Positions 1 to 64,000 of a stretch of DNA of 64,000 bases are shown here, piece by piece. Position 1 is the stretch's first letter. The number at the start of each line of letters is the position of its first letter. Under the pieces are notes generated by a model. It searched no databases and was not told where the DNA came from. It was given only the letters and a program-made list of their open reading frames with translations. The DNA comes from Evansella sp. LMS18 (GTDB lineage: Bacteria > Bacillota > Bacilli > Bacillales > Salisediminibacteriaceae): NCBI RefSeq assembly GCF_024362785.1, contig NZ_CP093301.1, forward strand, positions 4,774,001-4,838,000. The letters run 5' to 3'. The position numbers and the translations under genes were made by a program.

Positions 1-1238
1 AAAATACCACCGTCGGGCATAGCTTCAATGGCGTTCTTTATCAGGTTCATAAAAACTTGTTTCAGCTGATTTTCTTCACATTGAACAATTACATCTTCAT
101 CTTTGAAGTCATAATCCAATTTAATGACAACATCCTTCAGATGAATTTCCGACTCAAGGAATTTGATGACCTTCTGCACTATGTCAATTAACCTTTTATC
201 CGATAGATCAACCGCCTGAGGTTTGGCAAGCAGCATAAACTCCCCAGCTATAAAGTTTATTCTTTCAATTTCTTCTAAAAGAAGATTATAATATGTCTTT
301 TTCTTTTCATCTTTCTCATCCGCATTCAGGAATTCCATAAAACCTTTCAGCGTAGTCAGGGGGTTTCTGATTTCATGTGCCACTCCTGCGGCAAGTTCAC
401 CGATAATTGACAGCTTTTCTGATCTTAGAAGCAGTTCCTCTGATTTTTTCTGTTCGGTTATATCATTTCGGATAGCCGCATATTGATATGGCTTGCCTGC
501 TTCATTCAAAAAAGGGACGATTGTCGTGAATACCCAGTAAAAAGAACCGTCCTTTGCCCTGTTTTTTATTTCCCCCTGCCAGACCTCTCCTTTACCGATT
601 GTACTCCAGAGATCTTTGAAGAATTCTCTGGAATGGTGTCCTGAGTTGAGTATACGGTGATCCTGCCCAATAAGCTCTTCCCTGCTGTATTTTGAAATCT
701 CGCAGAATGTATCATTCACATAAGTTATGGTGCCTTTCCTGTCAGTAATAGCTACAATAGAAGATTCGTCGAGAGCATGTTTGATAGCCTGTAACTCTTT
801 ATTGGATTTAGCTAACTTATTAAGCGTCAGTTTTAACGTTCCTTCAGTTTCCTTATTATTCGTTATATCTTTTTGGATAGATATATATTTGCAGATTTCT
901 CCGTTTTCATCTTCAAATGGAATGATTGTAGTGTGCACCCAGTAGTATGTTCCATCTTTTGCTTTGTTCTTGATCTCTCCTTCCCATACTTTTCCCCGCC
1001 TGACAATTTTCCACAGATTGCTGAAAAATTTGCGGGAGTGGAAATCCGAATTTAATATACTGTATTTTTCCCCTGTGATTTCATCTCGTCTGTATTTTGA
1101 AATTTCACAAAATCGGTCGTTTACATAGGTTATTTTCCCTGCAGGGTCGCAGACAGACACAACATTTGTCAGATCCATCGCAAAAAGCATTTCACTGCCG
1201 AGTTTATCAATCGTCATCAATTTATCCAACTGTGCCAT
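1..1238 (-). CDS. PAS-PAS sensor histidine kinase (3' part cut by window edge)
   Basis: Open frame on the minus strand from an ATG with a strong GGAGGTGAAT site just upstream to the window edge; about 412 residues are visible. Two tandem PAS domains (about 20-125 and 140-250) share near-identical phrases such as YVNDxFCEISKY, WxGEIKNxAKDGxYYWV and PFxxExG, so the second PAS looks like an internal duplication. A HisKA domain follows with H-E-I-R-N-P-L (phospho-acceptor His near residue 288), and the ATPase N-box NLIKNAIEA lies at the cut end. No membrane segment is seen, so it is probably cytoplasmic, like the sporulation or redox-sensing kinases of Bacillus. The rest of the ATPase domain lies outside the window, and no partner response regulator is visible. 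Ligand or cofactor (for example haem or FAD) cannot be told. Confidence 0.9.
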   Translation of the reverse strand, partial: MAQLDKLMTIDKLGSEMLFAMDLTNVVSVCDPAGKITYVNDRFCEISKYRRDEITGEKYSILNSDFHSRKFFSNLWKIVRRGKVWEGEIKNKAKDGTYYWVHTTIIPFEDENGEICKYISIQKDITNNKETEGTLKLTLNKLAKSNKELQAIKHALDESSIVAITDRKGTITYVNDTFCEISKYSREELIGQDHRILNSGHHSREFFKDLWSTIGKGEVWQGEIKNRAKDGSFYWVFTTIVPFLNEAGKPYQYAAIRNDITEQKKSEELLLRSEKLSIIGELAAGVAHEIRNPLTTLKGFMEFLNADEKDEKKKTYYNLLLEEIERINFIAGEFMLLAKPQAVDLSDKRLIDIVQKVIKFLESEIHLKDVVIKLDYDFKDEDVIVQCEENQLKQVFMNLIKNAIEAMPDGGI

Positions 1239-1263
1239 TCACCTCCGAAAAAATTCAGCTATT

Positions 1264-1517
1264 TGAATGAATTTGATATATAGACTTTGCATAAAAAAAG
1301 ACGAACATTATTTTTCGATTGCAGCGTAAGACGGCGACTCTGACGGGAAAGGCGCGAGCTGAAAATCCATTTTAGACGGCGTTCAGCCGGAAAAAATTAG
1401 TTGAAGCCGTGCCCGCAGAACGCGTCCGTCAGTAGCGTAAATCGAACAACAAAGTAACATTTGAAGATAATGTTCTTATTAATGATGGTAATTTTGAATT
1501 ATGAAATTGATTCATTT
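1264..1517 (+). repeat. Dispersed palindromic repeat, copy 1 (short form)
   Basis: This gene-free stretch carries a repeat also found at 28.1 kb (inverted), 55.8 kb (long form), 58.9 kb (truncated, inverted) and 6.09 kb (one end only). It starts with ATAGACTTTGCATAAAA and GACGAACATTA, has a GC-rich core containing GAAGCCGTGCCCGCAGAACG, and ends with CGAACAACAAAGTAAC and GATAATGTTC. The two ends are imperfect inverted repeats (GAACATTAT plus a CGATT block on each side). No open frame is conserved between copies. Confidence 0.8.
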
Positions 1518-1602
1518 ACTAAACGATTTAAGTTTTACAAATTTTGCCAGAAAAGTTTTTGCCATGATATAATAAAAGAAATTTATTCTTCCAGGAGGTC
1601 AT

Positions 1603-1896
1603 ATGATGAAACTTCCTGCCTGCTGGTGCTGCCAGTACAAATTTGCGTGGAAAGAGCTGTTATTTTTCCTGGGGCCCAAAAAATGCCCGGTCTGTAAAGA
1701 AAAACAATTTGTAACTGCAAAGAAAAGGCTCCAGGCAGCATGGTCCAGCCCTGTTACAGTTATTCTCATGTTTATATTCCTGCATCTTTTTTCTTTCCCT
1801 ACAGCGATTTTGCTTGGAGTATTCGTTCTGATAATAGGCATTACCCTGAGTCCTTTTTGTTATGAATTTACAAATGAGCAGGAGCCATTGTTTTAG
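1603..1896 (+). CDS. Small CxxC-CxxC membrane protein (cxxc_20_cxxc type)
   Basis: 97 residues. The N-terminus has two zinc-finger-like pairs, C-W-C-C near residues 7-10 and C-P-V-C near 28-31, separated by about 20 residues with a central W. Two hydrophobic segments follow (about 49-65 and 68-85). This layout matches the small Firmicute family named for its CxxC-20-CxxC pattern; the function is unknown. AGGAGG sits just upstream of two adjacent ATG codons, and a likely promoter (TTGCCA, 18-nt spacer, TATAAT at 1568-1573) precedes it. It stands alone between a repeat and a convergent gene. Confidence 0.75.
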   Translation: MMKLPACWCCQYKFAWKELLFFLGPKKCPVCKEKQFVTAKKRLQAAWSSPVTVILMFIFLHLFSFPTAILLGVFVLIIGITLSPFCYEFTNEQEPLF

Positions 1897-1938
1897 GGGA
1901 TGAATTTTAGAGGGGAACCCTTTCTTTGCTGCAAGGTA

Positions 1939-3006
1939 TCAGCTGTAAATAATACGGGCAGCCTGCTCCATTATATCGTTAATAATCTCCTTAGCCGATT
2001 GTTCTTCCTTTATCATTCTTATCCCCTGCCCGGACCAGAGCGATAAATATTCTTTGTTCCCCTGCTTTTTTGCGGCTTTTCGAATTTCACCTGTTACATT
2101 ATTTTGTCCAGGATATTTTAACGGTTTGATATTTTGCCCAGAATGCAGTTCTGTGAATTCATTTTTCACTGCTCTTGCCGGTCTGCCGGAAAAACTTTTT
2201 GTAATAGTCGTACTGTCTTCGTCTGCTTCAAGAAGTGCTTGTTTATACGCCTCGTCTGTTCCGCTTTCCGCCGCATGTAAAAACCTTGTGCCTAACTGTA
2301 CCCCTGCTGCTCCTAATACCATGGAAGCGGCAAGGCCTCTTCCGTCCATAATCCCTCCTGCCGCAACTACAGGCAGCTCCACTGCATCAGCAACCTGAGG
2401 AACCAGTGACATCGTACCTACGAGAGAACCATCAGTATCTGAAACCTGGAAAGTACCCCTGTGTCCTCCAGCGTCACTTCCTTGTGCCACTATTATATCT
2501 GCCCCTGCTTTTGCAGCTTGTATCGCTTCGTTAACATTCGTTACCATTGTTATAACCTTTTGCTTATTATGTTTGGCAACAGTAAATTCTTCCTGAGAAA
2601 GAAGCCCAAAAGTCGTCGAAAGTACAGGTATTTCTTCTTCCAGAAGTACTTGAAATTGTTTCTTCGAATAATCAGCAGACCCAAAATCCCCGATGCCTGG
2701 ACGGATTCCAAGAGCTTCGTAAACAGAGGCATATTTTTCCTGGACTTCCGCTGTTCTGCTGTCCGAATCCGCTAACTCCGCTTTGAAAATATTAACGGCG
2801 AAAGGCCTCTCTGTCAGTTTCTTTATTTTTCTTATCTCCACTCTCGTAGCTTCTGGTGTCAGATAGCCCGCGGCGAGGACTCCTAGCCCCCCAGCATTCG
2901 AAACAGCAGCAACCAGCTCCGGAGTTGTGATACCACCAGCCATGGGAGCCTGAATGATGGGGTATTTAATCTCTAGTTCCTTGCAAAGTTCTGTATAAAG
3001 ATTCAT
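1939..3006 (-). CDS. Nitronate monooxygenase / FabK-like FMN enzyme
   Basis: 355 residues, a TIM-barrel flavoenzyme of the 2-nitropropane dioxygenase family. Visible marks are QAPMAGG at residues 19-25 (FMN phosphate end of the barrel), AQGSDAGGHRG at 174-184 with the putative catalytic His182, AAGGI at 215-219 and GAAGVQLGTRFL at 232-243. These enzymes oxidise alkyl nitronates; the related FabK reduces enoyl-ACP, and sequence alone does not separate the two firmly. No fatty-acid genes are nearby, which favours the nitronate role. AAGGAG precedes the ATG. It is followed by a separate minus-strand cxxc gene region and appears to be a single-gene unit. Confidence 0.85.
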   Translation of the reverse strand: MNLYTELCKELEIKYPIIQAPMAGGITTPELVAAVSNAGGLGVLAAGYLTPEATRVEIRKIKKLTERPFAVNIFKAELADSDSRTAEVQEKYASVYEALGIRPGIGDFGSADYSKKQFQVLLEEEIPVLSTTFGLLSQEEFTVAKHNKQKVITMVTNVNEAIQAAKAGADIIVAQGSDAGGHRGTFQVSDTDGSLVGTMSLVPQVADAVELPVVAAGGIMDGRGLAASMVLGAAGVQLGTRFLHAAESGTDEAYKQALLEADEDSTTITKSFSGRPARAVKNEFTELHSGQNIKPLKYPGQNNVTGEIRKAAKKQGNKEYLSLWSGQGIRMIKEEQSAKEIINDIMEQAARIIYS

Positions 3007-3216
3007 TATGAGAATACTCCTTTTATATGGTGTTGATTTCTAAATCAGATAAGAAATTTGTAGTTTTTATACATAAAAATGTCTCCATTCCCATGAATGG
3101 GCTTAAGAGAGTGTCTATTGAAATTCCATTAGTGCACCTTCCCTATCTTCTTGCTTCATTCTAAAAATCCCTTTCTTTTTTAAAAATTCAAATACTTTTT
3201 TCTGAATATAGTAAAA

Positions 3217-3241
3217 AAAGCACCCCGCAATATGCGGAATG
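3217..3241 (-). terminator. Rho-independent terminator after the FrnE-like gene
   Basis: On the minus strand AGCATTCCGC and GCGGGGTGCT form a stem with a short loop, followed by a run of seven T. Confidence 0.75.
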
Positions 3242-3254
3242 CTAATGGATATTG

Positions 3255-3839
3255 TTAATTCTCTTCGACGAGTTTCACCAATGCTTCATAAGGCTGAGCG
3301 CCCATGACCCCACGGTTTCCAGAGACGAAACAAGGAACTGCTGTGATGCCAATCTGCTGTGCTTCTTCATGATCAGCCAGCACCTCTTGTTCATACTCTC
3401 TTGATTCCAGCGCCTGCCGGAAATCCTCTTCATCAAGGCCCAAATCTGATGCAATTTGTGCCAGTGTATCAATATCATTAATATTTTTATTCTGCTGGAA
3501 CTGAGCTTTAAAAACCGCCTCATGATATTCATGCGCACGGCCGTTCTTCTCAGCAAACTTAGCTCCTTCAAGTGCACGTCTGGAATGTTTACTCTTGTCA
3601 TTCCAGTGCATTTCAAGACCATATTGCTCAGCCATCATCTGAACGTTTTTCTTCGCCTGTTCATAATACCCATCCGGCATCTTCGGCGGTTCCATCCCTT
3701 CCGGACGAAGTTCAAACGCCTTCCATTCTACCTCTGCGTTTTTTTCCTTAACCAACTGGTTAAGCGGGACTGTCCCGATAAAACAAAACGGTCAAAGGAA
3801 GTCGCTGTATATGATGATTTTTTTCCTTTCTTCACTCAT
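3255..3839 (-). CDS. FrnE/DsbA-family thiol oxidoreductase with in-frame UGA at the catalytic Cys (UxxC)
   Basis: The intact downstream frame covers 166 codons, but the family's N-terminal strand and CxxC site are encoded upstream in the same frame. From an ATG at 3839 (AGAGGTG site upstream) the protein reads IYSDFL-[UGA]-PFCFIG, then VEWKAFELRPEG, 194 codons in all. The UGA (3792-3794) sits exactly where the first Cys of the C-P-F-C active site belongs; the resolving Cys19 is kept, as is the cis-Pro loop (TAVPCF, Pro169). No other stop or frameshift is present. This is what a selenocysteine (UxxC) enzyme would look like, but a TGC/TGT to TGA nonsense mutation would look the same. Two perfect hairpins lie just downstream (3765-3777 and 3747-3764). 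No sel genes or tRNA-Sec occur in this window. The family is right with high confidence; whether it is a functional selenoprotein is open. Confidence 0.75.
3747..3777 (-). promoter_or_regulatory. Two adjacent perfect hairpins 3' of the UGA (possible bacterial SECIS)
   Basis: In the mRNA sense, CGGGA-CAG-TCCCG (14 nt after the UGA) is followed directly by CTTAACC-AGTT-GGTTAAG, a 7-bp stem with loop AGTT starting 34 nt after the UGA. Bacterial SECIS elements are stem-loops roughly 16-37 nt downstream of the UGA with a G early in the apical loop; the second hairpin fits that rule and the first does so poorly. Both lie in coding sequence. Confidence 0.35.
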
Positions 3840-3877
3840 CTCGGCACCTCTTCTAATCCCCTCCACATCCGGGGAAA

Positions 3878-4813
3878 TTATTTTACTTTAATGACAATTT
3901 TGCCTCTTGCGTGGTGGGTTTCGCTCAATTCATGGGCATCCTGGACGCCTGCTTCACTGAATTCAAAGGTACTTCCCACTATTGGCTGAAGCTGGCCTTT
4001 ATTGTATAACTCAGCAAGCTCTTCCAGCTGTGCCCCGTTTTCCTGAAGCCAGTGAAAACCTGCAGTTACGCCAGATTTTTTCGCTTCTTCTTTATCAGGA
4101 GGATTGACTATAGAAATTAATTTAGCATCTTTCTTTAAAACTTCATAACTTTTTGATTGTATCTCTCCTCCGAGGGAATCGAGAACAAAATCAAAATCTT
4201 GTAATATTTCATTGAAATTCTCGTTTTGGTAATTAATAACCTGATCCGCCCCAAGGGACCGTACAAATTCTTCATTCTTCCCGCTCGCTGTTGTGGCAAC
4301 GTAAGCACCAAGGCTCCTTGCGATTTGAAGGGCGTAAATACCGACGCCGCCTGCGCCAGCGTGAACAAGCACCTTATCTCCTTCCTGTACTTTTCCCAGG
4401 TCAACAAGGCACTGATAAGCAGTCAATCCGGCAAGAGGAATTGCCGATGCTTCTTCAAAGCTCATTTTTTCAGGCATTTTTGCCAGCTTGTCCACATCCA
4501 CTGCAGTAAATTCCGCGTAAGTTCCGTTTTTTGTTGTTGCCGGCCTTGTAAAAACACGGTCCCCTGTTTTAAATTCCGATACATTCGAGCCTGTTTCTGC
4601 TACAACGCCTGCCGCATCCCATCCGAGGATAATCGGAAATTCAAAAGGAAACATCTCCTTTAAGTATCCTTCCCGCATCTTCCAGTCGATAGGATTTACA
4701 GAGGTAGCATGAATTTCCAGAAGTACCTGGTCTTCCCCTATTTGTGGTTTTTCAACATTCCGCTCTTTCAGCTGTTCTCTTCCGCCATAATTATCAATGA
4801 CTATCGCTTTCAT
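3878..4813 (-). CDS. NADP-dependent quinone oxidoreductase-like (MDR family)
   Basis: 311 residues, shorter than classical zinc alcohol dehydrogenases and without their catalytic and structural zinc cysteines, as in quinone reductases. The GroES-like N-terminus contains SVNPIDWKMREG (about 38-49) and GWDAAGVV (about 64-71). The Rossmann domain has AGAGGVG at 152-158. The expected reaction is NAD(P)H-dependent reduction of a quinone or enone; the substrate is unknown. GGAGGC precedes the ATG. It sits between the FrnE-like gene and an SDR gene on the same strand with gaps of about 25-40 bp, so the three may form a small redox operon. Confidence 0.85.
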   Translation of the reverse strand: MKAIVIDNYGGREQLKERNVEKPQIGEDQVLLEIHATSVNPIDWKMREGYLKEMFPFEFPIILGWDAAGVVAETGSNVSEFKTGDRVFTRPATTKNGTYAEFTAVDVDKLAKMPEKMSFEEASAIPLAGLTAYQCLVDLGKVQEGDKVLVHAGAGGVGIYALQIARSLGAYVATTASGKNEEFVRSLGADQVINYQNENFNEILQDFDFVLDSLGGEIQSKSYEVLKKDAKLISIVNPPDKEEAKKSGVTAGFHWLQENGAQLEELAELYNKGQLQPIVGSTFEFSEAGVQDAHELSETHHARGKIVIKVK

Positions 4814-4837
4814 AGTTGCCTCCTAAAAAAGATAAAA

Positions 4838-5482
4838 TTATATATCTCTTACTGCTTCTCCTATCGGCTGGTCGCCGGAAACGAGATCGAACCCTTTATT
4901 GAAGGTATTTCTCGCATCAAGGGTATAAAAGATAGTTTCTGCAACATCTTCCCGTGGAATTGATGCCCGTTCCAGGTTTTCCCCTGCCATGATTGTTCCT
5001 TCCCCCTTATCGTTCGTAAGCCCTCCAGGCCGGACGATTGTATAGGTAAGTCTGCTCAGTTCAAGCATCCTGTCTGCATAATGTTTCGCAGCAAAATATG
5101 GTTTTATCTGATCGCTCCAGTTTTCCCGGTTGTGTGCCTGGATTGCGCTGACCTGAACATAACGCATTACTCCAGCCCTTTCTGCCGCTTCTATAGTTTT
5201 TCCGGCACCGTCAAGATCAATGAGTAATGTTTTGTCAGGGCCTGTATGTCCTCCGGATCCTGCAGTGAATACCACTGCATCACAGCCTTCAGCGGCGTTG
5301 GCGATGTCTTCCACACTTCCTTCAAGATCCGCCAGCGCTGTTTCTACACCCTGGTTTTTAAACTCTTCTGCCTGTTCTTCTTTTCTGACCATCGCGCGCA
5401 CTGTATGTTTTTCACTTTCCTGTAATAACGTTACCAGGTGTCTGCCAATCTGCCCGTTTGCACCAACAACTAATACTTTCAT
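4838..5482 (-). CDS. Atypical SDR / NAD(P)-binding NmrA-like protein
   Basis: 214 residues. The N-terminal dinucleotide motif GANGQIG (7-13) comes directly after the first strand, typical of the NmrA/YhfK type of atypical short-chain dehydrogenases. ADLEG (about 52-56) and VVFTAGSGG (about 70-78) are the usual conserved strands, and VRPGGLTNDKGEG is near 150-162. There is no clear YxxxK pair in the classical position (a YFAAKHYAD stretch is near 130). It may bind NADP as a sensor or act as a reductase. AAAGGAG precedes the ATG. It is likely co-transcribed with the quinone-reductase-like gene downstream. Confidence 0.8.
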   Translation of the reverse strand: MKVLVVGANGQIGRHLVTLLQESEKHTVRAMVRKEEQAEEFKNQGVETALADLEGSVEDIANAAEGCDAVVFTAGSGGHTGPDKTLLIDLDGAGKTIEAAERAGVMRYVQVSAIQAHNRENWSDQIKPYFAAKHYADRMLELSRLTYTIVRPGGLTNDKGEGTIMAGENLERASIPREDVAETIFYTLDARNTFNKGFDLVSGDQPIGEAVRDI

Positions 5483-5626
5483 ATGATCAGACTCCTTTTC
5501 CTTTTAGTTTGGGTTGTATTATGACACTGTCATTATTCCTTAGCAAACAATTTGTTTGCCATATATTTTACTGAGATAATATTCCCTTTTTGAGTGTAAT
5601 CAATCGTCTATATCACTAAAAATAAA

Positions 5627-5660
5627 AGCACACTTAGTTTCAGGAAAAACTAAGTGTGCT
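5627..5660 (-). terminator. Terminator downstream of the spoVIF-like gene
   Basis: Perfect stem AGCACACTTAG / CTAAGTGTGCT around a loop of about 12 nt. On the minus strand it is followed by a T-rich stretch. Confidence 0.75.
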
Positions 5661-5673
5661 AAGGGAGCAGAAT

Positions 5674-5934
5674 TTATTTTTTCTTATTCATCATCTTTGT
5701 TATTGTATCCATGTTTATTTTACCAGGGTCGCTTATAATTGCTTTTACAAGCTCATCCTCTTTTTTCTTCGGGACAGGTTTATTGGCTATCTGTCCGACT
5801 TTCCGGATGATCTCCCTAACAGTCTTCTCATCTTTAAAGTTTGCCCCCTTAATAGAGTCTGCCAGTTTAAAGATTTCAGCCATATTCACACCTGATTTTT
5901 TCTCTATATTTTTAAAGACTTTATCAAAACCCAT
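5674..5934 (-). CDS. spoVIF: Stage VI sporulation protein F-like
   Basis: 86 residues, mostly helical and Lys-rich, with no signal peptide or membrane segment. The phrases FKDEKTVREIIRKVGQIANKPVPKKKEDELVKAII and ITKMMNKKK match my memory of SpoVIF (YjcC), a small late mother-cell protein needed for spore coat assembly. Length (about 87 in B. subtilis) and the basic C-terminus agree. The ribosome site AAAGGAGG is strong, and an 11-bp inverted repeat (5945-5955 and 6033-6043) could pair the leader with it. Single-gene unit with its own terminator. Confidence 0.75.
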   Translation of the reverse strand: MGFDKVFKNIEKKSGVNMAEIFKLADSIKGANFKDEKTVREIIRKVGQIANKPVPKKKEDELVKAIISDPGKINMDTITKMMNKKK

Positions 5935-6084
5935 ACTTAACCTCCTTTCAGCCGCTGGTTATACTCAATTAAGCCTTCTTCCTGTACTGGCTCAGAAAAC
6001 TAAGCATTTAGGACGACTTATAATAGATGTATGCGGCTGAAAGTTAATTGGCTGGGTACGAGTCCCGTAAAAATCAACTTTAAA

Positions 6085-6114
6085 TATACAAAGTCTATAT
6101 ATGAAATTCATTCA
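6085..6114 (-). repeat. End fragment of the dispersed palindromic repeat
   Basis: ACAAAGTCTATATATGAAAT followed by TCATTCA matches the outer end of the copies at 1.3 kb and 28.3 kb; the rest of the element is absent. It lies between spoVIF and the YjzC-like pseudogene. Confidence 0.6.
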
Positions 6115-6126
6115 TAGTTTAAAAAA

Positions 6127-6155
6127 ATCCCTTCTGCGAATTGCACAGAAGGGAT
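6127..6155 (-). terminator. Terminator of the YjzC-like locus
   Basis: ATCCCTTCTG / CAGAAGGGAT stem with a short loop; an A-rich run to its left gives T residues on the minus strand. Confidence 0.7.
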
Positions 6156-6174
6156 GACATGTTAATTTTTCCTG

Positions 6175-6353
6175 TTAAGCTCTTATCCAGTAAGCAGCAT
6201 CCTGATCTCCTGGAGATGGAGGGAACTGATCACCTTCCTGGAGGGAGATTTCTTCAATGACTCCGCTTGGCGAACCTCCATTAACTAATTTGTCTACTTA
6301 TATTTTCCTGTTTCAGGAGCTTTTTCACCAGTTTTGAATTTATCTTTCGCCAT
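6175..6353 (-). pseudogene. YjzC-like small protein, frameshifted
   Basis: A good AAAGGAGG site and ATG open a frame reading AKDKFKTGEKAPETGKYK, then stop at once (TAG). The family sequence continues in another frame as DKLVNGGSPSGVIEE and, after EISLQEGDQFPP, ends in DAAYWIRA and a stop. This is the layout of YjzC-type proteins (KTGxxAPxxGxY ... PLxxGxxFPP ... AYW). The span is 179 nt, one short of 60 codons, so loss of a single base near 6297 (for example one G of an AAGGTAGAC) explains it. It may be a true pseudogene or a one-base assembly error. Confidence 0.7.
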
Positions 6354-6459
6354 GGCTATCTTCCTCCTTTTGTGGATTTAATGTTGAAATACCACATTCG
6401 AATGAAGAAAAAACCTCCCAAGGAAAAAATGCGCCATAAGGATTAACAGACAGCCCCTG

Positions 6460-6903
6460 TCAGTCGCCCCCTGCATCTTCCTTATACTTTAAATTCAAAC
6501 TGGAAAACCCTTCGGGATGTCCGAAACCATCCTGCCTCACTTCCCCATTACGGCCAACGAAATAATAGTACGTTACCTCTGCTTCGTCTGAGAAGGAAAC
6601 ATTTAAGTAGTAAGGGTTAATGTGTGCCATTTCAACATTTCTGTGGTCTATGTTCGTTATTTCCCATTTTGCCTCCGGATATTTTTCGACCAGATACTCT
6701 TCCAGCAGCTCTGTCCTTTCCGATATTTGATAATCGACCCAGTATGGTCTTCCAATAAAGAAGACCAATACTGCCGCAACAGTGAAAAATGTGGCCAGTA
6801 CACCAGTTTTTCTCCACTTTCCGTTTAAAAAGAAAGTAATGAGCAACGGGATAGAAATAATAACAGCAGCCAGCAAAAGTTCATAATACAGGGTTGGTCG
6901 CAT
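6460..6903 (-). CDS. Hypothetical two-TM membrane protein
   Basis: 147 residues. Two hydrophobic segments (about 8-26 and 34-51) are followed by a soluble C-terminal part of about 95 residues rich in Tyr and acidic residues (AEVTYYYFVGRNGEVRQDG). I do not recognise a named family; the soluble part resembles small extracytoplasmic domains of unknown function in Bacilli. GGGGG precedes the ATG. It lies 34 bp downstream of an MFS transporter on the same strand and may be co-transcribed with it. Confidence 0.6.
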   Translation of the reverse strand: MRPTLYYELLLAAVIISIPLLITFFLNGKWRKTGVLATFFTVAAVLVFFIGRPYWVDYQISERTELLEEYLVEKYPEAKWEITNIDHRNVEMAHINPYYLNVSFSDEAEVTYYYFVGRNGEVRQDGFGHPEGFSSLNLKYKEDAGGD

Positions 6904-6937
6904 CGGAAGCCCCCTCAGGAAAATAAAAATACAACGT

Positions 6938-8215
6938 TCATGATTCTTTCACCTGTAAACCTGAAGCTGCTGCCCCTTTGTCTGACTTAATTTTAAGGTG
7001 CAAAAGCATACATCCCACACTGCCGGTCATACAGACAGCTGCTGATAAATAAAATGCTGTTGTAAAATTATAGTAATCTACTAAAACACCGGTAACCATC
7101 GGGGATATCCACTGCCCAATTCCAAAAAATAAGGTAATGAATCCGATAGCCATAGAAGTTTTTCTGGCAGCTGTTAAATCACTTACAGCGGCAACCATTA
7201 TCGTTGGCACAGCCCATAATGTCAGCGAGTAGAGGATTGTCTCCAGTAACAGGAAAAAAGGCTGAGTAGTAACAGTGAATGCTATCAGCAGGCACGTCTG
7301 AATGAAATAGATGATAAACAAAGTCAGCATTCGCCCGATTTTATCAGAAAGTGCTCCCCATAAAAAACCACTGGCAATACTGGCGATACCAGCAGTGGCG
7401 AAAATCTGCCCTGCGAGCGTTGGTTCAAGTGCCACACTTGTTATAAGAAAATCAACAAAGAAAGTAGAAAAAATCAGATATGAAAATCCCCAGGTAAAAT
7501 ATGTTATTCCAATAAAGTAAATAAGTTTGCTGCTATAAACATTTTCAATCAATGGAGACCGAGGCTGAGCAACCTTTTTTTCCCCTCCGGTCGCAGGATC
7601 CCTTTCCGCCCCAATTGGCTTCAGGCCAATCTCATGTGGTTCATCCACCATAAAGAAATGGTTAATGATAATGATCAGCACGACGAGCACAGCGAGAATA
7701 CCCCAGCTGATTCGCCAGCCTCCTGTATTGATCATCATGAGCATTGGCACTAAAAATCCGCTGATTAACATCCCAAAGCTTGAACCAGAGTTTGTCACAC
7801 CGAGCGCAAAACCTCTGTATTTAATGCTGAACCACTTACCAACTACACTTAAGGATGCTACATTCCCCGTCCCACAGCCCAGCCCAATGACCAGGAAAGC
7901 CAAAAATGCAGTGAAAAAGTGGTTAACTATCGCACTGGCACCCATTCCTCCTGCACAAATAATCAGGGATACTAAAATGACTTTTTTAGTCGGAAATCGA
8001 TTAGTTAAAAAACCAACAGAAATTGCTCCTGTCAAATACCCAAGAAACACAGCAGATGCAATAATTCCCGCTTCTGTGTAGCTGAGTGAGAGTCCCTCTC
8101 TCATAAACGGAAGGATTGCCCCCAGGGAAAAGCGCCCCAGACCTAAGCATGCAAATAAGTTTAAAACAGTAATTCCTAAAATAAGCCAGCCGCGATGAAA
8201 CTGAAACCCTTTCAT
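6938..8215 (-). CDS. MFS transporter (12 TM)
   Basis: 425 residues with twelve predictable hydrophobic segments in two halves. Loop signatures GFLTNRFPTKK (after TM2) and GALSDKIGRM (after TM8) are MFS motif A variants, and a long hydrophilic centre (about 190-225) separates the halves. It moves a small solute across the membrane with a proton or substrate gradient; the substrate is not evident. A position near phenylacetate genes is suggestive only. AAAGGGG precedes the ATG. The downstream small membrane protein gene follows closely. Confidence 0.85.
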   Translation of the reverse strand: MKGFQFHRGWLILGITVLNLFACLGLGRFSLGAILPFMREGLSLSYTEAGIIASAVFLGYLTGAISVGFLTNRFPTKKVILVSLIICAGGMGASAIVNHFFTAFLAFLVIGLGCGTGNVASLSVVGKWFSIKYRGFALGVTNSGSSFGMLISGFLVPMLMMINTGGWRISWGILAVLVVLIIIINHFFMVDEPHEIGLKPIGAERDPATGGEKKVAQPRSPLIENVYSSKLIYFIGITYFTWGFSYLIFSTFFVDFLITSVALEPTLAGQIFATAGIASIASGFLWGALSDKIGRMLTLFIIYFIQTCLLIAFTVTTQPFFLLLETILYSLTLWAVPTIMVAAVSDLTAARKTSMAIGFITLFFGIGQWISPMVTGVLVDYYNFTTAFYLSAAVCMTGSVGCMLLHLKIKSDKGAAASGLQVKES

Positions 8216-8344
8216 GATTATTTACCCCTTTGGTTCATAATGAATGAGAGACCGGAGTTAATTCTTGTTGACCTCAATTTCTTTTGTGTAAAAAATAAGC
8301 ATACTATATGCCAAATTCGAAATATTTATTTATAGCTTAGAAAG

Positions 8345-8743
8345 CTAAAATTCCTGCTTCGTCCTGTAAACCATCCCTTCCGCTAAGGCAACCAGATCAT
8401 CCGTTTCGTTACGAACTTCCATTCTGTAGAGGCCAAGTTTATTTGAACGATTATCCTCTGTAGCAATCGCTCTCAGCCGGTCACCAACTGCACCTGCCTT
8501 TAAATAATGGATGGTTACAGTAATTCCGACAGCTGTCGTCCCATAGGAGTTACTTGCACAGGCAAACGCCACGTCCGCCAGGGAAAAAATGGCGCCCCCA
8601 TTAGCAGAACCATGGAAATTTGTCATATCTCCAGTTACTTTCATCGTTACCTCTGCGTATCCATTATCAACTTTCTCTATGTTTATTCCGAGCCACTCCG
8701 CATATTTATCCCTCTTAAAATGTTCTAAAATTTTTTCATCCAC
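8345..8743 (-). CDS. PaaI-type hotdog thioesterase
   Basis: 132 residues, a single hotdog domain. The key stretch NFHGSANGGAIFSLADVAFACASNS (about 42-66) holds the conserved H-G-x-x-G-G and downstream Asp of PaaI thioesterases; AEVTMKVTGDM lies before it. PaaI enzymes hydrolyse hydroxyphenylacetyl-CoA and similar thioesters, releasing CoA from dead-end products. The start is GTG (8743) with a GGGAGGGTG site; the overlapping ATG at 8739 is in another frame. It diverges from the phenylacetate-CoA ligase gene about 370 bp away, which supports a phenylacetate role, although the other paa genes are absent here. Confidence 0.85.
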   Translation of the reverse strand: MDEKILEHFKRDKYAEWLGINIEKVDNGYAEVTMKVTGDMTNFHGSANGGAIFSLADVAFACASNSYGTTAVGITVTIHYLKAGAVGDRLRAIATEDNRSNKLGLYRMEVRNETDDLVALAEGMVYRTKQEF

Positions 8744-9115
8744 CAGGACACCCTCCCTGAATTTTTATAACAAATTCGTATGCACCCGTTTAATAAACGT
8801 AATGTATCATAATATTCTCAATTTTTCAATTAGTTTTCTTGGTATGCATGCTGGCAATGGAGTAATCCTTATGTAACGCCGCTCACCAATATAAGAACAG
8901 AAAAAATAATGCTGATTAAAAAATTCCAACCTTATTTCATATAGATTATGGTATTATAATCGTATATTATCAGTAATTTCAGAATTATTAGTTGACAACG
9001 CCAGCCCACAAGTATTACCCTTTGTATATCGATAAATTGTATGTTCGTTTTTATTTCGTATCATAATCTGACTAATTAAATTATTTTATTGTAAATAAAC
9101 AAGGGAGGAATCAAC
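8744..9115. other. Divergent intergenic region between thioesterase and paaK
   Basis: 372 bp without a gene. It is AT-rich and contains a perfect 13-bp palindrome CGTTTA-A-TAAACG at 8787-8799, about 45 bp upstream of the thioesterase start, that could be an operator for a TetR/PaaR-like regulator (inference). No terminator is seen, as expected for divergent promoters. Confidence 0.4.
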
Positions 9116-10447
9116 ATGCTTTTTTACGATGAGATTGAGACGGCTTCCCGGGCTGAAATCCAGGAGATTCAGCTGAACCGTCTGAAGAAAACAGTAAATC
9201 ATGTATTCGGGAATGTGCCTTTTTATCAGGAGAAATTTGTTCAGTCCAGTGTGTCGCCTGACGAAATAACTTCTTTGGAAGATATCAGGAAACTTCCCTT
9301 CACGAAGAAAGCAGATTTAAGAGATAACTACCCCTTTGGGCTGTTTGCAGTGGATCAGAAAGATGTGGTCAGGATACACGGTTCCTCCGGGACGAGCGGG
9401 AAACCAACTGTTGTGGGATATACGAAATCAGACATAGATAACTGGGCCACACTTGTTGCACGGGCGATTGTAGCTGCAGGTGGAAATAAAGGCGATGTGG
9501 TTCATAACGCCTATGGTTACGGCTTATTTACCGGCGGCCTTGGCCTTCACTATGGAGCAGAGAAACTCGGCTGTGTAACCGTTCCAATCTCCGGTGGAAA
9601 TACAGGCCGTCAGATTACACTTATTCAGGATTTCAAACCAAAAGTAATTTGCGGTACTCCTTCCTACGTACTTAATATTGCGGAAAAAATGGAAGAAATG
9701 GGATTAAAGCCAGAAGACATAAGCTGTGAATACGGTATTTTTGGCGCTGAACCTTGGTCTGAAGAAATGCGCAAAACTCTTGAAGATAAACTTGGAATAA
9801 AAGCAGTTGATATATACGGCCTTAGCGAAGTAATGGGTCCTGGTGTCTCTATTGAATGCCATGAAGGACAGGATGGCCTGCACATAGCCGATGACCATTT
9901 TATTGTAGAAGTTATAGACCCGGAAACACTTCAGCCTGTACCAGAAGGACAGGACGGGGAGCTTGTTTTTACGAGTCTTACAAAGGAAGCGCTTCCAATC
10001 ATCCGCTACCGTACCGGAGACATTGCTTCAGTTACAACTGAAAGATGTGTATGCGGCCGTACCACGACAAGGATGTCGAGAGTAAAAGGTAGAATTGATG
10101 ATATGCTAATTATTCGCGGAGTAAACATATTTCCTTCTGAGATTGAACGGACTCTTTTGCAGGTAGACGCTCTCGTCCCGCATTACCAGATCCATTTAAC
10201 AAAGAAAGGGTCCATGGATAATATTGAAATACACGTAGAAGTAAGCCAGGATGTTTATGACACACTTCCTGATGGAAACCTGAATGACCAGGCTGCAGTT
10301 CTTCTTAAAGGGAAAATCCAGCACATGATAAAATCAGAATGCCTGGTGTCTGCAGAAATTAAGCTTAATAAACCCAAGACCATTCCCCGTTCAGAAGGGA
10401 AAGCTGTGAGAATCATTGACAGACGTAGTGAGACGGTGCCAAGTTAA
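9116..10447 (+). CDS. paaK: Phenylacetate-CoA ligase
   Basis: 443 residues, the usual length of PaaK. The adenylate-forming family P-loop HGSSGTSGKPTVVGYTKSD lies near 89-107; YGLFTGGLGLHYGAE near 130-144, GAEPWSEEMR near 214-223, YGLSEVMGPG near 238-247, and the RTGD hinge with the GRxxxMxxVKGRIDDMLIIRGVN block near 320-350. It activates phenylacetate (or a related aryl acid) with ATP and CoA, the first step of aerobic phenylacetate breakdown. GGGAGG precedes the ATG. It stands alone on the plus strand and is ended by a perfect palindromic terminator. No paaABCDE ring-oxidation genes are present here. Confidence 0.93.
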   Translation: MLFYDEIETASRAEIQEIQLNRLKKTVNHVFGNVPFYQEKFVQSSVSPDEITSLEDIRKLPFTKKADLRDNYPFGLFAVDQKDVVRIHGSSGTSGKPTVVGYTKSDIDNWATLVARAIVAAGGNKGDVVHNAYGYGLFTGGLGLHYGAEKLGCVTVPISGGNTGRQITLIQDFKPKVICGTPSYVLNIAEKMEEMGLKPEDISCEYGIFGAEPWSEEMRKTLEDKLGIKAVDIYGLSEVMGPGVSIECHEGQDGLHIADDHFIVEVIDPETLQPVPEGQDGELVFTSLTKEALPIIRYRTGDIASVTTERCVCGRTTTRMSRVKGRIDDMLIIRGVNIFPSEIERTLLQVDALVPHYQIHLTKKGSMDNIEIHVEVSQDVYDTLPDGNLNDQAAVLLKGKIQHMIKSECLVSAEIKLNKPKTIPRSEGKAVRIIDRRSETVPS

Positions 10448-10450
10448 CGT

Positions 10451-10478
10451 AAAAAGAGGTGCGCATGCACCTCTTTTT
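10451..10478. terminator. Bidirectional terminator between paaK and the amidase
   Basis: A perfect palindrome (AAAAAGAGGTGCGC and its complement) with A and T tracts on both sides serves both convergent genes. Confidence 0.85.
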
Positions 10479-11166
10479 ACTGGACTTTTTCCACAACGAT
10501 CCGGTCTGCCTGACTTAAGTTTCTCCGGACTTCATTTAATATATTTTCTTCTTCTCTGTAAGCGCCAACTTGCTGCCCGTCCACTATTACCCTGTAAATA
10601 TTTCCTTGCTCATTGCTTCTTGTCAGGTTAAAAGCTCTTTCCAGTCCGTTAACATGCCCTCTCGCCACTTTCTGACGCCAGGAGGGGTCTGCAATTTTTT
10701 CTGCATCTTCCGGGTGATCAATAAAACCGTTTTCTGTTAAAAGAGCAGACATTCTTGTTTCTCTTAACACGTGAAAGTTTGCTTTCTTTTTACCCCGGTT
10801 TCTCAGTTCGTTAACTTTCATAATTTCCTCATGCATGGTGTCCCGGTATCTTGCTGTTTGAGAGGTATCAGATAAACTGCTGTGAATAAAATCTTCATAA
10901 CCCTGTGTGGAACCGTCAAAACCATTGATATGGATGGACAGAAAATAATCTGCTCCCCAGTTGTTAGCTTCATCTGTACGGGATTGTAAGCTCTTATCAA
11001 TATCACTTGTTCTGCCCATCATTACTTCCACATTTTCATATTCTTCTTCTAATATATCTCGGATTCGCAGGGCAATATCAAGTGTAATATTCTTTTCTTC
11101 CATTCCATGGCCGGTAGCTCCAATGTTAGAACCACCATGTCCTGGATCGAGATAAATCTTTACCAT
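10477..11166 (-). CDS. N-acetylmuramoyl-L-alanine amidase (Amidase_3)
   Basis: About 229 residues. The zinc amidase fold shows LDPGHGG with His10 near the start, a Glu in HGMEEKNI (about 20-27), FLSIHING near 85-92 and the catalytic Glu in LLTENGFI near 146-153. The C-terminal 45 residues (IYRVIVDGQQVGAYREEEN) look like a small SPOR-like wall-binding domain. No signal peptide is seen, as in CwlC, which is made in the mother cell and acts at mother-cell lysis; that role is an inference. Two adjacent ATG codons follow GGAGGTGAG; the second (11166) has the better spacing. Confidence 0.87.
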   Translation of the reverse strand: MVKIYLDPGHGGSNIGATGHGMEEKNITLDIALRIRDILEEEYENVEVMMGRTSDIDKSLQSRTDEANNWGADYFLSIHINGFDGSTQGYEDFIHSSLSDTSQTARYRDTMHEEIMKVNELRNRGKKKANFHVLRETRMSALLTENGFIDHPEDAEKIADPSWRQKVARGHVNGLERAFNLTRSNEQGNIYRVIVDGQQVGAYREEENILNEVRRNLSQADRIVVEKVQ

Positions 11167-11211
11167 CATCTCACCTCCATACTATCTTAATATTCATATG
11201 GAGGTGAGATG
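11167..11211. promoter_or_regulatory. 15-bp inverted repeat made of two ribosome-binding sites
   Basis: CATCTCACCTCCATA and TATGGAGGTGAGATG are perfect inverted copies separated by 15 bp. The left arm holds the amidase ribosome site and start; the right arm presents a second site and ATG facing right, which opens only a doubtful 64-codon frame. Confidence 0.5.
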
Positions 11212-11402
11212 AAATGGACAAGGTGGCACTTATTTCAAAATGTGCTCACTCAAAAAGGTATCCTTTTACTCATTAGCATGGCGCAAAATTACATTTTTCT
11301 CTCCAAATGGAGGGAGATTATAAAGATTGTATTACAAACAAGTTATTTGTCCGAATGTATGTTACCATTATATGTACCTGTTCGGAAAGGAGGATATCAT
11401 TA

Positions 11403-11774
11403 ATGACCGAAATAAGTATATTTTTAGATGATATCCGTGAAGCACCTGAAGGATATATAGGTGTAGAAACAATCAGGGAATGTCAAATACTATTAAAACA
11501 CTATCCTGTAGAACACCTATCTCTTGATCATGACCTTGTTAGTAAAATAGAAAATGGCACACAGCTCGTAGAAATAATGGTAAGGGAACAGCTATTTGCC
11601 AACAGAATTACTATACACTCCGCAAACTCTGTAGATGGGAAACACATGTACAGATATTTAAAGGATGCACAACTTCACCAAAATATGCCCCAATCAATAA
11701 AGATTCTTCTGCAACCTCTTCCCCTCTATTTTATCCCGCCACGTATTATTCAATTTTATGCTGACACGATATAA
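11403..11774 (+). CDS. Cyclic-phosphate processing receiver-like protein
   Basis: 123 residues. ISIFLDDIREAPEGY (about 4-18) and VEHLSLDHDLV (about 36-46) match the small receiver-like family annotated as a cyclic-phosphate processing domain, in which Asp residues sit where response regulators have theirs. The C-terminal half has NRITIHSANSVDGKHMYRYL, also typical of the family. It lacks an output domain. The chosen ATG has AAAGGAGG upstream. The proposed enzymatic role (handling terminal cyclic phosphates on RNA or nucleotides) is based on family context only. Confidence 0.65.
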   Translation: MTEISIFLDDIREAPEGYIGVETIRECQILLKHYPVEHLSLDHDLVSKIENGTQLVEIMVREQLFANRITIHSANSVDGKHMYRYLKDAQLHQNMPQSIKILLQPLPLYFIPPRIIQFYADTI

Positions 11775-11832
11775 ACGTAAATATTCATTGCAGAACAGAA
11801 AACCCCTTCTCGAGTATGAGAAGGAGCTGCGC

Positions 11833-12810
11833 TTAAGGCATCTTTTTTCCACGAGAAGCTGTATACAGGGTATACCATTCTTCCCTTGTCATAATTTCCG
11901 CCTGTTTAACTGCCTCAGCACAATTTTTTATCCTGCCTGGATTTACTGTTCCAATTACTGGCTGAACCTTCGCCGGATGACGCATCAGCCAGCCAAGCAC
12001 AATTGCTTCTGCTGAAGTGCCCTTTTTCTCAGCTAATTCATTGACCGCTTTCTTTGTTGCCATGATTGCCTCAGTCGGATTTTTTGAATCCCGGCCGCTG
12101 TATAAACCATAAGCAAGGGGAGCCCAGGCCTGAAGCTGGATGTTTTCCAGTCTGCAATGCTCAATTATCCCATCAGAAAAATTCACAGAAGCCCCCTCTT
12201 TCTGGTTTACTAGTACTCCATGCTCGACCCAGTCCAGTCGGTTGAGACTCATCTCCAGCTGATTGACAATCAAAGGTTCATCACAATACGCCTGCAAAAG
12301 TTTAATTTGGGCTGCATTCATGTTGGATACTCCAAAGTGCTTTACCTTACCTGACTCTCTTAATTTTGAAAAAGCTGAAGCAACTTCTTCCGGTTCCATG
12401 AGTGGATCCGGCCGGTGGAGCAGTAAAATATCAAGATAATCCGTTTCAAGGCGTTCCAGAATACCATCCACAGATGACAGTATATGTTTTTCAGAAAAGT
12501 CATACCTGTTTGGAACCTCACCTTCTGAAAAACGAATTCCGCACTTACTCTGCAGAACTATTTTTTCTCTAAGGCCAGGGTCTTCCTTTAATAACCGGCC
12601 AAATACAGTTTCTGATCTTCCATGTTTATAAATGTCCGCATGGTCAAACATGGTGATATTGTTTTCAAGCGCAGCCTCGACAGCTTTTTGTGCTGTTATG
12701 TAATCCTCTTTAGTTAACTGATCGCCGTTCCATTCCCCACCTAACCCCATGCAGCCGTATACAAGACGGCTATTCGTAATTTCCCGTTTTTCCAATGGCA
12801 TCATAGTCAT
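11833..12810 (-). CDS. Aldo/keto reductase
   Basis: 325 residues, a TIM-barrel NADPH-dependent oxidoreductase. The catalytic tetrad is visible: Asp in FDHADIY, Tyr in the same motif (about 55-61), Lys in VLQSKCGI (about 87-94) and His in LLLHRPDP (about 129-136). The C-terminal cofactor loop PVIGTVNPGRIKNCAEAVK (about 286-304) is that of the YdhF/tas-like subgroup. It reduces aldehydes or ketones; the physiological substrate is unknown. Convergent with the receiver-like gene. The weak GAGAG site leaves the exact start (three ATGs within 4 codons) a little uncertain. Confidence 0.88.
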   Translation of the reverse strand: MTMMPLEKREITNSRLVYGCMGLGGEWNGDQLTKEDYITAQKAVEAALENNITMFDHADIYKHGRSETVFGRLLKEDPGLREKIVLQSKCGIRFSEGEVPNRYDFSEKHILSSVDGILERLETDYLDILLLHRPDPLMEPEEVASAFSKLRESGKVKHFGVSNMNAAQIKLLQAYCDEPLIVNQLEMSLNRLDWVEHGVLVNQKEGASVNFSDGIIEHCRLENIQLQAWAPLAYGLYSGRDSKNPTEAIMATKKAVNELAEKKGTSAEAIVLGWLMRHPAKVQPVIGTVNPGRIKNCAEAVKQAEIMTREEWYTLYTASRGKKMP

Positions 12811-12945
12811 TAGTAGCTCTCTCCTCCATATATTGATTTATTAATTTTAACACCTTTTTATTAAAGAAACTATTTTTGTCATGTACCCTTATCCATTCGT
12901 ATTATTCCTTTTTTGTAAAAATTGAAGAATACACTTACAGAAGCA

Positions 12946-12981
12946 AAGCAGCCTGCAGTTTGAACGACTGCAGGCTGCTTC
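12946..12981. terminator. Strong hairpin between the tRNA cluster and the aldo/keto reductase
   Basis: AAGCAGCCTGCAGT and ACTGCAGGCTGCTT form a long perfect stem with a short loop. Only a weak T tract follows, so it may back up the terminator at 13043-13066. Confidence 0.55.
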
Positions 12982-13042
12982 TAATTTTCATAATACTTAT
13001 ATATTATTATAAGGAAATAAAGAATTAAAATCACAATAAATT

Positions 13043-13066
13043 AAAAAAGACCATCAAATATGGTCT
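13043..13066 (-). terminator. Terminator of the rRNA-tRNA operon
   Basis: Minus strand: GACCAT-ATTTG-ATGGTC followed by six T. It lies about 27 bp past the CCA end of tRNA-Arg, the last gene of the operon. Confidence 0.8.
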
Positions 13067-13092
13067 CAGTAAATTGTTATGTATTACTCTTA

Positions 13093-13169
13093 TGGCGCGC
13101 CCTAGAGGACTTGAACCTCTGACCTACAGCTTCGGAGGCTGTCGCTCTATCCACCTGAGCTAAGGGCGC
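13093..13169 (-). tRNA. tRNA-Arg (anticodon CCG)
   Basis: 77 nt with encoded CCA. Acceptor GCGCCCT/AGGGCGC; anticodon loop CTCCGAA between ACAGC and GCTGT, giving CCG. Last gene of the operon. Confidence 0.93.
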
Positions 13170-13194
13170 CAGGTAGTTTCAGGCTATAAATAAA

Positions 13195-13279
13195 TGGTGC
13201 GGGTGAAGGGACTTGAACCCCCACGTCGTAAGACACTAGATCCTAAGTCTAGCGCGTCTGCCAATTCCGCCACACCCGC
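13195..13279 (-). tRNA. tRNA-Leu (anticodon TAG)
   Basis: 85 nt, class II with a long variable arm and encoded CCA. Acceptor GCGGGTG/CACCCGC; anticodon loop CTTAGGA within CTAGA/TCTAG. Confidence 0.93.
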
Positions 13280-13289
13280 ATTTATTAAA

Positions 13290-13365
13290 TGGTGAGCCAT
13301 GAAGGACTCGAACCTTCGACCCTCTGATTAAAAGTCAGATGCTCTACCAACTGAGCTAATGGCTC
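13290..13365 (-). tRNA. tRNA-Lys (anticodon TTT)
   Basis: 76 nt with encoded CCA. Acceptor GAGCCAT/ATGGCTC; anticodon loop CTTTTAA. Its first 17 nt plus 11 nt of leader are copied exactly 160 bp upstream (13509-13536). Confidence 0.95.
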
Positions 13366-13376
13366 ATGAAGTAATT

Positions 13377-13508
13377 CTAATATGATTATTCATGATGTTT
13401 ACGGACGATGTGATGCTCTGTGGTCCTACCTGTTTCTTCCTCTGCCAGTATAGCTTCGTAGTGAATACGTCGAAACAACTCGATGCATTAGCGTGTAGTA
13501 ACGCTCGT
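13377..13508. repeat. tRNA-spacer repeat module A
   Basis: About 130 bp between the genuine tRNA-Lys 5' end and its duplicated copy. It contains TTACGGACGATG and a stem TGTTTC (13431-13436) / GAAACA (13472-13477). Homologous to modules B and C and to the module inside the long repeat at 55.87 kb. No open frame. Confidence 0.75.
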
Positions 13509-13536
13509 AACTGAGCTAATGGCTCATGAAGTAATT
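13509..13536 (-). repeat. Duplicated 5' end of tRNA-Lys
   Basis: 28 bp identical to 13349-13376: tRNA-Lys nucleotides 1-17 plus 11 nt of leader. It is too short to be a tRNA gene and has no anticodon arm. Confidence 0.85.
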
Positions 13537-13546
13537 TAATGAGAAG

Positions 13547-13586
13547 TCTTCACGATTTTTTTCATATCTTCACGATTTTTTTCATA
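13547..13586. repeat. 20-bp tandem duplication
   Basis: TCTTCACGATTTTTTTCATA occurs twice back to back (13547-13566, 13567-13586) in the spacer between the duplicated tRNA-Lys end and tRNA-fMet. It is AT-rich with no evident function. Confidence 0.85.
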
Positions 13587-13596
13587 AAATATAAAT

Positions 13597-13673
<77 letters not shown>

Positions 13674-13697
13674 ACGATATTAAGCTTACGGACGATG

Positions 13698-13799
13698 CCG
13701 TTTCAGGAAGCCTTTTTGACTGTCTCTTCCTCTGACAGTATCGCTTTGACGTGAATGCGTCGAGACAACTCGAAGTTTATTCGATGATGCGCTGCTCGT
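13698..13799. repeat. tRNA-spacer repeat module B
   Basis: About 100 bp upstream of tRNA-fMet. The stem TGTCTC (13721-13726) / GAGACA (13762-13767) has the same spacing as module A, with a compensated base-pair change. It is bordered by two copies of the tRNA-fMet 5' end and leader. Confidence 0.75.
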
Positions 13800-13837
13800 T
13801 GCTCCACCCCGCGACGATATTAAGCTTACGGACGATG
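13800..13837 (-). repeat. Duplicated 5' end of tRNA-fMet, copy 1
   Basis: 38 bp identical to 13660-13697: tRNA-fMet nucleotides 1-14 plus 24 nt of leader, displaced by exactly 140 bp. Confidence 0.88.
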
Positions 13838-13932
13838 TCGTTTCAAAGATGTTGTCCCTTCCTCTTCCGGCTTATGCTTCGAAGTGTATACGTCGGGACA
13901 AGTCGCAGCTTATTCGGAGAAGAATCGCTTCT
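13838..13932. repeat. tRNA-spacer repeat module C
   Basis: About 95 bp, with stem TGTCCC (13853-13858) / GGGACA (13895-13900): again paired, with a further compensatory change. It ends at a third tRNA-fMet 5' fragment. Confidence 0.75.
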
Positions 13933-13948
13933 TGCTCCACCCCGCGAC
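13933..13948 (-). repeat. Duplicated 5' end of tRNA-fMet, copy 2
   Basis: 16 bp TGCTCCACCCCGCGAC matching the tRNA-fMet 5' end; the leader beyond has diverged. Confidence 0.75.
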
Positions 13949-13970
13949 AATATATAATTTAAGGAAATAA

Positions 13971-14046
<76 letters not shown>

Positions 14047-14050
14047 ATAA

Positions 14051-14126
14051 TGGTGGAAGATGACGGGCTCGAACCGCCGACCCCCTGCTTGTAAGGCAGG
14101 TGCTCTCCCAACTGAGCTAATCTTCC
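14051..14126 (-). tRNA. tRNA-Val (anticodon TAC)
   Basis: 76 nt with encoded CCA. Acceptor GGAAGAT/ATCTTCC; anticodon loop CTTACAA. Confidence 0.95.
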
Positions 14127-14133
14127 AGTAATA

Positions 14134-14208
14134 TGGTGACCCGTACGGGATTCGAACCCGTGTTACCGCCGTGAAAGGGCGGTGTCTTAACCACTTGACC
14201 AACGGGCC
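14134..14208 (-). tRNA. tRNA-Glu (anticodon TTC)
   Basis: 75 nt with encoded CCA. Acceptor GGCCCGT/ACGGGTC (one G-T pair); anticodon loop CTTTCAC. Confidence 0.94.
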
Positions 14209-14218
14209 ATAAGTTAGA

Positions 14219-14311
14219 TGGCGGAGAGCGAGGGATTCGAACCCTCGAGACGGGTTTAAACCGCCTACACGATTTCCAATCGTGCTCCTTCGGCCACTCG
14301 GACAGCTCTCC
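14219..14311 (-). tRNA. tRNA-Ser (anticodon GGA)
   Basis: 93 nt, class II with a long variable arm and encoded CCA. Acceptor GGAGAGC/GCTCTCC; anticodon loop TTGGAAA. Confidence 0.94.
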
Positions 14312-14347
14312 TTATGGCATGAGTGAATAAAAATTATTCAAAAAGTA

Positions 14348-14423
14348 TGGTGGAGCCTAGCGGGATCGAACCGCTGACCTCCTGCGTGCAAGGCAGGCGC
14401 TCTCCCAGCTGAGCTAAGGCCCC
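14348..14423 (-). tRNA. tRNA-Ala (anticodon TGC)
   Basis: 76 nt with encoded CCA. Acceptor GGGGCCT/AGGCTCC; anticodon loop CTTGCAC. First tRNA after 5S rRNA. Confidence 0.95.
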
Positions 14424-14459
14424 GTTAGAAACGGGACTAACATAGTTAGCCCCGGAAGG

Positions 14460-14575
14460 CCCAGCGACGTCCTACTCTCACAGGGGGAGAGCCCCCAACT
14501 ACCATCGGCGCTGAAGAGCTTAACTACCGTGTTCGGCATGGGAACGGGTGTGGCCTCTTCGCTATCGTCACTGGA
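14460..14575 (-). rRNA. rrf: 5S ribosomal RNA
   Basis: About 116 nt on the minus strand with the conserved GCGAAGAGGCCACACCCG, CCGAACACGG and GTAGGACGTCGC blocks. Ends are set by comparison with Bacillus 5S and may be off by a few bases. Confidence 0.95.
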
Positions 14576-14650
14576 CTATGTAATTGAAAGGTTGCCCTCT
14601 CAAAACTGGATAACTTTTCTGATTGATAATCTTGCTTAGTAAGACAAATT

Positions 14651-17582
<2,932 letters not shown>

Positions 17583-17815
17583 CATGTTAAAAAATGGCGT
17601 CTACATTTAGCCTTATCTAAGACACTCGGTTGTACTCGTTAAAAGTTTACACTTTTAATTAAAACAACCGGTGATCATCAATCAGTTAATCGTTATCCAG
17701 TTTTCAAAGGGCAATAATGAGACAAGTATGTCTCTTAATTGAAGGATTTATTCCTTCAAAACTGAACAATAGCTCAAGCGAAGCTTTAAAAAGGTATGAG
17801 CCTTTTAAGCTCCTT

Positions 17816-19388
<1,573 letters not shown>

Positions 19389-19531
19389 AAACGAGTTTGA
19401 TGTCTCTGACATCATTTATTTGAAAGATTACTCTTTCGATTGACGGGATATTTAAAATATCCCACTTCGCTTGGCTTGTTGTTCAGTTTTCAAGGAACAA
19501 AATGTTTTGTCGTTTTTCGGCGACAAGATTT

Positions 19532-19560
19532 ATTATATCACGATAACAAATCGTTTGCAA
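19532..19560 (-). promoter_or_regulatory. rRNA promoter, proximal (P3)
   Basis: Minus strand TTGCAA, 17-nt spacer, TATAAT; about 145 bp upstream of 16S. A boxA-like GTTCCTTGAAAACTGAAC follows in the leader. Confidence 0.85.
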
Positions 19561-19624
19561 CTACTTTTTTGAAAAAAGTTTATTTCGTTGCGTGTCTGCT
19601 GTGTTGTGATCAGCGACATAAATA

Positions 19625-19653
19625 ATAATATCACATAATTTAATTCTGCGCAA
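19625..19653 (-). promoter_or_regulatory. rRNA promoter, middle (P2)
   Basis: Minus strand TTGCGC, 17-nt spacer, TATTAT. Confidence 0.7.
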
Positions 19654-19751
19654 CTATTTTTTTGATGCTTTTTATTTTCATGTGTTCATACTGTGAAATG
19701 AAAACACGAAAATAAAAATTCTGCGCAACGCCGTTTTGATGGCGGATTAAT

Positions 19752-19780
19752 AATATATCATGTAAACAACAAAGAAACAA
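19752..19780 (-). promoter_or_regulatory. rRNA promoter, distal (P1)
   Basis: Minus strand TTGTTT, 17-nt spacer, TATATT. With the two proximal promoters it gives three tandem starts in the 610-bp region between 16S and the next gene. A TTGCGCAGAATT block is repeated between P1 and P2. Confidence 0.6.
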
Positions 19781-19998
19781 GCATTTATTTAAAAAAATCA
19801 CGAGAAAACTGGATTAGTCTTAATTTTATCGAGGTAACAATAATACGTCTAATAATTCATACCCATTATATATAGCCGCTAATCCTCATTTAAAAAAATC
19901 AACTAATTTTCTTTTTTGTTTTTTAAAAGATTTTCTTCAATATACCTATAGCGCACATGCTATTATTTATTTATAACTTCTCCCTGGAAGGTGATTAT

Positions 19999-21126
19999 AT
20001 GGCTCTGTCTTTTGATATTAATAATTACTCCGTACGTATTGAAGGTGAACAAATAGAATTATTAAGGAAAGAGTTCCAGCTGCTGCAGTATTTATATGAA
20101 AATCAGAACCATGCTTTATCCCGGCAGCAAATCCTTGAAGCAGTCTGGCCATTTCAGATCCCTTCCGACAGAACAGTAGATGATCATATATACAGACTGC
20201 GCAAAAAATTGAAGCGATCCCCTTCTATTATAATAGAAACAGTTAAAGGGATTGGGTATAAATTAGTATACTCCCCTCCTATGCCCCACACTGTAAGCAT
20301 CACTGCAGACGAAGAATTTAAACGGCTAAGCACGGAGCTTTTGAAAAGATACCATTTATACGGCCAGGGGGAAGCAATACACAGACTTCTGGACAAAGAT
20401 ACTTTCGGGCTCGTACTGGATGAAAAGGACGAAATCTTCCTGAATTTTTTAAGAGGAGATTTTTTATCTTTAATTAATTCTACCCGAATTCCGTTTAATG
20501 AAAAATCCGTCACCTTTCTGGGGCTTTATATAATATTAGAAACGGATGGAAAGAAAATAGAGAAATATATACAGAAGTTCGAGAGTAAGAACCTTATCCC
20601 TGAAGAAGACAGGGAAGAAATACATTTATTAAAGGTTTTCTTATATATAAAAACAGACCAGCTTGAAAAAGCTCGCCCACTCCTCTTAGATGCTGAGGAA
20701 AGAATTACTGAAGCAGTGCCTGGGTTTTATGGTTTTTATCAGCTCGGCTGGTTTACATATGCACTCTGCCTGCGTGATGCCGCTCTGGCCAAAACAAAAA
20801 TGGAAGTATTAGAGAAGTTTTTTGAAAAGAATCATTTTCAACGGGAATACGGCTTGTTTTTAGTTTTAAAGGGGTTTTACTATCTTTCGGCGAAACAGCC
20901 GTCTAAAGGAACAGACTTAATTTCCCATGCTTTTACTGTACTGGAGAAAGCCCGCTTTCCGATCCAGACGTTAATGACTATTCTCGTGTCAGAAAAACTC
21001 CTCATCTTATTTAAAAATGAGAGCGTGGGGGAATTCATTTCATTAAAAAAAGAAGAAGTATATGAGAGATACAATATAATAGAAGTAAAACGAAAAATAA
21101 AAAATGAACTTGAGTTGTTCCTCTGA
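19999..21126 (+). CDS. Winged-helix (OmpR-type DNA-binding) regulator with helical C-terminal domain
   Basis: 375 residues from an ATG with GGAAGGTG upstream. An OmpR/PhoB-type winged helix forms the N-terminus (about 1-95; LLRKEFQLLQYLYENQNHALSRQQIL and DRTVDDHIYRLRKKLK). There is no receiver domain. The remaining 280 residues are helical and TPR-like (LEKARPLLLDAEERI), as in SARP/BTAD-like or solute-responsive regulators. It probably controls the MFS pump gene directly downstream, with a perfect inverted repeat between them as a candidate operator. The signal is unknown. AT-rich codon use fits the rest of the window. Confidence 0.75.
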   Translation: MALSFDINNYSVRIEGEQIELLRKEFQLLQYLYENQNHALSRQQILEAVWPFQIPSDRTVDDHIYRLRKKLKRSPSIIIETVKGIGYKLVYSPPMPHTVSITADEEFKRLSTELLKRYHLYGQGEAIHRLLDKDTFGLVLDEKDEIFLNFLRGDFLSLINSTRIPFNEKSVTFLGLYIILETDGKKIEKYIQKFESKNLIPEEDREEIHLLKVFLYIKTDQLEKARPLLLDAEERITEAVPGFYGFYQLGWFTYALCLRDAALAKTKMEVLEKFFEKNHFQREYGLFLVLKGFYYLSAKQPSKGTDLISHAFTVLEKARFPIQTLMTILVSEKLLILFKNESVGEFISLKKEEVYERYNIIEVKRKIKNELELFL

Positions 21127-21152
21127 TATTGTTCTGACATTCAAATATTATC

Positions 21153-21180
21153 CTTAAAGCAAATAAATGATTTGCTTAAG
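21153..21180. promoter_or_regulatory. Inverted repeat over the MFS ribosome-binding site
   Basis: AGCAAAT-AAATG-ATTTGCT flanked by TTAA on both sides, touching the AAGGAG of the MFS gene. It may be an operator for the upstream regulator or an RNA hairpin limiting translation. Confidence 0.5.
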
Positions 21181-21192
21181 GAGATGAAAACG

Positions 21193-22473
21193 ATGGAACA
21201 GCAAAACATCCATCCAAATAAGTCAATCTGGCAGAACAGGATATTCATGAAGCTATTCGCCTCATACTCCGTTTCCATGCTCGGACATTGGTTCGATATG
21301 GTGGCTATTATCATTCTGTTCAGCTATGTATGGCAGGCAAGTCCTTTAGTTATTGCTTTAATTCCTGTGGCATACGCCCTCCCACAGGTTTTATTAAGCC
21401 AATTTGCAGGGGTTCTGACTGACCAGTACCACCGGGTTAAAATAATGTTAGTTTCTGATTCTGTAACTGCTGTACTGACTTTATTATTATTTTTCACAAA
21501 CAGCCCTTGGCCTGCACTTATCCTGCTTGCGTTAAGATCCGCTGTAAATGTTGTTCACAGTCCAGCCCAGCAAGGCCTCATAAAACTTGTCGTTGATGAA
21601 AAGCTTATTATGAAAGCTGTGACACTGAACGGTACTGTGAATCAAATGTCTAAAATCATCGGTCCTTTTGCCGGTGCATCATTGGCAGGTTTCCTGTCAC
21701 CTAAATTTTGCATTCTCATCAACGCAGCTGCATTCACCATTTCTGCTCTCATTCTGTTAACGATTGTTCTCAATAAAAAAATGATCAGGGAAACCGCAAT
21801 GGTACAGGAAAAAGAAGAACAAAAAGGGGGCTTTTGGAATTCCTGGCTTGAGGGCTGGAAAATTGTCCTTAGAAGCAGAATACTTTTTATAAGCTTAATT
21901 TCTATAGTCATTGGTTTTATTGCGATTCAAATGATTGATATACAGTTTCCTGTGCTGTTCAGAGAGATAGCTCCTGAACTACCGGAACTAACTGGCTGGT
22001 TAATGGGTGCTTCCGGACTCGGAGCCGTGTTGATGATTCTGGTTCTGAATCGCTTTTCCACGTTAAACAACTATGGAATACTTATTGGTTTAAGTATGCT
22101 GTTAATTGGAGCAGGATTTGGAGGGCTAGGATTCTTAAAGGAAGGCTTCTTCCTGTTACTGCCTGTCTTCCTTGGCATTGCCGGTGGATTGGGGGTTGGC
22201 CTTCTCAGCATAACTTTTCAGTATTTAATTCAAAAGGAGACAACTGAAAAGGAAATCGGCCGTGTTTCCGGAATAGCAAATTCCCTCATAAGTATGACCG
22301 TACTTGTTTCCCCCCTCGTTGGCGGGATGCTTGTCCAGTATTTCGGAGTAGCTGTCGTTTGTATAGCCTGTGGAGGATTCCTTGTCTTGTTCGGTCTGGC
22401 ACTGGCAGCCGGTAATCCACTCCTGTCAGGCAAGAAGAAACTGATGAAAGAAAAAGTAGCCGCAGTGGAATAA
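21193..22473 (+). CDS. MFS transporter (drug-efflux-like)
   Basis: About 426 residues with 12 hydrophobic segments. Motif A variant GVLTDQYHRVK follows TM2; RSAVNVVHSPAQQGLI (TM4 region) is typical of the MFS_3/enterobactin-exporter-like group of macrolide and siderophore exporters. The start used is the ATG 9 nt after AAGGAG (21193); an upstream ATG (21184) is too close to it. It lies 66 bp behind a winged-helix regulator and is ended by a strong hairpin terminator, so it is the only pump of a regulator-pump pair. Confidence 0.85.
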   Translation: MEQQNIHPNKSIWQNRIFMKLFASYSVSMLGHWFDMVAIIILFSYVWQASPLVIALIPVAYALPQVLLSQFAGVLTDQYHRVKIMLVSDSVTAVLTLLLFFTNSPWPALILLALRSAVNVVHSPAQQGLIKLVVDEKLIMKAVTLNGTVNQMSKIIGPFAGASLAGFLSPKFCILINAAAFTISALILLTIVLNKKMIRETAMVQEKEEQKGGFWNSWLEGWKIVLRSRILFISLISIVIGFIAIQMIDIQFPVLFREIAPELPELTGWLMGASGLGAVLMILVLNRFSTLNNYGILIGLSMLLIGAGFGGLGFLKEGFFLLLPVFLGIAGGLGVGLLSITFQYLIQKETTEKEIGRVSGIANSLISMTVLVSPLVGGMLVQYFGVAVVCIACGGFLVLFGLALAAGNPLLSGKKKLMKEKVAAVE

Positions 22474-22502
22474 GGAAAGTCGGTCCTTTTACACGAAACA
22501 AG

Positions 22503-22537
22503 AATTGACGTATGCCGTTTCATACGTCAATTTTTAT
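22503..22537 (+). terminator. Terminator after the MFS pump
   Basis: AATTGACGTATG / CATACGTCAATT stem with a 6-nt loop, followed by TTTTTATT. Confidence 0.85.
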
Positions 22538-22599
22538 TATGTACAATAATCCTGGTCGCCCCTGCAACCAGAATCAGGAGGATTTATACTTGTCTGCTT

Positions 22600-22830
22600 T
22601 AACTTCAAGGTTACACAGCGGATTTTTTATAATTAGATGGAAAAATTCCGGTTAACTCATGGTAATTATAAAAAATCACTTAAATAGACGGAGCGATTCC
22701 GCCTATTGGCTCGAGTAAAGCAAAATTGAGCACTTTTGCTTTACATAACCGGAAAACTTCCCCTTATATCACCTCGAAACGAGCTCCTATCTCCATATAA
22801 CCGGAAAAACTCCGTTTATTTTACTTTTGT
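22600..22830. repeat. Degenerate ATAACCGGAAAA / TTCCGGTTA intergenic repeats
   Basis: Within a 450-bp gene-free stretch, ATAACCGGAAAA-type units occur at about 22744 and 22797, an inverted TTCCGGTTA at about 22645, and a GACGGAGCGATTCCGCC palindrome at about 22686. Related units recur at 51.9-52.1 kb. They may be remnants of a palindromic intergenic repeat family. Confidence 0.5.
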
Positions 22831-22988
22831 GTTTGTGCTGCTTATAAAGATATCGCCAGATACTATGACAAGTCGACTTTTTGTCATTTCCTCACTTCTT
22901 TAAGAGAAGCACATCAAAAAAGTATTACTTATTAAAGGTTCAAGCCTTCTAGAGCATTATTAAGTGCAAAACCAGCGTAGTTATTTGA

Positions 22989-23198
22989 TTATTCTTTATT
23001 ACTTGCCCGAAGCTTTTTTGCCTGGTATGTTACAAAAGCGCCGAGGGACCCGCCTATCGACAGTCCGAGAAAAGTGGGGATGTAGTTCAATACAGAGGCA
23101 GAGCCCTCTCGAATAAAGTCCGTCAGTATCAGCATTACGCTGACAATCAGCGGAATAAACAGCATCCAGATCACAATCGTCTTCACCGGCTCAGACAT
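22989..23198 (-). CDS. Small two-TM membrane protein
   Basis: 69 residues with hydrophobic segments at about 5-25 and 38-58 and a basic C-terminus (KKLRASNKE). AGAAGGTGATTG precedes the ATG. I do not recognise a family; similar short membrane proteins of unknown role are common in Bacilli. Its length, clean ribosome site and amphipathic pattern support a real gene. Confidence 0.6.
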   Translation of the reverse strand: MSEPVKTIVIWMLFIPLIVSVMLILTDFIREGSASVLNYIPTFLGLSIGGSLGAFVTYQAKKLRASNKE

Positions 23199-23275
23199 TC
23201 AATCACCTTCTTATATTGGAGACTCATGGCTAGTGATTTAAACCATTTCATTTATCCCACTTAACGATACACAAA

Positions 23276-23692
23276 TTATGTTAACAGCATTTTATTAAGT
23301 TTTTTCATCGGAACACCTGTTTCAATATAACTTCTGACTATTCGCCACTCTCCATCGCTGCTTTTCTTAAACGTTTCAAAAAACAGATTGCCTGTTTTCA
23401 TTATCTCTCCGTTTAAGATCAATGTTCCTGTGAGCACTGCCATAACTTCATCTTCATTCAGTTCCATGGCTGAAATTTGGTTTACCACCCATTCGCCATT
23501 ATTTTCTCTTACAAACCCGAAAGCCTGCTCCCATCCTTTAATAGATTCTTCATACCCGAAGTCTTGCGGTTCGCCGTCTCTGATTTCTCTCGCCTGATAG
23601 CTATCATCAATGAATCTGCTTAGGTCACTGAGGGAGGAGTTTCTCCAGGCTGTTAAAAACCGGTCAATTGTTTCCTGAAAATTATTATTCAT
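23276..23692 (-). CDS. NTF2/SnoaL-like protein
   Basis: 138 residues from the ATG following AAAGGGGTTTT. The layout (FLTAWRNSSLSDLSRFIDD, then a central GWEQAFGFV, then VVNQISAMELNEDEVMAVLTGTLIL and EWRIVRSYIETG) is that of the NTF2-like cone fold used by DUF4440/SnoaL proteins. These bind small ligands or act in stress responses; no catalytic set is evident. It lies 74 bp downstream of the S41 peptidase gene and may share its transcript. Confidence 0.6.
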   Translation of the reverse strand: MNNNFQETIDRFLTAWRNSSLSDLSRFIDDSYQAREIRDGEPQDFGYEESIKGWEQAFGFVRENNGEWVVNQISAMELNEDEVMAVLTGTLILNGEIMKTGNLFFETFKKSSDGEWRIVRSYIETGVPMKKLNKMLLT

Positions 23693-23766
23693 CGTTAAAA
23701 CCCCTTTGATATTAAGTATGTTTAGCCCTTGAGTAATCACCTGTTCTTATAACTAGCACCATGCAG

Positions 23767-25182
23767 CTAATTTAATGACGATATTTTCCTGATAGCCCTC
23801 TCAAGCTGTTTGTCCTCTTCAGACAGGAAATCTTCTCTCTCCCTCTCGATTAAAATATCCGGATAGAGTGCGTCTTCAGGCTCATTTGCCGGTTGAGGCC
23901 GGAGAAACTCTCTGTGTGAAACGGTTAAAGTAAAGCCGGTGTTTGGCAGCCCGAACAAAAGGGTGTCTCCAAATGAGCTTGGTGCACCGCCGGTTGGTTC
24001 ACCAATAATTGTGGCAAGACCTGAATCGTGGAAGGTAACTGCGAAGTCTCTCGCTGCGCTGAAAGTCCCTGGTCCGGTCAAAATATATACTTCTCCGTTA
24101 AAAAGGGGCTCCTTTTGTTCATTACGTACTGGCAAGGGGTGCGAGTTTGCCTTTCCGCTTGTTTCCGCATATCCTGCCTGTTCGCTTGCCTGGCTGGAGA
24201 ATTTTGTTTCACTTCCATAACTGTAGTACATAGTTGCCGGCATATGACTGAGAAAAGGAAACATTACCGCCCCACTTCCACCTCCGTTTCTTCTTAGATC
24301 AATTATTATATTTTCAGTTCCGGCCTCATCGAGAGCTTCAAAAAAGTCCGCTACACTGCTCTCAAACAAAGCAGTTACCTTTGAATCGTTCAGGTAATAA
24401 TAGCCCGTGTTATTGGCCTCATCAATTGACCAGCCGAAATACTCTTCTTGTATACCAGCCTCCAGGCCATTAATTCCGTTATCATCATGTATCTCTTTAA
24501 GTGGTATTCTTACTGTCTTTTCACTTCCATCTGATGCCTTAACTGTCAGCTCCAGTTGTTCTCCCTCCAGTAACCATAAAGCATCCAGAAAAAGTTCGTC
24601 CTGTAAATATCTTCTACCTGTGTGCTTAACCCAGTATGTATTTTCAGCTGGAATGATTTTTTCCAGTTCAAACAGTATGTCTTCTACTGACCTGCCAGCT
24701 ATTTCTTTTACCAAATCGCCTCGCTCTGCCAGGTTTAAAGAGCTTTCTGTCACAATTACCCCCTCTTTCACCCATTCAAAAGATAGAGGCAGCTGCCTTC
24801 TCTCCATGTTCACTGGATAAACATTTGTATGAGCATCTTCCAAATGTGTGATGAATTCAGAAAGGCGAATGGCAAAATTGCCTGCCGTTAATGGCTCTTT
24901 TAATTGCTCTTCAGTCTTCTCCACAAGTTCTTCCCACGTTTTTTCTAAGTGCCTTCCAGGATCAGGGTGGACATCCTTTATTGTCTGGTGGAGAAAATGA
25001 AAGTCTTCAAGCATCACTTCCGGGGATAAATAATTGCTTTTATGAATATAATCTTTTTTCTGAAGGGATTCACCATCATAAACCTGCTCTGTTACCGTAG
25101 ATGTACCTTGAGCGTATATGGCAACAAGGATAATGAGCACGATAATACCAGAAAAGAAAATAAGTGCTTTTTTTATTACCAT
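23767..25182 (-). CDS. S41 family peptidase, membrane-anchored
   Basis: 471 residues. An N-terminal hydrophobic segment (about 5-25) anchors the protein outside the cell. The tail-specific protease core is visible: DLRRNGGGSG (295-304) and YILTGPGTFSAARDFA with the putative nucleophile Ser375 (the usual GxxS-S/A arrangement), then GEPTGGAPSSFGD (about 394-406). No PDZ domain is clear. S41 enzymes of this kind cleave extracytoplasmic peptides; the substrate is unknown. GAAGGA precedes the ATG. Confidence 0.82.
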   Translation of the reverse strand: MVIKKALIFFSGIIVLIILVAIYAQGTSTVTEQVYDGESLQKKDYIHKSNYLSPEVMLEDFHFLHQTIKDVHPDPGRHLEKTWEELVEKTEEQLKEPLTAGNFAIRLSEFITHLEDAHTNVYPVNMERRQLPLSFEWVKEGVIVTESSLNLAERGDLVKEIAGRSVEDILFELEKIIPAENTYWVKHTGRRYLQDELFLDALWLLEGEQLELTVKASDGSEKTVRIPLKEIHDDNGINGLEAGIQEEYFGWSIDEANNTGYYYLNDSKVTALFESSVADFFEALDEAGTENIIIDLRRNGGGSGAVMFPFLSHMPATMYYSYGSETKFSSQASEQAGYAETSGKANSHPLPVRNEQKEPLFNGEVYILTGPGTFSAARDFAVTFHDSGLATIIGEPTGGAPSSFGDTLLFGLPNTGFTLTVSHREFLRPQPANEPEDALYPDILIEREREDFLSEEDKQLERAIRKISSLN

Positions 25183-25326
25183 CTAAATCTGTCCTTCTTC
25201 ATGTATATATATTAAAAAAAACAGCCTTCTCATCCATCGCCCCACTCAAGCCAGTATCATTTTTTTTCAAGGATATTTTCATTAAAAATACAAAGCCTAA
25301 CTGTTGTACTGAGGGAGGTGAGACTT

Positions 25327-25623
25327 ATGGAAAATCAAAACAGACAGCAGAATCAGCAGCAGGGCGGCCAGCAAAATAACGGGCAGCAAGGTGCTGCGCA
25401 AAATGTAGCGAATGCCATCAAAGGCGGCGCTGATGTAGTCTTTGATGCTGCGCAAAACACCATTCAGGCTACAGAAAATATCGCGATGACAGCTGTAGAC
25501 GAGACGGCAAACGCAATAAGTAAAACTGCAAATGCCGCAACTACACCTGGTACTGGAGAAGGACGTAATCAGCAGCAGAATAATCAGCGAAATAACCAGG
25601 GACAAAATAATCAAAATCAGTAA
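25327..25623 (+). CDS. Small Gln/Asn-rich protein
   Basis: 98 residues from an ATG after GGGAGGTGAG. Two low-complexity arms (first about 20 and last about 25 residues made of Q, N, G and R) flank an Ala-rich amphipathic helix (about 25-75) with repeated AANxxxxTxN-like phrases. No Cys, no Trp, no signal peptide. Composition recalls gamma-type small acid-soluble spore proteins and other Q/N-rich spore proteins, but I see no defining motif. Single gene followed by a GC-rich hairpin. Confidence 0.65.
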   Translation: MENQNRQQNQQQGGQQNNGQQGAAQNVANAIKGGADVVFDAAQNTIQATENIAMTAVDETANAISKTANAATTPGTGEGRNQQQNNQRNNQGQNNQNQ

Positions 25624-25655
25624 GATATTACACGGGTTCAAAATTATCTGTTTAT

Positions 25656-25691
25656 CAGCTGCCGGCTGCCCTTTTTGGCTTCCGGCAGCTG
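25656..25691. terminator. GC-rich hairpin between convergent genes
   Basis: CAGCTGCCGG / CCGGCAGCTG perfect stem between the Q/N-rich gene and the GNAT gene. The T tract is poor. Confidence 0.5.
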
Positions 25692-25711
25692 GTAGAAGTT
25701 ATAAGTTAATT

Positions 25712-26215
25712 TCAGACAATTTCACTCTGCTGAATCTTCATGGCAAGTTGTTTTGTTTTTAATGTGTGGCCGAATAGCTCCTCTTCGAATTCTTTTGAGA
25801 ACTGGAATCCTTTTGCAATGTAAAAAGCGTAAGCTGACTCATTCCCACGTTCTACATGTACGAGAAGCTCTGTTACATTCGGTAGTTCTTTAAGTCCCAT
25901 GTTAAAAAGTTTAGAGCCACTTCCCGATCCCTGATTTTCCGGCAAAATGTAGATTGCTCCTAACTCTGCCCGGGACTTTTCCTGAAAAAAGTTAGCAAAG
26001 CCCACTATATTCCCTTTCAGCTCAGCAACAAGAAAAATGGAAAAGTTAATTCGGTTAGACATACTCTCGTCTGAGTACGCTCTTTTAATAAACTCGTTCT
26101 GTATATCATGCGGAATGAGACCCTCGTATGTATTATTCCAGGATATCTGTGCCACCTTCCGTATTGATGGAATATCCTTCGGTACTGCCTTTCGAATAGT
26201 TAATTCTTCTTCCAT
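25712..26215 (-). CDS. GNAT acetyltransferase
   Basis: 167 residues. LTIRKAVPKDIPSIRKVAQ (N-terminus), VGFANFFQEKSRAELGAIYILPENQGSGSGSKL (about 72-104, holding the acetyl-CoA pyrophosphate loop Q/RxxGxG/A) and the C-terminal NESAYAFYIAKGFQF (about 128-142) are the GNAT hallmarks. Acceptor unknown. GGGGGC lies upstream of the ATG. Immediately downstream of a second acetyltransferase gene on the same strand (24 bp). Confidence 0.85.
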   Translation of the reverse strand: MEEELTIRKAVPKDIPSIRKVAQISWNNTYEGLIPHDIQNEFIKRAYSDESMSNRINFSIFLVAELKGNIVGFANFFQEKSRAELGAIYILPENQGSGSGSKLFNMGLKELPNVTELLVHVERGNESAYAFYIAKGFQFSKEFEEELFGHTLKTKQLAMKIQQSEIV

Positions 26216-26239
26216 GTAAATAGCCCCCTCACTACTCCT

Positions 26240-27304
26240 TTATTCCTTTGGCAAAGCAGATGTAATTTGATCTAAATGATGTTTGTCATGTTTTTTCAAA
26301 CTCTCAAAATATTCATAAAAGGTGAGTTGCCTGGAACCAATGGTAATATTTTTTTCCCAAACTTCCTGTTCCGTTTTCTGAAGTATTTCATAAATTTTTG
26401 TTTTAACAGAAATAAACTGATTAATAATTTCTTCTTTGGTGCCTTCCCTGCTGAGACGGGCACTTTCCTGATTGAAAGTTTCTACATCTGGGGCTGGAGG
26501 CAGAGGTTCATCTGTAAAGAAATACGGCAGTCTGTTTTCCAGCAAAAACTCATCCCATCGGGTTAAATGTCCCATAACCTCGGCAATGCTCCATTTTTTA
26601 GGAGCAATTAAAGTTCTCCACTCTTCTTCAGAGAATTTCTTCACTACTCTTGCAAGATCAATCATAAAATCATAATGTTCTATAATTTCCCGCTTTTGTC
26701 CGCCTGTTTTAGCCAGCCCGTTTTCTCCATATATATCACCACGGGTTGCAAAATCGTCATCAATTATGGACAAGGTAAGTATGTCCTCATGTTTTCCCTT
26801 TATCAGCATACTTTTTCTGGCTGTTCCCTCATAGTGCATACCACTTTTTGACATTACTCTGAGAGAGCCGGTGTTATCAAGCATACAGCGCCCCTGGATT
26901 CTCACAAGGTCCATTTGTAAAAATCCAAATTTAATCAATTCCCTGAGAGCTTCTGTCGTTATCCCTCTCCCCCAGTATTCAAGGGACAGGACATAGCCTA
27001 TTTCAGCAGTCTTTTGCCGTGGTTTCCACCACACAAAATCAATCGTGCCAATAAATTTTCCGTTCTCTTTTAATTCGATGCCCCATGGAGCTACCATTCC
27101 TTCGTTATACTGCTTCAGCACATGGCTGATAAAACTCTTCGAATCATCCAGGGTTCGGTGAGTCTCCCACGTTACATACTGGGATACTTCATCTTTCGAA
27201 GCGTATGAAAACATCGCTTCAGCATCATCCATCGTTATTTTTCTGAGAAGGAGGCGTTCCGTTTCCAAAATAGGCAGGTCTTCATAAATATCTTTAATTT
27301 CCAT
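26240..27304 (-). CDS. GNAT-DinB fusion protein
   Basis: 354 residues in two parts. Residues 1-185 form a RimJ/RimL-type acetyltransferase (LETERLLLRKITMDDAEAMF, then GYVLSLEYWGRGITTEAL with the CoA-binding loop). Residues about 200-350 look like a DinB/YfiT-like four-helix bundle, with a His in EVMGHLTRWDEFL (about 245) and the C-terminal KKHDKHHLDQI pair that would complete a metal site. The reading frame through the junction is clean. DinB-like proteins are usually stand-alone metal-dependent thiol transferases; the fusion suggests that one protein both acetylates and performs another modification, perhaps for detoxification. GGGGGAAG precedes the ATG. Confidence 0.75.
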   Translation of the reverse strand: MEIKDIYEDLPILETERLLLRKITMDDAEAMFSYASKDEVSQYVTWETHRTLDDSKSFISHVLKQYNEGMVAPWGIELKENGKFIGTIDFVWWKPRQKTAEIGYVLSLEYWGRGITTEALRELIKFGFLQMDLVRIQGRCMLDNTGSLRVMSKSGMHYEGTARKSMLIKGKHEDILTLSIIDDDFATRGDIYGENGLAKTGGQKREIIEHYDFMIDLARVVKKFSEEEWRTLIAPKKWSIAEVMGHLTRWDEFLLENRLPYFFTDEPLPPAPDVETFNQESARLSREGTKEEIINQFISVKTKIYEILQKTEQEVWEKNITIGSRQLTFYEYFESLKKHDKHHLDQITSALPKE

Positions 27305-27314
27305 AATCTTCCCC

Positions 27315-28040
27315 CTATTCTTTCATTACTTTGTTAACTCTCTCTAAAGCACCTAAGAACTCTGTTTTCAGTTCGGCCTCCACCAATGTATCGTTGCAGG
27401 ATACATGGAATGCTTTTGCTGCTGGCCTTGAGCTTACTATCCTGTTTACTTCCTGCCCAATATAATGTACAGCAACACCGTCATCCGCCGCTATTCCCTG
27501 CTGGATTTTACCAGACTTCACTAACTCCTGATATGCAGGTCTTCTGTCTGCTTCCCCGTCATAGTGAGGACAAATGCTTCCTCTTAACAACCCCAGGCAT
27601 TGCAAGGGTTCCAGCTGATCTCCGTATGAATCCGTGACTCCTTCTTCAAACCAGCATATAGAACCAGCACTCACCCCTGCTAAAATAATTCCATTGTTCC
27701 ACGCAGTTTCTAAATACTCATCAATTCTCCAGTCCCTCCAGAGAGCAAGTAAATTCTTTGTGTTTCCCCCGCCCACATAGATGATATCTTTATCCATAAC
27801 AAAGTCCTCCAGATCACGGGAAGGAGGGCGGAACAAAGACAAATGAGACGGTTCACACTCCTGGTTTTTGAAAAACTGATAGAAATTATTTATGTACCCT
27901 TCAGCATCACCACTGGCTGTTGGCAAAAAGCATATTTTCGGTCTCGTTTTTGGTGACTGGTTCAGTATGTAAGAGTCGAGCAGCGGATTATCCGGCTCCA
28001 TGGAGAAACCTCCGCCTCCCATAGCGATGATTTGCTTCAC
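27315..28040 (-). CDS. Peptidase E-like (S51) protease
   Basis: 241 residues from a GTG that follows AAAGGAGGTAAAAAA. MGGGGF near the start and YVGGGNTKNLLALW (88-101) are conserved in the class I glutamine-amidotransferase-like S51 family; the nucleophile Ser124 lies in AGVSAGSICWF, and PHYDG (about 158) carries the His. Peptidase E hydrolyses Asp-X dipeptides. It is 10 bp upstream of the GNAT-DinB gene in the same direction, so the two may be one transcript. Confidence 0.85.
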   Translation of the reverse strand: MKQIIAMGGGGFSMEPDNPLLDSYILNQSPKTRPKICFLPTASGDAEGYINNFYQFFKNQECEPSHLSLFRPPSRDLEDFVMDKDIIYVGGGNTKNLLALWRDWRIDEYLETAWNNGIILAGVSAGSICWFEEGVTDSYGDQLEPLQCLGLLRGSICPHYDGEADRRPAYQELVKSGKIQQGIAADDGVAVHYIGQEVNRIVSSRPAAKAFHVSCNDTLVEAELKTEFLGALERVNKVMKE

Positions 28041-28090
28041 TTTTTTACCTCCTTTTAAAAAATTAATGTCTGCAGGTGAATCAATCTTCA

Positions 28091-28319
28091 TAATTTAAGA
28101 TTTTCATCATTAATGCTAACATTAGTTACTTGGTTGTTCGATTTACGCTTCAGACGGACGCGTTCTGCGGGCACGGCTTCAACTAATTTATGACGGCTGA
28201 ACGCCGTCATAAATGGATTTTCAGCTCGCGCTATTCCCGCCAGAGTCGCCGTCTTACGCTGCAATCGTAAAGTAATGTGCGTATTTTTTTATGCAAAGTC
28301 TATATATGAAATCCATTTA
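28091..28319 (-). repeat. Dispersed palindromic repeat, copy 2
   Basis: Nearly full copy in the opposite orientation to that at 1.3 kb, sharing the GTTGTTCGATTTACG, GACGGACGCGTTCTGCGGGC and ATGCAAAGTCTATATATGAA stretches. Here the middle palindrome TTTATGACGGC / GCCGTCATAAA is perfect. Confidence 0.85.
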
Positions 28320-28413
28320 GGTTTATATAATTTTAACATTAATTTCCTTTCTGCAAAGTGAAAAATCTGTTTTTTCACAAAAGAAAGTAAACATAAACAA
28401 AAAAGCATAAGAA

Positions 28414-28445
28414 AAGGAACCGGAGAAAATTCTCCGGTTCCTTTG
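28414..28445 (-). terminator. Terminator of the parE-parC operon
   Basis: AAAGGAACCGGAG / CTCCGGTTCCTTT perfect stem with a 6-nt loop; T-rich on the minus strand beyond. Confidence 0.85.
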
Positions 28446-28464
28446 ACTGGTCCTACACAATTCA

Positions 28465-30909
28465 TTATGTTTGTTCGTTTTCTCCTGCCTCTTCATCTTC
28501 ATACCATACGTCAAGGACGTCTCCTGTCTCCTGAGTATCAAAAAGGAAGGAGCCATTCGTATAACGATCATTAAAACGTACTGTTGCTGCATCTACTGAA
28601 TCAATCGTTCCATTCATTACTTTAATAAATACTTGACCCTTCCTTTTTACCGGAAGCAGTGCAGCAACCGTATGAGGCTGGCGCTTTAGTTCTTTAAGCA
28701 TTACAAGTCCCCGTTTAGCCCTTGAAGTTTTCTCAAAGTTAGACAGTTTCATTTTTTTGTAGGCGGCACGCTGGGTAACTAAGAACAAATGAGGAAGATC
28801 TTCCTCTTTAAACGAGAAATAGCTCACTGCTTCATCGTCTTCTTTCAGGTTAATCGCCTTTACTCCGGCAGTTCTCTGGCCTGTAATAGCAACCTCTTCC
28901 TGGCCAAACCACAGGCCGTATCCTCTTTTTGTGCCAGCGAAAATATCTTCACTGCCGTCTGTTAATTCCGTATAAATCAATTCGTCATCTTTTTTCAGTT
29001 TGACTGCCATCAGTGCTCTGGAATTTCGCTGCACTTTATAATCCGATAGCTGTGTACGCTTTATCATTCCATTTTTCGTCCCGAACAGCAAGTACTTATC
29101 CTCGCTGAATTCTTTCACTGGTATTGCCTTTATGATTTCATCACCTGCGGACATGGTTATCAGGTTGCTCACATGCTGGCCGCTGTCTTTCCAGCGTGTC
29201 TCAGGCATTTGATGCACCGGCAGGAATAAGAACGATCCCCTTTTCGTAAACAGAAGTATCGTATCCGTCGTATTCTGTTCCGTTGCATGAATCAGCCTGT
29301 CTGTTTCCTTCATGCCAGGAGGCTCTCCGTTTGACGCAGAATAAGAACGAAGGCTTGATCGTTTTACATATCCCTCCTTCGTAACTGAAACCATTACATC
29401 TTCAGAAGGGATAACGACCTCCATATTGATCTTTAAATCTTCAATTTCATGCTCGATAACCGTTTTCCGGTCATCCGCAAATTTCTTTTTCGTTCCCCGG
29501 AGTTCCCGCTTGATCTCACTAATCAGCTTTTTCTCGCTGCCAAGAATGCTCTCCAGTTTTTCAATTTGCTTCCTTAATTCCTCTGCCTCTTCCTGGAGTG
29601 TTGTAATATCGGTATTCGTCAAACGATAAAGCTGTAATGTGACGATTGCTTCCGCCTGAGGCTCAGTAAAACCAAAGGCTGCCTTCAGCTGCTCTTTTGC
29701 ATCACGCTTATCTTTGGAAGCCCGAATTGTTGCAATTACCTCATCAAGGATTGAAATTGCTTTTATCAGACCTTCTACGATGTGTTCTCTTTCTTTCGCT
29801 TTATTCAAATCGTATGTAGTCCGGCGTCTGACAACCTCTTTCTGATGTTCATTATACGTCCTGAGCATTTCCCGCAATCCGAGAAGCTTCGGTGTTTTAT
29901 TAGAAATCGCGACCATATTGAAGTTATAGGAAACCTGCAAATCTGTGTTTTTAAACAGATAAGTAAGAATGCCTTTTGCATCAGCATCCTTTTTCAGTTC
30001 AATGACAATCCGCATCCCAGTACGGTCGGTTTCGTCCCGGACTTCCGCTATCCCGTCTACCTTCTTATCAATCCTGAGCTCGTCCATTTTCTTGACAAGG
30101 TTAGCCTTATTTATTTCATATGGAATTTCAGTAATAATGATTTGCTGTTTTCCACCACGGAGGTCAGCAATTTCCGTCTTTCCCCTGAGGACGATTTTCC
30201 CTTTTCCGGTTTCATAAGCTTTTCTCAGCCCGTCTACCCCCTGGATAATGCCTCCTGTTGGAAAATCGGGTCCTTTTATATGCTCCATTAGGTCATCTAC
30301 AGAACAATCGGGATTCTCCAGGTGATGAATTGCCGCATCAATTACCTCCCCCAAATGGTGAGGAGGTATATCGGTCGCATAACCACTGGAAATACCAGTA
30401 GAACCATTGACAAGAAGATTCGGATACCTGGAAGGCAGTACGACAGGCTCTTCCAGGGAATCATCGAAGTTAGGCATGAAATCCACTGTATTTTTCTCAA
30501 TATCAACGAGCATTTCTGCAGAAATTGCGGATAGCCTTGCCTCCGTGTAACGCATGGCAGCAGGAGGGTCTCCGTCTACAGAACCATTATTTCCGTGCAT
30601 TTCCACTAACATATGTCTCATCTTCCAGTTTTGGCTCAGTCGGATCATCGCTTCATAAACCGAGCTGTCTCCATGCGGATGGTAGTTACCGATAACGTTA
30701 CCAACCGTTTTCGCAGATTTCCTGAATGGCTTGTCCGCTGTGTTTCTGTCCATGTGCATTGCATACAGAATTCTTCGCTGTACCGGCTTCAGGCCGTCTC
30801 TGGCATCCGGAAGCGCTCTGTCCTGAATAATATATTTACTGTAACGTCCAAACCTGTCTCCAATTACATCCTCCAGAGGCAGGTCTAAATAACGATCTTT
30901 TTCCTGCAA
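28465..30909 (-). CDS. parC: DNA topoisomerase IV subunit A
   Basis: 814 residues, the expected size. Catalytic Tyr121 lies in AAMRYTEARLS. The quinolone-determining stretch HPHGDSSVYEA keeps the Ser82 and Glu86 found in susceptible enzymes. An N-terminal winged helix/tower and a C-terminal beta-propeller with GKKM-like repeats (for example GTKNGMIKRT, GTKRGYGLWF) follow. With ParE it decatenates daughter chromosomes. TTG start with GAGGAGG; 3 bp from the parE stop, so the pair is translationally coupled. Confidence 0.96.
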   Translation of the reverse strand: MQEKDRYLDLPLEDVIGDRFGRYSKYIIQDRALPDARDGLKPVQRRILYAMHMDRNTADKPFRKSAKTVGNVIGNYHPHGDSSVYEAMIRLSQNWKMRHMLVEMHGNNGSVDGDPPAAMRYTEARLSAISAEMLVDIEKNTVDFMPNFDDSLEEPVVLPSRYPNLLVNGSTGISSGYATDIPPHHLGEVIDAAIHHLENPDCSVDDLMEHIKGPDFPTGGIIQGVDGLRKAYETGKGKIVLRGKTEIADLRGGKQQIIITEIPYEINKANLVKKMDELRIDKKVDGIAEVRDETDRTGMRIVIELKKDADAKGILTYLFKNTDLQVSYNFNMVAISNKTPKLLGLREMLRTYNEHQKEVVRRRTTYDLNKAKEREHIVEGLIKAISILDEVIATIRASKDKRDAKEQLKAAFGFTEPQAEAIVTLQLYRLTNTDITTLQEEAEELRKQIEKLESILGSEKKLISEIKRELRGTKKKFADDRKTVIEHEIEDLKINMEVVIPSEDVMVSVTKEGYVKRSSLRSYSASNGEPPGMKETDRLIHATEQNTTDTILLFTKRGSFLFLPVHQMPETRWKDSGQHVSNLITMSAGDEIIKAIPVKEFSEDKYLLFGTKNGMIKRTQLSDYKVQRNSRALMAVKLKKDDELIYTELTDGSEDIFAGTKRGYGLWFGQEEVAITGQRTAGVKAINLKEDDEAVSYFSFKEEDLPHLFLVTQRAAYKKMKLSNFEKTSRAKRGLVMLKELKRQPHTVAALLPVKRKGQVFIKVMNGTIDSVDAATVRFNDRYTNGSFLFDTQETGDVLDVWYEDEEAGENEQT

Positions 30910-30912
30910 GGA

Positions 30913-32889
30913 TTATTCCTCCTCTGTCACTAACAAGTTTTCATTTTCTAGTATGTTCGTTTCCTCGGCAAGCCCGAATTCCACATTACGTTCAATCCAT
31001 TTCCTGCGGGGCTCTACTTTATCCCCCATCAGTGTGGAAACATGCCGTTCCGCCCGTGCAATATCGTCAATCCGGACCCGGACAAGTGTTCTCGTCTCAG
31101 GATCCATTGTTGTCTCCCAGAGCTGTGTTGCATCCATTTCACCAAGACCTTTATAACGCTGGATGGTATACCCTTTACCGATCTTTTTAATTGCATCCTT
31201 CAAGCCTTCTTCATCCCATGCGTATTCGATCTTTTCCTTTTTCCCGGTACCCTTGCTTACTTTGTAGAGGGGTGGAAGAGCTATATATACCCGTCCTGCC
31301 TCCACGAGAGGGCGCATATACCTGTAAAAGAACGTCAGCAGCAGCACCTGAATGTGTGCTCCGTCCGTATCAGCGTCGGTCATAATGATAATTTTATCGT
31401 AATTTATATTATCAATATCAAAGTCAGCACCAACGTCTCCGCCGATAGCGTAAATGATCGTGCGGATTTCTTCATTTTTCATGATATCCGCCAGCTTCGC
31501 TTTTTCCGTATTGATGACTTTACCTCTCAGAGGAAGTACTGCCTGGAATTTCCTGTCTCTGCCCTGCTTTGCAGAACCACCGGCAGAGTCGCCCTCTACG
31601 AGATATAATTCATTACGGGAAGGGTTTTTAGATTGCGCTGGGGTGAGCTTTCCGCTCAGCATCGCATCCTTACGCTTATTCTTTTTCCCGCTCCTGGCAT
31701 CTTCCCTGGCTTTTCGTGCCGCTTCTCTTGCCTGTGCAGCTTTGACTGCTTTACGGATTAGATTGTTGCTAAGCTCCGGATTTTCTTCCAGGAAAAAGCT
31801 CAGTTTCTCGGAAACAATTCCATCCACGGCAGAGCGGGCAGCTGGTGTCCCTAGCTTCCCTTTCGTCTGGCCCTCAAACTGAAGAATATTTTCAGGCACA
31901 CGTACAGAAACAATGGCAGTAAAACCTTCTCGTATATCGTTCCCGTCAAGGTTTTTATCCCGTTCTTTTAACAGCTGAAGTTTCCTTGCATGCTCGTTGA
32001 CAACCCTTGTCACAGCAGTTTTTGCACCAAGTTCATGGGTTCCCCCGTCTTTTGTACGCACATTGTTTACGAATGAAAGCATATTCTCTGTGAACGCGTC
32101 ATTGTACTGAAATGCAAAATCCACTTCAATTCCATCCGCCTCCCCCTGGAAGGAAACGACAGGGTGGAGAGTTTCTTTTTCCTCATTTAAATATTCAACG
32201 AAAGCTTCGATTCCAGTTTCAAACTGGAAGACTTCGTAATCATTTTCTTTATCAGGTCTCTCATCCTTCAAGGAAATCTTTAATCCTTTAAGGAGGAAAG
32301 CAGCTTCCCGAAGACGCTCAGCCAGCGTGTCAAAATGAAAAACCGTCGTGCTGAAGATAGTGCTGTCCGGTTTAAAGTGGACAGTTGTTCCGGTCTTTTT
32401 TGTTGTGCCAGTGACCTCGAGAGTAGTTACAGGATTCCCACCGTTTTCGAATCGCTGCCTGTAAATTTTCCCGTCCCTGTATATAGTGACTTCCAGCCAC
32501 TCCGATAGAGCGTTTACTACAGATGCACCTACTCCGTGCAGCCCTCCGCTCGTCTTATATCCTCCCTGGCCGAATTTACCTCCGGCGTGAAGGACTGTCA
32601 GAATAACTTCAGGAGTAGGCTTACCTGTTCGGTGCATCCCGGTAGGATAACCTCTCCCATTATCTTTAACGCTTATGCTGTTATCTTTGTGAATCGTTAC
32701 TGCAATCTCATTCCCGTATCCTGCGAGGACTTCATCAACAGCATTATCTGTAATCTCAAAAACAAGATGATGCAACCCGCGGTGGTCTGTGCTGCCGATA
32801 TACATCCCTGGACGTTTCCTGACAGCTTCCAGGCCTTCCAGCACCTGAATTGCATCGTCATTATATTCAAACTTTTGTTTTGTAGACAA
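30913..32889 (-). CDS. parE: DNA topoisomerase IV subunit B
   Basis: 658 residues. GHKL ATPase motifs (ITDNAVDEVLAGYG, VKDNGRGYPTGMH, GGLHGVGASVVNALS) lie in the first 130 residues; the TOPRIM domain has EGDSAGGSAKQGRDR (about 432-446) and DADTDGAH (about 510-517). It hydrolyses ATP to drive strand passage with ParC. ParE rather than GyrB is supported by pairing with an 814-residue ParC-like subunit. The start is TTG, 9 nt after AAAGGAG. First gene of the operon. Confidence 0.96.
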   Translation of the reverse strand: MSTKQKFEYNDDAIQVLEGLEAVRKRPGMYIGSTDHRGLHHLVFEITDNAVDEVLAGYGNEIAVTIHKDNSISVKDNGRGYPTGMHRTGKPTPEVILTVLHAGGKFGQGGYKTSGGLHGVGASVVNALSEWLEVTIYRDGKIYRQRFENGGNPVTTLEVTGTTKKTGTTVHFKPDSTIFSTTVFHFDTLAERLREAAFLLKGLKISLKDERPDKENDYEVFQFETGIEAFVEYLNEEKETLHPVVSFQGEADGIEVDFAFQYNDAFTENMLSFVNNVRTKDGGTHELGAKTAVTRVVNEHARKLQLLKERDKNLDGNDIREGFTAIVSVRVPENILQFEGQTKGKLGTPAARSAVDGIVSEKLSFFLEENPELSNNLIRKAVKAAQAREAARKAREDARSGKKNKRKDAMLSGKLTPAQSKNPSRNELYLVEGDSAGGSAKQGRDRKFQAVLPLRGKVINTEKAKLADIMKNEEIRTIIYAIGGDVGADFDIDNINYDKIIIMTDADTDGAHIQVLLLTFFYRYMRPLVEAGRVYIALPPLYKVSKGTGKKEKIEYAWDEEGLKDAIKKIGKGYTIQRYKGLGEMDATQLWETTMDPETRTLVRVRIDDIARAERHVSTLMGDKVEPRRKWIERNVEFGLAEETNILENENLLVTEEE

Positions 32890-33146
32890 TGATAATTACT
32901 CCTTTCCAACTCCCGAACGTACCTTCGTATCCTTAATAAACATACCATAAGTTATCATTGGTTTCGATAAATAAATTAAAATAAGATAATTGCAATATGA
33001 GATTCATCTGTTTACTTTCCAGCTTTTCCGTATACAGAGATAAACACTCTGTGGTATAAAAATGAAGTAAGTACTCATAACAATATAGAATAATTCCCTG
33101 ATTTGTCAATCTGCCCTGCGGTGCTCTGCCTGTCAAAAAGCACTAT

Positions 33147-33180
33147 AAAAAGCGGCCGGAAGCATTGTCCAGCCGCTTTT
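33147..33180 (-). terminator. Terminator of the CoA-binding protein gene
   Basis: AAAAGCGGC / GCCGCTTTT stem around a 16-nt loop, with T tract on the minus strand. Confidence 0.8.
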
Positions 33181-33189
33181 CACAGTATT

Positions 33190-33603
33190 TCATTTCCTTA
33201 CCAGTACTGCGTGATCCACTTTAATGCACCTGTCCATTACCACTGTCATGCCTGCATCCCTGGCAATATTGTATGCTTCTTCATTTGCCAGTCCCAGTTG
33301 TGTCCAAAAGACTTTCGCGTCCGTTTTCGCAGCTTCCCTGGCCACTTCCGGCAGGAATTGATTGCGCCTGAATACATTAATTATATCTACCGGTTCTTCC
33401 AGTTCACTCAGTGACGAAAGGGCTTTAATACCAAAGACTTCGTCTACATTAGGATTAACCGGAATAATTTCGTATCCTGCATGCATCATCGCTTCTGCCA
33501 CATTGTATGAAGTTCTGTCAGGGTTGTCTGAAAGCCCTACAACTGCGACTTTTTTTGCAGATTCAAGAATTTGTTTTACCTCTTCCCTCGTTGGATTCTT
33601 CAT
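33190..33603 (-). CDS. CoA-binding domain protein (YccU/YneT-like)
   Basis: 137 residues. A Rossmann-like CoA-binding domain starts with KKVAVVGLSDNPDRTSYNVAEAMM (about 18-41); VPVNPN-like IIPVNPNVDEVFG (about 47-59) and the terminal DRCIKVDH are family marks also seen in succinyl-CoA synthetase alpha subunits. The function of the stand-alone protein is unclear, perhaps CoA or nucleotide sensing. The ATG after AGGGTGG is preferred over an upstream GTG. Single-gene unit next to a Usp gene. Confidence 0.85.
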   Translation of the reverse strand: MKNPTREEVKQILESAKKVAVVGLSDNPDRTSYNVAEAMMHAGYEIIPVNPNVDEVFGIKALSSLSELEEPVDIINVFRRNQFLPEVAREAAKTDAKVFWTQLGLANEEAYNIARDAGMTVVMDRCIKVDHAVLVRK

Positions 33604-33686
33604 TTCGCAAACCACCCTTGTAAATAGTTATAAAAAGCCGGGTACTGCTGTTTATACTTAGACGGTCCAGTGCGCTTTCTGCCTTA

Positions 33687-34109
33687 TTATTTAACGATCA
33701 TAACCGGACATTCTGCACGCTTGGCAACTTTATGGCTCACGCTGCCAAGGACCATTTCCTGAAATGGATTCAGGCCTCTGCTGCCAATCACCACGATGTC
33801 GTAATCCCCATTATTCGCGTTTCTGATGATGGAGGGCCCTGGCTCCCCGAAAATATGCTGCACCTCATATGTTACTCCTTCATCTTCAAGATACTTTTCA
33901 ATCGAAGCCGTTCTCTCTTTATGATGGTCGGGTACTTTTCTCGGCGACAGATCTTCCTCCATTACCTCTGTACGACCAGGTATATCATCAATCACATGAA
34001 TTAATGTGACAGAAGAACCTTCTGTTTTTTTCGCTAAAAAAATCGCCTTTTCTGTTGCTCTCTTTGAATGGGATGATCCATCAGCGGCAAGAAGTATCTT
34101 TTTAAACAT
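33687..34109 (-). CDS. Universal stress protein UspA family
   Basis: 140 residues from the ATG after GGGAGGGGG. KKILLAADGSSHSKRA (N-terminal strand and Asp) and the ATP-binding G-x2-G-x9-G-S block IVIGSRGLNPFQEMVLGSVSHKVAKRAECPVMIVK at the C-terminus are both present. It binds ATP and supports survival under stress. It follows the OpuF-type operon in the same direction and might be read through from it. Confidence 0.9.
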   Translation of the reverse strand: MFKKILLAADGSSHSKRATEKAIFLAKKTEGSSVTLIHVIDDIPGRTEVMEEDLSPRKVPDHHKERTASIEKYLEDEGVTYEVQHIFGEPGPSIIRNANNGDYDIVVIGSRGLNPFQEMVLGSVSHKVAKRAECPVMIVK

Positions 34110-34180
34110 TGTCCATCCCCCTCCCTTATACCGGTTTAACAAAGCCTGTGACCCAGGATAAACCATAATCCTTCAATCAA

Positions 34181-35731
34181 TTATTCAACTTGCTCCTCCA
34201 ATAATCCTTCCTGCACAAGAAACTCTCTTGCAACAGTTTCTGCATCTTCATCCTGATAATCCACACGGTAATTCATCTGCTGCATTTCTTCTTCCGTAAT
34301 CCTTCCCCCTAGCTGGTTTAAAATACCTTCCAGCTCAGGATGTTCTGTCAGAGTTTCTGCTCTGAATAACGGTGCGCCGTTATAAGGAGGGAACAGAAGT
34401 AAATCATCTTCTAATACGACAAGATCGTATTCGATTAAATATCCATCGGTAGAATAAGCGTCAATTACGTGCACATCCCCAGATACGAGAGCCCTGGAAC
34501 GTAGGGCTGCATCCATTGTCTGGATATTAGAAAAATTAACACCGTACAAGTCCTGTATTCCAGGATAACCATCAGAGCGGTCCGTAAATTCATAAGTAAA
34601 CCCTGCTGTCAGCTGATCATCCACAGCCTGAAGATCTGAGATGGTTTCCAGACCATGTTCTTCCGCAATATCCCGGGTCACTGCTAACGCATACGTATTA
34701 TTGTATTCCATAGGGTCTAAAAAGATCATATTGAACTCTTCTTCCATCCCCTGTCTTGCCTGTTCAAATGCTTCCTCTGATTCGTTGCTTACCGGCTCCT
34801 CATCCATAAATGCAGTGATCGCTGTTCCGGTAAACTCCAGATACCCGTCGACGTCACCTGACTGCAACGCCTGGAAAACAAAGTCTGTGCCTCCAAGGCC
34901 AGGTTCCAAATCCACTTCGAGGTCTGAATCCTGTTCAATGAGGAGCTTATACATATTAATAATTATTTCCGGCTCAGCCCCGAGCTTTCCGCCAAGCACA
35001 ATCGTATTTTCTTCCCCGTCCTCCAGCATTGCTGTAACAGCAGGTGTACTGACTGTCAAAAGTGCAATAAGGATCACAGCACCGATCGGTTTCAATGATT
35101 TCCCCGAGAACTTTTCAGTAAACCGGAGAATTATATCGAAGAAAATCGCAAGCATTGCAGCTGGAATAGCCCCCAGCAGGATATAATAGTTATTGGATCT
35201 CTGTATTCCAAGCATGATTAAATCTCCGAGACCGCCAGCTCCAATGAGCGAAGCCAATGTGGCGGTACCTACAATGAGAACCATAGATGTCCGGATACCC
35301 GCCATAATCATCGGCATAGCAAGAGGCAGCTGTATTCTGTGAAGCTGCTTATAAGCTCCCATCCCCATTCCCCGTGCCGCTTCCATCAATGCTGGATCTA
35401 CTTCCTTTATACCCGTATATGTGTTTCTTAATATAGGAAGAAGGGCATAAGCTGTCAGGGCTACAATTGCCGGTACCGTCCCGATTCCAATGAGGGGGAT
35501 CATGAAACCAAGCAATGCGAGACTCGGTATCGTATGCAACACTGCGGAAGTGCCGATAACGGGCTCTGCAACACTTTCTTTTTTAGTCAGGATAATTCCT
35601 AAAGGTACTGCGATAAAAACAGCGATAAGGAGCGATATAAGGGACATATTAATATGCTCCCACAAAGCATTGATTAAGAGATCCTGCCTCTCGTTCATCA
35701 GCTGAAAGAATAAATGAATATGTTCTGTCAT
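34181..35731 (-). CDS. opuFB: Compatible-solute ABC transporter: permease fused to substrate-binding domain
   Basis: 516 residues. The first about 220 contain six hydrophobic segments and the EAA loop (DPALMEAARGMGMGAYKQLHRIQLP). Residues about 240-516 are a periplasmic-binding-protein domain of the glycine-betaine/choline class (GKLGAEPEIIINMYKLLIEQ, then DLEPGLGGTDFVFQALQSGDVDGYLEFTGTAI). Permease and binding protein fused in one chain define the OpuF-type osmoprotectant importer. It overlaps opuFA by 4 bp (ATGA). Its ligand (glycine betaine, proline betaine and relatives) is inferred from the family. Confidence 0.88.
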   Translation of the reverse strand: MTEHIHLFFQLMNERQDLLINALWEHINMSLISLLIAVFIAVPLGIILTKKESVAEPVIGTSAVLHTIPSLALLGFMIPLIGIGTVPAIVALTAYALLPILRNTYTGIKEVDPALMEAARGMGMGAYKQLHRIQLPLAMPMIMAGIRTSMVLIVGTATLASLIGAGGLGDLIMLGIQRSNNYYILLGAIPAAMLAIFFDIILRFTEKFSGKSLKPIGAVILIALLTVSTPAVTAMLEDGEENTIVLGGKLGAEPEIIINMYKLLIEQDSDLEVDLEPGLGGTDFVFQALQSGDVDGYLEFTGTAITAFMDEEPVSNESEEAFEQARQGMEEEFNMIFLDPMEYNNTYALAVTRDIAEEHGLETISDLQAVDDQLTAGFTYEFTDRSDGYPGIQDLYGVNFSNIQTMDAALRSRALVSGDVHVIDAYSTDGYLIEYDLVVLEDDLLLFPPYNGAPLFRAETLTEHPELEGILNQLGGRITEEEMQQMNYRVDYQDEDAETVAREFLVQEGLLEEQVE

Positions 35732-36783
35732 CTGCCTGCCCCTCCTTCCCTTATACCTGCAAGGAAAAGAGCGATACTTTTATAGGAGACAGTACCGGCC
35801 ACTTTTTCACCGTCAATTACCGGAATTTGTTCTTTGCCGGATAATTCTATTTGCCTCAGCACTTCTCTGAGCGGTGTTTTTCTGTCTGCGGTAAAAGGGA
35901 ACTCTTCTACGCTTTTTCCATTATAAATTCCTTTAAATTGCCCACTTGTATCTTGTATGTATTTTCCTTCCTCTGCCGGACCGCTTAAGGAATTCTCCAT
36001 GAAAAATAAATTGGCTGTCCCTCCATCCATCACATCTTCTGCCGGGGCACTGAGAGGATCTGTCCTTTCCCCGAGGAATTCCTTCACAAAGTCATCCGCA
36101 GGATTGTTGATTAGTTCGTCTGGTTTGGCAATTTGCACAGTTTCCCCGTCTTTCATGAGGCATATCCGGTTACCCAGAGAAAGAGCTTCATCCATATCAT
36201 GAGTCACAAATACAATTGTCTTCTTAATCTCGCTTTGAAGCTTCCTTATGTCCTTTTGCAGCTGTTCCCTGCTGATCGGATCCAAGGCACTGAACGGCTC
36301 GTCCATTAAAATAATATCCGGGTCCCCGGCAAGAGCTCTTACTACTCCCACACGCTGCTGCTGCCCTCCTGACAGCTCGGCCGGTTTACGGTCTCTGTAT
36401 GTATCCGGATCAAGCCCTACCATGTTAAGGAGCTCATTGACTCTGTTTCTGATCCTCTTTTTATCCCACTTTTTAAGCTCCGGCACCACCGCGATATTCT
36501 CTTCAATCGTCATATGGGGAAAAAGAGCAATTTGCTGCAATACGTATCCTATGTTCCAGCGGAGCCTTTTGATATCTGTCTCCTCTATGTTCTTTTCATT
36601 TATCTTTATCGTGCCGTCAGAAGGGGAAATTAAGCGGTTTATCATTTTCAATGTGGTGGTCTTCCCGCATCCGCTTGGCCCTATCAGCACAAAAAATTCC
36701 CCTTCGTTAACGGTGAAGCTTAAATCCTTTACCGCCTGAACACCATCATCGAAGTATTTGTTCACCTTTGAAAATTCAATCAT
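35728..36783 (-). CDS. opuFA: Compatible-solute ABC transporter ATP-binding subunit
   Basis: 351 residues. Walker A GPSGCGKTT (35-43), signature LSGGQQQRV and Walker B IILMDEPFSALD (about 137-170) are intact; the 100-residue C-terminal part resembles a CBS regulatory region (TPLREVLRQIELSGKEQIPVIDGEKVAGTVSY) as in OpuA/OpuC ATPases that sense ionic strength. It energises the fused permease-binding protein encoded downstream. A 6-bp inverted repeat with 6-bp spacer (36869-36886) lies about 85 bp upstream and may be the operator of an osmotic regulator. Confidence 0.9.
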   Translation of the reverse strand: MIEFSKVNKYFDDGVQAVKDLSFTVNEGEFFVLIGPSGCGKTTTLKMINRLISPSDGTIKINEKNIEETDIKRLRWNIGYVLQQIALFPHMTIEENIAVVPELKKWDKKRIRNRVNELLNMVGLDPDTYRDRKPAELSGGQQQRVGVVRALAGDPDIILMDEPFSALDPISREQLQKDIRKLQSEIKKTIVFVTHDMDEALSLGNRICLMKDGETVQIAKPDELINNPADDFVKEFLGERTDPLSAPAEDVMDGGTANLFFMENSLSGPAEEGKYIQDTSGQFKGIYNGKSVEEFPFTADRKTPLREVLRQIELSGKEQIPVIDGEKVAGTVSYKSIALFLAGIREGGAGR

Positions 36784-36868
36784 TCATTTGTTCAGCTCCT
36801 TCATTATTACAATGCAGACCATGTTAGTTAGTAGTATGTATGCGCGGCTTTCTTGTAAAAAGAAATAT

Positions 36869-36886
36869 ATAGGTTGTATTACCTAT
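36869..36886. promoter_or_regulatory. Candidate operator upstream of opuF
   Basis: ATAGGT-TGTATT-ACCTAT perfect inverted repeat in the 268-bp gap before opuFA. Confidence 0.4.
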
Positions 36887-37011
36887 TTGCTTGCTGTTAA
36901 AACTCAGTTGGTTTATTATTTCTTGTTTTTGATGATTTAATTTAGTTTTGTGCAATACAGGAACGGTATGTGAAATATTTTAATTTCCAACCATTTTCTA
37001 TTTGTATATGG

Positions 37012-37041
37012 AAAAGCCGCCACTTAGAGCGGCGACTTTCA
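37012..37041 (-). terminator. Terminator of the M32 carboxypeptidase gene
   Basis: GAAAGTCGCCGC / GCGGCTTTTC-type stem (minus strand), loop about 8 nt. Confidence 0.75.
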
Positions 37042-37051
37042 ATGGAATTGG

Positions 37052-38569
37052 TTATATATCATACACCTTGCTGTATTTCTCTTTCAAATAGTTAATAAGG
37101 TGAGACGCATTTACACCTTCCCCGGTTGTATCTTTTAAAATTTCCAGCGGTTTTTTGCTTTTCCCATACTGGTGGACATTTTTCGTCATCCACTCTTTCA
37201 CCTTAGCAAGTTCCCCTTCCCGAAGCAGCTCCTCATAATCAGGGAGATCCTTATCCATTGCGTTCTTGAGCTGTGCGGCGTACACATAGCCAAGAGCATA
37301 GGACGGGAAGTACCCGAACGATCCACCGGCCCAGTGTACATCCTGGAGTACCCCTTCTCCGTCGTTTTCAGGACGGATACCAAGGAGTTCTTCCATTTTA
37401 TTGTTCCACGCTTCCGGCAGGTCTTTCACTTCCAGTTCTCCGTTAATCAACGCTTTTTCCAGCTCATAACGAAGGATAATATGAAGAGAATAAGTCATCT
37501 CATCCGCTTCAATCCGGATGAATGACGGTCCGGCCACATTGATTCCCCGGTAAAAGGCATCCAGGTCAATGTTATTAAACTGTTCAGGTGCATACTCCTT
37601 CAGAAGGCTGTAATTTTTCTCCCAGAACGCTTTGTTTCTGCCAACAAAGTTTTCCCAGAATAAAGACTGGGACTCGTGAATGCCCATCGACGTTCCGGTT
37701 GCTAAAGGAGTGCCGACAAACTTTTCATCAATGTTTTGTTCATAAAGGGCGTGCCCTCCTTCATGAATCGTTCCGAAAACAGCTGTCCTGAAATCTTCTT
37801 CATCATATTTAGTCGTCACCCGCACATCCCCCGGGTTTAACCCGATGGCAAATGGATGTACAGTTGTGTCCAGGCGCCCTGCGTCAAAGTCATACTGCAT
37901 GCTCTTAAGTATTTCTTTGCTCAGCGCCTCTTGTTTTTCTGCAGGGAAATGCTTAAACAGAAAGTCTGTTTCCGGCTGTTTTGGTGATTCCGTTACAGCT
38001 TTTACGAGAGGAACAATCTCCTCCTTCAGCTGCCCGAATACTTCGTCAATTACATCGACAGTAAGCCCTGGCTCATAATCATCGAGTAAAGTGTTATATT
38101 TATTTCCTTCATAGCCTACCCAGTCCACGTACTTCCTGTTAAACTCCACAATCTTCTCGAGATAAGGCTGGAACATGGAAAAATCCTGCTTTTCCTTCGC
38201 TTCCGCCCAGACTGATTCAGCATTGGAAGTCAGTACAACATATTCCTCATACTCTTTTTCCGGAATATTCTTAAGCTTGTTAAGCTCACGTTCTACTTCC
38301 TCCACTGTCCCCTTTGTCACTTCATCCAGGCTGTTCCAGGCATTCTCTTCTCTCAGCTGAGCAATATACTGTTTCATTTCTTCTGAGGTGCTCATACGAA
38401 AAACCTCAGAGGATAGCGTCCCAATGACAGCTGACCTCTGGCTTACTCCTTTTTTAGGAGCGCCTGTTCTTAAATCCCATGCGATTACACCGATCGCCTC
38501 GTTGTAGTTCACCATTTTCTTAATATAATCGCGAAATTGTGTCTCGATTTTATGTACATCTGCTGGCAA
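37052..38569 (-). CDS. Carboxypeptidase Taq (M32 family)
   Basis: 505 residues, the family size. The zinc motif H-E-G-G-H (269-273, in FGTIHEGGHALYEQ) with a downstream Glu (GIHESQS near 298-304) and GYFPSYALGYVYAAQ (about 423-437) are diagnostic. It trims amino acids from peptide C-termini in the cytoplasm (broad specificity, not Pro). TTG start after GGGGAGA. It is a single-gene unit between opuF and a HesB-like gene; own terminator downstream. Confidence 0.93.
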   Translation of the reverse strand: MPADVHKIETQFRDYIKKMVNYNEAIGVIAWDLRTGAPKKGVSQRSAVIGTLSSEVFRMSTSEEMKQYIAQLREENAWNSLDEVTKGTVEEVERELNKLKNIPEKEYEEYVVLTSNAESVWAEAKEKQDFSMFQPYLEKIVEFNRKYVDWVGYEGNKYNTLLDDYEPGLTVDVIDEVFGQLKEEIVPLVKAVTESPKQPETDFLFKHFPAEKQEALSKEILKSMQYDFDAGRLDTTVHPFAIGLNPGDVRVTTKYDEEDFRTAVFGTIHEGGHALYEQNIDEKFVGTPLATGTSMGIHESQSLFWENFVGRNKAFWEKNYSLLKEYAPEQFNNIDLDAFYRGINVAGPSFIRIEADEMTYSLHIILRYELEKALINGELEVKDLPEAWNNKMEELLGIRPENDGEGVLQDVHWAGGSFGYFPSYALGYVYAAQLKNAMDKDLPDYEELLREGELAKVKEWMTKNVHQYGKSKKPLEILKDTTGEGVNASHLINYLKEKYSKVYDI

Positions 38570-38708
38570 AACTATCTCCCCTTCCAGTTATCTTGTATTG
38601 CAAATACTTTTCCCTTTCCATATTATACATGATATGTAGCCTTTAGTATCAGAATTTCTTGCCCACTGGAGCTGATTACTATACGATAGCGTGAGGAGGT
38701 GTTCCCGC

Positions 38709-39011
38709 ATGCAACTAACAATCACAGAAAATGCAGCAAACTTATATAAAAAGGAAATGAGCCTGAAGGATGGAGATGTCCTTTCCCTCTTCGTCCGGGT
38801 TGGGGGAATCGGCTCAGGAGGATTCTCAGCCGGTGTAAAAAAGGGGCGTCCTGATGGGGATTATACAGAAGTTACCTCAGGTGGCCTCGTCTTTTCTGTT
38901 TCAGACGAAGAAATCTGGTATTTTGACGGAATGACAATAGATTTCGATGAAGATATGCAGGAGCTCACATTTGATAACCCAAAGATTGATAATGTGATTA
39001 ATCCATTATAG
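38709..39011 (+). CDS. HesB-like domain protein (YneR type)
   Basis: 100 residues from the ATG after GAGGAGGTG. The domain order (LTITENAANLYKKEM, LFVRVGGIGSGGFSAGV, IDFDEDMQELTFDNPKIDN) is that of IscA/HesB proteins, but none of the three iron-sulfur Cys is present; the protein has no Cys at all. Such Cys-less forms (YneR-like) do not assemble clusters, and their role is unknown. Convergent with moaA, sharing a bidirectional terminator. Confidence 0.8.
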   Translation: MQLTITENAANLYKKEMSLKDGDVLSLFVRVGGIGSGGFSAGVKKGRPDGDYTEVTSGGLVFSVSDEEIWYFDGMTIDFDEDMQELTFDNPKIDNVINPL

Positions 39012-39019
39012 CAAAAGAA

Positions 39020-39043
39020 AACGGGCGCATTTCTGCGCCCGTT
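39020..39043. terminator. Bidirectional terminator between hesB-like gene and moaA
   Basis: AACGGGCGCA / TGCGCCCGTT stem with A and T tracts on the two sides. Confidence 0.85.
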
Positions 39044-39049
39044 GTTTTA

Positions 39050-40069
39050 TTATCCACCGATGTGGGACATCTCGATTTTTCTGATCTGTCCTTTATCTGT
39101 ATGCTTGAGGCGTTCAACCGAATACTGGTCATCTCTGCCTTCCCACACATTACGTATTGTTTTCATTACAGCATCATCCCCCACTCCGGACCTCAATACA
39201 TCCCTGATATCATGGCCCCCGGAAGCGAACAGGCATGTCACAAGCTTTCCGTCAGCTGACAGCCTGATTCTGGAACAGGAAGAACAAAATGCATCTGTTA
39301 CAGAAGAAATAATACCTATCTCATTCCCGTTATCTTTGTAGCGGTATCTTGTCGCCACTTCACCAGTGTAATTGGCATCAATCGGTTCAATAGGCATTTC
39401 TTCGTTAATCATTGAAAAAATCTCTTTTTTGCTGACCACATTATCAAGTTTCCAGCCATTTGAGTTTCCAACATCCATAAATTCTATATATCTTAAAATA
39501 ACACCTGTATCTTTGAAGTAGCGTGCCATCGGAAGAATGTCTTCTTCGTTCATTCCCCGTTTTACTACCATGTTCATCTTGACGCCAAGGCCAGCCTTTT
39601 GTGCTGCTTCTATGCCATCAAGGATCTTTTGCACACCGACATTCCTGCCGTTTATATACCTGAATTTTTCGTCGTCAAGACAGTCCAGACTCACAGTTAC
39701 CCGTTGAAGTCCAGCTGCTTTCAGATCTTCTGCATACTTAGGCAGCAGTGATCCGTTAGTAGTCATTGCTATATCTTCAATGCCGTCAATACTGTTCAGC
39801 ATATCAATCAATCGAACGAGGTTTTGCCGCATGAGCGGTTCCCCACCTGTAATACGGAGTTTTTTTATATCACTCATTTTTACGAAAAGCTTCGTTAAGT
39901 GCGTAATCTCTTCAAAAGAGAGCACTTCAGGCTTAGGTAAAAATTTAAAGTTTTTATCAAAGATTTCCGGAGGCATGCAGTAACGGCAGCGAAAATTACA
40001 TCGGTCTGTTACCGAGATGCGCAAATCCCTTAAAGGTCTGCCTAGTTTGTCCTTTAGTTTAGTTTCCAT
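39050..40069 (-). CDS. moaA: GTP 3',8-cyclase (molybdenum cofactor biosynthesis)
   Basis: 339 residues from the ATG after AGGGGGG. The radical-SAM cluster C-x3-C-x2-C (Cys24, 28, 31 in [11 protein letters not shown]) and the second C-terminal cluster ([18 protein letters not shown], about 258-275) are complete, and the C-terminus ends in the conserved Gly-Gly. With MoaC it converts GTP to cyclic pyranopterin phosphate. No other moa/mod genes lie nearby, which is unusual but known in Bacillus, where these genes are scattered. Confidence 0.95.
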
Positions 40070-40316
40070 AACAATCCCCCCTGGTAGTACCATTATACGG
40101 CCTGGGAATTTGAATATACAAGGGGGTTCACAAAACTTTCTTATTTACACTATACTCATGGTGCCTGGCTTCCTTAAGGGTTCAGGTTATTGGTTTATTG
40201 TTTTTTATTTCTATACGGTACGTGAAATAATTTAATGCGTTACCTAAAAAACGTTGGTCGCATTAGACGGTTGCATGTGGATGGCATACGACCATTTCAC
40301 TTTCTCCCTATAACAA

Positions 40317-40350
40317 AAACGGTCGTATGAGCCTTTTCATACGACCGTTT
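40317..40350 (-). terminator. Terminator downstream of rlmL
   Basis: AAACGGTCGTATGA / TCATACGACCGTTT stem with a short loop. It lies 19 bp past the rlmL stop. Confidence 0.85.
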
Positions 40351-40368
40351 CCTTAAAGCAGATTAAAT

Positions 40369-41511
40369 TTAATTTTTATTCCGCGGCGGGCGTTTTCCCC
40401 AATACTGATAATAGTCTGTTTTAATATTCCCATTGTAGAGCTTACGTTTTTTTGTAGCTTTAGCTCCATAAAGTTCTTCAAAATCTTCGTTGGAAGTAAT
40501 CACATATACGGACCATGTATCAAGAGGACGGAATGTTTCTCCCATTTCTCTGTAAAGCTTTTCCACATATTTTCTCTCCTGCATCCGTTCGCCATATGGC
40601 GGGTTTCCTACGATGACTCCGTAGTCTTTCGTTGTCCGGAAATCCTTTGCCTGCATCTGTTTAAACTTGATTTGATCAGGAAATCCAGCTTCCATAGCAT
40701 TATTGGATGCGAGCTCAATCATATTATGATCAATATCAAAGCCTTCGATGTCCAGGGGCTGATCATACTTCGCCAGATCCTCCGCTTCCTCAAGAGCAGC
40801 GTCAAACCAGCGTTGTTCATACCATGCCCAGTTTTCAAAAGCGAACTCCCTGTTAATGCCTGGAGCGATGTTCTGACCAATCATTGCCGCTTCGATTGGC
40901 AATGTTCCTGAACCGCAGAATGGGTCTACAAACGGCCTGTCAGGACTCCAGTTAGTTAATTTTATGAGAGCAGCAGCAAGCGTCTCCTTTAACGGAGCTT
41001 CATTATGGAGGTACCTGTAGCCCCGTTTATGAAGGCCTGTCCCGCTCGTATCGATTGTGAGCTGGGCTATGTCTTTATGAAGGGCAACTTCAATTCTCTG
41101 CAGCGGCCCTTTTTCTTCGAACCATTGTACATGGTAATGTTGCTTTAAGCTTTCCACCACTGCTTTTTTAACGATCGCCTGACAGTCGGAAATACTGAAA
41201 AGCTTTGATTTTACAGATCGGCCGATAACCGGAAACTCCGCGTCTTCTGATATATATTCATTCCACGGAAGTGCTTTCGTCTGTTCAAACAGCTCCTCAA
41301 AGCTCAGGGCCTTAAATTCCCCAACGAGAAGCTTTACCCGGTCAGCTGTTCTGAGCCAGAGATTAGCCCTCGCAATACCGGAAGGGTCTGCTTCAAAAAT
41401 AACTTTACCGTTCTCAACTTTGACATCCGTATAACCGAGCGCCTTGACTTCATCAGCAACGATAGATTCCAGCCCCATCGCCGCTGTAGCAATTAATGTT
41501 ACTGAATTCAA
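40369..41511 (-). CDS. rlmL: THUMP-domain 23S rRNA guanine methyltransferase (RlmL/YpsC)
   Basis: 380 residues. The N-terminal THUMP RNA-binding domain (about 55-165) is followed by a SAM methyltransferase with FVDPFCGSGTLPIEAAMI (about 193-210), the FDIDHNMIELASNNA strand (about 255-270) and the catalytic NPPYGERM (about 303-310). It methylates a guanine in 23S rRNA. TTG start after AAGGAGG. The location next to rnpB, gpsB and ypsA matches ypsC in B. subtilis. Confidence 0.92.
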   Translation of the reverse strand: MNSVTLIATAAMGLESIVADEVKALGYTDVKVENGKVIFEADPSGIARANLWLRTADRVKLLVGEFKALSFEELFEQTKALPWNEYISEDAEFPVIGRSVKSKLFSISDCQAIVKKAVVESLKQHYHVQWFEEKGPLQRIEVALHKDIAQLTIDTSGTGLHKRGYRYLHNEAPLKETLAAALIKLTNWSPDRPFVDPFCGSGTLPIEAAMIGQNIAPGINREFAFENWAWYEQRWFDAALEEAEDLAKYDQPLDIEGFDIDHNMIELASNNAMEAGFPDQIKFKQMQAKDFRTTKDYGVIVGNPPYGERMQERKYVEKLYREMGETFRPLDTWSVYVITSNEDFEELYGAKATKKRKLYNGNIKTDYYQYWGKRPPRNKN

Positions 41512-41679
41512 TGCAACTCCTCCTTGTTTAATTGAATTTTATGTATGATTTCCTGAAGTTTTAAATTCATCTGCGGCTGCAGCATAAAAAACACTTTGTT
41601 ATCGTAACATGTTTTCTTATCTTTTCCTATTTTCGTCTGTATAACTAAAGAAAAACTTGGTCGATATGTGGTTTTTCTT

Positions 41680-42195
41680 ATGGAGGCGCGATTCTGCGAT
41701 TTAAATTTGCTGGTTGGTCATCGAATCTGGACAAATCTTTTCTTTCGAGGAGGTATTTGTCCAGCAAATCAGTTATTCTGGACAAATCAAGCCGATTGTC
41801 CAGTTATTTGTCCATCAAATTCCTTATTCTGGACAAATCAAGCCGATTCTCCAAATATTTGTCCATTAAAATATAAATTATGTAAATAGTGTTAAAAATA
41901 GGATGCTTTTCTGGACAAATTTGAGGTTTTCTATGGGTATTTGTCCAGCAAATCATATACTCTGGACAAATTTACTGATTTGCACCGATATTTGTCCAGC
42001 AAATTCCTTATTCTGGACAAATCAAGCCGATTCTCCAAATATTTGTCCATTAAAATATAAATTATGTAAATAGTGTTAAAAATAGAATGCTTTTCTGGAC
42101 AAATCTGAGGTTTCTATGGGTATTTGTCCAGCAAATCATTTATTCTGGACAAATTTACTGATTGGCACCGAGATTTGTCCAGTAAATTTCTTTAA
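41680..42195. repeat. GGACAAAT repeat block between rlmL and rnpB
   Basis: In this gene-free stretch (41512-42377), TCTGGACAAAT alternates with its complement ATTTGTCCAG about a dozen times. A larger unit of 184 bp is duplicated in tandem: 41821-42004 and 42005-42188 are almost identical (they share CAAGCCGATTCTCCAAATA and the ATTATGTAAATAGTG stretch). No open frame fits. Spacing is too irregular for a CRISPR array and the units are palindromic. Confidence 0.8.
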
Positions 42196-42321
42196 TCGAA
42201 TCAACAAACCCCACCCCTGCCAATACAATAGATCAACCCACATTCACGGATAACGTGAAACCGGTGCAATTATCAAAGTCCTCTGTCCACTGCCATACCC
42301 TATTGCCTGCCATCCTCATAA

Positions 42322-42352
42322 AACAAAAACCCTGCAGCCTGAGAAGCTGCAG
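42322..42352 (-). terminator. Terminator of rnpB
   Basis: CTGCAGC / GCTGCAG perfect stem with loop TTCTCAG, followed on the minus strand by GGGTTTTTGTTTT. Confidence 0.85.
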
Positions 42353-42377
42353 AGTCCGTTTACTGATTATATCAATA

Positions 42378-42792
42378 TGACGCCACTTTTGTTTTGTAAG
42401 CCATGTTCTGTACCGTCGTCCTGCAAGCGGCTGTCAAACCTCGGACTCGGGCAGCAATCATCTGTCTACAGACATCTGTCTGTTCCCCATTCCGTTCATT
42501 TCCTTCCTGGGGATGCCCCTACCAAATTTTGGGTTTCTCGCTCGTGGGGTTTACCTCGTTCCACTCTGGCCATTTCTAACCAGACTTCGTCACTGTGGCA
42601 CTTTCAAGGTATTCGCCCCATATCCATAAGGACTTAGGTGCTTTCCCTGCCGTTAGCCCAGTAAAAAACCGGACTACCCTGGCTTATGACTTCGCCAGGC
42701 ACGAACACTACAGCCATCTCAGACTGTGCGAGCATGGACTTTCCTCTGCATCATAATGATGCAGCGATTACTCAAACATCAGTGGTTGTCTT
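42378..42792 (-). ncRNA. rnpB: RNase P RNA (type B)
   Basis: About 415 nt. The universal core is clear: GAGGAAAGTCCATGCTCGCAC near the 5' end, GTGCCACAGTGACGAAGTC in the middle, GAGCGAGAAACCCAAAATTTGG and ACAGAACATGGCTTAC near the 3' end. The P1 stem pairs CCACT near the 5' end with AGTGG near the 3' end. It processes pre-tRNA 5' ends with the RnpA protein. Ends are estimated from P1. Confidence 0.95.
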
Positions 42793-42840
42793 TAAGCGAC
42801 AATATAAATATTAACATATTTACCGTCGCTCAATCAACTG

Positions 42841-43242
42841 TTATTTAATTCCAGAAGATTTTCTTACAGCTCTTTTTGCCAGCTGGTCAGCTTCTTTGTT
42901 CTGCTTGCCTGGAATCCATTTAACAAAAACATAATCAAAATCGTCCGCAATCATGCGCATAGCTTCTTCCAGGAGTAAATTATACTCTTGTTTTTTCACG
43001 TATTCCTTTTCAACTGCATCAGCGAGCACCTGGGAATCAGTTCTTAACGAGAGTGTGCGGAACCCTTCTTCTTTACAGATTTTAAGGGCTTCTAAAAGAG
43101 CATGGAATTCAGCTTCATGGTTAGACATAGAAGGCAACGGGATACTTTTCCTGATGAGCCTTCCATTGTCGTTTATGAATATTCCTGCTCCGGAAGGACC
43201 CGGGTCCCCAGCACTCCCTCCATCGATATACACTTCGATCAA
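42841..43242 (-). CDS. RNase HI-like protein
   Basis: 133 residues. Acidic catalytic set is recognisable: Asp7 in VYIDGGSAGDPG, Glu in MSNHEAEFHALLEALK (about 42-57), Asp in LSLRTDSQVLADA (about 64-76) and a final Asp in KEADQLAKRAVRK (about 115-127). It cleaves RNA in RNA-DNA hybrids, as the Bacillus YpeP type proteins are thought to do. TTG start after GGAGA. Lies just upstream of rnpB and downstream of gpsB. Confidence 0.85.
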   Translation of the reverse strand: MIEVYIDGGSAGDPGPSGAGIFINDNGRLIRKSIPLPSMSNHEAEFHALLEALKICKEEGFRTLSLRTDSQVLADAVEKEYVKKQEYNLLLEEAMRMIADDFDYVFVKWIPGKQNKEADQLAKRAVRKSSGIK

Positions 43243-43276
43243 GATAAGTCTTCTCCTTTAAAGTAACTGAGAAGGG

Positions 43277-43591
43277 TCAGTCATACAATTTGCTTCCAAA
43301 AACGTGCTTTTCCAGATTGGAAAGCCTTCTCAGGATATCATAATTTGTATTCCCGGCCTGAGGCTGCGGCTGCGGCCTTTTCGTATGCTCACTTAGAGCG
43401 GCTGCTTCTTTCTTAAGGCGCTCCACCTCTTTTTCGAGCCAGTCAATCCTGTTTTCAAATGCATCGTAATCTTTAATGATCTGGTCGAGAAACTGATCAA
43501 CCTCTTCCTGGCTGTATCCTCTGAGCCCAGTTTTAAAATCTTTCTCCAGTATATCCTTTTGCGTTAAACGTGAAATTCTTTTTGTCCCCAA
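43277..43591 (-). CDS. gpsB: Cell division protein GpsB
   Basis: 104 residues. The DivIVA-like N-terminal domain ([41 protein letters not shown], about 10-50) with its membrane-touching RGYSQ loop is followed by a coiled coil (about 50-70), a Pro/Gln-rich linker and the C-terminal trimerisation helix ([17 protein letters not shown]). GpsB shuttles penicillin-binding proteins between septum and side wall. TTG start after GAGGTG. Synteny with B. subtilis agrees. Confidence 0.95.
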
Positions 43592-43654
43592 TTATTTCAC
43601 CTCTATTAGTAGAACGTATATTAATTTATATTTTTTCAAAAAGACCGGGAAATG

Positions 43655-44215
43655 TCAATTCCAACCGCTGTTTTCCTGCTCGTCACGTATTACTTCATCA
43701 ATTTCATCCGGTGTAAGATAAATTACCGGGTAGCCCGCTGCCTCCTGCTTCTTCTTAGCATAGCTTATGTAGTACTGTGGAGACCCCTCTGTCAACTCAT
43801 CATACAAAACAAGAAAAGCATCGCTTTTATCAATAATAAACTGATTTTTCATGCGTAGCTGGGATGAATGTTCATATTTTCGTTTGGAAATAAAGTCTGT
43901 ATAGTCACTTTCCGACCATACTTTTTCATACAGAATCTTCGTCTGTTCCCCCCACCTTTCTTCCTGTTCAAAAAATGGTGCCAATGTGGCAAGCTTCACA
44001 GGATACTCTTTTTTCATGGAAATAACTGCTTCCGCCGCCCATAATTCTACTCCAGGCTGGCCGCTGGTTATGATCCATTCGATTTCATACTCCTCAATAA
44101 GCTGGCGGAGCTTTTTCCTGATTGCTGTTTTCAGATAATCAAGATATTCATGTTTTTCGTTGAATATTCCTAATTCATGGGGTTTATAGCCGGATACTGC
44201 TAAAACTTTATACAT
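43655..44215 (-). CDS. ypsA: DUF1273/YpsA family protein
   Basis: 186 residues. VSGYKPHELGIFNEKH near the N-terminus, the WIITSGQPGVELWAAE block (about 47-62), and LYDELTEGSPQYYISYAKKK (about 136-155) are typical of the SLOG-related YpsA family, a Rossmann-like nucleotide-binding fold. In Bacillus and Staphylococcus it has been linked to cell division, matching its place beside gpsB. GGGGGGATG precedes the start. Confidence 0.9.
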   Translation of the reverse strand: MYKVLAVSGYKPHELGIFNEKHEYLDYLKTAIRKKLRQLIEEYEIEWIITSGQPGVELWAAEAVISMKKEYPVKLATLAPFFEQEERWGEQTKILYEKVWSESDYTDFISKRKYEHSSQLRMKNQFIIDKSDAFLVLYDELTEGSPQYYISYAKKKQEAAGYPVIYLTPDEIDEVIRDEQENSGWN

Positions 44216-44309
44216 GTCATCCCCCCTTTCCCATCGTTGTTATACCATGGCAGCTTACTATCAATATGTAATGAAAGCGAACCAGCTAAGCGCCGGTTCG
44301 CATACATTT

Positions 44310-44558
44310 TTAGAATCTTCTCCCTGGTCCGCAGTGGATATCCTGGCAAGTAGTGCAGTGCACAGTAGACTCTGTGTGCGGATAGCTGTGGAAATATCTC
44401 CAGTTATGAGTTACAACATTTGTTGTATGGCTAGGGTGTACTACAGGAACGTTATAGTTTTGAGCAAATTGTCTCACATTGTGGCGTGTAGGCGTATATC
44501 TTGGCGGCAGGTTTACTGCAGGTCCTGCTGCCGGTCCAACTGGTCGTGGGCTGAACAT
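44310..44558 (-). CDS. cotD: Spore coat protein CotD-like
   Basis: 82 residues rich in Pro, His, Tyr and Asn. The phrases TRHNVRQFAQNYNVPVVHPSHTTNVVTHNWRYFHSYPHTES and a Cys-rich end (VHCTTCQDIHCGPG) match the CotD inner coat protein. It is deposited on spores late in sporulation, so a SigK-dependent promoter is expected but not identified. It occupies the cotD position between ypsA and mrfB as in B. subtilis. Confidence 0.85.
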   Translation of the reverse strand: MFSPRPVGPAAGPAVNLPPRYTPTRHNVRQFAQNYNVPVVHPSHTTNVVTHNWRYFHSYPHTESTVHCTTCQDIHCGPGRRF

Positions 44559-45041
44559 GTTTGTATTTCCTCCTTTATTTTTTGATTCAATAACAAACTA
44601 TGTCAGCCGGGGCAAAGGTGTACTAGTATATAAACCTATTTTTGCCATCCGCCCCTATATATGCAATTTACTTTTCTTTTATAACGGTACTATTGAAACA
44701 TCCAGACGGTGGTGCCAATCACTACGAAAAATAACATTACAAATAATCTCGCCATTTTTTCTTTCCCCTGACTTTCTCTGATAATTTATTACACGGACAA
44801 AAAATTGTCATTCTATCGATACTATAAGGAGAAAATTACAGAAAATCAATAGATTTTTTATTCTTTGCACAAAATTTCTTCATTTTTCGCCAAGTTATGA
44901 ACCAGTCCCGGTTTTTTCCGGCGGTAAACCTTTAAAAAACCTCGAATGTGCTTGCATTTTGCGCTTGCCTGGGAAATATTCATTTCATTGTAAAAAAGGC
45001 CGGGAAATATTTATACTGTAATGAGAGAGGAGTGATATACG
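44559..45041. other. Intergenic region between cotD and the ferredoxin gene
   Basis: 483 bp without a convincing gene. It serves divergent promoters: a probable vegetative promoter for the ferredoxin (TTGTAA at 44988, 18-nt spacer, TATACT at 45012) lies at its right end. Nothing else stands out. Confidence 0.5.
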
Positions 45042-45365
45042 ATGCCAAAAGTTTCTGTACCTGGCTTTGAACCTTTTGAAGCAGAAAAAGGAAAAAAGCT
45101 CGTCCTTGCCCTGGAAGATAACGGTGTTGACATCCTTCACCGATGCGGCGGGAAGGCTAAATGCACAACCTGCAGAGTGAAAGTGCACGAAGGCGATTTT
45201 GGACCCCTGACAGACATTGAAAAAGAAGCTTTCAAAAGAAAAGGAGTGGATGACCCGCTTCGGCTTTCCTGCCAGGTTAGACTAGCGGACGAAGACGTGA
45301 AAGTTGAACCTGTAATGACAGCTGCAGCATCCGGGCTGGATCCCGGGCCCCGGCCGGAGAAATAA
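45042..45365 (+). CDS. 2Fe-2S ferredoxin
   Basis: 107 residues. The plant-type cluster motif is CGGKAKCTTCRV (C-x5-C-x2-C, about 36-47) with the fourth Cys in LSCQVRL (about 77). It should carry a [2Fe-2S] cluster and transfer electrons to a reductase or oxygenase that is not in this window. GAGAGGAGTG upstream. Ends at a clear terminator. Confidence 0.88.
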   Translation: MPKVSVPGFEPFEAEKGKKLVLALEDNGVDILHRCGGKAKCTTCRVKVHEGDFGPLTDIEKEAFKRKGVDDPLRLSCQVRLADEDVKVEPVMTAAASGLDPGPRPEK

Positions 45366-45372
45366 GGTGCCG

Positions 45373-45402
45373 CCGCAGGATTATTTCCTGCGGTATTTTT
45401 TT
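45373..45402 (+). terminator. Terminator of the ferredoxin gene
   Basis: CCGCAGGA / TCCTGCGG stem with a 5-nt loop followed by TATTTTTTT. Confidence 0.85.
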
Positions 45403-46115
45403 GCCCGTTCCCAGTCCTTAAAAGTAACTATTCCTTCTTTCATAAGCTCATGTAATAGCTTTTCAAATAGTTTCGCAGTCATATTCGCATCGTTAAGGGC
45501 ATGGTGTCGCGCTTCCTTACCGATAGAAAACTTCTGAATCAGCTGGTCGAGGCCATTTTTTTCTTCAGGGTATAACCACCTGGCAACCTCGTAAGAGTCC
45601 ATGAAAGGAGGCTGGTAATCAGGCAGACCCCATCTCTGCACCATTTCCTGAAGAAAAGGAACATCAAAAGAAGCGGGATGGGCGACAAGCATTGTGCCTT
45701 CTGAAAACTCCAGAAAATGATAAAATGCCAGAGGAAACTCAATCCCACCGTCGATATCTTTATTAGTCAAGCCTGTCAATTCAAAAACTTCACGTGGTAT
45801 TTTTTTTGCCGGACGTACTACTTCATAAAAGTGCTCAGAGAACTGCATTTTTTCCATATTCATTTTCAGGGCACCTATAGAAACAACCTCATCACCAATT
45901 CGGGGGAAAAAGCCAGTGGTTTCCAGATCAAAAACCGTAAAATCTATTTCTTTAAGAGGTGTATCCGGATCTATTGTGTTTTCAGCCTTTTTCAAGGAGA
46001 GTGCTGTTTTATCCAACTGCTCCAGGTTGTCTTTCAGCCAGCTTTTTTTATTATGCTGAAACCGGTGCCAGTCATACACCATGTATTTGATTATCTGGGT
46101 GACGGATACATCCAT
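45381..46115 (-). CDS. DnaQ-like 3'-5' exonuclease
   Basis: 244 residues. The DEDDh set is visible: Asp63 and Glu65 in VFDLETTGF, Asp in HPASFDVPFL (about 153-162) and His/Asp in HHALNDANMT (about 203-212). The N-terminal 55 residues have no assigned function. It overlaps the end of the DUF294 gene by one base (TAATG), indicating translational coupling. Pairs of this exonuclease and a DUF294 protein occur in many bacteria; the shared substrate is not known. Confidence 0.88.
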   Translation of the reverse strand: MDVSVTQIIKYMVYDWHRFQHNKKSWLKDNLEQLDKTALSLKKAENTIDPDTPLKEIDFTVFDLETTGFFPRIGDEVVSIGALKMNMEKMQFSEHFYEVVRPAKKIPREVFELTGLTNKDIDGGIEFPLAFYHFLEFSEGTMLVAHPASFDVPFLQEMVQRWGLPDYQPPFMDSYEVARWLYPEEKNGLDQLIQKFSIGKEARHHALNDANMTAKLFEKLLHELMKEGIVTFKDWERAKKYRRK

Positions 46116-48025
46116 TATATCCCTCGATTCCTGGCAAAACTAAGTTCACTCATTTGCTGCAGACGCTTTGCAACAATTAAAGCTTCCCTGAGCTGTTTTT
46201 TCTCATCCTTTGTCAGCGATTGCGCAGACAGCTGGTTGGACAGCGTTTCCCGGGCAGATAGCTGCCTTAAATTTTCCCTGATTCGAAAAAAATGAAGGAA
46301 ATCCATTGCAAGCTTCGCGTTCTTTACATCCCTCGGGTGAAAAACTTCCAGCCGCTGAAGTTCAGCAAGGCGTTTTAATGTCCCTGTTTCTTTAACTCCA
46401 TACCTGATAGCAAATATCCGGACTCCGTTTACGATTTGCATTAAGGCTGACTTTTTTATATCCAGGTTTTTTTGCCGCCCTTTATAATTGATGCGCCCAA
46501 ATGGGTTTACAGGAACGCGGAAACGAATCGTATCTTTCATAAGCATCGCATGAAGAATTCTGCCCTGCTGAACTTTATCGGTAATCCTGTCCCTCAGCTG
46601 CTCAGCCAGTGCAAAATCCCCGTATACCGGCCTGTAGTCGATGAAGATAGTAAAATCCCTGACTTCTTCTGCATCTGTGTCTTTTACCCAGCGCTTTACT
46701 TCTTTATCCCATTCATTAATGCTTCTGGACCATTTCTTCTCTTTGGCCATCACACCTCCGGTACATTCCGGAAAACCAGCACGCATGAGCCCGCTGTTAA
46801 TTTTCCTGGCAAACCGCTGAAAGTAATCTGTAATTTGCTCATAATGGGGCAGATGCTCATAATTATCAAGAATAAACCCATTATCCTGGTCTGTGCTGAA
46901 TGCCTGTTCTTTTCTCCCCTGGCTTCCCATAACGATGAAACAGAAGTTTACCGGCGGCGGACCATGCCCCTCCTCTTTCATCTCCTGCAAAGCCAGTTTA
47001 ATAATCTGTCTGTGGATCAGATCATTGTAATTGGAAATAAACTCAGTCACCTCTGACGGATGGGTCCTTTCATTCAGGAGCTCTTCCGTGAATGTCTGGA
47101 ACTGTTTGTTGTTTTTCGGGGACAGCTTAAGTACTTTCTCGACAGAAGGAGCATTCTGCAAGGAATGAGCCATGGAAAGGTATCCGGAATTTTGCAGCTG
47201 CAGAAAAGATTCCGAGGTTAAGGTCCCTACTACTCTCGTTCCGTTAAGGACAGGTACGAGATCAGTCTGCTCATCCTTAAACAGAGGGAGCACTTCGTAA
47301 CTGAAGGCATCTTCCTGAACCGTTCTCGCCTCTTTGTCCATCCAGTTGTCTACTTTAGCGTCCGGTCCTTCTTTTATCAGCCCCCGGATTACTTGTGATT
47401 CAGTGAGCACACCAGCAATTTTACTATCCCTGGATACAGCCACAAGGCCTCTCGTTTTCCACTCGGAAAGAGTTTTTGCCGCTTCTCTCAGAGACCGGTC
47501 CGGCGATATAAAACGTGCTTTTTCCATGATTGTGTGGACTCTCGTCCGGAACAGCACGAGATTTTCTGTTTCAGGAACAGTACGCTCTCTTTTTATCTCA
47601 TCGTAGAGAGATTTCATCCTCTCCCCGATTTCCGTCAGAAGGATGTTCGAAAACTCCTGATTTTCTTTCATAACTTTTAAAAGAGCCTGTTTCCTGAAAA
47701 GAACCGCCTCGCAGTCCTCCATGGCCTGAACGGAAAAATTCATCTGTCCGCCGGCAAGAAGTATAAGCATTCCAATCAAGTCGCCGGGATAGTAAAAACG
47801 TACGGAAAATTGTTTTCCGTCACTTGTGTGGAGAACATTTTTCGCCAGACCTGACAGTAAAAAGAAAACCTCCACTTCATCATCTTCTTCGTGAAACAGA
47901 AATTCATTTTCCCTGAATGTAAAGCGTCTCGAATCCTTCGTAATTTCTTCAAATTGTTCGTCTGTGAGCAGCTCAAAAGGAAAAGTTTCTTTGATCACTT
48001 TTTTGTCTCTCAGTGTTTCAGGCAT
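46115..48025 (-). CDS. cNMP/CBS/DUF294 nucleotidyltransferase-like protein
   Basis: 636 residues with four parts: a cyclic-nucleotide-binding-like domain (about 15-140), a CBS pair (about 165-290), a DUF294 nucleotidyltransferase core (GSQGRKEQAFSTDQDNGF at 367-384 with Asp379 and Asp381 as metal ligands) and a helical C-terminal domain. It resembles sensor-gated GlnD-type enzymes. It starts 14 bp after mrfB and is coupled to the exonuclease gene. No catalytic residue appears missing. Confidence 0.88.
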   Translation of the reverse strand: MPETLRDKKVIKETFPFELLTDEQFEEITKDSRRFTFRENEFLFHEEDDEVEVFFLLSGLAKNVLHTSDGKQFSVRFYYPGDLIGMLILLAGGQMNFSVQAMEDCEAVLFRKQALLKVMKENQEFSNILLTEIGERMKSLYDEIKRERTVPETENLVLFRTRVHTIMEKARFISPDRSLREAAKTLSEWKTRGLVAVSRDSKIAGVLTESQVIRGLIKEGPDAKVDNWMDKEARTVQEDAFSYEVLPLFKDEQTDLVPVLNGTRVVGTLTSESFLQLQNSGYLSMAHSLQNAPSVEKVLKLSPKNNKQFQTFTEELLNERTHPSEVTEFISNYNDLIHRQIIKLALQEMKEEGHGPPPVNFCFIVMGSQGRKEQAFSTDQDNGFILDNYEHLPHYEQITDYFQRFARKINSGLMRAGFPECTGGVMAKEKKWSRSINEWDKEVKRWVKDTDAEEVRDFTIFIDYRPVYGDFALAEQLRDRITDKVQQGRILHAMLMKDTIRFRVPVNPFGRINYKGRQKNLDIKKSALMQIVNGVRIFAIRYGVKETGTLKRLAELQRLEVFHPRDVKNAKLAMDFLHFFRIRENLRQLSARETLSNQLSAQSLTKDEKKQLREALIVAKRLQQMSELSFARNRGI

Positions 48026-48039
48026 GTGTTCCTTCCCCC

Positions 48040-49344
48040 TTATCTTTTCCCTTCGAGTTTTCCTGCAAGCCTGGAGACCCGCTTTTCAGCAGCTTCAATC
48101 TGTTTTTTCACACTCCCTGTTAGCCGGCTTGAACTCTTGAGCTGCTCCAGCGCCTGGCGGGAATATTGGTAAGCGTCTGAGAAATTTTTCTCCTGATGCT
48201 CTGCGATTTTTGCCAGTTCTGTCCAGCTGTCCGGAAATGGCGTACTGCTTACGGCCAGAGCCCTGAGGAAGTTTTCTTTCGCGTTGTTTATATCTCCTTC
48301 TTTTTTCAGCAGGAGGCCGATCCTGTAATAAGCTTTCTCTCTGCCTGGACCTGAAAGCCCTGCTGCCTTTTCATAATGGACAAGAGCTCTCGAGGGAGAA
48401 CCTGTCTGCTCAAACCAGTGGCCAATCTGAAGGTGCTCCATCGCTGTCATTCCCTCTTTATACGTCAGATTAAGCCGCTTACTGATTTCCGCGTACAACT
48501 TTATCAGGGACCGGACATCCTGATCGTTATGCTCTATAATACCTGAAAGGATTTCCGGATCCTTCTCATTCAGATAGTCAAAGTATAAGAGAGGAGCCAT
48601 GCTTCCAGGTGTGTCATTTTCTCTTCGTACAGACAGCTTTTCCTGTTCCACAATGGATAAACGGCAGGAAGGCAGCTCATGTTTCCACAGTCTCCTCGCC
48701 GCATGAAGAAGGTCGATGTGCCCGAATGCAGGAAGTTTCGGTACTCTTTCCCTTACAAAAGCATGGCGGGATTTCACCTGGGGCCAGTCAAACGATTTAC
48801 CATTATAGCTGACTAAATAATCATCCTGGCTGAATTCCCTCAGAAAACCATACATGAATGCTGCCTCGGAGGCAGGGTCTCCAAGGATATGCTGTGTCAC
48901 CTCAATCCCTTCCTCCAGCAGTCTCGCATAACCGATCAGGAAGATGGAATTGCCTGCTCCTGTAGACAGACCCGTCGTTTCCGTGTCAAAGAACATCATA
49001 CGCTCCAGAGGAACATCACGGGAAGAGAGAGGGTGTTCCGTCTCCATGTTGTTCCACCATGCATGAACAGACTCCATATCTGATTTAAGTGTTTTGTTCT
49101 CCCCTGCAAAAGGATAGTACACTTTCCGCTGAAAGGAGGTTTCCCCCTCGAAATCAAAGGGCTGGAAATCAAGCTTTCCCCATTTTTCAGGAAGGTCGCT
49201 CCCTTTTTTGGGTGTATCTCGTTTATCGTTTTTCTCTCCGTTATTTTTCTTATCCTTAAGTTCATCTGCAGCGTCCTGATTATCCGCCTGTTTTTCAGTC
49301 TTAAGATGGCCCTTCATCCTCTGCAGCTTAGATTTTATGCTCAC
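48040..49344 (-). CDS. mrfB: Exonuclease MrfB (YprB)
   Basis: 434 residues. The DEDDh exonuclease core starts with FFDTETTGLS (Asp120, Glu122), then YNGKSFDWPQV (about 180) and HNDQDVRSL (about 252-260). The C-terminal about 120 residues are TPR-like. In B. subtilis MrfB degrades DNA after unhooking by the MrfA helicase in mitomycin-C repair independent of UvrABC. GTG start after GAGGAGG. Follows mrfA by 91 bp. Confidence 0.9.
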   Translation of the reverse strand: MSIKSKLQRMKGHLKTEKQADNQDAADELKDKKNNGEKNDKRDTPKKGSDLPEKWGKLDFQPFDFEGETSFQRKVYYPFAGENKTLKSDMESVHAWWNNMETEHPLSSRDVPLERMMFFDTETTGLSTGAGNSIFLIGYARLLEEGIEVTQHILGDPASEAAFMYGFLREFSQDDYLVSYNGKSFDWPQVKSRHAFVRERVPKLPAFGHIDLLHAARRLWKHELPSCRLSIVEQEKLSVRRENDTPGSMAPLLYFDYLNEKDPEILSGIIEHNDQDVRSLIKLYAEISKRLNLTYKEGMTAMEHLQIGHWFEQTGSPSRALVHYEKAAGLSGPGREKAYYRIGLLLKKEGDINNAKENFLRALAVSSTPFPDSWTELAKIAEHQEKNFSDAYQYSRQALEQLKSSSRLTGSVKKQIEAAEKRVSRLAGKLEGKR

Positions 49345-49435
49345 ACAAACACCTCCTCGTTTCAGTTTCGTCTCTTCTTAATTGCTCTGTTAAACTTTGT
49401 TGTTGGTTTTCACTACAGGACACTCATTGCCGCAG

Positions 49436-51700
49436 TTACATACATCCCTTCAACAGTTTCCTGACCGACTTTTTCATATTTCCTTCATCTCCTGCCCCAG
49501 CAACACCGATACATGACGGACAGCCTTCTTCGCATGGACAGGCGTATAAATAATCCACTGCTTCTGCAATGATCGCATCCATTTGTTTAAAAATCGTTTC
49601 ACTAAGTCCAATTCCCCCCGGGTAGCGGTCGTATAAAAACACAGTCGGCTTCTGGGAATGAACTGCTTTCACTTCCGGCACAGCATGGAGGTCGTTTTTA
49701 TCACACATTACCCGTACACAGGAAACATGCTGAAGTACATGGGCAATACCGATTAAGATTTGTTCAAGAACCTTTTCGTCAATATCCTCCAGCTCCTCCG
49801 GCGGAAACGACAGGGCAATTCCGTTTGTATGCAGCTCCTGTTCTGGGAGGTGTATAGGGCCTGAGCCAATGTTCTCAAATGTCTCGAGCTTTATTTTTTT
49901 GAAAATAGTAGCCATTGCAGTAACCATCATATCGCCGTATTCCAGCATGCTGTTACCTGCCTGTTTTTCCTTATCAATTTCAAGCACCTTGAGCTGCACT
50001 GCAAGGTTCGCATCTGTGAAATATTCCACATCCACTTCCCTTACGTAAGCCTTCTTTTCATCCCAGTCCAGGTATTCCACCTGGTGCTGGACGCCTTCAT
50101 GGAGGTAAATCGCTTCATCATGCAGCAGAGTCAACGCACTGAAAGTATCCATTTCCCCAATAACACGGTGCTTCTCCACGTATGTCTGGTCGATGATGAC
50201 GACGTTTTCCTGTGCCGCCGAACGAAGACTGATGTTATGGGCAGGGAAAGCATCATTCATCCAGAACCATTTATTCTTCATTTCATGAAGCACCCGCTCT
50301 TCAGCAAGGTAATCAAGGATCTCTTCCACTTCCACTCCGTCAAAAGAATCCCCCCGCTCAAAAGGAAGCTCATAGGCAGCGCATTTCAAGTGATCTACAA
50401 GGATAATCAGATTGTCTTTATTTATTCTCGCGGTTTCCGGCGAACCTCCGAAGAAAAACTCCGGATGCTGGAAAATATACTGGTCGAGGGGATTCGAGTT
50501 GGCGACCATGATTACAACAGATTCATCCTGCCGCCTCCCTGCCCGCCCGGCCTGCTGCCAGCTCGACGCAACAGAACCTGGGTAACCGTTCATGACACAA
50601 ACCTGCAGCTGGCCGATATCAACACCAAGCTCCAGTGCATTTGTGCTCACTACCCCGACCGTTTCTCCGCTTCGTAAGCTTCGTTCGATTTCCCTCCGCT
50701 GGTTCGGGAGATATCCTCCCCTGTATCCGCGTATTGATTTCCGGCTCAGTTCTTTTTTCACCAGTTCCTGAAGGTGGCTGAGGATTATTTCCACGCTGAC
50801 TCTGCTCCTGGAAAAAACAATCGTCTGGATCTTTTCCTTCAGGAAGTTTGCAGCGATTTCATTAACAACACGCGTAGAACTTTTTCTGATATTCAACTGT
50901 TTATTAACAACCGGAGGGTTGTACAGTACAAAATGCTTCTTACCTTTAGGAGCACCGTTATTATTGATTAACTGCACATTTTCCCCTGTAAGCTCCTCAC
51001 TAAGCTCCCGGGGATTGGCAATCGTCGCGGATGTGCAGATAAAAGTCGGATTGCTTCCGTAATAGTTACAAATGCGTTTCAGCCGGCGTACCACATTCGC
51101 CACATGGGACCCGAAAACACCGCGGTACGTGTGAAGCTCGTCAATCACTACTGTTTCCAGATTTTCAAACAGGGATATCCATTTTGTGTGGTGCGGAAGA
51201 ATTGCCGAATGGAGCATATCCGGGTTCGTAATAACGATATGCCCCGCCTTCCGTACAATCTGGCGGATGTTCGCCGGTGTATCCCCGTCATAGGTGTAAC
51301 TATTAATGCCAACATCTATTTCATCGATAAATTCGTTTATTTCACTTTTCTGGTCCTGGGCCAGCGCTTTCGTTGGAAATAAATACAGCGCTCTTGAATC
51401 AGGCTTGTCCAGAATGCGTTGTATAACAGGCAGGTTATAACATAATGTTTTTCCTGAAGCGGTCGGCGTGACAGCAGTAATATTCTTTTTCCCGCTCACA
51501 ACCGCATCAAAAGCACTTGCCTGGTGTGTATATAAAGAATCAATACCCCGCTTACGCAGCGCGGCCTTAATTTTTTCATTCATAGCCTCCGGAAATGGGG
51601 CATATTTTGCTTCTTCTTCCGGGATTTGATGCCAGTGTGTAACATGCTCGTCCCGTTTCAGTTCTGCTATTAGATCCTGTAAGCTTTTTTTGCCAAACAT
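49436..51700 (-). CDS. mrfA: DEAD/DEAH-box helicase MrfA (YprA)
   Basis: About 754 residues from the ATG after GTGGAGGGG. Walker A lies in TPTASGKTLCYN (about 79-90), the DELH box in VIDELHTYRG (about 187-196), motif III-like CTSATIANP, and motif VI QQAGRAGRRQDES (about 390-402). The C-terminal DUF1998 domain ends in a four-Cys site (Cys721, 723, 727, 730 in ACPCEEGCPSC). It is a 3'-5' DNA helicase for crosslink repair, working with MrfB. First gene of the operon mrfA-mrfB-DUF294-exonuclease. Confidence 0.93.
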   Translation of the reverse strand: MFGKKSLQDLIAELKRDEHVTHWHQIPEEEAKYAPFPEAMNEKIKAALRKRGIDSLYTHQASAFDAVVSGKKNITAVTPTASGKTLCYNLPVIQRILDKPDSRALYLFPTKALAQDQKSEINEFIDEIDVGINSYTYDGDTPANIRQIVRKAGHIVITNPDMLHSAILPHHTKWISLFENLETVVIDELHTYRGVFGSHVANVVRRLKRICNYYGSNPTFICTSATIANPRELSEELTGENVQLINNNGAPKGKKHFVLYNPPVVNKQLNIRKSSTRVVNEIAANFLKEKIQTIVFSRSRVSVEIILSHLQELVKKELSRKSIRGYRGGYLPNQRREIERSLRSGETVGVVSTNALELGVDIGQLQVCVMNGYPGSVASSWQQAGRAGRRQDESVVIMVANSNPLDQYIFQHPEFFFGGSPETARINKDNLIILVDHLKCAAYELPFERGDSFDGVEVEEILDYLAEERVLHEMKNKWFWMNDAFPAHNISLRSAAQENVVIIDQTYVEKHRVIGEMDTFSALTLLHDEAIYLHEGVQHQVEYLDWDEKKAYVREVDVEYFTDANLAVQLKVLEIDKEKQAGNSMLEYGDMMVTAMATIFKKIKLETFENIGSGPIHLPEQELHTNGIALSFPPEELEDIDEKVLEQILIGIAHVLQHVSCVRVMCDKNDLHAVPEVKAVHSQKPTVFLYDRYPGGIGLSETIFKQMDAIIAEAVDYLYACPCEEGCPSCIGVAGAGDEGNMKKSVRKLLKGCM

Positions 51701-51799
51701 TTTATCCCCTCCACCGTATCTTTTTATTATAGCGAATGCACGTTTGGCTGACAAAAGGAAAAATGCTTATACTGGCGGCTTGATGAAACGAGGGGCAGG

Positions 51800-52095
51800 A
51801 AAAAAGCACTATTCTGTGTAGGAGGTGGATTTTGAGAGCTGAGGATCCGTTCCGTTGGTAAGCACAGCGCTTGCGGTCCCTAATTCTTTTTAATGGTTAA
51901 AAAAGGCGCTTTCAGCATGTGTAACTGTTCCTCGTTCCTTTATTAGCAGGAAATATGATGATTCCAGGGGGGAAACGGGTGAATAGCGGAACCAGGATCC
52001 GAAAAAAATTAAAAACAAGGATTTTAACTGAATAACGGAATGAGGAACCGATCCGCAGGTAAACGGAGCGCTTGTAAATTTCCAGGAGACCCTCG
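51800..52095. repeat. Degenerate GAATAACGGAA / ACCGATCCG intergenic repeats
   Basis: In this gene-free stretch, GTGAATAGCGGAACCAGGATCCG and CTGAATAACGGAATGAGGAACC units (split here: GAATARCGGAA plus GGATCCG or CGATCCG) recur with inverted copies such as GAGGATCCGTTCCG and CGGTCCCTAATTC. The pattern resembles the repeats at 22.6-22.8 kb. Confidence 0.45.
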
Positions 52096-52111
52096 CCATG
52101 TATATAAAACA

Positions 52112-52149
52112 AACAAAACACCTGGATAATAAAACCCAGGCGTTTTGTT
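52112..52149 (-). terminator. Terminator of the CapA-like gene
   Basis: AACAAAACACCTGG / CCCAGGCGTTTTGTT stem with a loop of about 9 nt. Confidence 0.8.
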
Positions 52150-52166
52150 AACTTTTGATAAACATC

Positions 52167-53345
52167 TTATCTTAAATTAATAATTTCAAAACCTTCTATC
52201 CTTACATCAAATGAAACCCTCTCAAGCTTATCGAGGATTTGCTGCTCTTCTGCAGAAGACAGGGGAATAATCTGGTCGTCTTTAATATAATAAGGTTTAA
52301 ACTCCATTGTAATCTCATCTTCATGAAGCGTTAAAGTCAACAGCCCTGTTTCCGCACTGTTCCCGCTCACATAATCCGGGAACAGAAAGTTACCGAGAGA
52401 ATAAGCAACAGGAATGCCTTCATAATACTCGAAGCCCTGCAGCCAGTGTGGATGGTGCCCCACGATGGCGTCGACTCCCGCTTCGGCCAGCTTCTTTACA
52501 TAGTGTTTCTGGTATTCTGCAGGTATGTCCGTCTGCTCAATTCCCCAGTGTATGTACAGAATCAAATGGTCTGCACCCTCTTTTTCTTTTTCCACCTTTT
52601 CCAGAAGATACTCAAGGTCGTAAGCACCAGCTATCCCAGCCCGCGTGTTTGCATCGAAAGTGTACCATTTCGGGCTTGGCACAAAGCGTGACGCCGCCAT
52701 GATCCTGATTGTCTGTCCGTTAATAGTGTATGTCTGCCCGGAAAATGCTTCCTCTATCGTTGTTCCCGCACCGACATAATCCATGCCATATTCCTCTATA
52801 TACTCCATAGAATCCAGCAGTCCTTCTTCGCCGAAATCGAGGGCATGATTATTTGCTAAAGAAACAAGGTCGAACCCGGCGTTCTTCAACCCTTCCAGGT
52901 GTTCAGGATTAGATTTAAAATTAAAACGCTGAGAAAGATCTTTATAGCTGTCATCTCTTGTGGTTATTGCCGTTTCCAGATTTGCCACCGCCAGGTCAGC
53001 CTGCTGCAGCTCCTCTTTCACATGAATAAAAGGATAGTCTGCGCCTTTTTCATTCATGGTTTCTTTTACTGACCAGTCCATCATTAAATCCCCGGTAAAA
53101 GTAATCCTGACAGGCTCTGTGTTTCTGCTCCAGGCAAATTCGGCTTTTCCATGGACAGGATTCTTTCTTTCCGCCATGTCTGCCGCATTTAATACAGAGA
53201 CCTCTCTTGATTCCGTGGCAGGCTGCCAGTATATCGCAAGCATGACTAATACTGAAACTAACATTAATAATGTACTAATCTTGGCAGGAAATGCCCAGTT
53301 ATTCTTCTTCCTCCGGCCTTGTCTTGTTTCCACTCCGCTTCTCAT
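52167..53345 (-). CDS. CapA family metallophosphatase-like protein
   Basis: 392 residues. One N-terminal hydrophobic segment (about 18-41) anchors it, and the rest is outside. The calcineurin-like core has TFTGDLMMDWS (about 80-90), SLANNHALDFGEEG (about 165-178), YIHWGIEQ (about 260-267) and VGHHPHWLQGFE (about 290-301). CapA proteins take part in poly-gamma-glutamate export or related envelope polymers; no capBC genes are here, so the polymer is unknown. Confidence 0.87.
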   Translation of the reverse strand: MRSGVETRQGRRKKNNWAFPAKISTLLMLVSVLVMLAIYWQPATESREVSVLNAADMAERKNPVHGKAEFAWSRNTEPVRITFTGDLMMDWSVKETMNEKGADYPFIHVKEELQQADLAVANLETAITTRDDSYKDLSQRFNFKSNPEHLEGLKNAGFDLVSLANNHALDFGEEGLLDSMEYIEEYGMDYVGAGTTIEEAFSGQTYTINGQTIRIMAASRFVPSPKWYTFDANTRAGIAGAYDLEYLLEKVEKEKEGADHLILYIHWGIEQTDIPAEYQKHYVKKLAEAGVDAIVGHHPHWLQGFEYYEGIPVAYSLGNFLFPDYVSGNSAETGLLTLTLHEDEITMEFKPYYIKDDQIIPLSSAEEQQILDKLERVSFDVRIEGFEIINLR

Positions 53346-53659
53346 CTCATTTCCAATAAATTTTTCAAGTACTTCTCTTCACTTCATATAGATTACATTT
53401 CTTATATTTTACTATAATTCCATAACGGGAAGTTTTATTTTTTTATGTTTCTAATAGCTTTTTCTGGCCTCCTAGAATACTTTAACTGCAAAATCCAGCA
53501 AGTGTATGTATCTGTCCGTTAATATTCGGTTCTTTCACCTCTCCTTTTCCTAATACGGTATGTGAAACATTAAGTCAAGGGATAAAGAAACAGAAAACAA
53601 GCCTGCCTTCTGAATCGGCAGACTTATTCACCGTAATTTTATTATGTTAACTAATTCAG
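53346..53659. other. Intergenic region between CapA-like and deacetylase genes
   Basis: 314 bp. It holds a TACGGTATGTGAAACA motif near 53553, also seen at 36.96 and 40.21 kb, and the deacetylase terminator at 53599-53625. No gene. Confidence 0.5.
53599..53625 (-). terminator. Terminator of the polysaccharide deacetylase gene
   Basis: AAGTCTGCC / GGCAGGCTT stem (minus strand, one mismatch region), T-rich after. Confidence 0.65.
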
Positions 53660-54538
53660 TTACTTCCTGAAGGGAATACCAAATAATTCCGGAATGGTCA
53701 CAAACTCCAGGCCCTGTTCCTGAAGAGCAGGGATAATCTGCCGCAGGGCTTCCACAGTGCCTGTCCTGTCTCCATCTGATTCTGCACCATCATGCATAAG
53801 GATAACCGAACCTTGTCCACTGTTGCTTATAACGTTGTAAGCTGTCTCCTCTGCCGGCCGTTCACGCCAGTCCAGGGAATCCACCGACCACCCTACAACG
53901 GTATAATCCATCTCACCAAGTGCTTCCACCAGCTCATTATAGAGAAATCCATATGGCGCCCTGAACAACTTTGTTCTGTAGCCGATAATGTCTGCTAACG
54001 CATCTTCCGTCCGGGAAACTTCTGTCCTTAATGTTGCGACATCTCCTTCTTCCACGAGATTTGGATGAAAGTATGTATGGTTGCCCACAATATGGCCTTC
54101 ATCAATTATCCTTCTCGTTAACTCGGGGTTTGCTTCCGCTCTCGCCCCCATTACAAAAAATGTAGCCTGGACGCCATATTCACTAAGAACATCAAGAATT
54201 TGAGGTGTAAATCTCGGATCCGGCCCGTCATCAAACGTTAAAGCAACTTTATTTTCTGTTTCCGGCCCTCTCAGCACAACTATCTCCGGGTAGCGCTGCT
54301 GCAGAACGATATTTGAAACAGGGTTGCGGGGCCGCTCTGTCAATTCCGGGCCGCCCTCAGGGTCAGGCAGTTCATTCTGCCTCTCTTCAGGATTGTTTTT
54401 ATCTTTATTCCACCACCATTGCTGTCTGCTGTCTTTATCAGACAGGTTTTCCGCAGAAACAACAGCCGGTCCTGCAGCCTGAAAACAGAGCACTGCCACT
54501 ATGGCCCAGAGGACTATTTTCATTTTTTTCTGATTCAC
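53660..54538 (-). CDS. Polysaccharide deacetylase (NodB domain)
   Basis: About 292 residues, exported by an N-terminal signal (about 8-28). The CE4 NodB motifs are complete: VALTFDDGPDPRFT (metal Asp, catalytic Asp), GNHTYFHPN (H-x3-H), FRAPYGF and VILMHDG. It removes acetyl groups from peptidoglycan or another glycan. The GTG at 54538 has better spacing to AGGAG than the ATG at 54547. The region between signal and catalytic domain is polar and Pro/Asn-rich. Confidence 0.9.
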   Translation of the reverse strand: MNQKKMKIVLWAIVAVLCFQAAGPAVVSAENLSDKDSRQQWWWNKDKNNPEERQNELPDPEGGPELTERPRNPVSNIVLQQRYPEIVVLRGPETENKVALTFDDGPDPRFTPQILDVLSEYGVQATFFVMGARAEANPELTRRIIDEGHIVGNHTYFHPNLVEEGDVATLRTEVSRTEDALADIIGYRTKLFRAPYGFLYNELVEALGEMDYTVVGWSVDSLDWRERPAEETAYNVISNSGQGSVILMHDGAESDGDRTGTVEALRQIIPALQEQGLEFVTIPELFGIPFRK

Positions 54539-54614
54539 ACACTTCATCTCCTGTCAGATTAGTAAAAACTGAAATCCTTCCATACTTTCATTATTTTTTG
54601 TGTAATCACAGTTT

Positions 54615-55124
54615 TTATTCATCTACATCTTTCAAAGTGCTTTCAGAAGAAGACTTCCCGCTTTTTTTCAGCACAGAAATGCTTCCATCGGTCTCCAGAA
54701 TCACCGCTTCCACATCCTCAAGCGCAGAAATCCCCGAGGTGCGGGCAGCCTGATAAATCTCCGTTTCATGGATTCTCTCTTTTTTCATAGCCTCCCTTAA
54801 AAATTCGCCCTTGGAATACAGGAGTACTGGCTGAGATTTAATCATCCGGTTCACAAAGTTAACTCTTACCGCCAGCCAGGCAACAATATACTGGAGAAAA
54901 ACAAGAAGAAATAATGCAAATACACCCTCAGGCAAAGAAATATCCTTGTCCAGCAGAACAGTGGCAAGGGTGGAACCAAGCGCTACAGTGACGATCAGGT
55001 CAAAGGCGTTCATTTTTGACAAGGTGCGTTTTCCTGAAACCCTTAAAAAAATAATTAATATTATATAAGACAATATTCCGACTATAGCTATTCTTACTAA
55101 TTCGTTTAACTCTGCATCAAACAT
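54615..55124 (-). CDS. DUF421 (YetF family) membrane protein
   Basis: 169 residues. Three hydrophobic segments (about 10-28, 38-58, 62-82) precede a soluble domain with SQPVLLYSKGEFLREAMKKERI (about 97-118) and SALEDVEAVILETDGSISVLKKS (about 133-155), the DUF421 pattern. Members occur widely in spore formers; the function is unknown. The C-terminal Ser/Asp-rich tail is longer than usual. GGGGGAATAA upstream. Confidence 0.85.
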   Translation of the reverse strand: MFDAELNELVRIAIVGILSYIILIIFLRVSGKRTLSKMNAFDLIVTVALGSTLATVLLDKDISLPEGVFALFLLVFLQYIVAWLAVRVNFVNRMIKSQPVLLYSKGEFLREAMKKERIHETEIYQAARTSGISALEDVEAVILETDGSISVLKKSGKSSSESTLKDVDE

Positions 55125-55313
55125 TTTTATTCCCCCATTTCACGTATTCTGTCCACCCTGGCTAATACATTCCCTTTAGCTTTATGGATTTAACATGCAC
55201 ATCCATGACAGAGATGCGTCTTAACATGAAAGGAAGAGGTTTCGCGTGTGCCCATGCCCGCTATCTCAAAAAAAAGAAGGCACCCCTTTTCCTGCAGGCG
55301 CCATCTAAACTAA

Positions 55314-55487
55314 CTACTTGTCCGGATTTGTTAATATATCGATGTTTCTGTTTCTTTCTCCTCCATCTGACAGCTCTTCGGAAAACTCGGTCTCTCTTTT
55401 CTTGCTTTTCGGAACAAATTTAGATGCCTTCAAGTCAGCAGAAGTTAAATTCATATTAGGTGCAGCTTCCTCATTCCATTTTCTCAT
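55314..55487 (-). CDS. Small hypothetical protein, 57 residues
   Basis: Starts at an ATG after AGAAGGAGGGG and reads MRKWNEEAAPNMNLTSADLKASKF followed by a Lys/Glu/Asp-rich tail. No hydrophobic segment. The strong ribosome site makes it a likely real gene. I recognise no family; small charged proteins of this sort include spore-associated ones. Confidence 0.55.
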   Translation of the reverse strand: MRKWNEEAAPNMNLTSADLKASKFVPKSKKRETEFSEELSDGGERNRNIDILTNPDK

Positions 55488-55656
55488 TGTATATCCCCTC
55501 CTTCTATAATTTTTCAGCTGGCGTTCTGGCTGCTGTTCCATCCTGTACACTAAAAGCCGGCTGCACTTTTAGCATGCCCCCGTGAGTGTAAAGGAATAAT
55601 CTTTCCCCTATGTTGGAAACCTGTGTTTAATACATTCAGAGGAGGAATAAAAAACG

Positions 55657-55788
55657 ATGCCGTACAGATCTGAAAAACAATACAAAGCCATTGGGAAACC
55701 TCTTCGGGGCAGCGGTATTAAGGCAACTTACGAATATACATCAGGGAACCAGACAAAAGAAAAGCGCCATAAAAACGAAAAAACTTAA
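55657..55788 (+). CDS. Small basic hypothetical protein, 43 residues
   Basis: ATG after AGAGGAGGAA; the product is Lys/Arg-rich (MPYRSEKQYKAIGKPLRG ... KEKRHKNEKT) without hydrophobic stretch. Expressed from its own region between two divergent units. It might be a nucleic-acid-binding or spore protein; no family recognised. Good site and clean frame, but short. Confidence 0.5.
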   Translation: MPYRSEKQYKAIGKPLRGSGIKATYEYTSGNQTKEKRHKNEKT

Positions 55789-55794
55789 CAACTT

Positions 55795-56236
55795 GAATGA
55801 ATGTCATCTATAGACTTTGTATAAAAAAGACGAACATTACTTTTCGATTGCATGCGGAAGGCGGCGGTGACTGTCTCTTCCTCTGCTCCTGCGGTTACTC
55901 GTCGCAAAAAGAGACCTGCTCCTGCGGTTACTCGTCGCAAAAAGAGACCTGCTCCTGCGATTACTCGTCGCAAAAAGAGTTTTGCCAGCTTAGCTCCGTA
56001 GAATATCCGTCGAGACAACTCGATGCATTTGCGTGAAGAAGATGCTCGTTCTTGCGGGAAAAGCATGAAAAGCTGAAAATCCATTTTTTTTATGGCTTTC
56101 AGCCGTCAAAAATTAGTTGAAGCCGTGCCCGCAGAACGCGTCCGTCTGTAGCGTAAATTGAACAACAAAGTAACGTTTTAAGATACTATTTCGTATTAAA
56201 CATGAAAATCTGAATTTATGAAATTGATTCACTTTA
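55795..56236 (+). repeat. Dispersed palindromic repeat, copy 3 (long form with inner module)
   Basis: Ends match the copies at 1.3 and 28.1 kb. In the middle it carries a module like those between the tRNA genes (TGACTGTCTCTTCCTCTG at 55869, stem partner GAGACA at 56012) with a 33-bp unit repeated three times inside. It shows that the two repeat families of this window are related or nested. Confidence 0.8.
55885..55983. repeat. Three tandem 33-bp units
   Basis: Units 55885-55917, 55918-55950 and 55951-55983 share CTCCTGCGGTTACTCGTCGC and CAAAAAGAG; the third diverges slightly. The 99 bp accounts exactly for the extra spacing between the two stem arms relative to tRNA modules A and B. Confidence 0.85.
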
Positions 56237-56245
56237 TTAAGTTTA

Positions 56246-56274
56246 TTGCAAAGATAAACTGTGCATGTTATATT
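56246..56274 (+). promoter_or_regulatory. Vegetative promoter of the 56.3-kb RNA
   Basis: TTGCAA, 17-nt spacer, TATATT; transcription would begin near 56281. Confidence 0.75.
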
Positions 56275-56280
56275 TATATA

Positions 56281-56512
56281 GCATTAAACAAACCCTGCGA
56301 CGAGCGTCAGCTCATGTTGTCTTAAACCGATGCGTTTTATATAGGGAGTTCAATAAACTTGGGGAACAGCATGCCCTTCTGAAGGGAAGCTGGGAAACAA
56401 GGTGAGAATGCCCACCTGCGAGAGCGGGTTTTAAGGCACTTAGGGCAGCGCCGGAGTGGGGCATCCATTAACTATTCATCCTCTCTTCATTATGAAGAAG
56501 AGGATTTTTTTA
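56281..56512 (+). ncRNA. Stand-alone structured RNA, possibly 6S-like
   Basis: A SigA-type promoter and a terminator bracket about 230 nt without a coding frame. Visible structure: helix GTCTTAAACC with GGTTTTAAGGC (one bulge), an inner rod CTTG/CAAG and CAGC/GCTG capped by CCCTT-CTG-AAGGG, and a GC-GAGA-GC tetraloop hairpin. A rod with a central bubble and phrases like TAAACCGAT recall 6S RNA, which sequesters RNA polymerase, but I could not confirm this. Alternatives are a riboswitch for the MFS gene 200 bp downstream or an unknown class. It directly follows the long dispersed repeat. Confidence 0.55.
56478..56512 (+). terminator. Terminator of the 56.3-kb RNA
   Basis: ATCCTCTCTTCAT / GAAGAAGAGGAT stem followed by seven T. 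Confidence 0.8.
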
Positions 56513-56613
56513 TACTTTATGATAGAAAAATTTAGCGATGAAGTTGAACCGCCGTAGTGGAAATTTTTAGGGTCAAAGTATAAGTGCACTACACCTCTGA
56601 CTTCGCCTTAAGG

Positions 56614-56640
56614 CTCGCCAAATCGGCGAGTTTTCTTTAT
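56614..56640 (+). terminator. Second hairpin upstream of the MFS gene
   Basis: CTCGCC-AAATC-GGCGAG followed by TTTTCTTT, about 85 bp before the MFS start. It may be an attenuator or the end of another short transcript. Confidence 0.6.
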
Positions 56641-56722
56641 ATCCTTTTTCCTCCTGTGCCGCACAATTGTGAAAAGATGGGGACTAGCTGTATAGTAAAG
56701 AGGGAATGGTGGTGAAAAATCT

Positions 56723-57895
56723 GTGATTTTTATCTATGCAATTATTATAGTAGCATTTCTTGATACATTTCTTCAGCTTCCCATTATCTCTACATACGCC
56801 CATTCAGTGGGAGCCGGGAACCTTTTAACAGGTATGATTATCGCGGTATATTCACTTGCGAATATGGGTGGGAACATTATTGCCGGACACTGGATCGACC
56901 AGTTCGGCCGGCGGAGGATTTTGTTTTTTGGAATGGCGTTCGCAGCAGTGACATTGCTGTTTTATCCTCTTGCAGAGACCGGATGGCAGCTGTTCTTTAT
57001 CCGGTTTCTTCATGGCCTCGCCGGAGGGGCATTGATTCCGGCCGCATTCGCTTATTTAGGGGATTTGGCACCAAAGAACAGAAGAGGTAAAATGATGGCA
57101 TTTTCCGGAGCCTGTATCGGAACAGCAGCGATTATTGGTCCGGCAGCCGGAGGGATTATTTCTGCCAGGATTTCCCCCGAGGCAGTCTTTTATATCGCAT
57201 CCATCATTTTTGTTATCACTTGTCTCGCTGTACTGTTTCTGCTGAAGGAATCAGCACCAGCCTCTGCAAGGCGGAATGTCTCACTCTCACATTTCAGACG
57301 ACTCGCCTTCCACCCTTTCATGATACAGGCATCTCTCAGTGCTCTCACTCTGACACTTAGTATGGGAGTTTTGACGTTTGCTTTGCCATTAAGGACAGAG
57401 GAGCTCGGTTTTAGTCCATCCGTGACCGGCCTGCTCCTGAGCAGTTTCGGGATTATCGCCCTCGTAATATTTTTAACGCCTGCAAACCGGCTTTATGATA
57501 AGTACAGACCTCAATACATTATCATAGCAGGCCTGGTACTGATCGGTCTTTCCCTGTTCAGTTTAAGCGTCCTTGAAAACATTTATTTAATTACCGCTGT
57601 AATGCTTATATACGGGACTGGTTTTTCTTTTGTTTTTCCTTCCATGAACAGAATTATTGTGGAGATATCCGGAACGAGCGACCGAGGGAAAGCCTTTGGT
57701 GTTTTCTATGCTTCTTATTCTCTGGGTATCGTAGCCGGCTCTTCCTTCGCCGGCGCGGCAGCCGACCTTTTCGGCTACCCTTTCCGTATCAGCGGGGTGC
57801 TTGTACTGGCCATGTCCCTCAGCCTTTTCTGCCTTGTAAAAAAACAGAGCGGTTCTTTAAAAACTCATGAATCCGCTGGTCTACGAGATTCGTGA
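56723..57895 (+). CDS. MFS transporter
   Basis: 390 residues, 12 hydrophobic segments. Motif A is classical: GHWIDQFGRRRI after TM2, and a motif-A-like LYDKYRPQ after TM8. GALIPAAFAYLGDLAPKNRRGKMMA (TM4-loop) and GPAAGGIISA (TM5) place it with the multidrug-resistance-like (DHA1) transporters. GTG start with GGTGGTG upstream. Its last 77 bp overlap the end of the convergent hydrolase gene. Confidence 0.85.
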   Translation: MIFIYAIIIVAFLDTFLQLPIISTYAHSVGAGNLLTGMIIAVYSLANMGGNIIAGHWIDQFGRRRILFFGMAFAAVTLLFYPLAETGWQLFFIRFLHGLAGGALIPAAFAYLGDLAPKNRRGKMMAFSGACIGTAAIIGPAAGGIISARISPEAVFYIASIIFVITCLAVLFLLKESAPASARRNVSLSHFRRLAFHPFMIQASLSALTLTLSMGVLTFALPLRTEELGFSPSVTGLLLSSFGIIALVIFLTPANRLYDKYRPQYIIIAGLVLIGLSLFSLSVLENIYLITAVMLIYGTGFSFVFPSMNRIIVEISGTSDRGKAFGVFYASYSLGIVAGSSFAGAAADLFGYPFRISGVLVLAMSLSLFCLVKKQSGSLKTHESAGLRDS

Positions 57896-58784
57896 TTTCT
57901 TTCCGCTCGTTCAGAAGCTGATGCCGAGCTCCAGGGAAGAGTGCCACTTGAAACTCCCCGCACTTCTCCCTGTAAAAACGAAGGTTCTGTTTCCAGTCCA
58001 CGGTTGTATCCCTTGTGCCCTGCAGCACGTAAACAGGCTGTTCTGCCACAGGACAGCCTTCAATCTTGAGCTGCCATTCTTTCAAAGCAGTTACCCACTC
58101 TGCAGTCAGGACTCTTACCTGCAGCGGATCAGACCTTAAAAACTGCTGATATATTTTATCCTCAGAATTCTTCTTAAACCCCCGCTTTTTACGGGAGATA
58201 ATTTTTCCCGACAAAGTAAGCAACCCTTCAAATAATTTCCACTGGTATGGGTAATACAGCGGAGCGGCAAGGATTAAGCTCTCCAGCTCCACTCTTTTTT
58301 CCGCACTGGCATGAAAAAGAAGGGCCCCCCCGGTACTGTGCCCCAGCCCTGTCATACTTTTTAAAGCCAGTTTATCAAGTATAAGATGGTACCCTTGTTC
58401 AATCGCCGCGATATAATCATCAAAGCTTGTGAGGAGGCCTTCATTCCCTTCAGAAAAACCATGGCCTGGCAAGTCGAGCACAATCACCTGATAATCCTGC
58501 TGCAGCAGCTGATTTATCGTCCTGCTTAATCCCCCGCTATGATCCAGGTAGCCGTGGACAAGATAGACTGTCCCCGCAGGATCCTTCCTGAGAAAAAACT
58601 GAATGAACTGCTTCTTTCCAGAAGCCTTCACTGTTCCGCACCTGTATTCATCCACGGCTTCCATGTTGAACTGGTAATATTTCAGGTATTGCCTGAGCGC
58701 TTCATCTTCATAATGAGGGTTTTTTTCGTCAATCTCATAAGTATTATTATTCATATCTTCTATCCAGGTGTACTGCTGTGTCAT
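57819..58784 (-). CDS. Alpha/beta hydrolase (lysophospholipase-like)
   Basis: 321 residues from the ATG after AGGTGGGG. Nucleophile elbow GHSTGGALLF with Ser150; oxyanion VHGYLDHSGG (about 76-85); QGTRDTTVDW (Asp region, about 258-267) and a late His in PGARHQLLNE (about 290-299). The HGYLDHSG block is typical of monoglyceride lipase/lysophospholipase types. Its 3' end overlaps the convergent MFS gene by 77 bp, and no terminator lies between them. Confidence 0.85.
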   Translation of the reverse strand: MTQQYTWIEDMNNNTYEIDEKNPHYEDEALRQYLKYYQFNMEAVDEYRCGTVKASGKKQFIQFFLRKDPAGTVYLVHGYLDHSGGLSRTINQLLQQDYQVIVLDLPGHGFSEGNEGLLTSFDDYIAAIEQGYHLILDKLALKSMTGLGHSTGGALLFHASAEKRVELESLILAAPLYYPYQWKLFEGLLTLSGKIISRKKRGFKKNSEDKIYQQFLRSDPLQVRVLTAEWVTALKEWQLKIEGCPVAEQPVYVLQGTRDTTVDWKQNLRFYREKCGEFQVALFPGARHQLLNERKEITNLVDQRIHEFLKNRSVFLQGRKG

Positions 58785-58863
58785 AGAATATATCCCCACC
58801 TGCCAATTATATAAATTTAATAATTGTATCACTTTCATAATTCAAGAATTACAACTTTAATAC

Positions 58864-58965
58864 GAACATTATCTTAAAAGGTTACTTTGTTGTTCGATTT
58901 TACGCTTCAGACGGACGCGTTCTGAGGGAACGGTTTCAACTAATTTTTTCCGACTGTACGATTGA
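58864..58965 (-). repeat. Dispersed palindromic repeat, copy 4 (truncated)
   Basis: Carries GAACATTATCTT, TTACTTTGTTGTTCGAT and CTTCAGACGGACGCGTTCTG of one end, then diverges in the core; the other end is missing. Orientation is opposite to copy 1. Confidence 0.7.
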
Positions 58966-59000
58966 GGGTTTACGTCCATTACATCGGGACGAAAATCAGA

Positions 59001-59016
59001 CACCTTATTAAGGTGC
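59001..59016 (-). terminator. Weak terminator of the DJ-1 gene
   Basis: GGCACCTTAATAAGGTG-type short stem; T tract moderate. Confidence 0.45.
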
Positions 59017-59029
59017 CTGTTTTCCTGAA

Positions 59030-59554
59030 TTATTTGCCTGCCAGTTTCTCAGCAAGCGCTTTACCGTATGCCGGCAGATCCGGCGGCCTTCTGCTGGAAA
59101 CGAGATGCCCGTCAATGACGATTTCCTCGTTATGCCATTCGGCTCCTGCATTAACCATATCATCCTTAATTCCAGGTGTGCTCGTCACCTTTCTCCCTTT
59201 CAGGATCCCGGCGGAAATCAGCACCCAGCCTGCATGGCAGATCTGGCCGATAATTCTTTCGTTCCTGTCCATGTACTTTACAAACTCCAGTACTTCATCG
59301 TACCGCCTTAGTTTATCCGGCGCCCAGCCTCCAGGAACTAATAGAACATCGTAATCTTCTATATTTATCTGATCAAAGCTGTAATCTGAAACAACTGGCA
59401 CACCGTTTTTCCCTTTATAGACAGCTCCTGCCTCTTTCCCTGCAATATGGGCAATCGCCCCTTCTTCCTGGAGCCGATAATGAGGATAAATCAGCTCTGA
59501 GTCTTCAAATTCATGGTCAACGACTGTTAATACTTTTTTGTCCGACAGTTTCAT
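59030..59554 (-). CDS. DJ-1/PfpI family protein
   Basis: 174 residues. The nucleophile elbow is GQICHAGW with Cys106 and His107; the conserved acidic residue lies in DHEFEDSEL (about 13-21) and VPGGWAPDKLR (about 73-83) is typical. Family members act as intracellular stress proteins, some as deglycases or chaperones. AAAGGGTG precedes the ATG. Lone gene. Confidence 0.88.
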   Translation of the reverse strand: MKLSDKKVLTVVDHEFEDSELIYPHYRLQEEGAIAHIAGKEAGAVYKGKNGVPVVSDYSFDQINIEDYDVLLVPGGWAPDKLRRYDEVLEFVKYMDRNERIIGQICHAGWVLISAGILKGRKVTSTPGIKDDMVNAGAEWHNEEIVIDGHLVSSRRPPDLPAYGKALAEKLAGK

Positions 59555-59659
59555 TCTTTCACCCTTTCGAAATTATGTACAACAGGACTCATGAACTTCC
59601 CAGAATCCTGTTCAGTATTTATTCCCTTTTGTTCTGTTTTCCAATCATATTCATGCACC

Positions 59660-60304
59660 TTACCTGTTGCCGGCCCACTCTTCTTTAAACTGGTGAAGAA
59701 ATGCTTCTAAATATTCGTGCCTTTCTTCCGCAAGCTCCCTGCCTGTTTTTGTTTTCATTAAGTCTCTGAGCTTTAGCAGCTTTTCATAGAAATGGTTCAC
59801 GGCAGTGGACCGCCCTTGCCTGTATTCCTCTTTAGTCATCTGCTCCCTCGGTCTTTCTTCCGGGAGATGCATCGGATCTCCTTTTGCTCCCGCATACATA
59901 AATGTCCTTGCAATGCCTACAGCACCAAGGGCGTCAAGACGGTCTGCGTCCTGAACAATCTTCCCTTCTGTTGATACTGGGTCCTCGTTATTCCCGCCTT
60001 TAAAGGAAACAGTGCGGATGACTTCCAGAACAGTTTCCTTCTCCTCTGATGTTATCTCCTGGCTGTCCAGCCAGCTGGATACTTTTTCGATTCCCGCTGC
60101 TTCACTTTCATTGAATTTGTCATCTGCTGCATCATGCAGGAGTGCTGCCAGTTCGCAGATAAAAATGTCTCCCCCTTCTTTCTGAGCTATATGTACCGCA
60201 TTTTTCCGCACCCTGTCAGTATGATACCAGTCATGCCCGGTGGAATCTTCCGCGAAGATAGTTTTCACCCAATTTTCTCCATTCCTGATTACAGTTTGTT
60301 TCAT
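59660..60304 (-). CDS. HD-domain phosphohydrolase (YedJ-like)
   Basis: 214 residues. HDWYHTDRVRKNA (about 24-36) and LLHDAADDKFNE (about 54-65) give the HD metal ligands, and GKIVQDADRLDALGAVGIAR (about 118-137) carries the distal Asp of this subfamily. It is expected to hydrolyse a phosphomonoester, substrate unknown. GAGGTG upstream. Downstream of a DUF3891 gene on the same strand. Confidence 0.88.
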   Translation of the reverse strand: MKQTVIRNGENWVKTIFAEDSTGHDWYHTDRVRKNAVHIAQKEGGDIFICELAALLHDAADDKFNESEAAGIEKVSSWLDSQEITSEEKETVLEVIRTVSFKGGNNEDPVSTEGKIVQDADRLDALGAVGIARTFMYAGAKGDPMHLPEERPREQMTKEEYRQGRSTAVNHFYEKLLKLRDLMKTKTGRELAEERHEYLEAFLHQFKEEWAGNR

Positions 60305-60411
60305 TTCTGTTCACCTCTGTTTTCCTTTTCCGCCGTACTGTTAAGTGTCTATTCTACCAGAGATCAGAGCCAGCCGAAATGAAATGAAGCTAAACCGGCT
60401 TTATCCGTATA

Positions 60412-61179
60412 TTATTTCGGGGAAATCTTTATCTCATGGTACGTATACTCTGTGTTTTTGTATTCTTCAAGTAATGATTCCGATGTATACTCTCCTTTAG
60501 AAATCTTTTTATATGGGATTCTTACAGCTACTGTCTGCATACTAAATGGGAAAGGCTCCAGAATAATTTTGTTTTCTGATTCCCATTCTCCATAAAGCTT
60601 CTCATTATTTAACGGGGCAAACTGTTGGGGAAAGCCGTTGCGGAACCAGGAAATCTCCTCGTCTTTTGAGGCGCCCCATTTATTCATGCATAAGTAAAGA
60701 GACAAGTTATCGCACAGCTGCAGCAAATCAAAGTGAAACTGAAATTCTTTCCTTCGATTTTCTATTTTCAGCTTTTGTTTCAGCTCTTTCTGCCGGCCTT
60801 CTTCCTCCGTGCGGAATTTTGTCTCTTTTTTCCCGCCCTTTCCGTTAAAAAAGCTGGAATAATGGCTGCTGATAAGGAGTGCCGCATATTCATCCCGCTC
60901 CTCCATGAATTCAATCCCTTCCGTGTAAGCCCTTATTTTTTCGTTAAGCGGATAATCAGTAAAAGAAGCAGGCTGTTTTTCCTCTGATAGAAACACTGGC
61001 TTCTTATCTAGTTTCTGCCAGCACCAGTCATGCATTCGAATGGCCAGTTCTACAGATTCCCTCTTATCTGCCCCCAGGAAATATTCTATTCTCCATTTAT
61101 TTGCTAACTCTCCAGAAAGTTCTGCATGGTAATGCTGCTCAATCAGAATATAAGAATTTGCAGTTTCTTTTACGATCAT
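60412..61179 (-). CDS. DUF3891 family protein
   Basis: 255 residues. SYILIEQHYHAELSGELANKWR (about 9-30), AIRMHDWCWQKLDKKP (about 44-59), LLISSHYSSFF and LLQLCDNLSLYLCMNKWG (about 148-165) are repeated His/Asp features that suggest a metal-binding helical enzyme related in layout to HD hydrolases; the family has no assigned reaction. GGGGAGG upstream. About 100 bp ahead of the HD gene. Confidence 0.8.
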   Translation of the reverse strand: MIVKETANSYILIEQHYHAELSGELANKWRIEYFLGADKRESVELAIRMHDWCWQKLDKKPVFLSEEKQPASFTDYPLNEKIRAYTEGIEFMEERDEYAALLISSHYSSFFNGKGGKKETKFRTEEEGRQKELKQKLKIENRRKEFQFHFDLLQLCDNLSLYLCMNKWGASKDEEISWFRNGFPQQFAPLNNEKLYGEWESENKIILEPFPFSMQTVAVRIPYKKISKGEYTSESLLEEYKNTEYTYHEIKISPK

Positions 61180-61304
61180 AATTAATCCTCCCCAGATTTC
61201 TCTCCTAGTTATCTTTCTCTAAAACCGCCGTATTTTCCTGTTTCATTTATCGTGTCTTCAATAATTCAGCTGCAAGTTTGTTCTGCTGCCATATCTCCCT
61301 ACTA

Positions 61305-61343
61305 AAAAATGCCCGTTTCCCTCTTCAGGGAAACAGGCATTTT
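61305..61343 (-). terminator. Terminator of the YhfH-like gene
   Basis: AATGCCTGTTTCCCT / AGGGAAACGGGCATT stem (one mismatch) with T tract on the minus strand. Confidence 0.8.
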
Positions 61344-61346
61344 CAC

Positions 61347-61478
61347 TTAATAGATCTCGCTTTCACATTCTGTACATTTATGGGAATAACAATCATGCAT
61401 CTCGTCGATTTTGTCTCCGCATTTCGCGCATTCCTTTGGCGGCAGATTCCTGAAAAATTCTGTACTGGACATTATCAT
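61347..61478 (-). CDS. YhfH-like small zinc-binding protein
   Basis: 43 residues. MSSTEFFRNLPPKECAKCGDKIDEMHDCYSHKCTECE carries C-x2-C and a second C-x4-C-x2-C set, matching the YhfH family of short Cys-rich Bacillus proteins. It likely binds zinc; role unknown. ATG after GGAGGG. Its own terminator follows. Confidence 0.75.
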   Translation of the reverse strand: MIMSSTEFFRNLPPKECAKCGDKIDEMHDCYSHKCTECESEIY

Positions 61479-61872
61479 TGTAATCCCTCCGTATAATACT
61501 GATAGTTTTTTGTACTGCAACAGATTTAATTTTACGTTCCAATATAATAGGACAATTAAAGAAAAACAGCGGAATCGCACTTTTCTGTACTACTATTTTT
61601 CTACTGAAACGAATTATCTGTTACAAACAGTAATGTTTTGTTACTCATATTATATAACAGTTTTCTTATGTTGTCACTACATTTCCCGATTTTTCTGAAA
61701 ATAAACCAATATCCAGTTTCCCACTGATATTTTTTCCCTTCACCGATTTTTAGCTGGGCGTGTTTCATCTTCGCCGATAACGGTTAAATTATTTATGACA
61801 CTTTTAATTGCAGGAAAAGGAAAAGCCATCTATAATATAGGAGGAGTATGGAAGGTTAGGAGGTCTGATAAT
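61479..61872. other. Intergenic region between YhfH-like gene and small membrane protein
   Basis: 394 bp, very AT-rich; it must carry divergent promoters, but I cannot mark one with confidence. Nothing else seen. Confidence 0.4.
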
Positions 61873-62052
61873 ATGATGAAACGCATTGTATCTGCAGCAC
61901 TATTTGCATTATTACTTTTCTTTGCACCACTCACAACAGTGTTTGCGGCAGAACAGCAAACACCTGAGACTTCTTCTTTAATGGAAGGACCTTTTGTAAT
62001 ACTAGCGTTTGCGACGATTATTCTTATGATTTACTACGCATTCCGCGATTGA
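61873..62052 (+). CDS. Small exported membrane protein, 59 residues
   Basis: Two adjacent ATG codons follow AGGAGGTC. The N-terminal 25 residues are a signal peptide (MKRIVSAALFALLLFFAPLTTVFA), then a short polar loop and one hydrophobic segment (about 38-56) ending in RD. No family recognised. The site and topology support a real gene. Confidence 0.6.
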   Translation: MMKRIVSAALFALLLFFAPLTTVFAAEQQTPETSSLMEGPFVILAFATIILMIYYAFRD

Positions 62053-62107
62053 TTAACGGTACATAGAGAGCTGACGGTCTTTACATATGCTCTTGTTTAA
62101 ATCAAAG

Positions 62108-62141
62108 AAAAAACTCCTTCACCAGACAGCGAAGGAGTTTT
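62108..62141. terminator. Bidirectional terminator before the cyclophilin gene
   Basis: AAACTCCTTC / GAAGGAGTTTT stem with an 11-nt loop and A/T tracts on both sides. Confidence 0.85.
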
Positions 62142-62145
62142 CTCT

Positions 62146-62946
62146 TTAATCAAGTATTTCCACAGATTCAATAATTACCTCTTCTTCAGGACGCCCCTGC
62201 TGGTCCGTTTCAACCGCAGCAATTTCATCCACAACATCCATTCCGTCAACAACATGTCCGAAAACTGTGTGGCCGAAGTCCAGGTGCGGTGTTCCGCCTA
62301 CTTCCAGATATCTTTCCACCGTTTCTTCCGGGAAGACCATGCCTTCTTCTTCAAGCATATCAAAATATTCCTCTGATAAACCTTCTTCATCAGCCTGGAC
62401 AATAAAGAACTGGCTGGAATTTGTATTTGGTCCGCTGTTCGCCATAGAAAGAGCACCGCGGAAATGTGCTAAAGCAGTAGTGAATTCATCTTCAAAAGGA
62501 CCATCATAAATACTTTCTCCTCCCATTCCGCTGCCGGTTGGATCGCCGCCCTGGATCATAAACCCGTCAAGAATCCGGTGGAAGGTTACACCGTCATAAA
62601 ATCCATCTTCACTAAGGGTAAGAAAGTTCTCCACTGCAAGAGGGGCAAACTGCGGGAATAAGCGAAGATGGATTCCCCCCATATTCGTATGGACAATCAC
62701 CTCTTCTGAGTCCGCTGCCTCCTCATTAAACTGCGGGTAATCGTCAGGTGCCTCCGCTCTTTCCAGAGGAAGCTCCTCCGCTGGGTTTCCCTCTTCCTGG
62801 GAATCTTCGTTTTCCGCTGGAGGCGTGGCAAGGTTATCGTTATTGCCATCGGTAAAGTCCTCCTGATTTCCGTTATTATCCCCGCATGCTGCGAGGAGCA
62901 CTGATAAGCTTATTAACATAGTAAATGGAACTGATAATTTTTTCAT
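62146..62946 (-). CDS. Cyclophilin-type peptidyl-prolyl isomerase lipoprotein
   Basis: 266 residues from the ATG in AGGAGTAGTGTTT. Signal with lipobox LAAC (Cys near 20) marks an exported lipoprotein. A long acidic linker (DNNGNQEDFTDGNND ...) precedes the cyclophilin domain (about 85-266) with VENFLTLSEDGFYDGVTFHRILDGFMIQGGDP and GALSMANSGPNTNSSQFFI. It assists folding of secreted proteins. The acidic linker fits a salt- or alkali-adapted organism. Confidence 0.88.
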   Translation of the reverse strand: MKKLSVPFTMLISLSVLLAACGDNNGNQEDFTDGNNDNLATPPAENEDSQEEGNPAEELPLERAEAPDDYPQFNEEAADSEEVIVHTNMGGIHLRLFPQFAPLAVENFLTLSEDGFYDGVTFHRILDGFMIQGGDPTGSGMGGESIYDGPFEDEFTTALAHFRGALSMANSGPNTNSSQFFIVQADEEGLSEEYFDMLEEEGMVFPEETVERYLEVGGTPHLDFGHTVFGHVVDGMDVVDEIAAVETDQQGRPEEEVIIESVEILD

Positions 62947-63056
62947 AAACACTACTCCTATTTTCTTAAAATTAATTTCCGGGACTTCCTTACACATATA
63001 CTTTCGAAAGGATCCCCTTGCCTCTTATTAAGCAACATTCTCTTATTTTCACGTTT

Positions 63057-63072
63057 AGTGAGCCATATCACT
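63057..63072. promoter_or_regulatory. Fnr/Crp-type box upstream of ric
   Basis: AGTGA-GCCATA-TCACT, the TGTGA-N6-TCACA spacing. Its centre lies 41.5 bp before the start predicted from TATGAT at 63094-63099, the usual activator position. Confidence 0.5.
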
Positions 63073-63129
63073 TACAAGTCTTCCCGTAAATCGTATGATA
63101 AAAACAGCATAACAGAAGGAGGAATTACA

Positions 63130-63840
63130 ATGGAACAAGTTTTTACAAGAGATACTAAAGTACGGGAGCTGGTGATCAAGGTTCCCCGTTCAGACGAGTT
63201 ATTCAAACGGCACAAAATAGATTTCTGCTGCGGCGGCAACCGCCCGCTTCATGAAGCTGCGATTGAGAAAGGAGTCGACGAAGAGCAGCTTCTGGCTGAG
63301 CTTTCAGATCTCTATAAAAAAGCTGACGAAATGAAATCCTCAGACAGCGAAGACTGGACCACTAAGCCATACGGGGAGCTGGTTGACCATATCATCCACC
63401 GCCACCACCATTATCTCATTAACGAACTGCCTGATCTTAGTTTTTACGTCACCAAAATCTTCCGTGTGCACGGCGGGTCACACCCGGAGCTGGCTGATCT
63501 CCACCGTACATTCCATGAACTGAAAACCGAACTTGAACATCACTTACTGAAGGAAGAACAAAATATCTTCCCTGCTATCAGAGAGTATGAAGCTGTAAGA
63601 GGGCAGGCGGAACGAGACGCTGCATTAAGCCAGATCGATGAGCTGGAATCTGAACATGACCATGCAGGCACGCTGCTGCGGGATATCCGGGAGATCACTT
63701 CTGATTTTACACTCCCGCCAGACGCATGTACAACTTACCGCATGACCTATAAACGGCTGGAAGTACTGGAAAGCGATATGTTCCAGCATGTCCACCTTGA
63801 AAACAACATCCTCTTCCCCCGACTTGAGGAAGAAGCATAA
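63130..63840 (+). CDS. ric: Iron-sulfur cluster repair di-iron protein (Ric/ScdA/YtfE)
   Basis: 236 residues from the ATG after AGAAGGAGG. ScdA_N domain with DFCCGGNRPL (Cys33, Cys34), then a hemerythrin-like four-helix region with the His set HIIHRHHHYL (about 92-101), HGGSHPELADLH, HHLLKEEQNIFP and a final FQHVHLENNILFP. It repairs clusters damaged by nitric oxide or peroxide. A likely Fnr-type box lies 58-73 bp upstream. Confidence 0.92.
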   Translation: MEQVFTRDTKVRELVIKVPRSDELFKRHKIDFCCGGNRPLHEAAIEKGVDEEQLLAELSDLYKKADEMKSSDSEDWTTKPYGELVDHIIHRHHHYLINELPDLSFYVTKIFRVHGGSHPELADLHRTFHELKTELEHHLLKEEQNIFPAIREYEAVRGQAERDAALSQIDELESEHDHAGTLLRDIREITSDFTLPPDACTTYRMTYKRLEVLESDMFQHVHLENNILFPRLEEEA

Positions 63841-63865
63841 AATCTGAATATATCACTCTTGTTCA

Positions 63866-63898
63866 AAAGTTCAGGGAAGCTCCCCCTGAACTTTTTTT
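63866..63898 (+). terminator. Terminator of ric
   Basis: AAAGTTCAGGG / CCCTGAACTTT stem with a short loop followed by seven T. Confidence 0.85.
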
Positions 63899-64000
63899 GC
63901 TACTTAATATTTCGGTTATGGGCATAATTTTGTTTCTGGTTTTTCTTGACTAATTTCAGGGAAGAAGTAAAATAAAAATAAGAACACACGTTCGAATCAA

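Follow-up and report, generated by a model that had tools for sequence, protein, structure and literature searches.

We asked whether a single in-frame UGA codon in a gene of Evansella sp. LMS18, whose product resembles FrnE/DsbA-type thiol oxidoreductases, is a lesion or is read as selenocysteine (Sec). The DNA analysed, a stretch of 64,000 nucleotides hereafter called the window, corresponds to positions 4774001-4838000 of a 4.90-Mb single-contig genome. An earlier note on this DNA, which gave no strand, had described a frame of 194 codons with an ATG, a ribosome site and one UGA at codon 16. Translation bore out this description and placed the frame on the minus strand (3839..3255), where the ATG at 3839 has AGAGGTG 5 nt upstream (found by eye) and the closing TAA lies at 3257-3255. 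The TGA at 3794-3792 was the sole in-frame stop ahead of this TAA, and it occupies the first position of a C-P-F-C-type redox site. The second Cys and the cis-Pro, said in the same note to be kept, were indeed in place at codons 19 and 169; Pro169 is presumed to be cis from the fold. The position of Cys19 was Cys in 46 of the 47 homologues covering that part and Ser in the remaining one (L067). Cys170, a possible third redox thiol, was found in 5 of the 7 displayed members of the window gene's own group, the nearer ones, and the other two (G564 and G800) have Tyr. The features of the locus are collected in Table 1.

Table 1. Features of the UGA gene and its surroundings, in window positions
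Feature	Position	Strand	Basis
Selenoprotein gene (very probable), FrnE/DsbA-type, 194 codons plus TAA	3255..3839	-	Translation, Pfam DSBA, UGA kept in E. clarkii
UGA codon 16, presumably read as selenocysteine	3792..3794	-	94 of 94 homologues with UGA or a Cys codon
Cys19, second residue of the U-P-F-C redox site	3783..3785	-	Translation; homologue alignment
cis-Pro169	3333..3335	-	Translation; invariant in two alignments
Cys170, next to the cis-Pro and possibly a third redox thiol	3330..3332	-	Conservation in the group
Hairpin 1 (stem of 5 pairs, CAG loop), located like the SECIS of the relatives	3765..3777	-	90% of cells paired, 8 genes
Hairpin 2 (stem of 7 pairs, AGUU loop), favoured as SECIS	3747..3764	-	92.9% of cells paired, one G-C/A-U exchange
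Zinc-type dehydrogenase/quinone oxidoreductase-like gene, just upstream	3878..4813	-	Pfam ADH_N, ADH_zinc_N_2
NAD(P)-binding SDR-like gene	4838..5482	-	Pfam NAD_binding_10
Promoter-like site before the three genes	5518..5546	-	Consensus scan, 9/12 matches, TG before the second hexamer
Terminator-like hairpin and T run behind the UGA gene	3219..3243	-	Consensus scan

The UGA codon was also present in independent genomes. The gene of E. clarkii DSM 8720 (NZ_KV917376.1) was identical at 534 of 585 nt, encoded a protein 93% identical to that of the window, and had TGA, not TGC or TGT, at the codon in question. A search of nine genomes of the genus (E 1e-20) found the orthologue only in the window's genome and in E. 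clarkii; a further genome of the genus (G004) carries a UGA gene from another subfamily. We then fetched 94 homologues, comprising 88 loci from the searches of relatives and of the order, one more Cys locus and five Chloroflexota MAGs. The position of codon 16 was UGA in 56 of them and Cys (TGT or TGC) in 38, so that the UGA stands at a redox residue that homologues have as Cys, as is expected of a bacterial selenoprotein. UGA and Cys members occur together even within one genus (g53 of family f46). All UGA homologues except one (55/56) lacked any other in-frame stop in the aligned part. Because E. clarkii and 56 of the 94 homologues carry UGA at the equivalent codon, it is not explained by chance or by a base error. 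The two Evansella copies were also compared for extra nucleotide conservation after the UGA, but the difference (1/45 versus 50/540 differing sites) was not significant (p 0.16).

Imperfect copies were seen along the way. The exceptional UGA homologue, L060 (G053:C28:231059-231631), is a second UGA copy in G053 with a further in-frame TGA and with the cis-Pro lost in the alignment, and may be decaying. A decayed copy in G351 (L118:2985-3399) lies about 0.1 kb behind selA, and its UGA stretch is missing.

We examined the genome for the machinery of Sec insertion. A tRNA-Sec with anticodon tca (62.2 bits), SelA (542 bits), SelB (363 bits) and SelD (409 bits) were each over the curated cut-off, and the four are grouped on the same contig (4864285-4870290), some 86 kb away from the UGA gene. 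The four components on which the selenoprotein reading of the earlier note depends are thus all present in this genome, as expected for a bacterial selenoprotein; of the findings that the note named as refuting this reading, neither a lack of Sec machinery nor TGC or TGT in the near relative was seen. When 14 control genomes were scored in the same way, matches over the cut-off were obtained for tRNA-Sec in 5, SelA in 1, SelB in 2 and SelD in 2, with weaker matches in more. The expectation that Sec use would be notable here needs qualifying, as it is not rare in this group: SelA was over the cut-off in 8 of 9 genomes of the genus, 179 of the 397 genomes sampled from the order have it, and Bacillales selenoproteins are already in print.

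The UGA form of the gene was associated with the Sec trait. In the 397-genome sample of the order, 118 genomes had a homologue at E 1e-25 or better, and 40 of these had the UGA form; in all 40 the UGA mapped to codon 16, every gene having been fetched. SelA was present in 39 of the 40 UGA-form genomes; of the 78 genomes whose homologues were all Cys forms 22 had it, as did 118 of the 279 that lacked a homologue (Fisher p 5e-14 for UGA-form versus Cys-only genomes, with related genomes counted apart). A set of 60 relatives, which overlaps the order sample, gave SelA in 21 of 22 genomes with UGA versus 6 of 15 with Cys. One draft genome, 80% complete (G034), had the UGA form and SelB over the cut-off but no SelA. 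Another genome, 99% complete (G400), kept the UGA gene (L106, G400:C17:167913-168473) and its hairpin with neither SelA nor SelB over the cut-off; the Sec trait may recently have been lost there.

Other in-frame UGA codons were noticed in the window's genome. The selD gene (G000:C1:4866597-4867703; L009:4597-5703) has one UGA, in SKAG-U-GCK, and is likely a selenoprotein gene itself. Two FdhA-type matches, at G000:C1:787122-787874 (minus strand) and 4357913-4358677 (plus strand), contain one in-frame TGA each and likely encode Sec formate dehydrogenases. With these three genes, the genome has up to three further likely selenoproteins.

Taken together, the Sec machinery in the genome, the UGA in E. 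clarkii and the 56 UGA and 38 Cys homologues support the reading of the gene as a selenoprotein gene. Judging from sequence, we hold it to be very probable, close to certain, that its product is a thiol oxidoreductase of the FrnE/DsbA type, presumably cytoplasmic, with selenocysteine as its first catalytic residue (U16-P-F-C19). SelA and SelD would help to make the selenocysteyl-tRNA. SelB, docked on an mRNA hairpin that closely follows the UGA, would deliver this tRNA there, and translation would continue past the codon to codon 194. In the protein, the selenolate of U16 would attack disulfides or oxidised thiols, and C19 would resolve the mixed selenosulfide.

Among the other explanations, the one that survives best, though we give it very little credence, is that this is a former selenoprotein gene in which translation past the UGA has now been lost. 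Such decay does occur elsewhere, as in the decayed copy behind selA in G351, in a locus with the UGA and a further TAG (L129) and in G400, which keeps the gene with both SelA and SelB missing at the cut-off. The frame in the window is otherwise open, however, the hairpins, SelA, SelB, SelD and tRNA-Sec are all at hand, and 93% protein identity has been kept in E. clarkii. That a normal gene of the Cys type has recently acquired a nonsense mutation, or contains a base error, as the earlier note had entertained, was not borne out and was rejected; one UGA in one genome would look identical, but the codon recurs in E. clarkii, in all eight genes of the window gene's group and in 56 of 94 homologues, and the remaining frame is conserved at the protein level, which leaves this reading scarcely any weight. 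It is just as improbable that this organism uses UGA generally as a sense codon, or that a suppressor inserts Trp or Cys at it, since other genes of the window end in UGA (for example, the nitronate monooxygenase-like gene at 1939-3006) and the genome has a dedicated Sec set, even though the frame would be open under any kind of read-through. Finally, a start at TTG 3755 would yield a 166-residue protein without the redox site, an ORF that exists and that a standard caller lists, but a DsbA-type protein devoid of its active-site helix would leave the conserved UGA, the N-terminal codons and the ribosome site (also in E. clarkii) unexplained, and we regard it as highly implausible.

The standard ORF listing did give this shortened ORF, minus the active site. 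Ordinary gene callers score a gene of this type as broken or start it past the active site, and the redox enzyme is then missing from the annotation.

We compared the RNA downstream of the codon among relatives. In the 45 nt after the codon, the mean folding energy was -12.8 kcal/mol in 29 UGA loci versus -5.3 in 19 Cys loci (p 2.5e-7, with kin counted apart). A sister subfamily comprises 37 UGA genes in which an A-E motif follows the site, and its hairpin, AGCGGA-G(G/U)(C/U)-UCCGCU, was nearly invariant: 35 genes had 6 of 6 pairs and 2 had 5 of 6, the loop began with G in 37/37 and it started 20 nt past the UGA. At the same columns, none of 38 Cys genes had 6 pairs and one had 5. This subfamily shares with the window gene the fold family, the UGA codon and a hairpin after it, but its proteins are about 35-44% identical to the window protein, and its loop differs in place and in having G first. 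A second UGA subfamily (L055, L057, L064, L070-L072) folded into a hairpin whose loop of three bases lies roughly 29 nt past the UGA, the distance being judged by eye.

The window gene's own group comprises eight genes, from the window, E. clarkii, G205, G165, G492, G418, G564 and G800, with 56-93% identity to the window protein and UGA in 8/8. The first four form one branch (SH-aLRT 99), and the last four, from other classes of the phylum, were assigned to the group by identity. They came from a search of 398 genomes of the phylum, in which seven matched at E 1e-40 or better: the window's genome, G492, G418, G564, G800, G452 (with UGA and TAG) and G144 (with Cys).

The consensus of the eight genes contained two tandem hairpins past the UGA. 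Over both hairpins, 91.7% of cells were paired versus 19.8-55.2% when the partners were slid, although pair 35-44 was unpaired in 4 of the 8 genes. Two pairs varied on both sides across the eight genes, one of them being the G-C/A-U exchange in hairpin 2. In the same eight genes, the covariation score was equally high with partners slid by -1, and 143 of 500 shuffles had as many pairs with changes on both sides. Folded alone at five lengths, the window stretch had no more than a modest advantage over shuffles (z -0.4 to -2.6), and its 50-nt fold had another stem in place of hairpin 1; the best single folds of G205, G418 and G800 did not show both hairpins together.

In the bacterial SECIS model given by a 2026 review, the apical loop is small, has G as its first or second base and lies 16-37 nt after the UGA (PMC13188914). 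Hairpin 2, whose loop lies 34 nt past the UGA and reads AGUU (AGGU in G205), agrees with this model in both G and distance. Hairpin 1 alone was considered as the SECIS and rejected; it is conserved, but its loop in the window has no G in positions 1-2, and the loop in G205 has no G at all (by eye). Since the loop of hairpin 1 breaks the G rule, we prefer hairpin 2, and in our judgement this second hairpin is probably the SECIS that SelB would bind. The close Sec/Cys pairs, together with the varied hairpin distances, make a natural set for testing what Gram-positive SelB needs, and the same gene family is suited to testing what selenium gives a thiol oxidoreductase.

The assignment to FrnE/DsbA, made in the earlier note from the letters of the DNA, held at the levels of domain, sequence and fold. 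The protein matched Pfam DSBA (PF01323) with 134.3 bits over a cut-off of 25.6, and with this domain and a UxxC site at U16-P-F-C19 it has both marks of the DsbA-like selenoprotein family. The best match among solved sequences was FrnE of Deinococcus radiodurans (1.7e-26), with SCO1869 also among the closest. A structure predicted with seven sequences had a mean pLDDT of 82.3, residues 169-175 being below 50, and its best fold match was again FrnE (TM 0.81, 34% identity). No signal peptide was apparent by eye, and the cytoplasm is the presumed location. The sole NCBIfam match was NF041057, the Rcas_1661 family of thioredoxin-like (seleno)lipoproteins (E 5.2e-17, residues 84-193), but membership was rejected, as the score, 62.2 bits, falls short of the cut-off of 190 and the active-site half lies outside the match.

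FrnE of D. radiodurans (5cnw, 5cp1, 5xwh) has a CPWC-type site, with Cys where the window protein would have Sec. It is described as a cytoplasmic disulfide reductase whose disruption makes the organism sensitive to cadmium and diamide; a CXXXXC at its C-terminus, said to occur in many but not all FrnE proteins, is proposed to restore the active site (PMC8945050). The window protein, which ends at residue 194, lacks this motif. Because the motif is not in every FrnE, we keep the label FrnE-like, in keeping with the predicted model, and do not claim that the protein is FrnE proper.

Selenoproteins of this kind are already known. DsbA-like UxxC selenoproteins appear as COG2761 in a Sargasso Sea study of 2005 (PMC1088965), three selenoproteins of three families were reported from Bacillales in 2006 (PMC1794560), 45 DsbA-like selenoproteins in 41 organisms were counted in 2016 (PMC5029168), and the 2026 review lists DsbA-like protein form 1 with UxxC and PF01323 (PMC13188914). 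As described in the sections of these sources on the family, its members share with the window protein PF01323, U-P-F-C, Sec in the first position and a downstream hairpin. Compared by description in the same sections, the window gene differs in that no Evansella is named among the known members and in that its preferred SECIS is the second of a tandem pair. A literature search found no report joining selenocysteine with Evansella or Bacillus clarkii, and a search for FrnE with selenoprotein, by title and the start of the abstract, found none on bacterial FrnE. The window gene is therefore a well-supported member of a kind already known among DsbA-like UxxC and Bacillales selenoproteins.

We also considered how Sec came into this scaffold. 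In a tree built from 55 Sec and 38 Cys rows, 93 in all, the product of a quick search and with long branches flagged, the label changed at least 11 times, at least 6 of these on starred branches. The tree and the differing places of the hairpins are compatible with Sec having entered one scaffold more than once; some or all of the changes may instead be losses to Cys. A more speculative scenario, on which we would not place an even bet, is that Sec entered the FrnE scaffold of Bacillota several times, giving SECIS loops 20, 29 and 34 nt after the UGA in three subfamilies, and that in the window's group, which is all-Sec, recognition by SelB moved to the second tandem hairpin while the first was kept as a relic or helper stem.

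The neighbourhood of the gene was compared among the same genomes. The SDR-like, dehydrogenase-like and UGA genes share one direction and probably form one operon, with a promoter-like site in front, from a scan that found 9 sites versus 5.6 expected, and a terminator-like hairpin behind, from a scan that found 6 in 3 kb versus 2.8 expected. The dehydrogenase-like neighbour was also upstream in E. clarkii (95% identity) and G165 (57%), and the SDR-like gene kept its place in E. clarkii, whereas none was found in G165. The dehydrogenase-like gene was not found in the 14 kb inspected of G205, the 3.6 kb each of G492, G418, G564 and G800, or the 5.1 kb of G351. A scan of the 64-kb window for further read-through genes gave 13 candidates, none convincing by eye; as its overlap filter also dropped the known UGA gene at 3255-3839, the scan is no proof of absence.

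In G205, the Sec-type gene comes after a Cys-type paralogue in a tandem arrangement (L120:6213-7459), behind genes of the sulfate-assimilation type (flavodoxin-reductase, sulfite-reductase, PAPS-reductase and tetrapyrrole-methylase), and G800 has a nitrite/sulfite reductase-like gene nearby. These neighbours hint at a role in sulfur or redox metabolism. A conserved protein of about 208 residues with no Pfam match adjoins the UGA gene in G418, G564 and G800 (L126:801-1424, with similar ORFs in L127 and L128).
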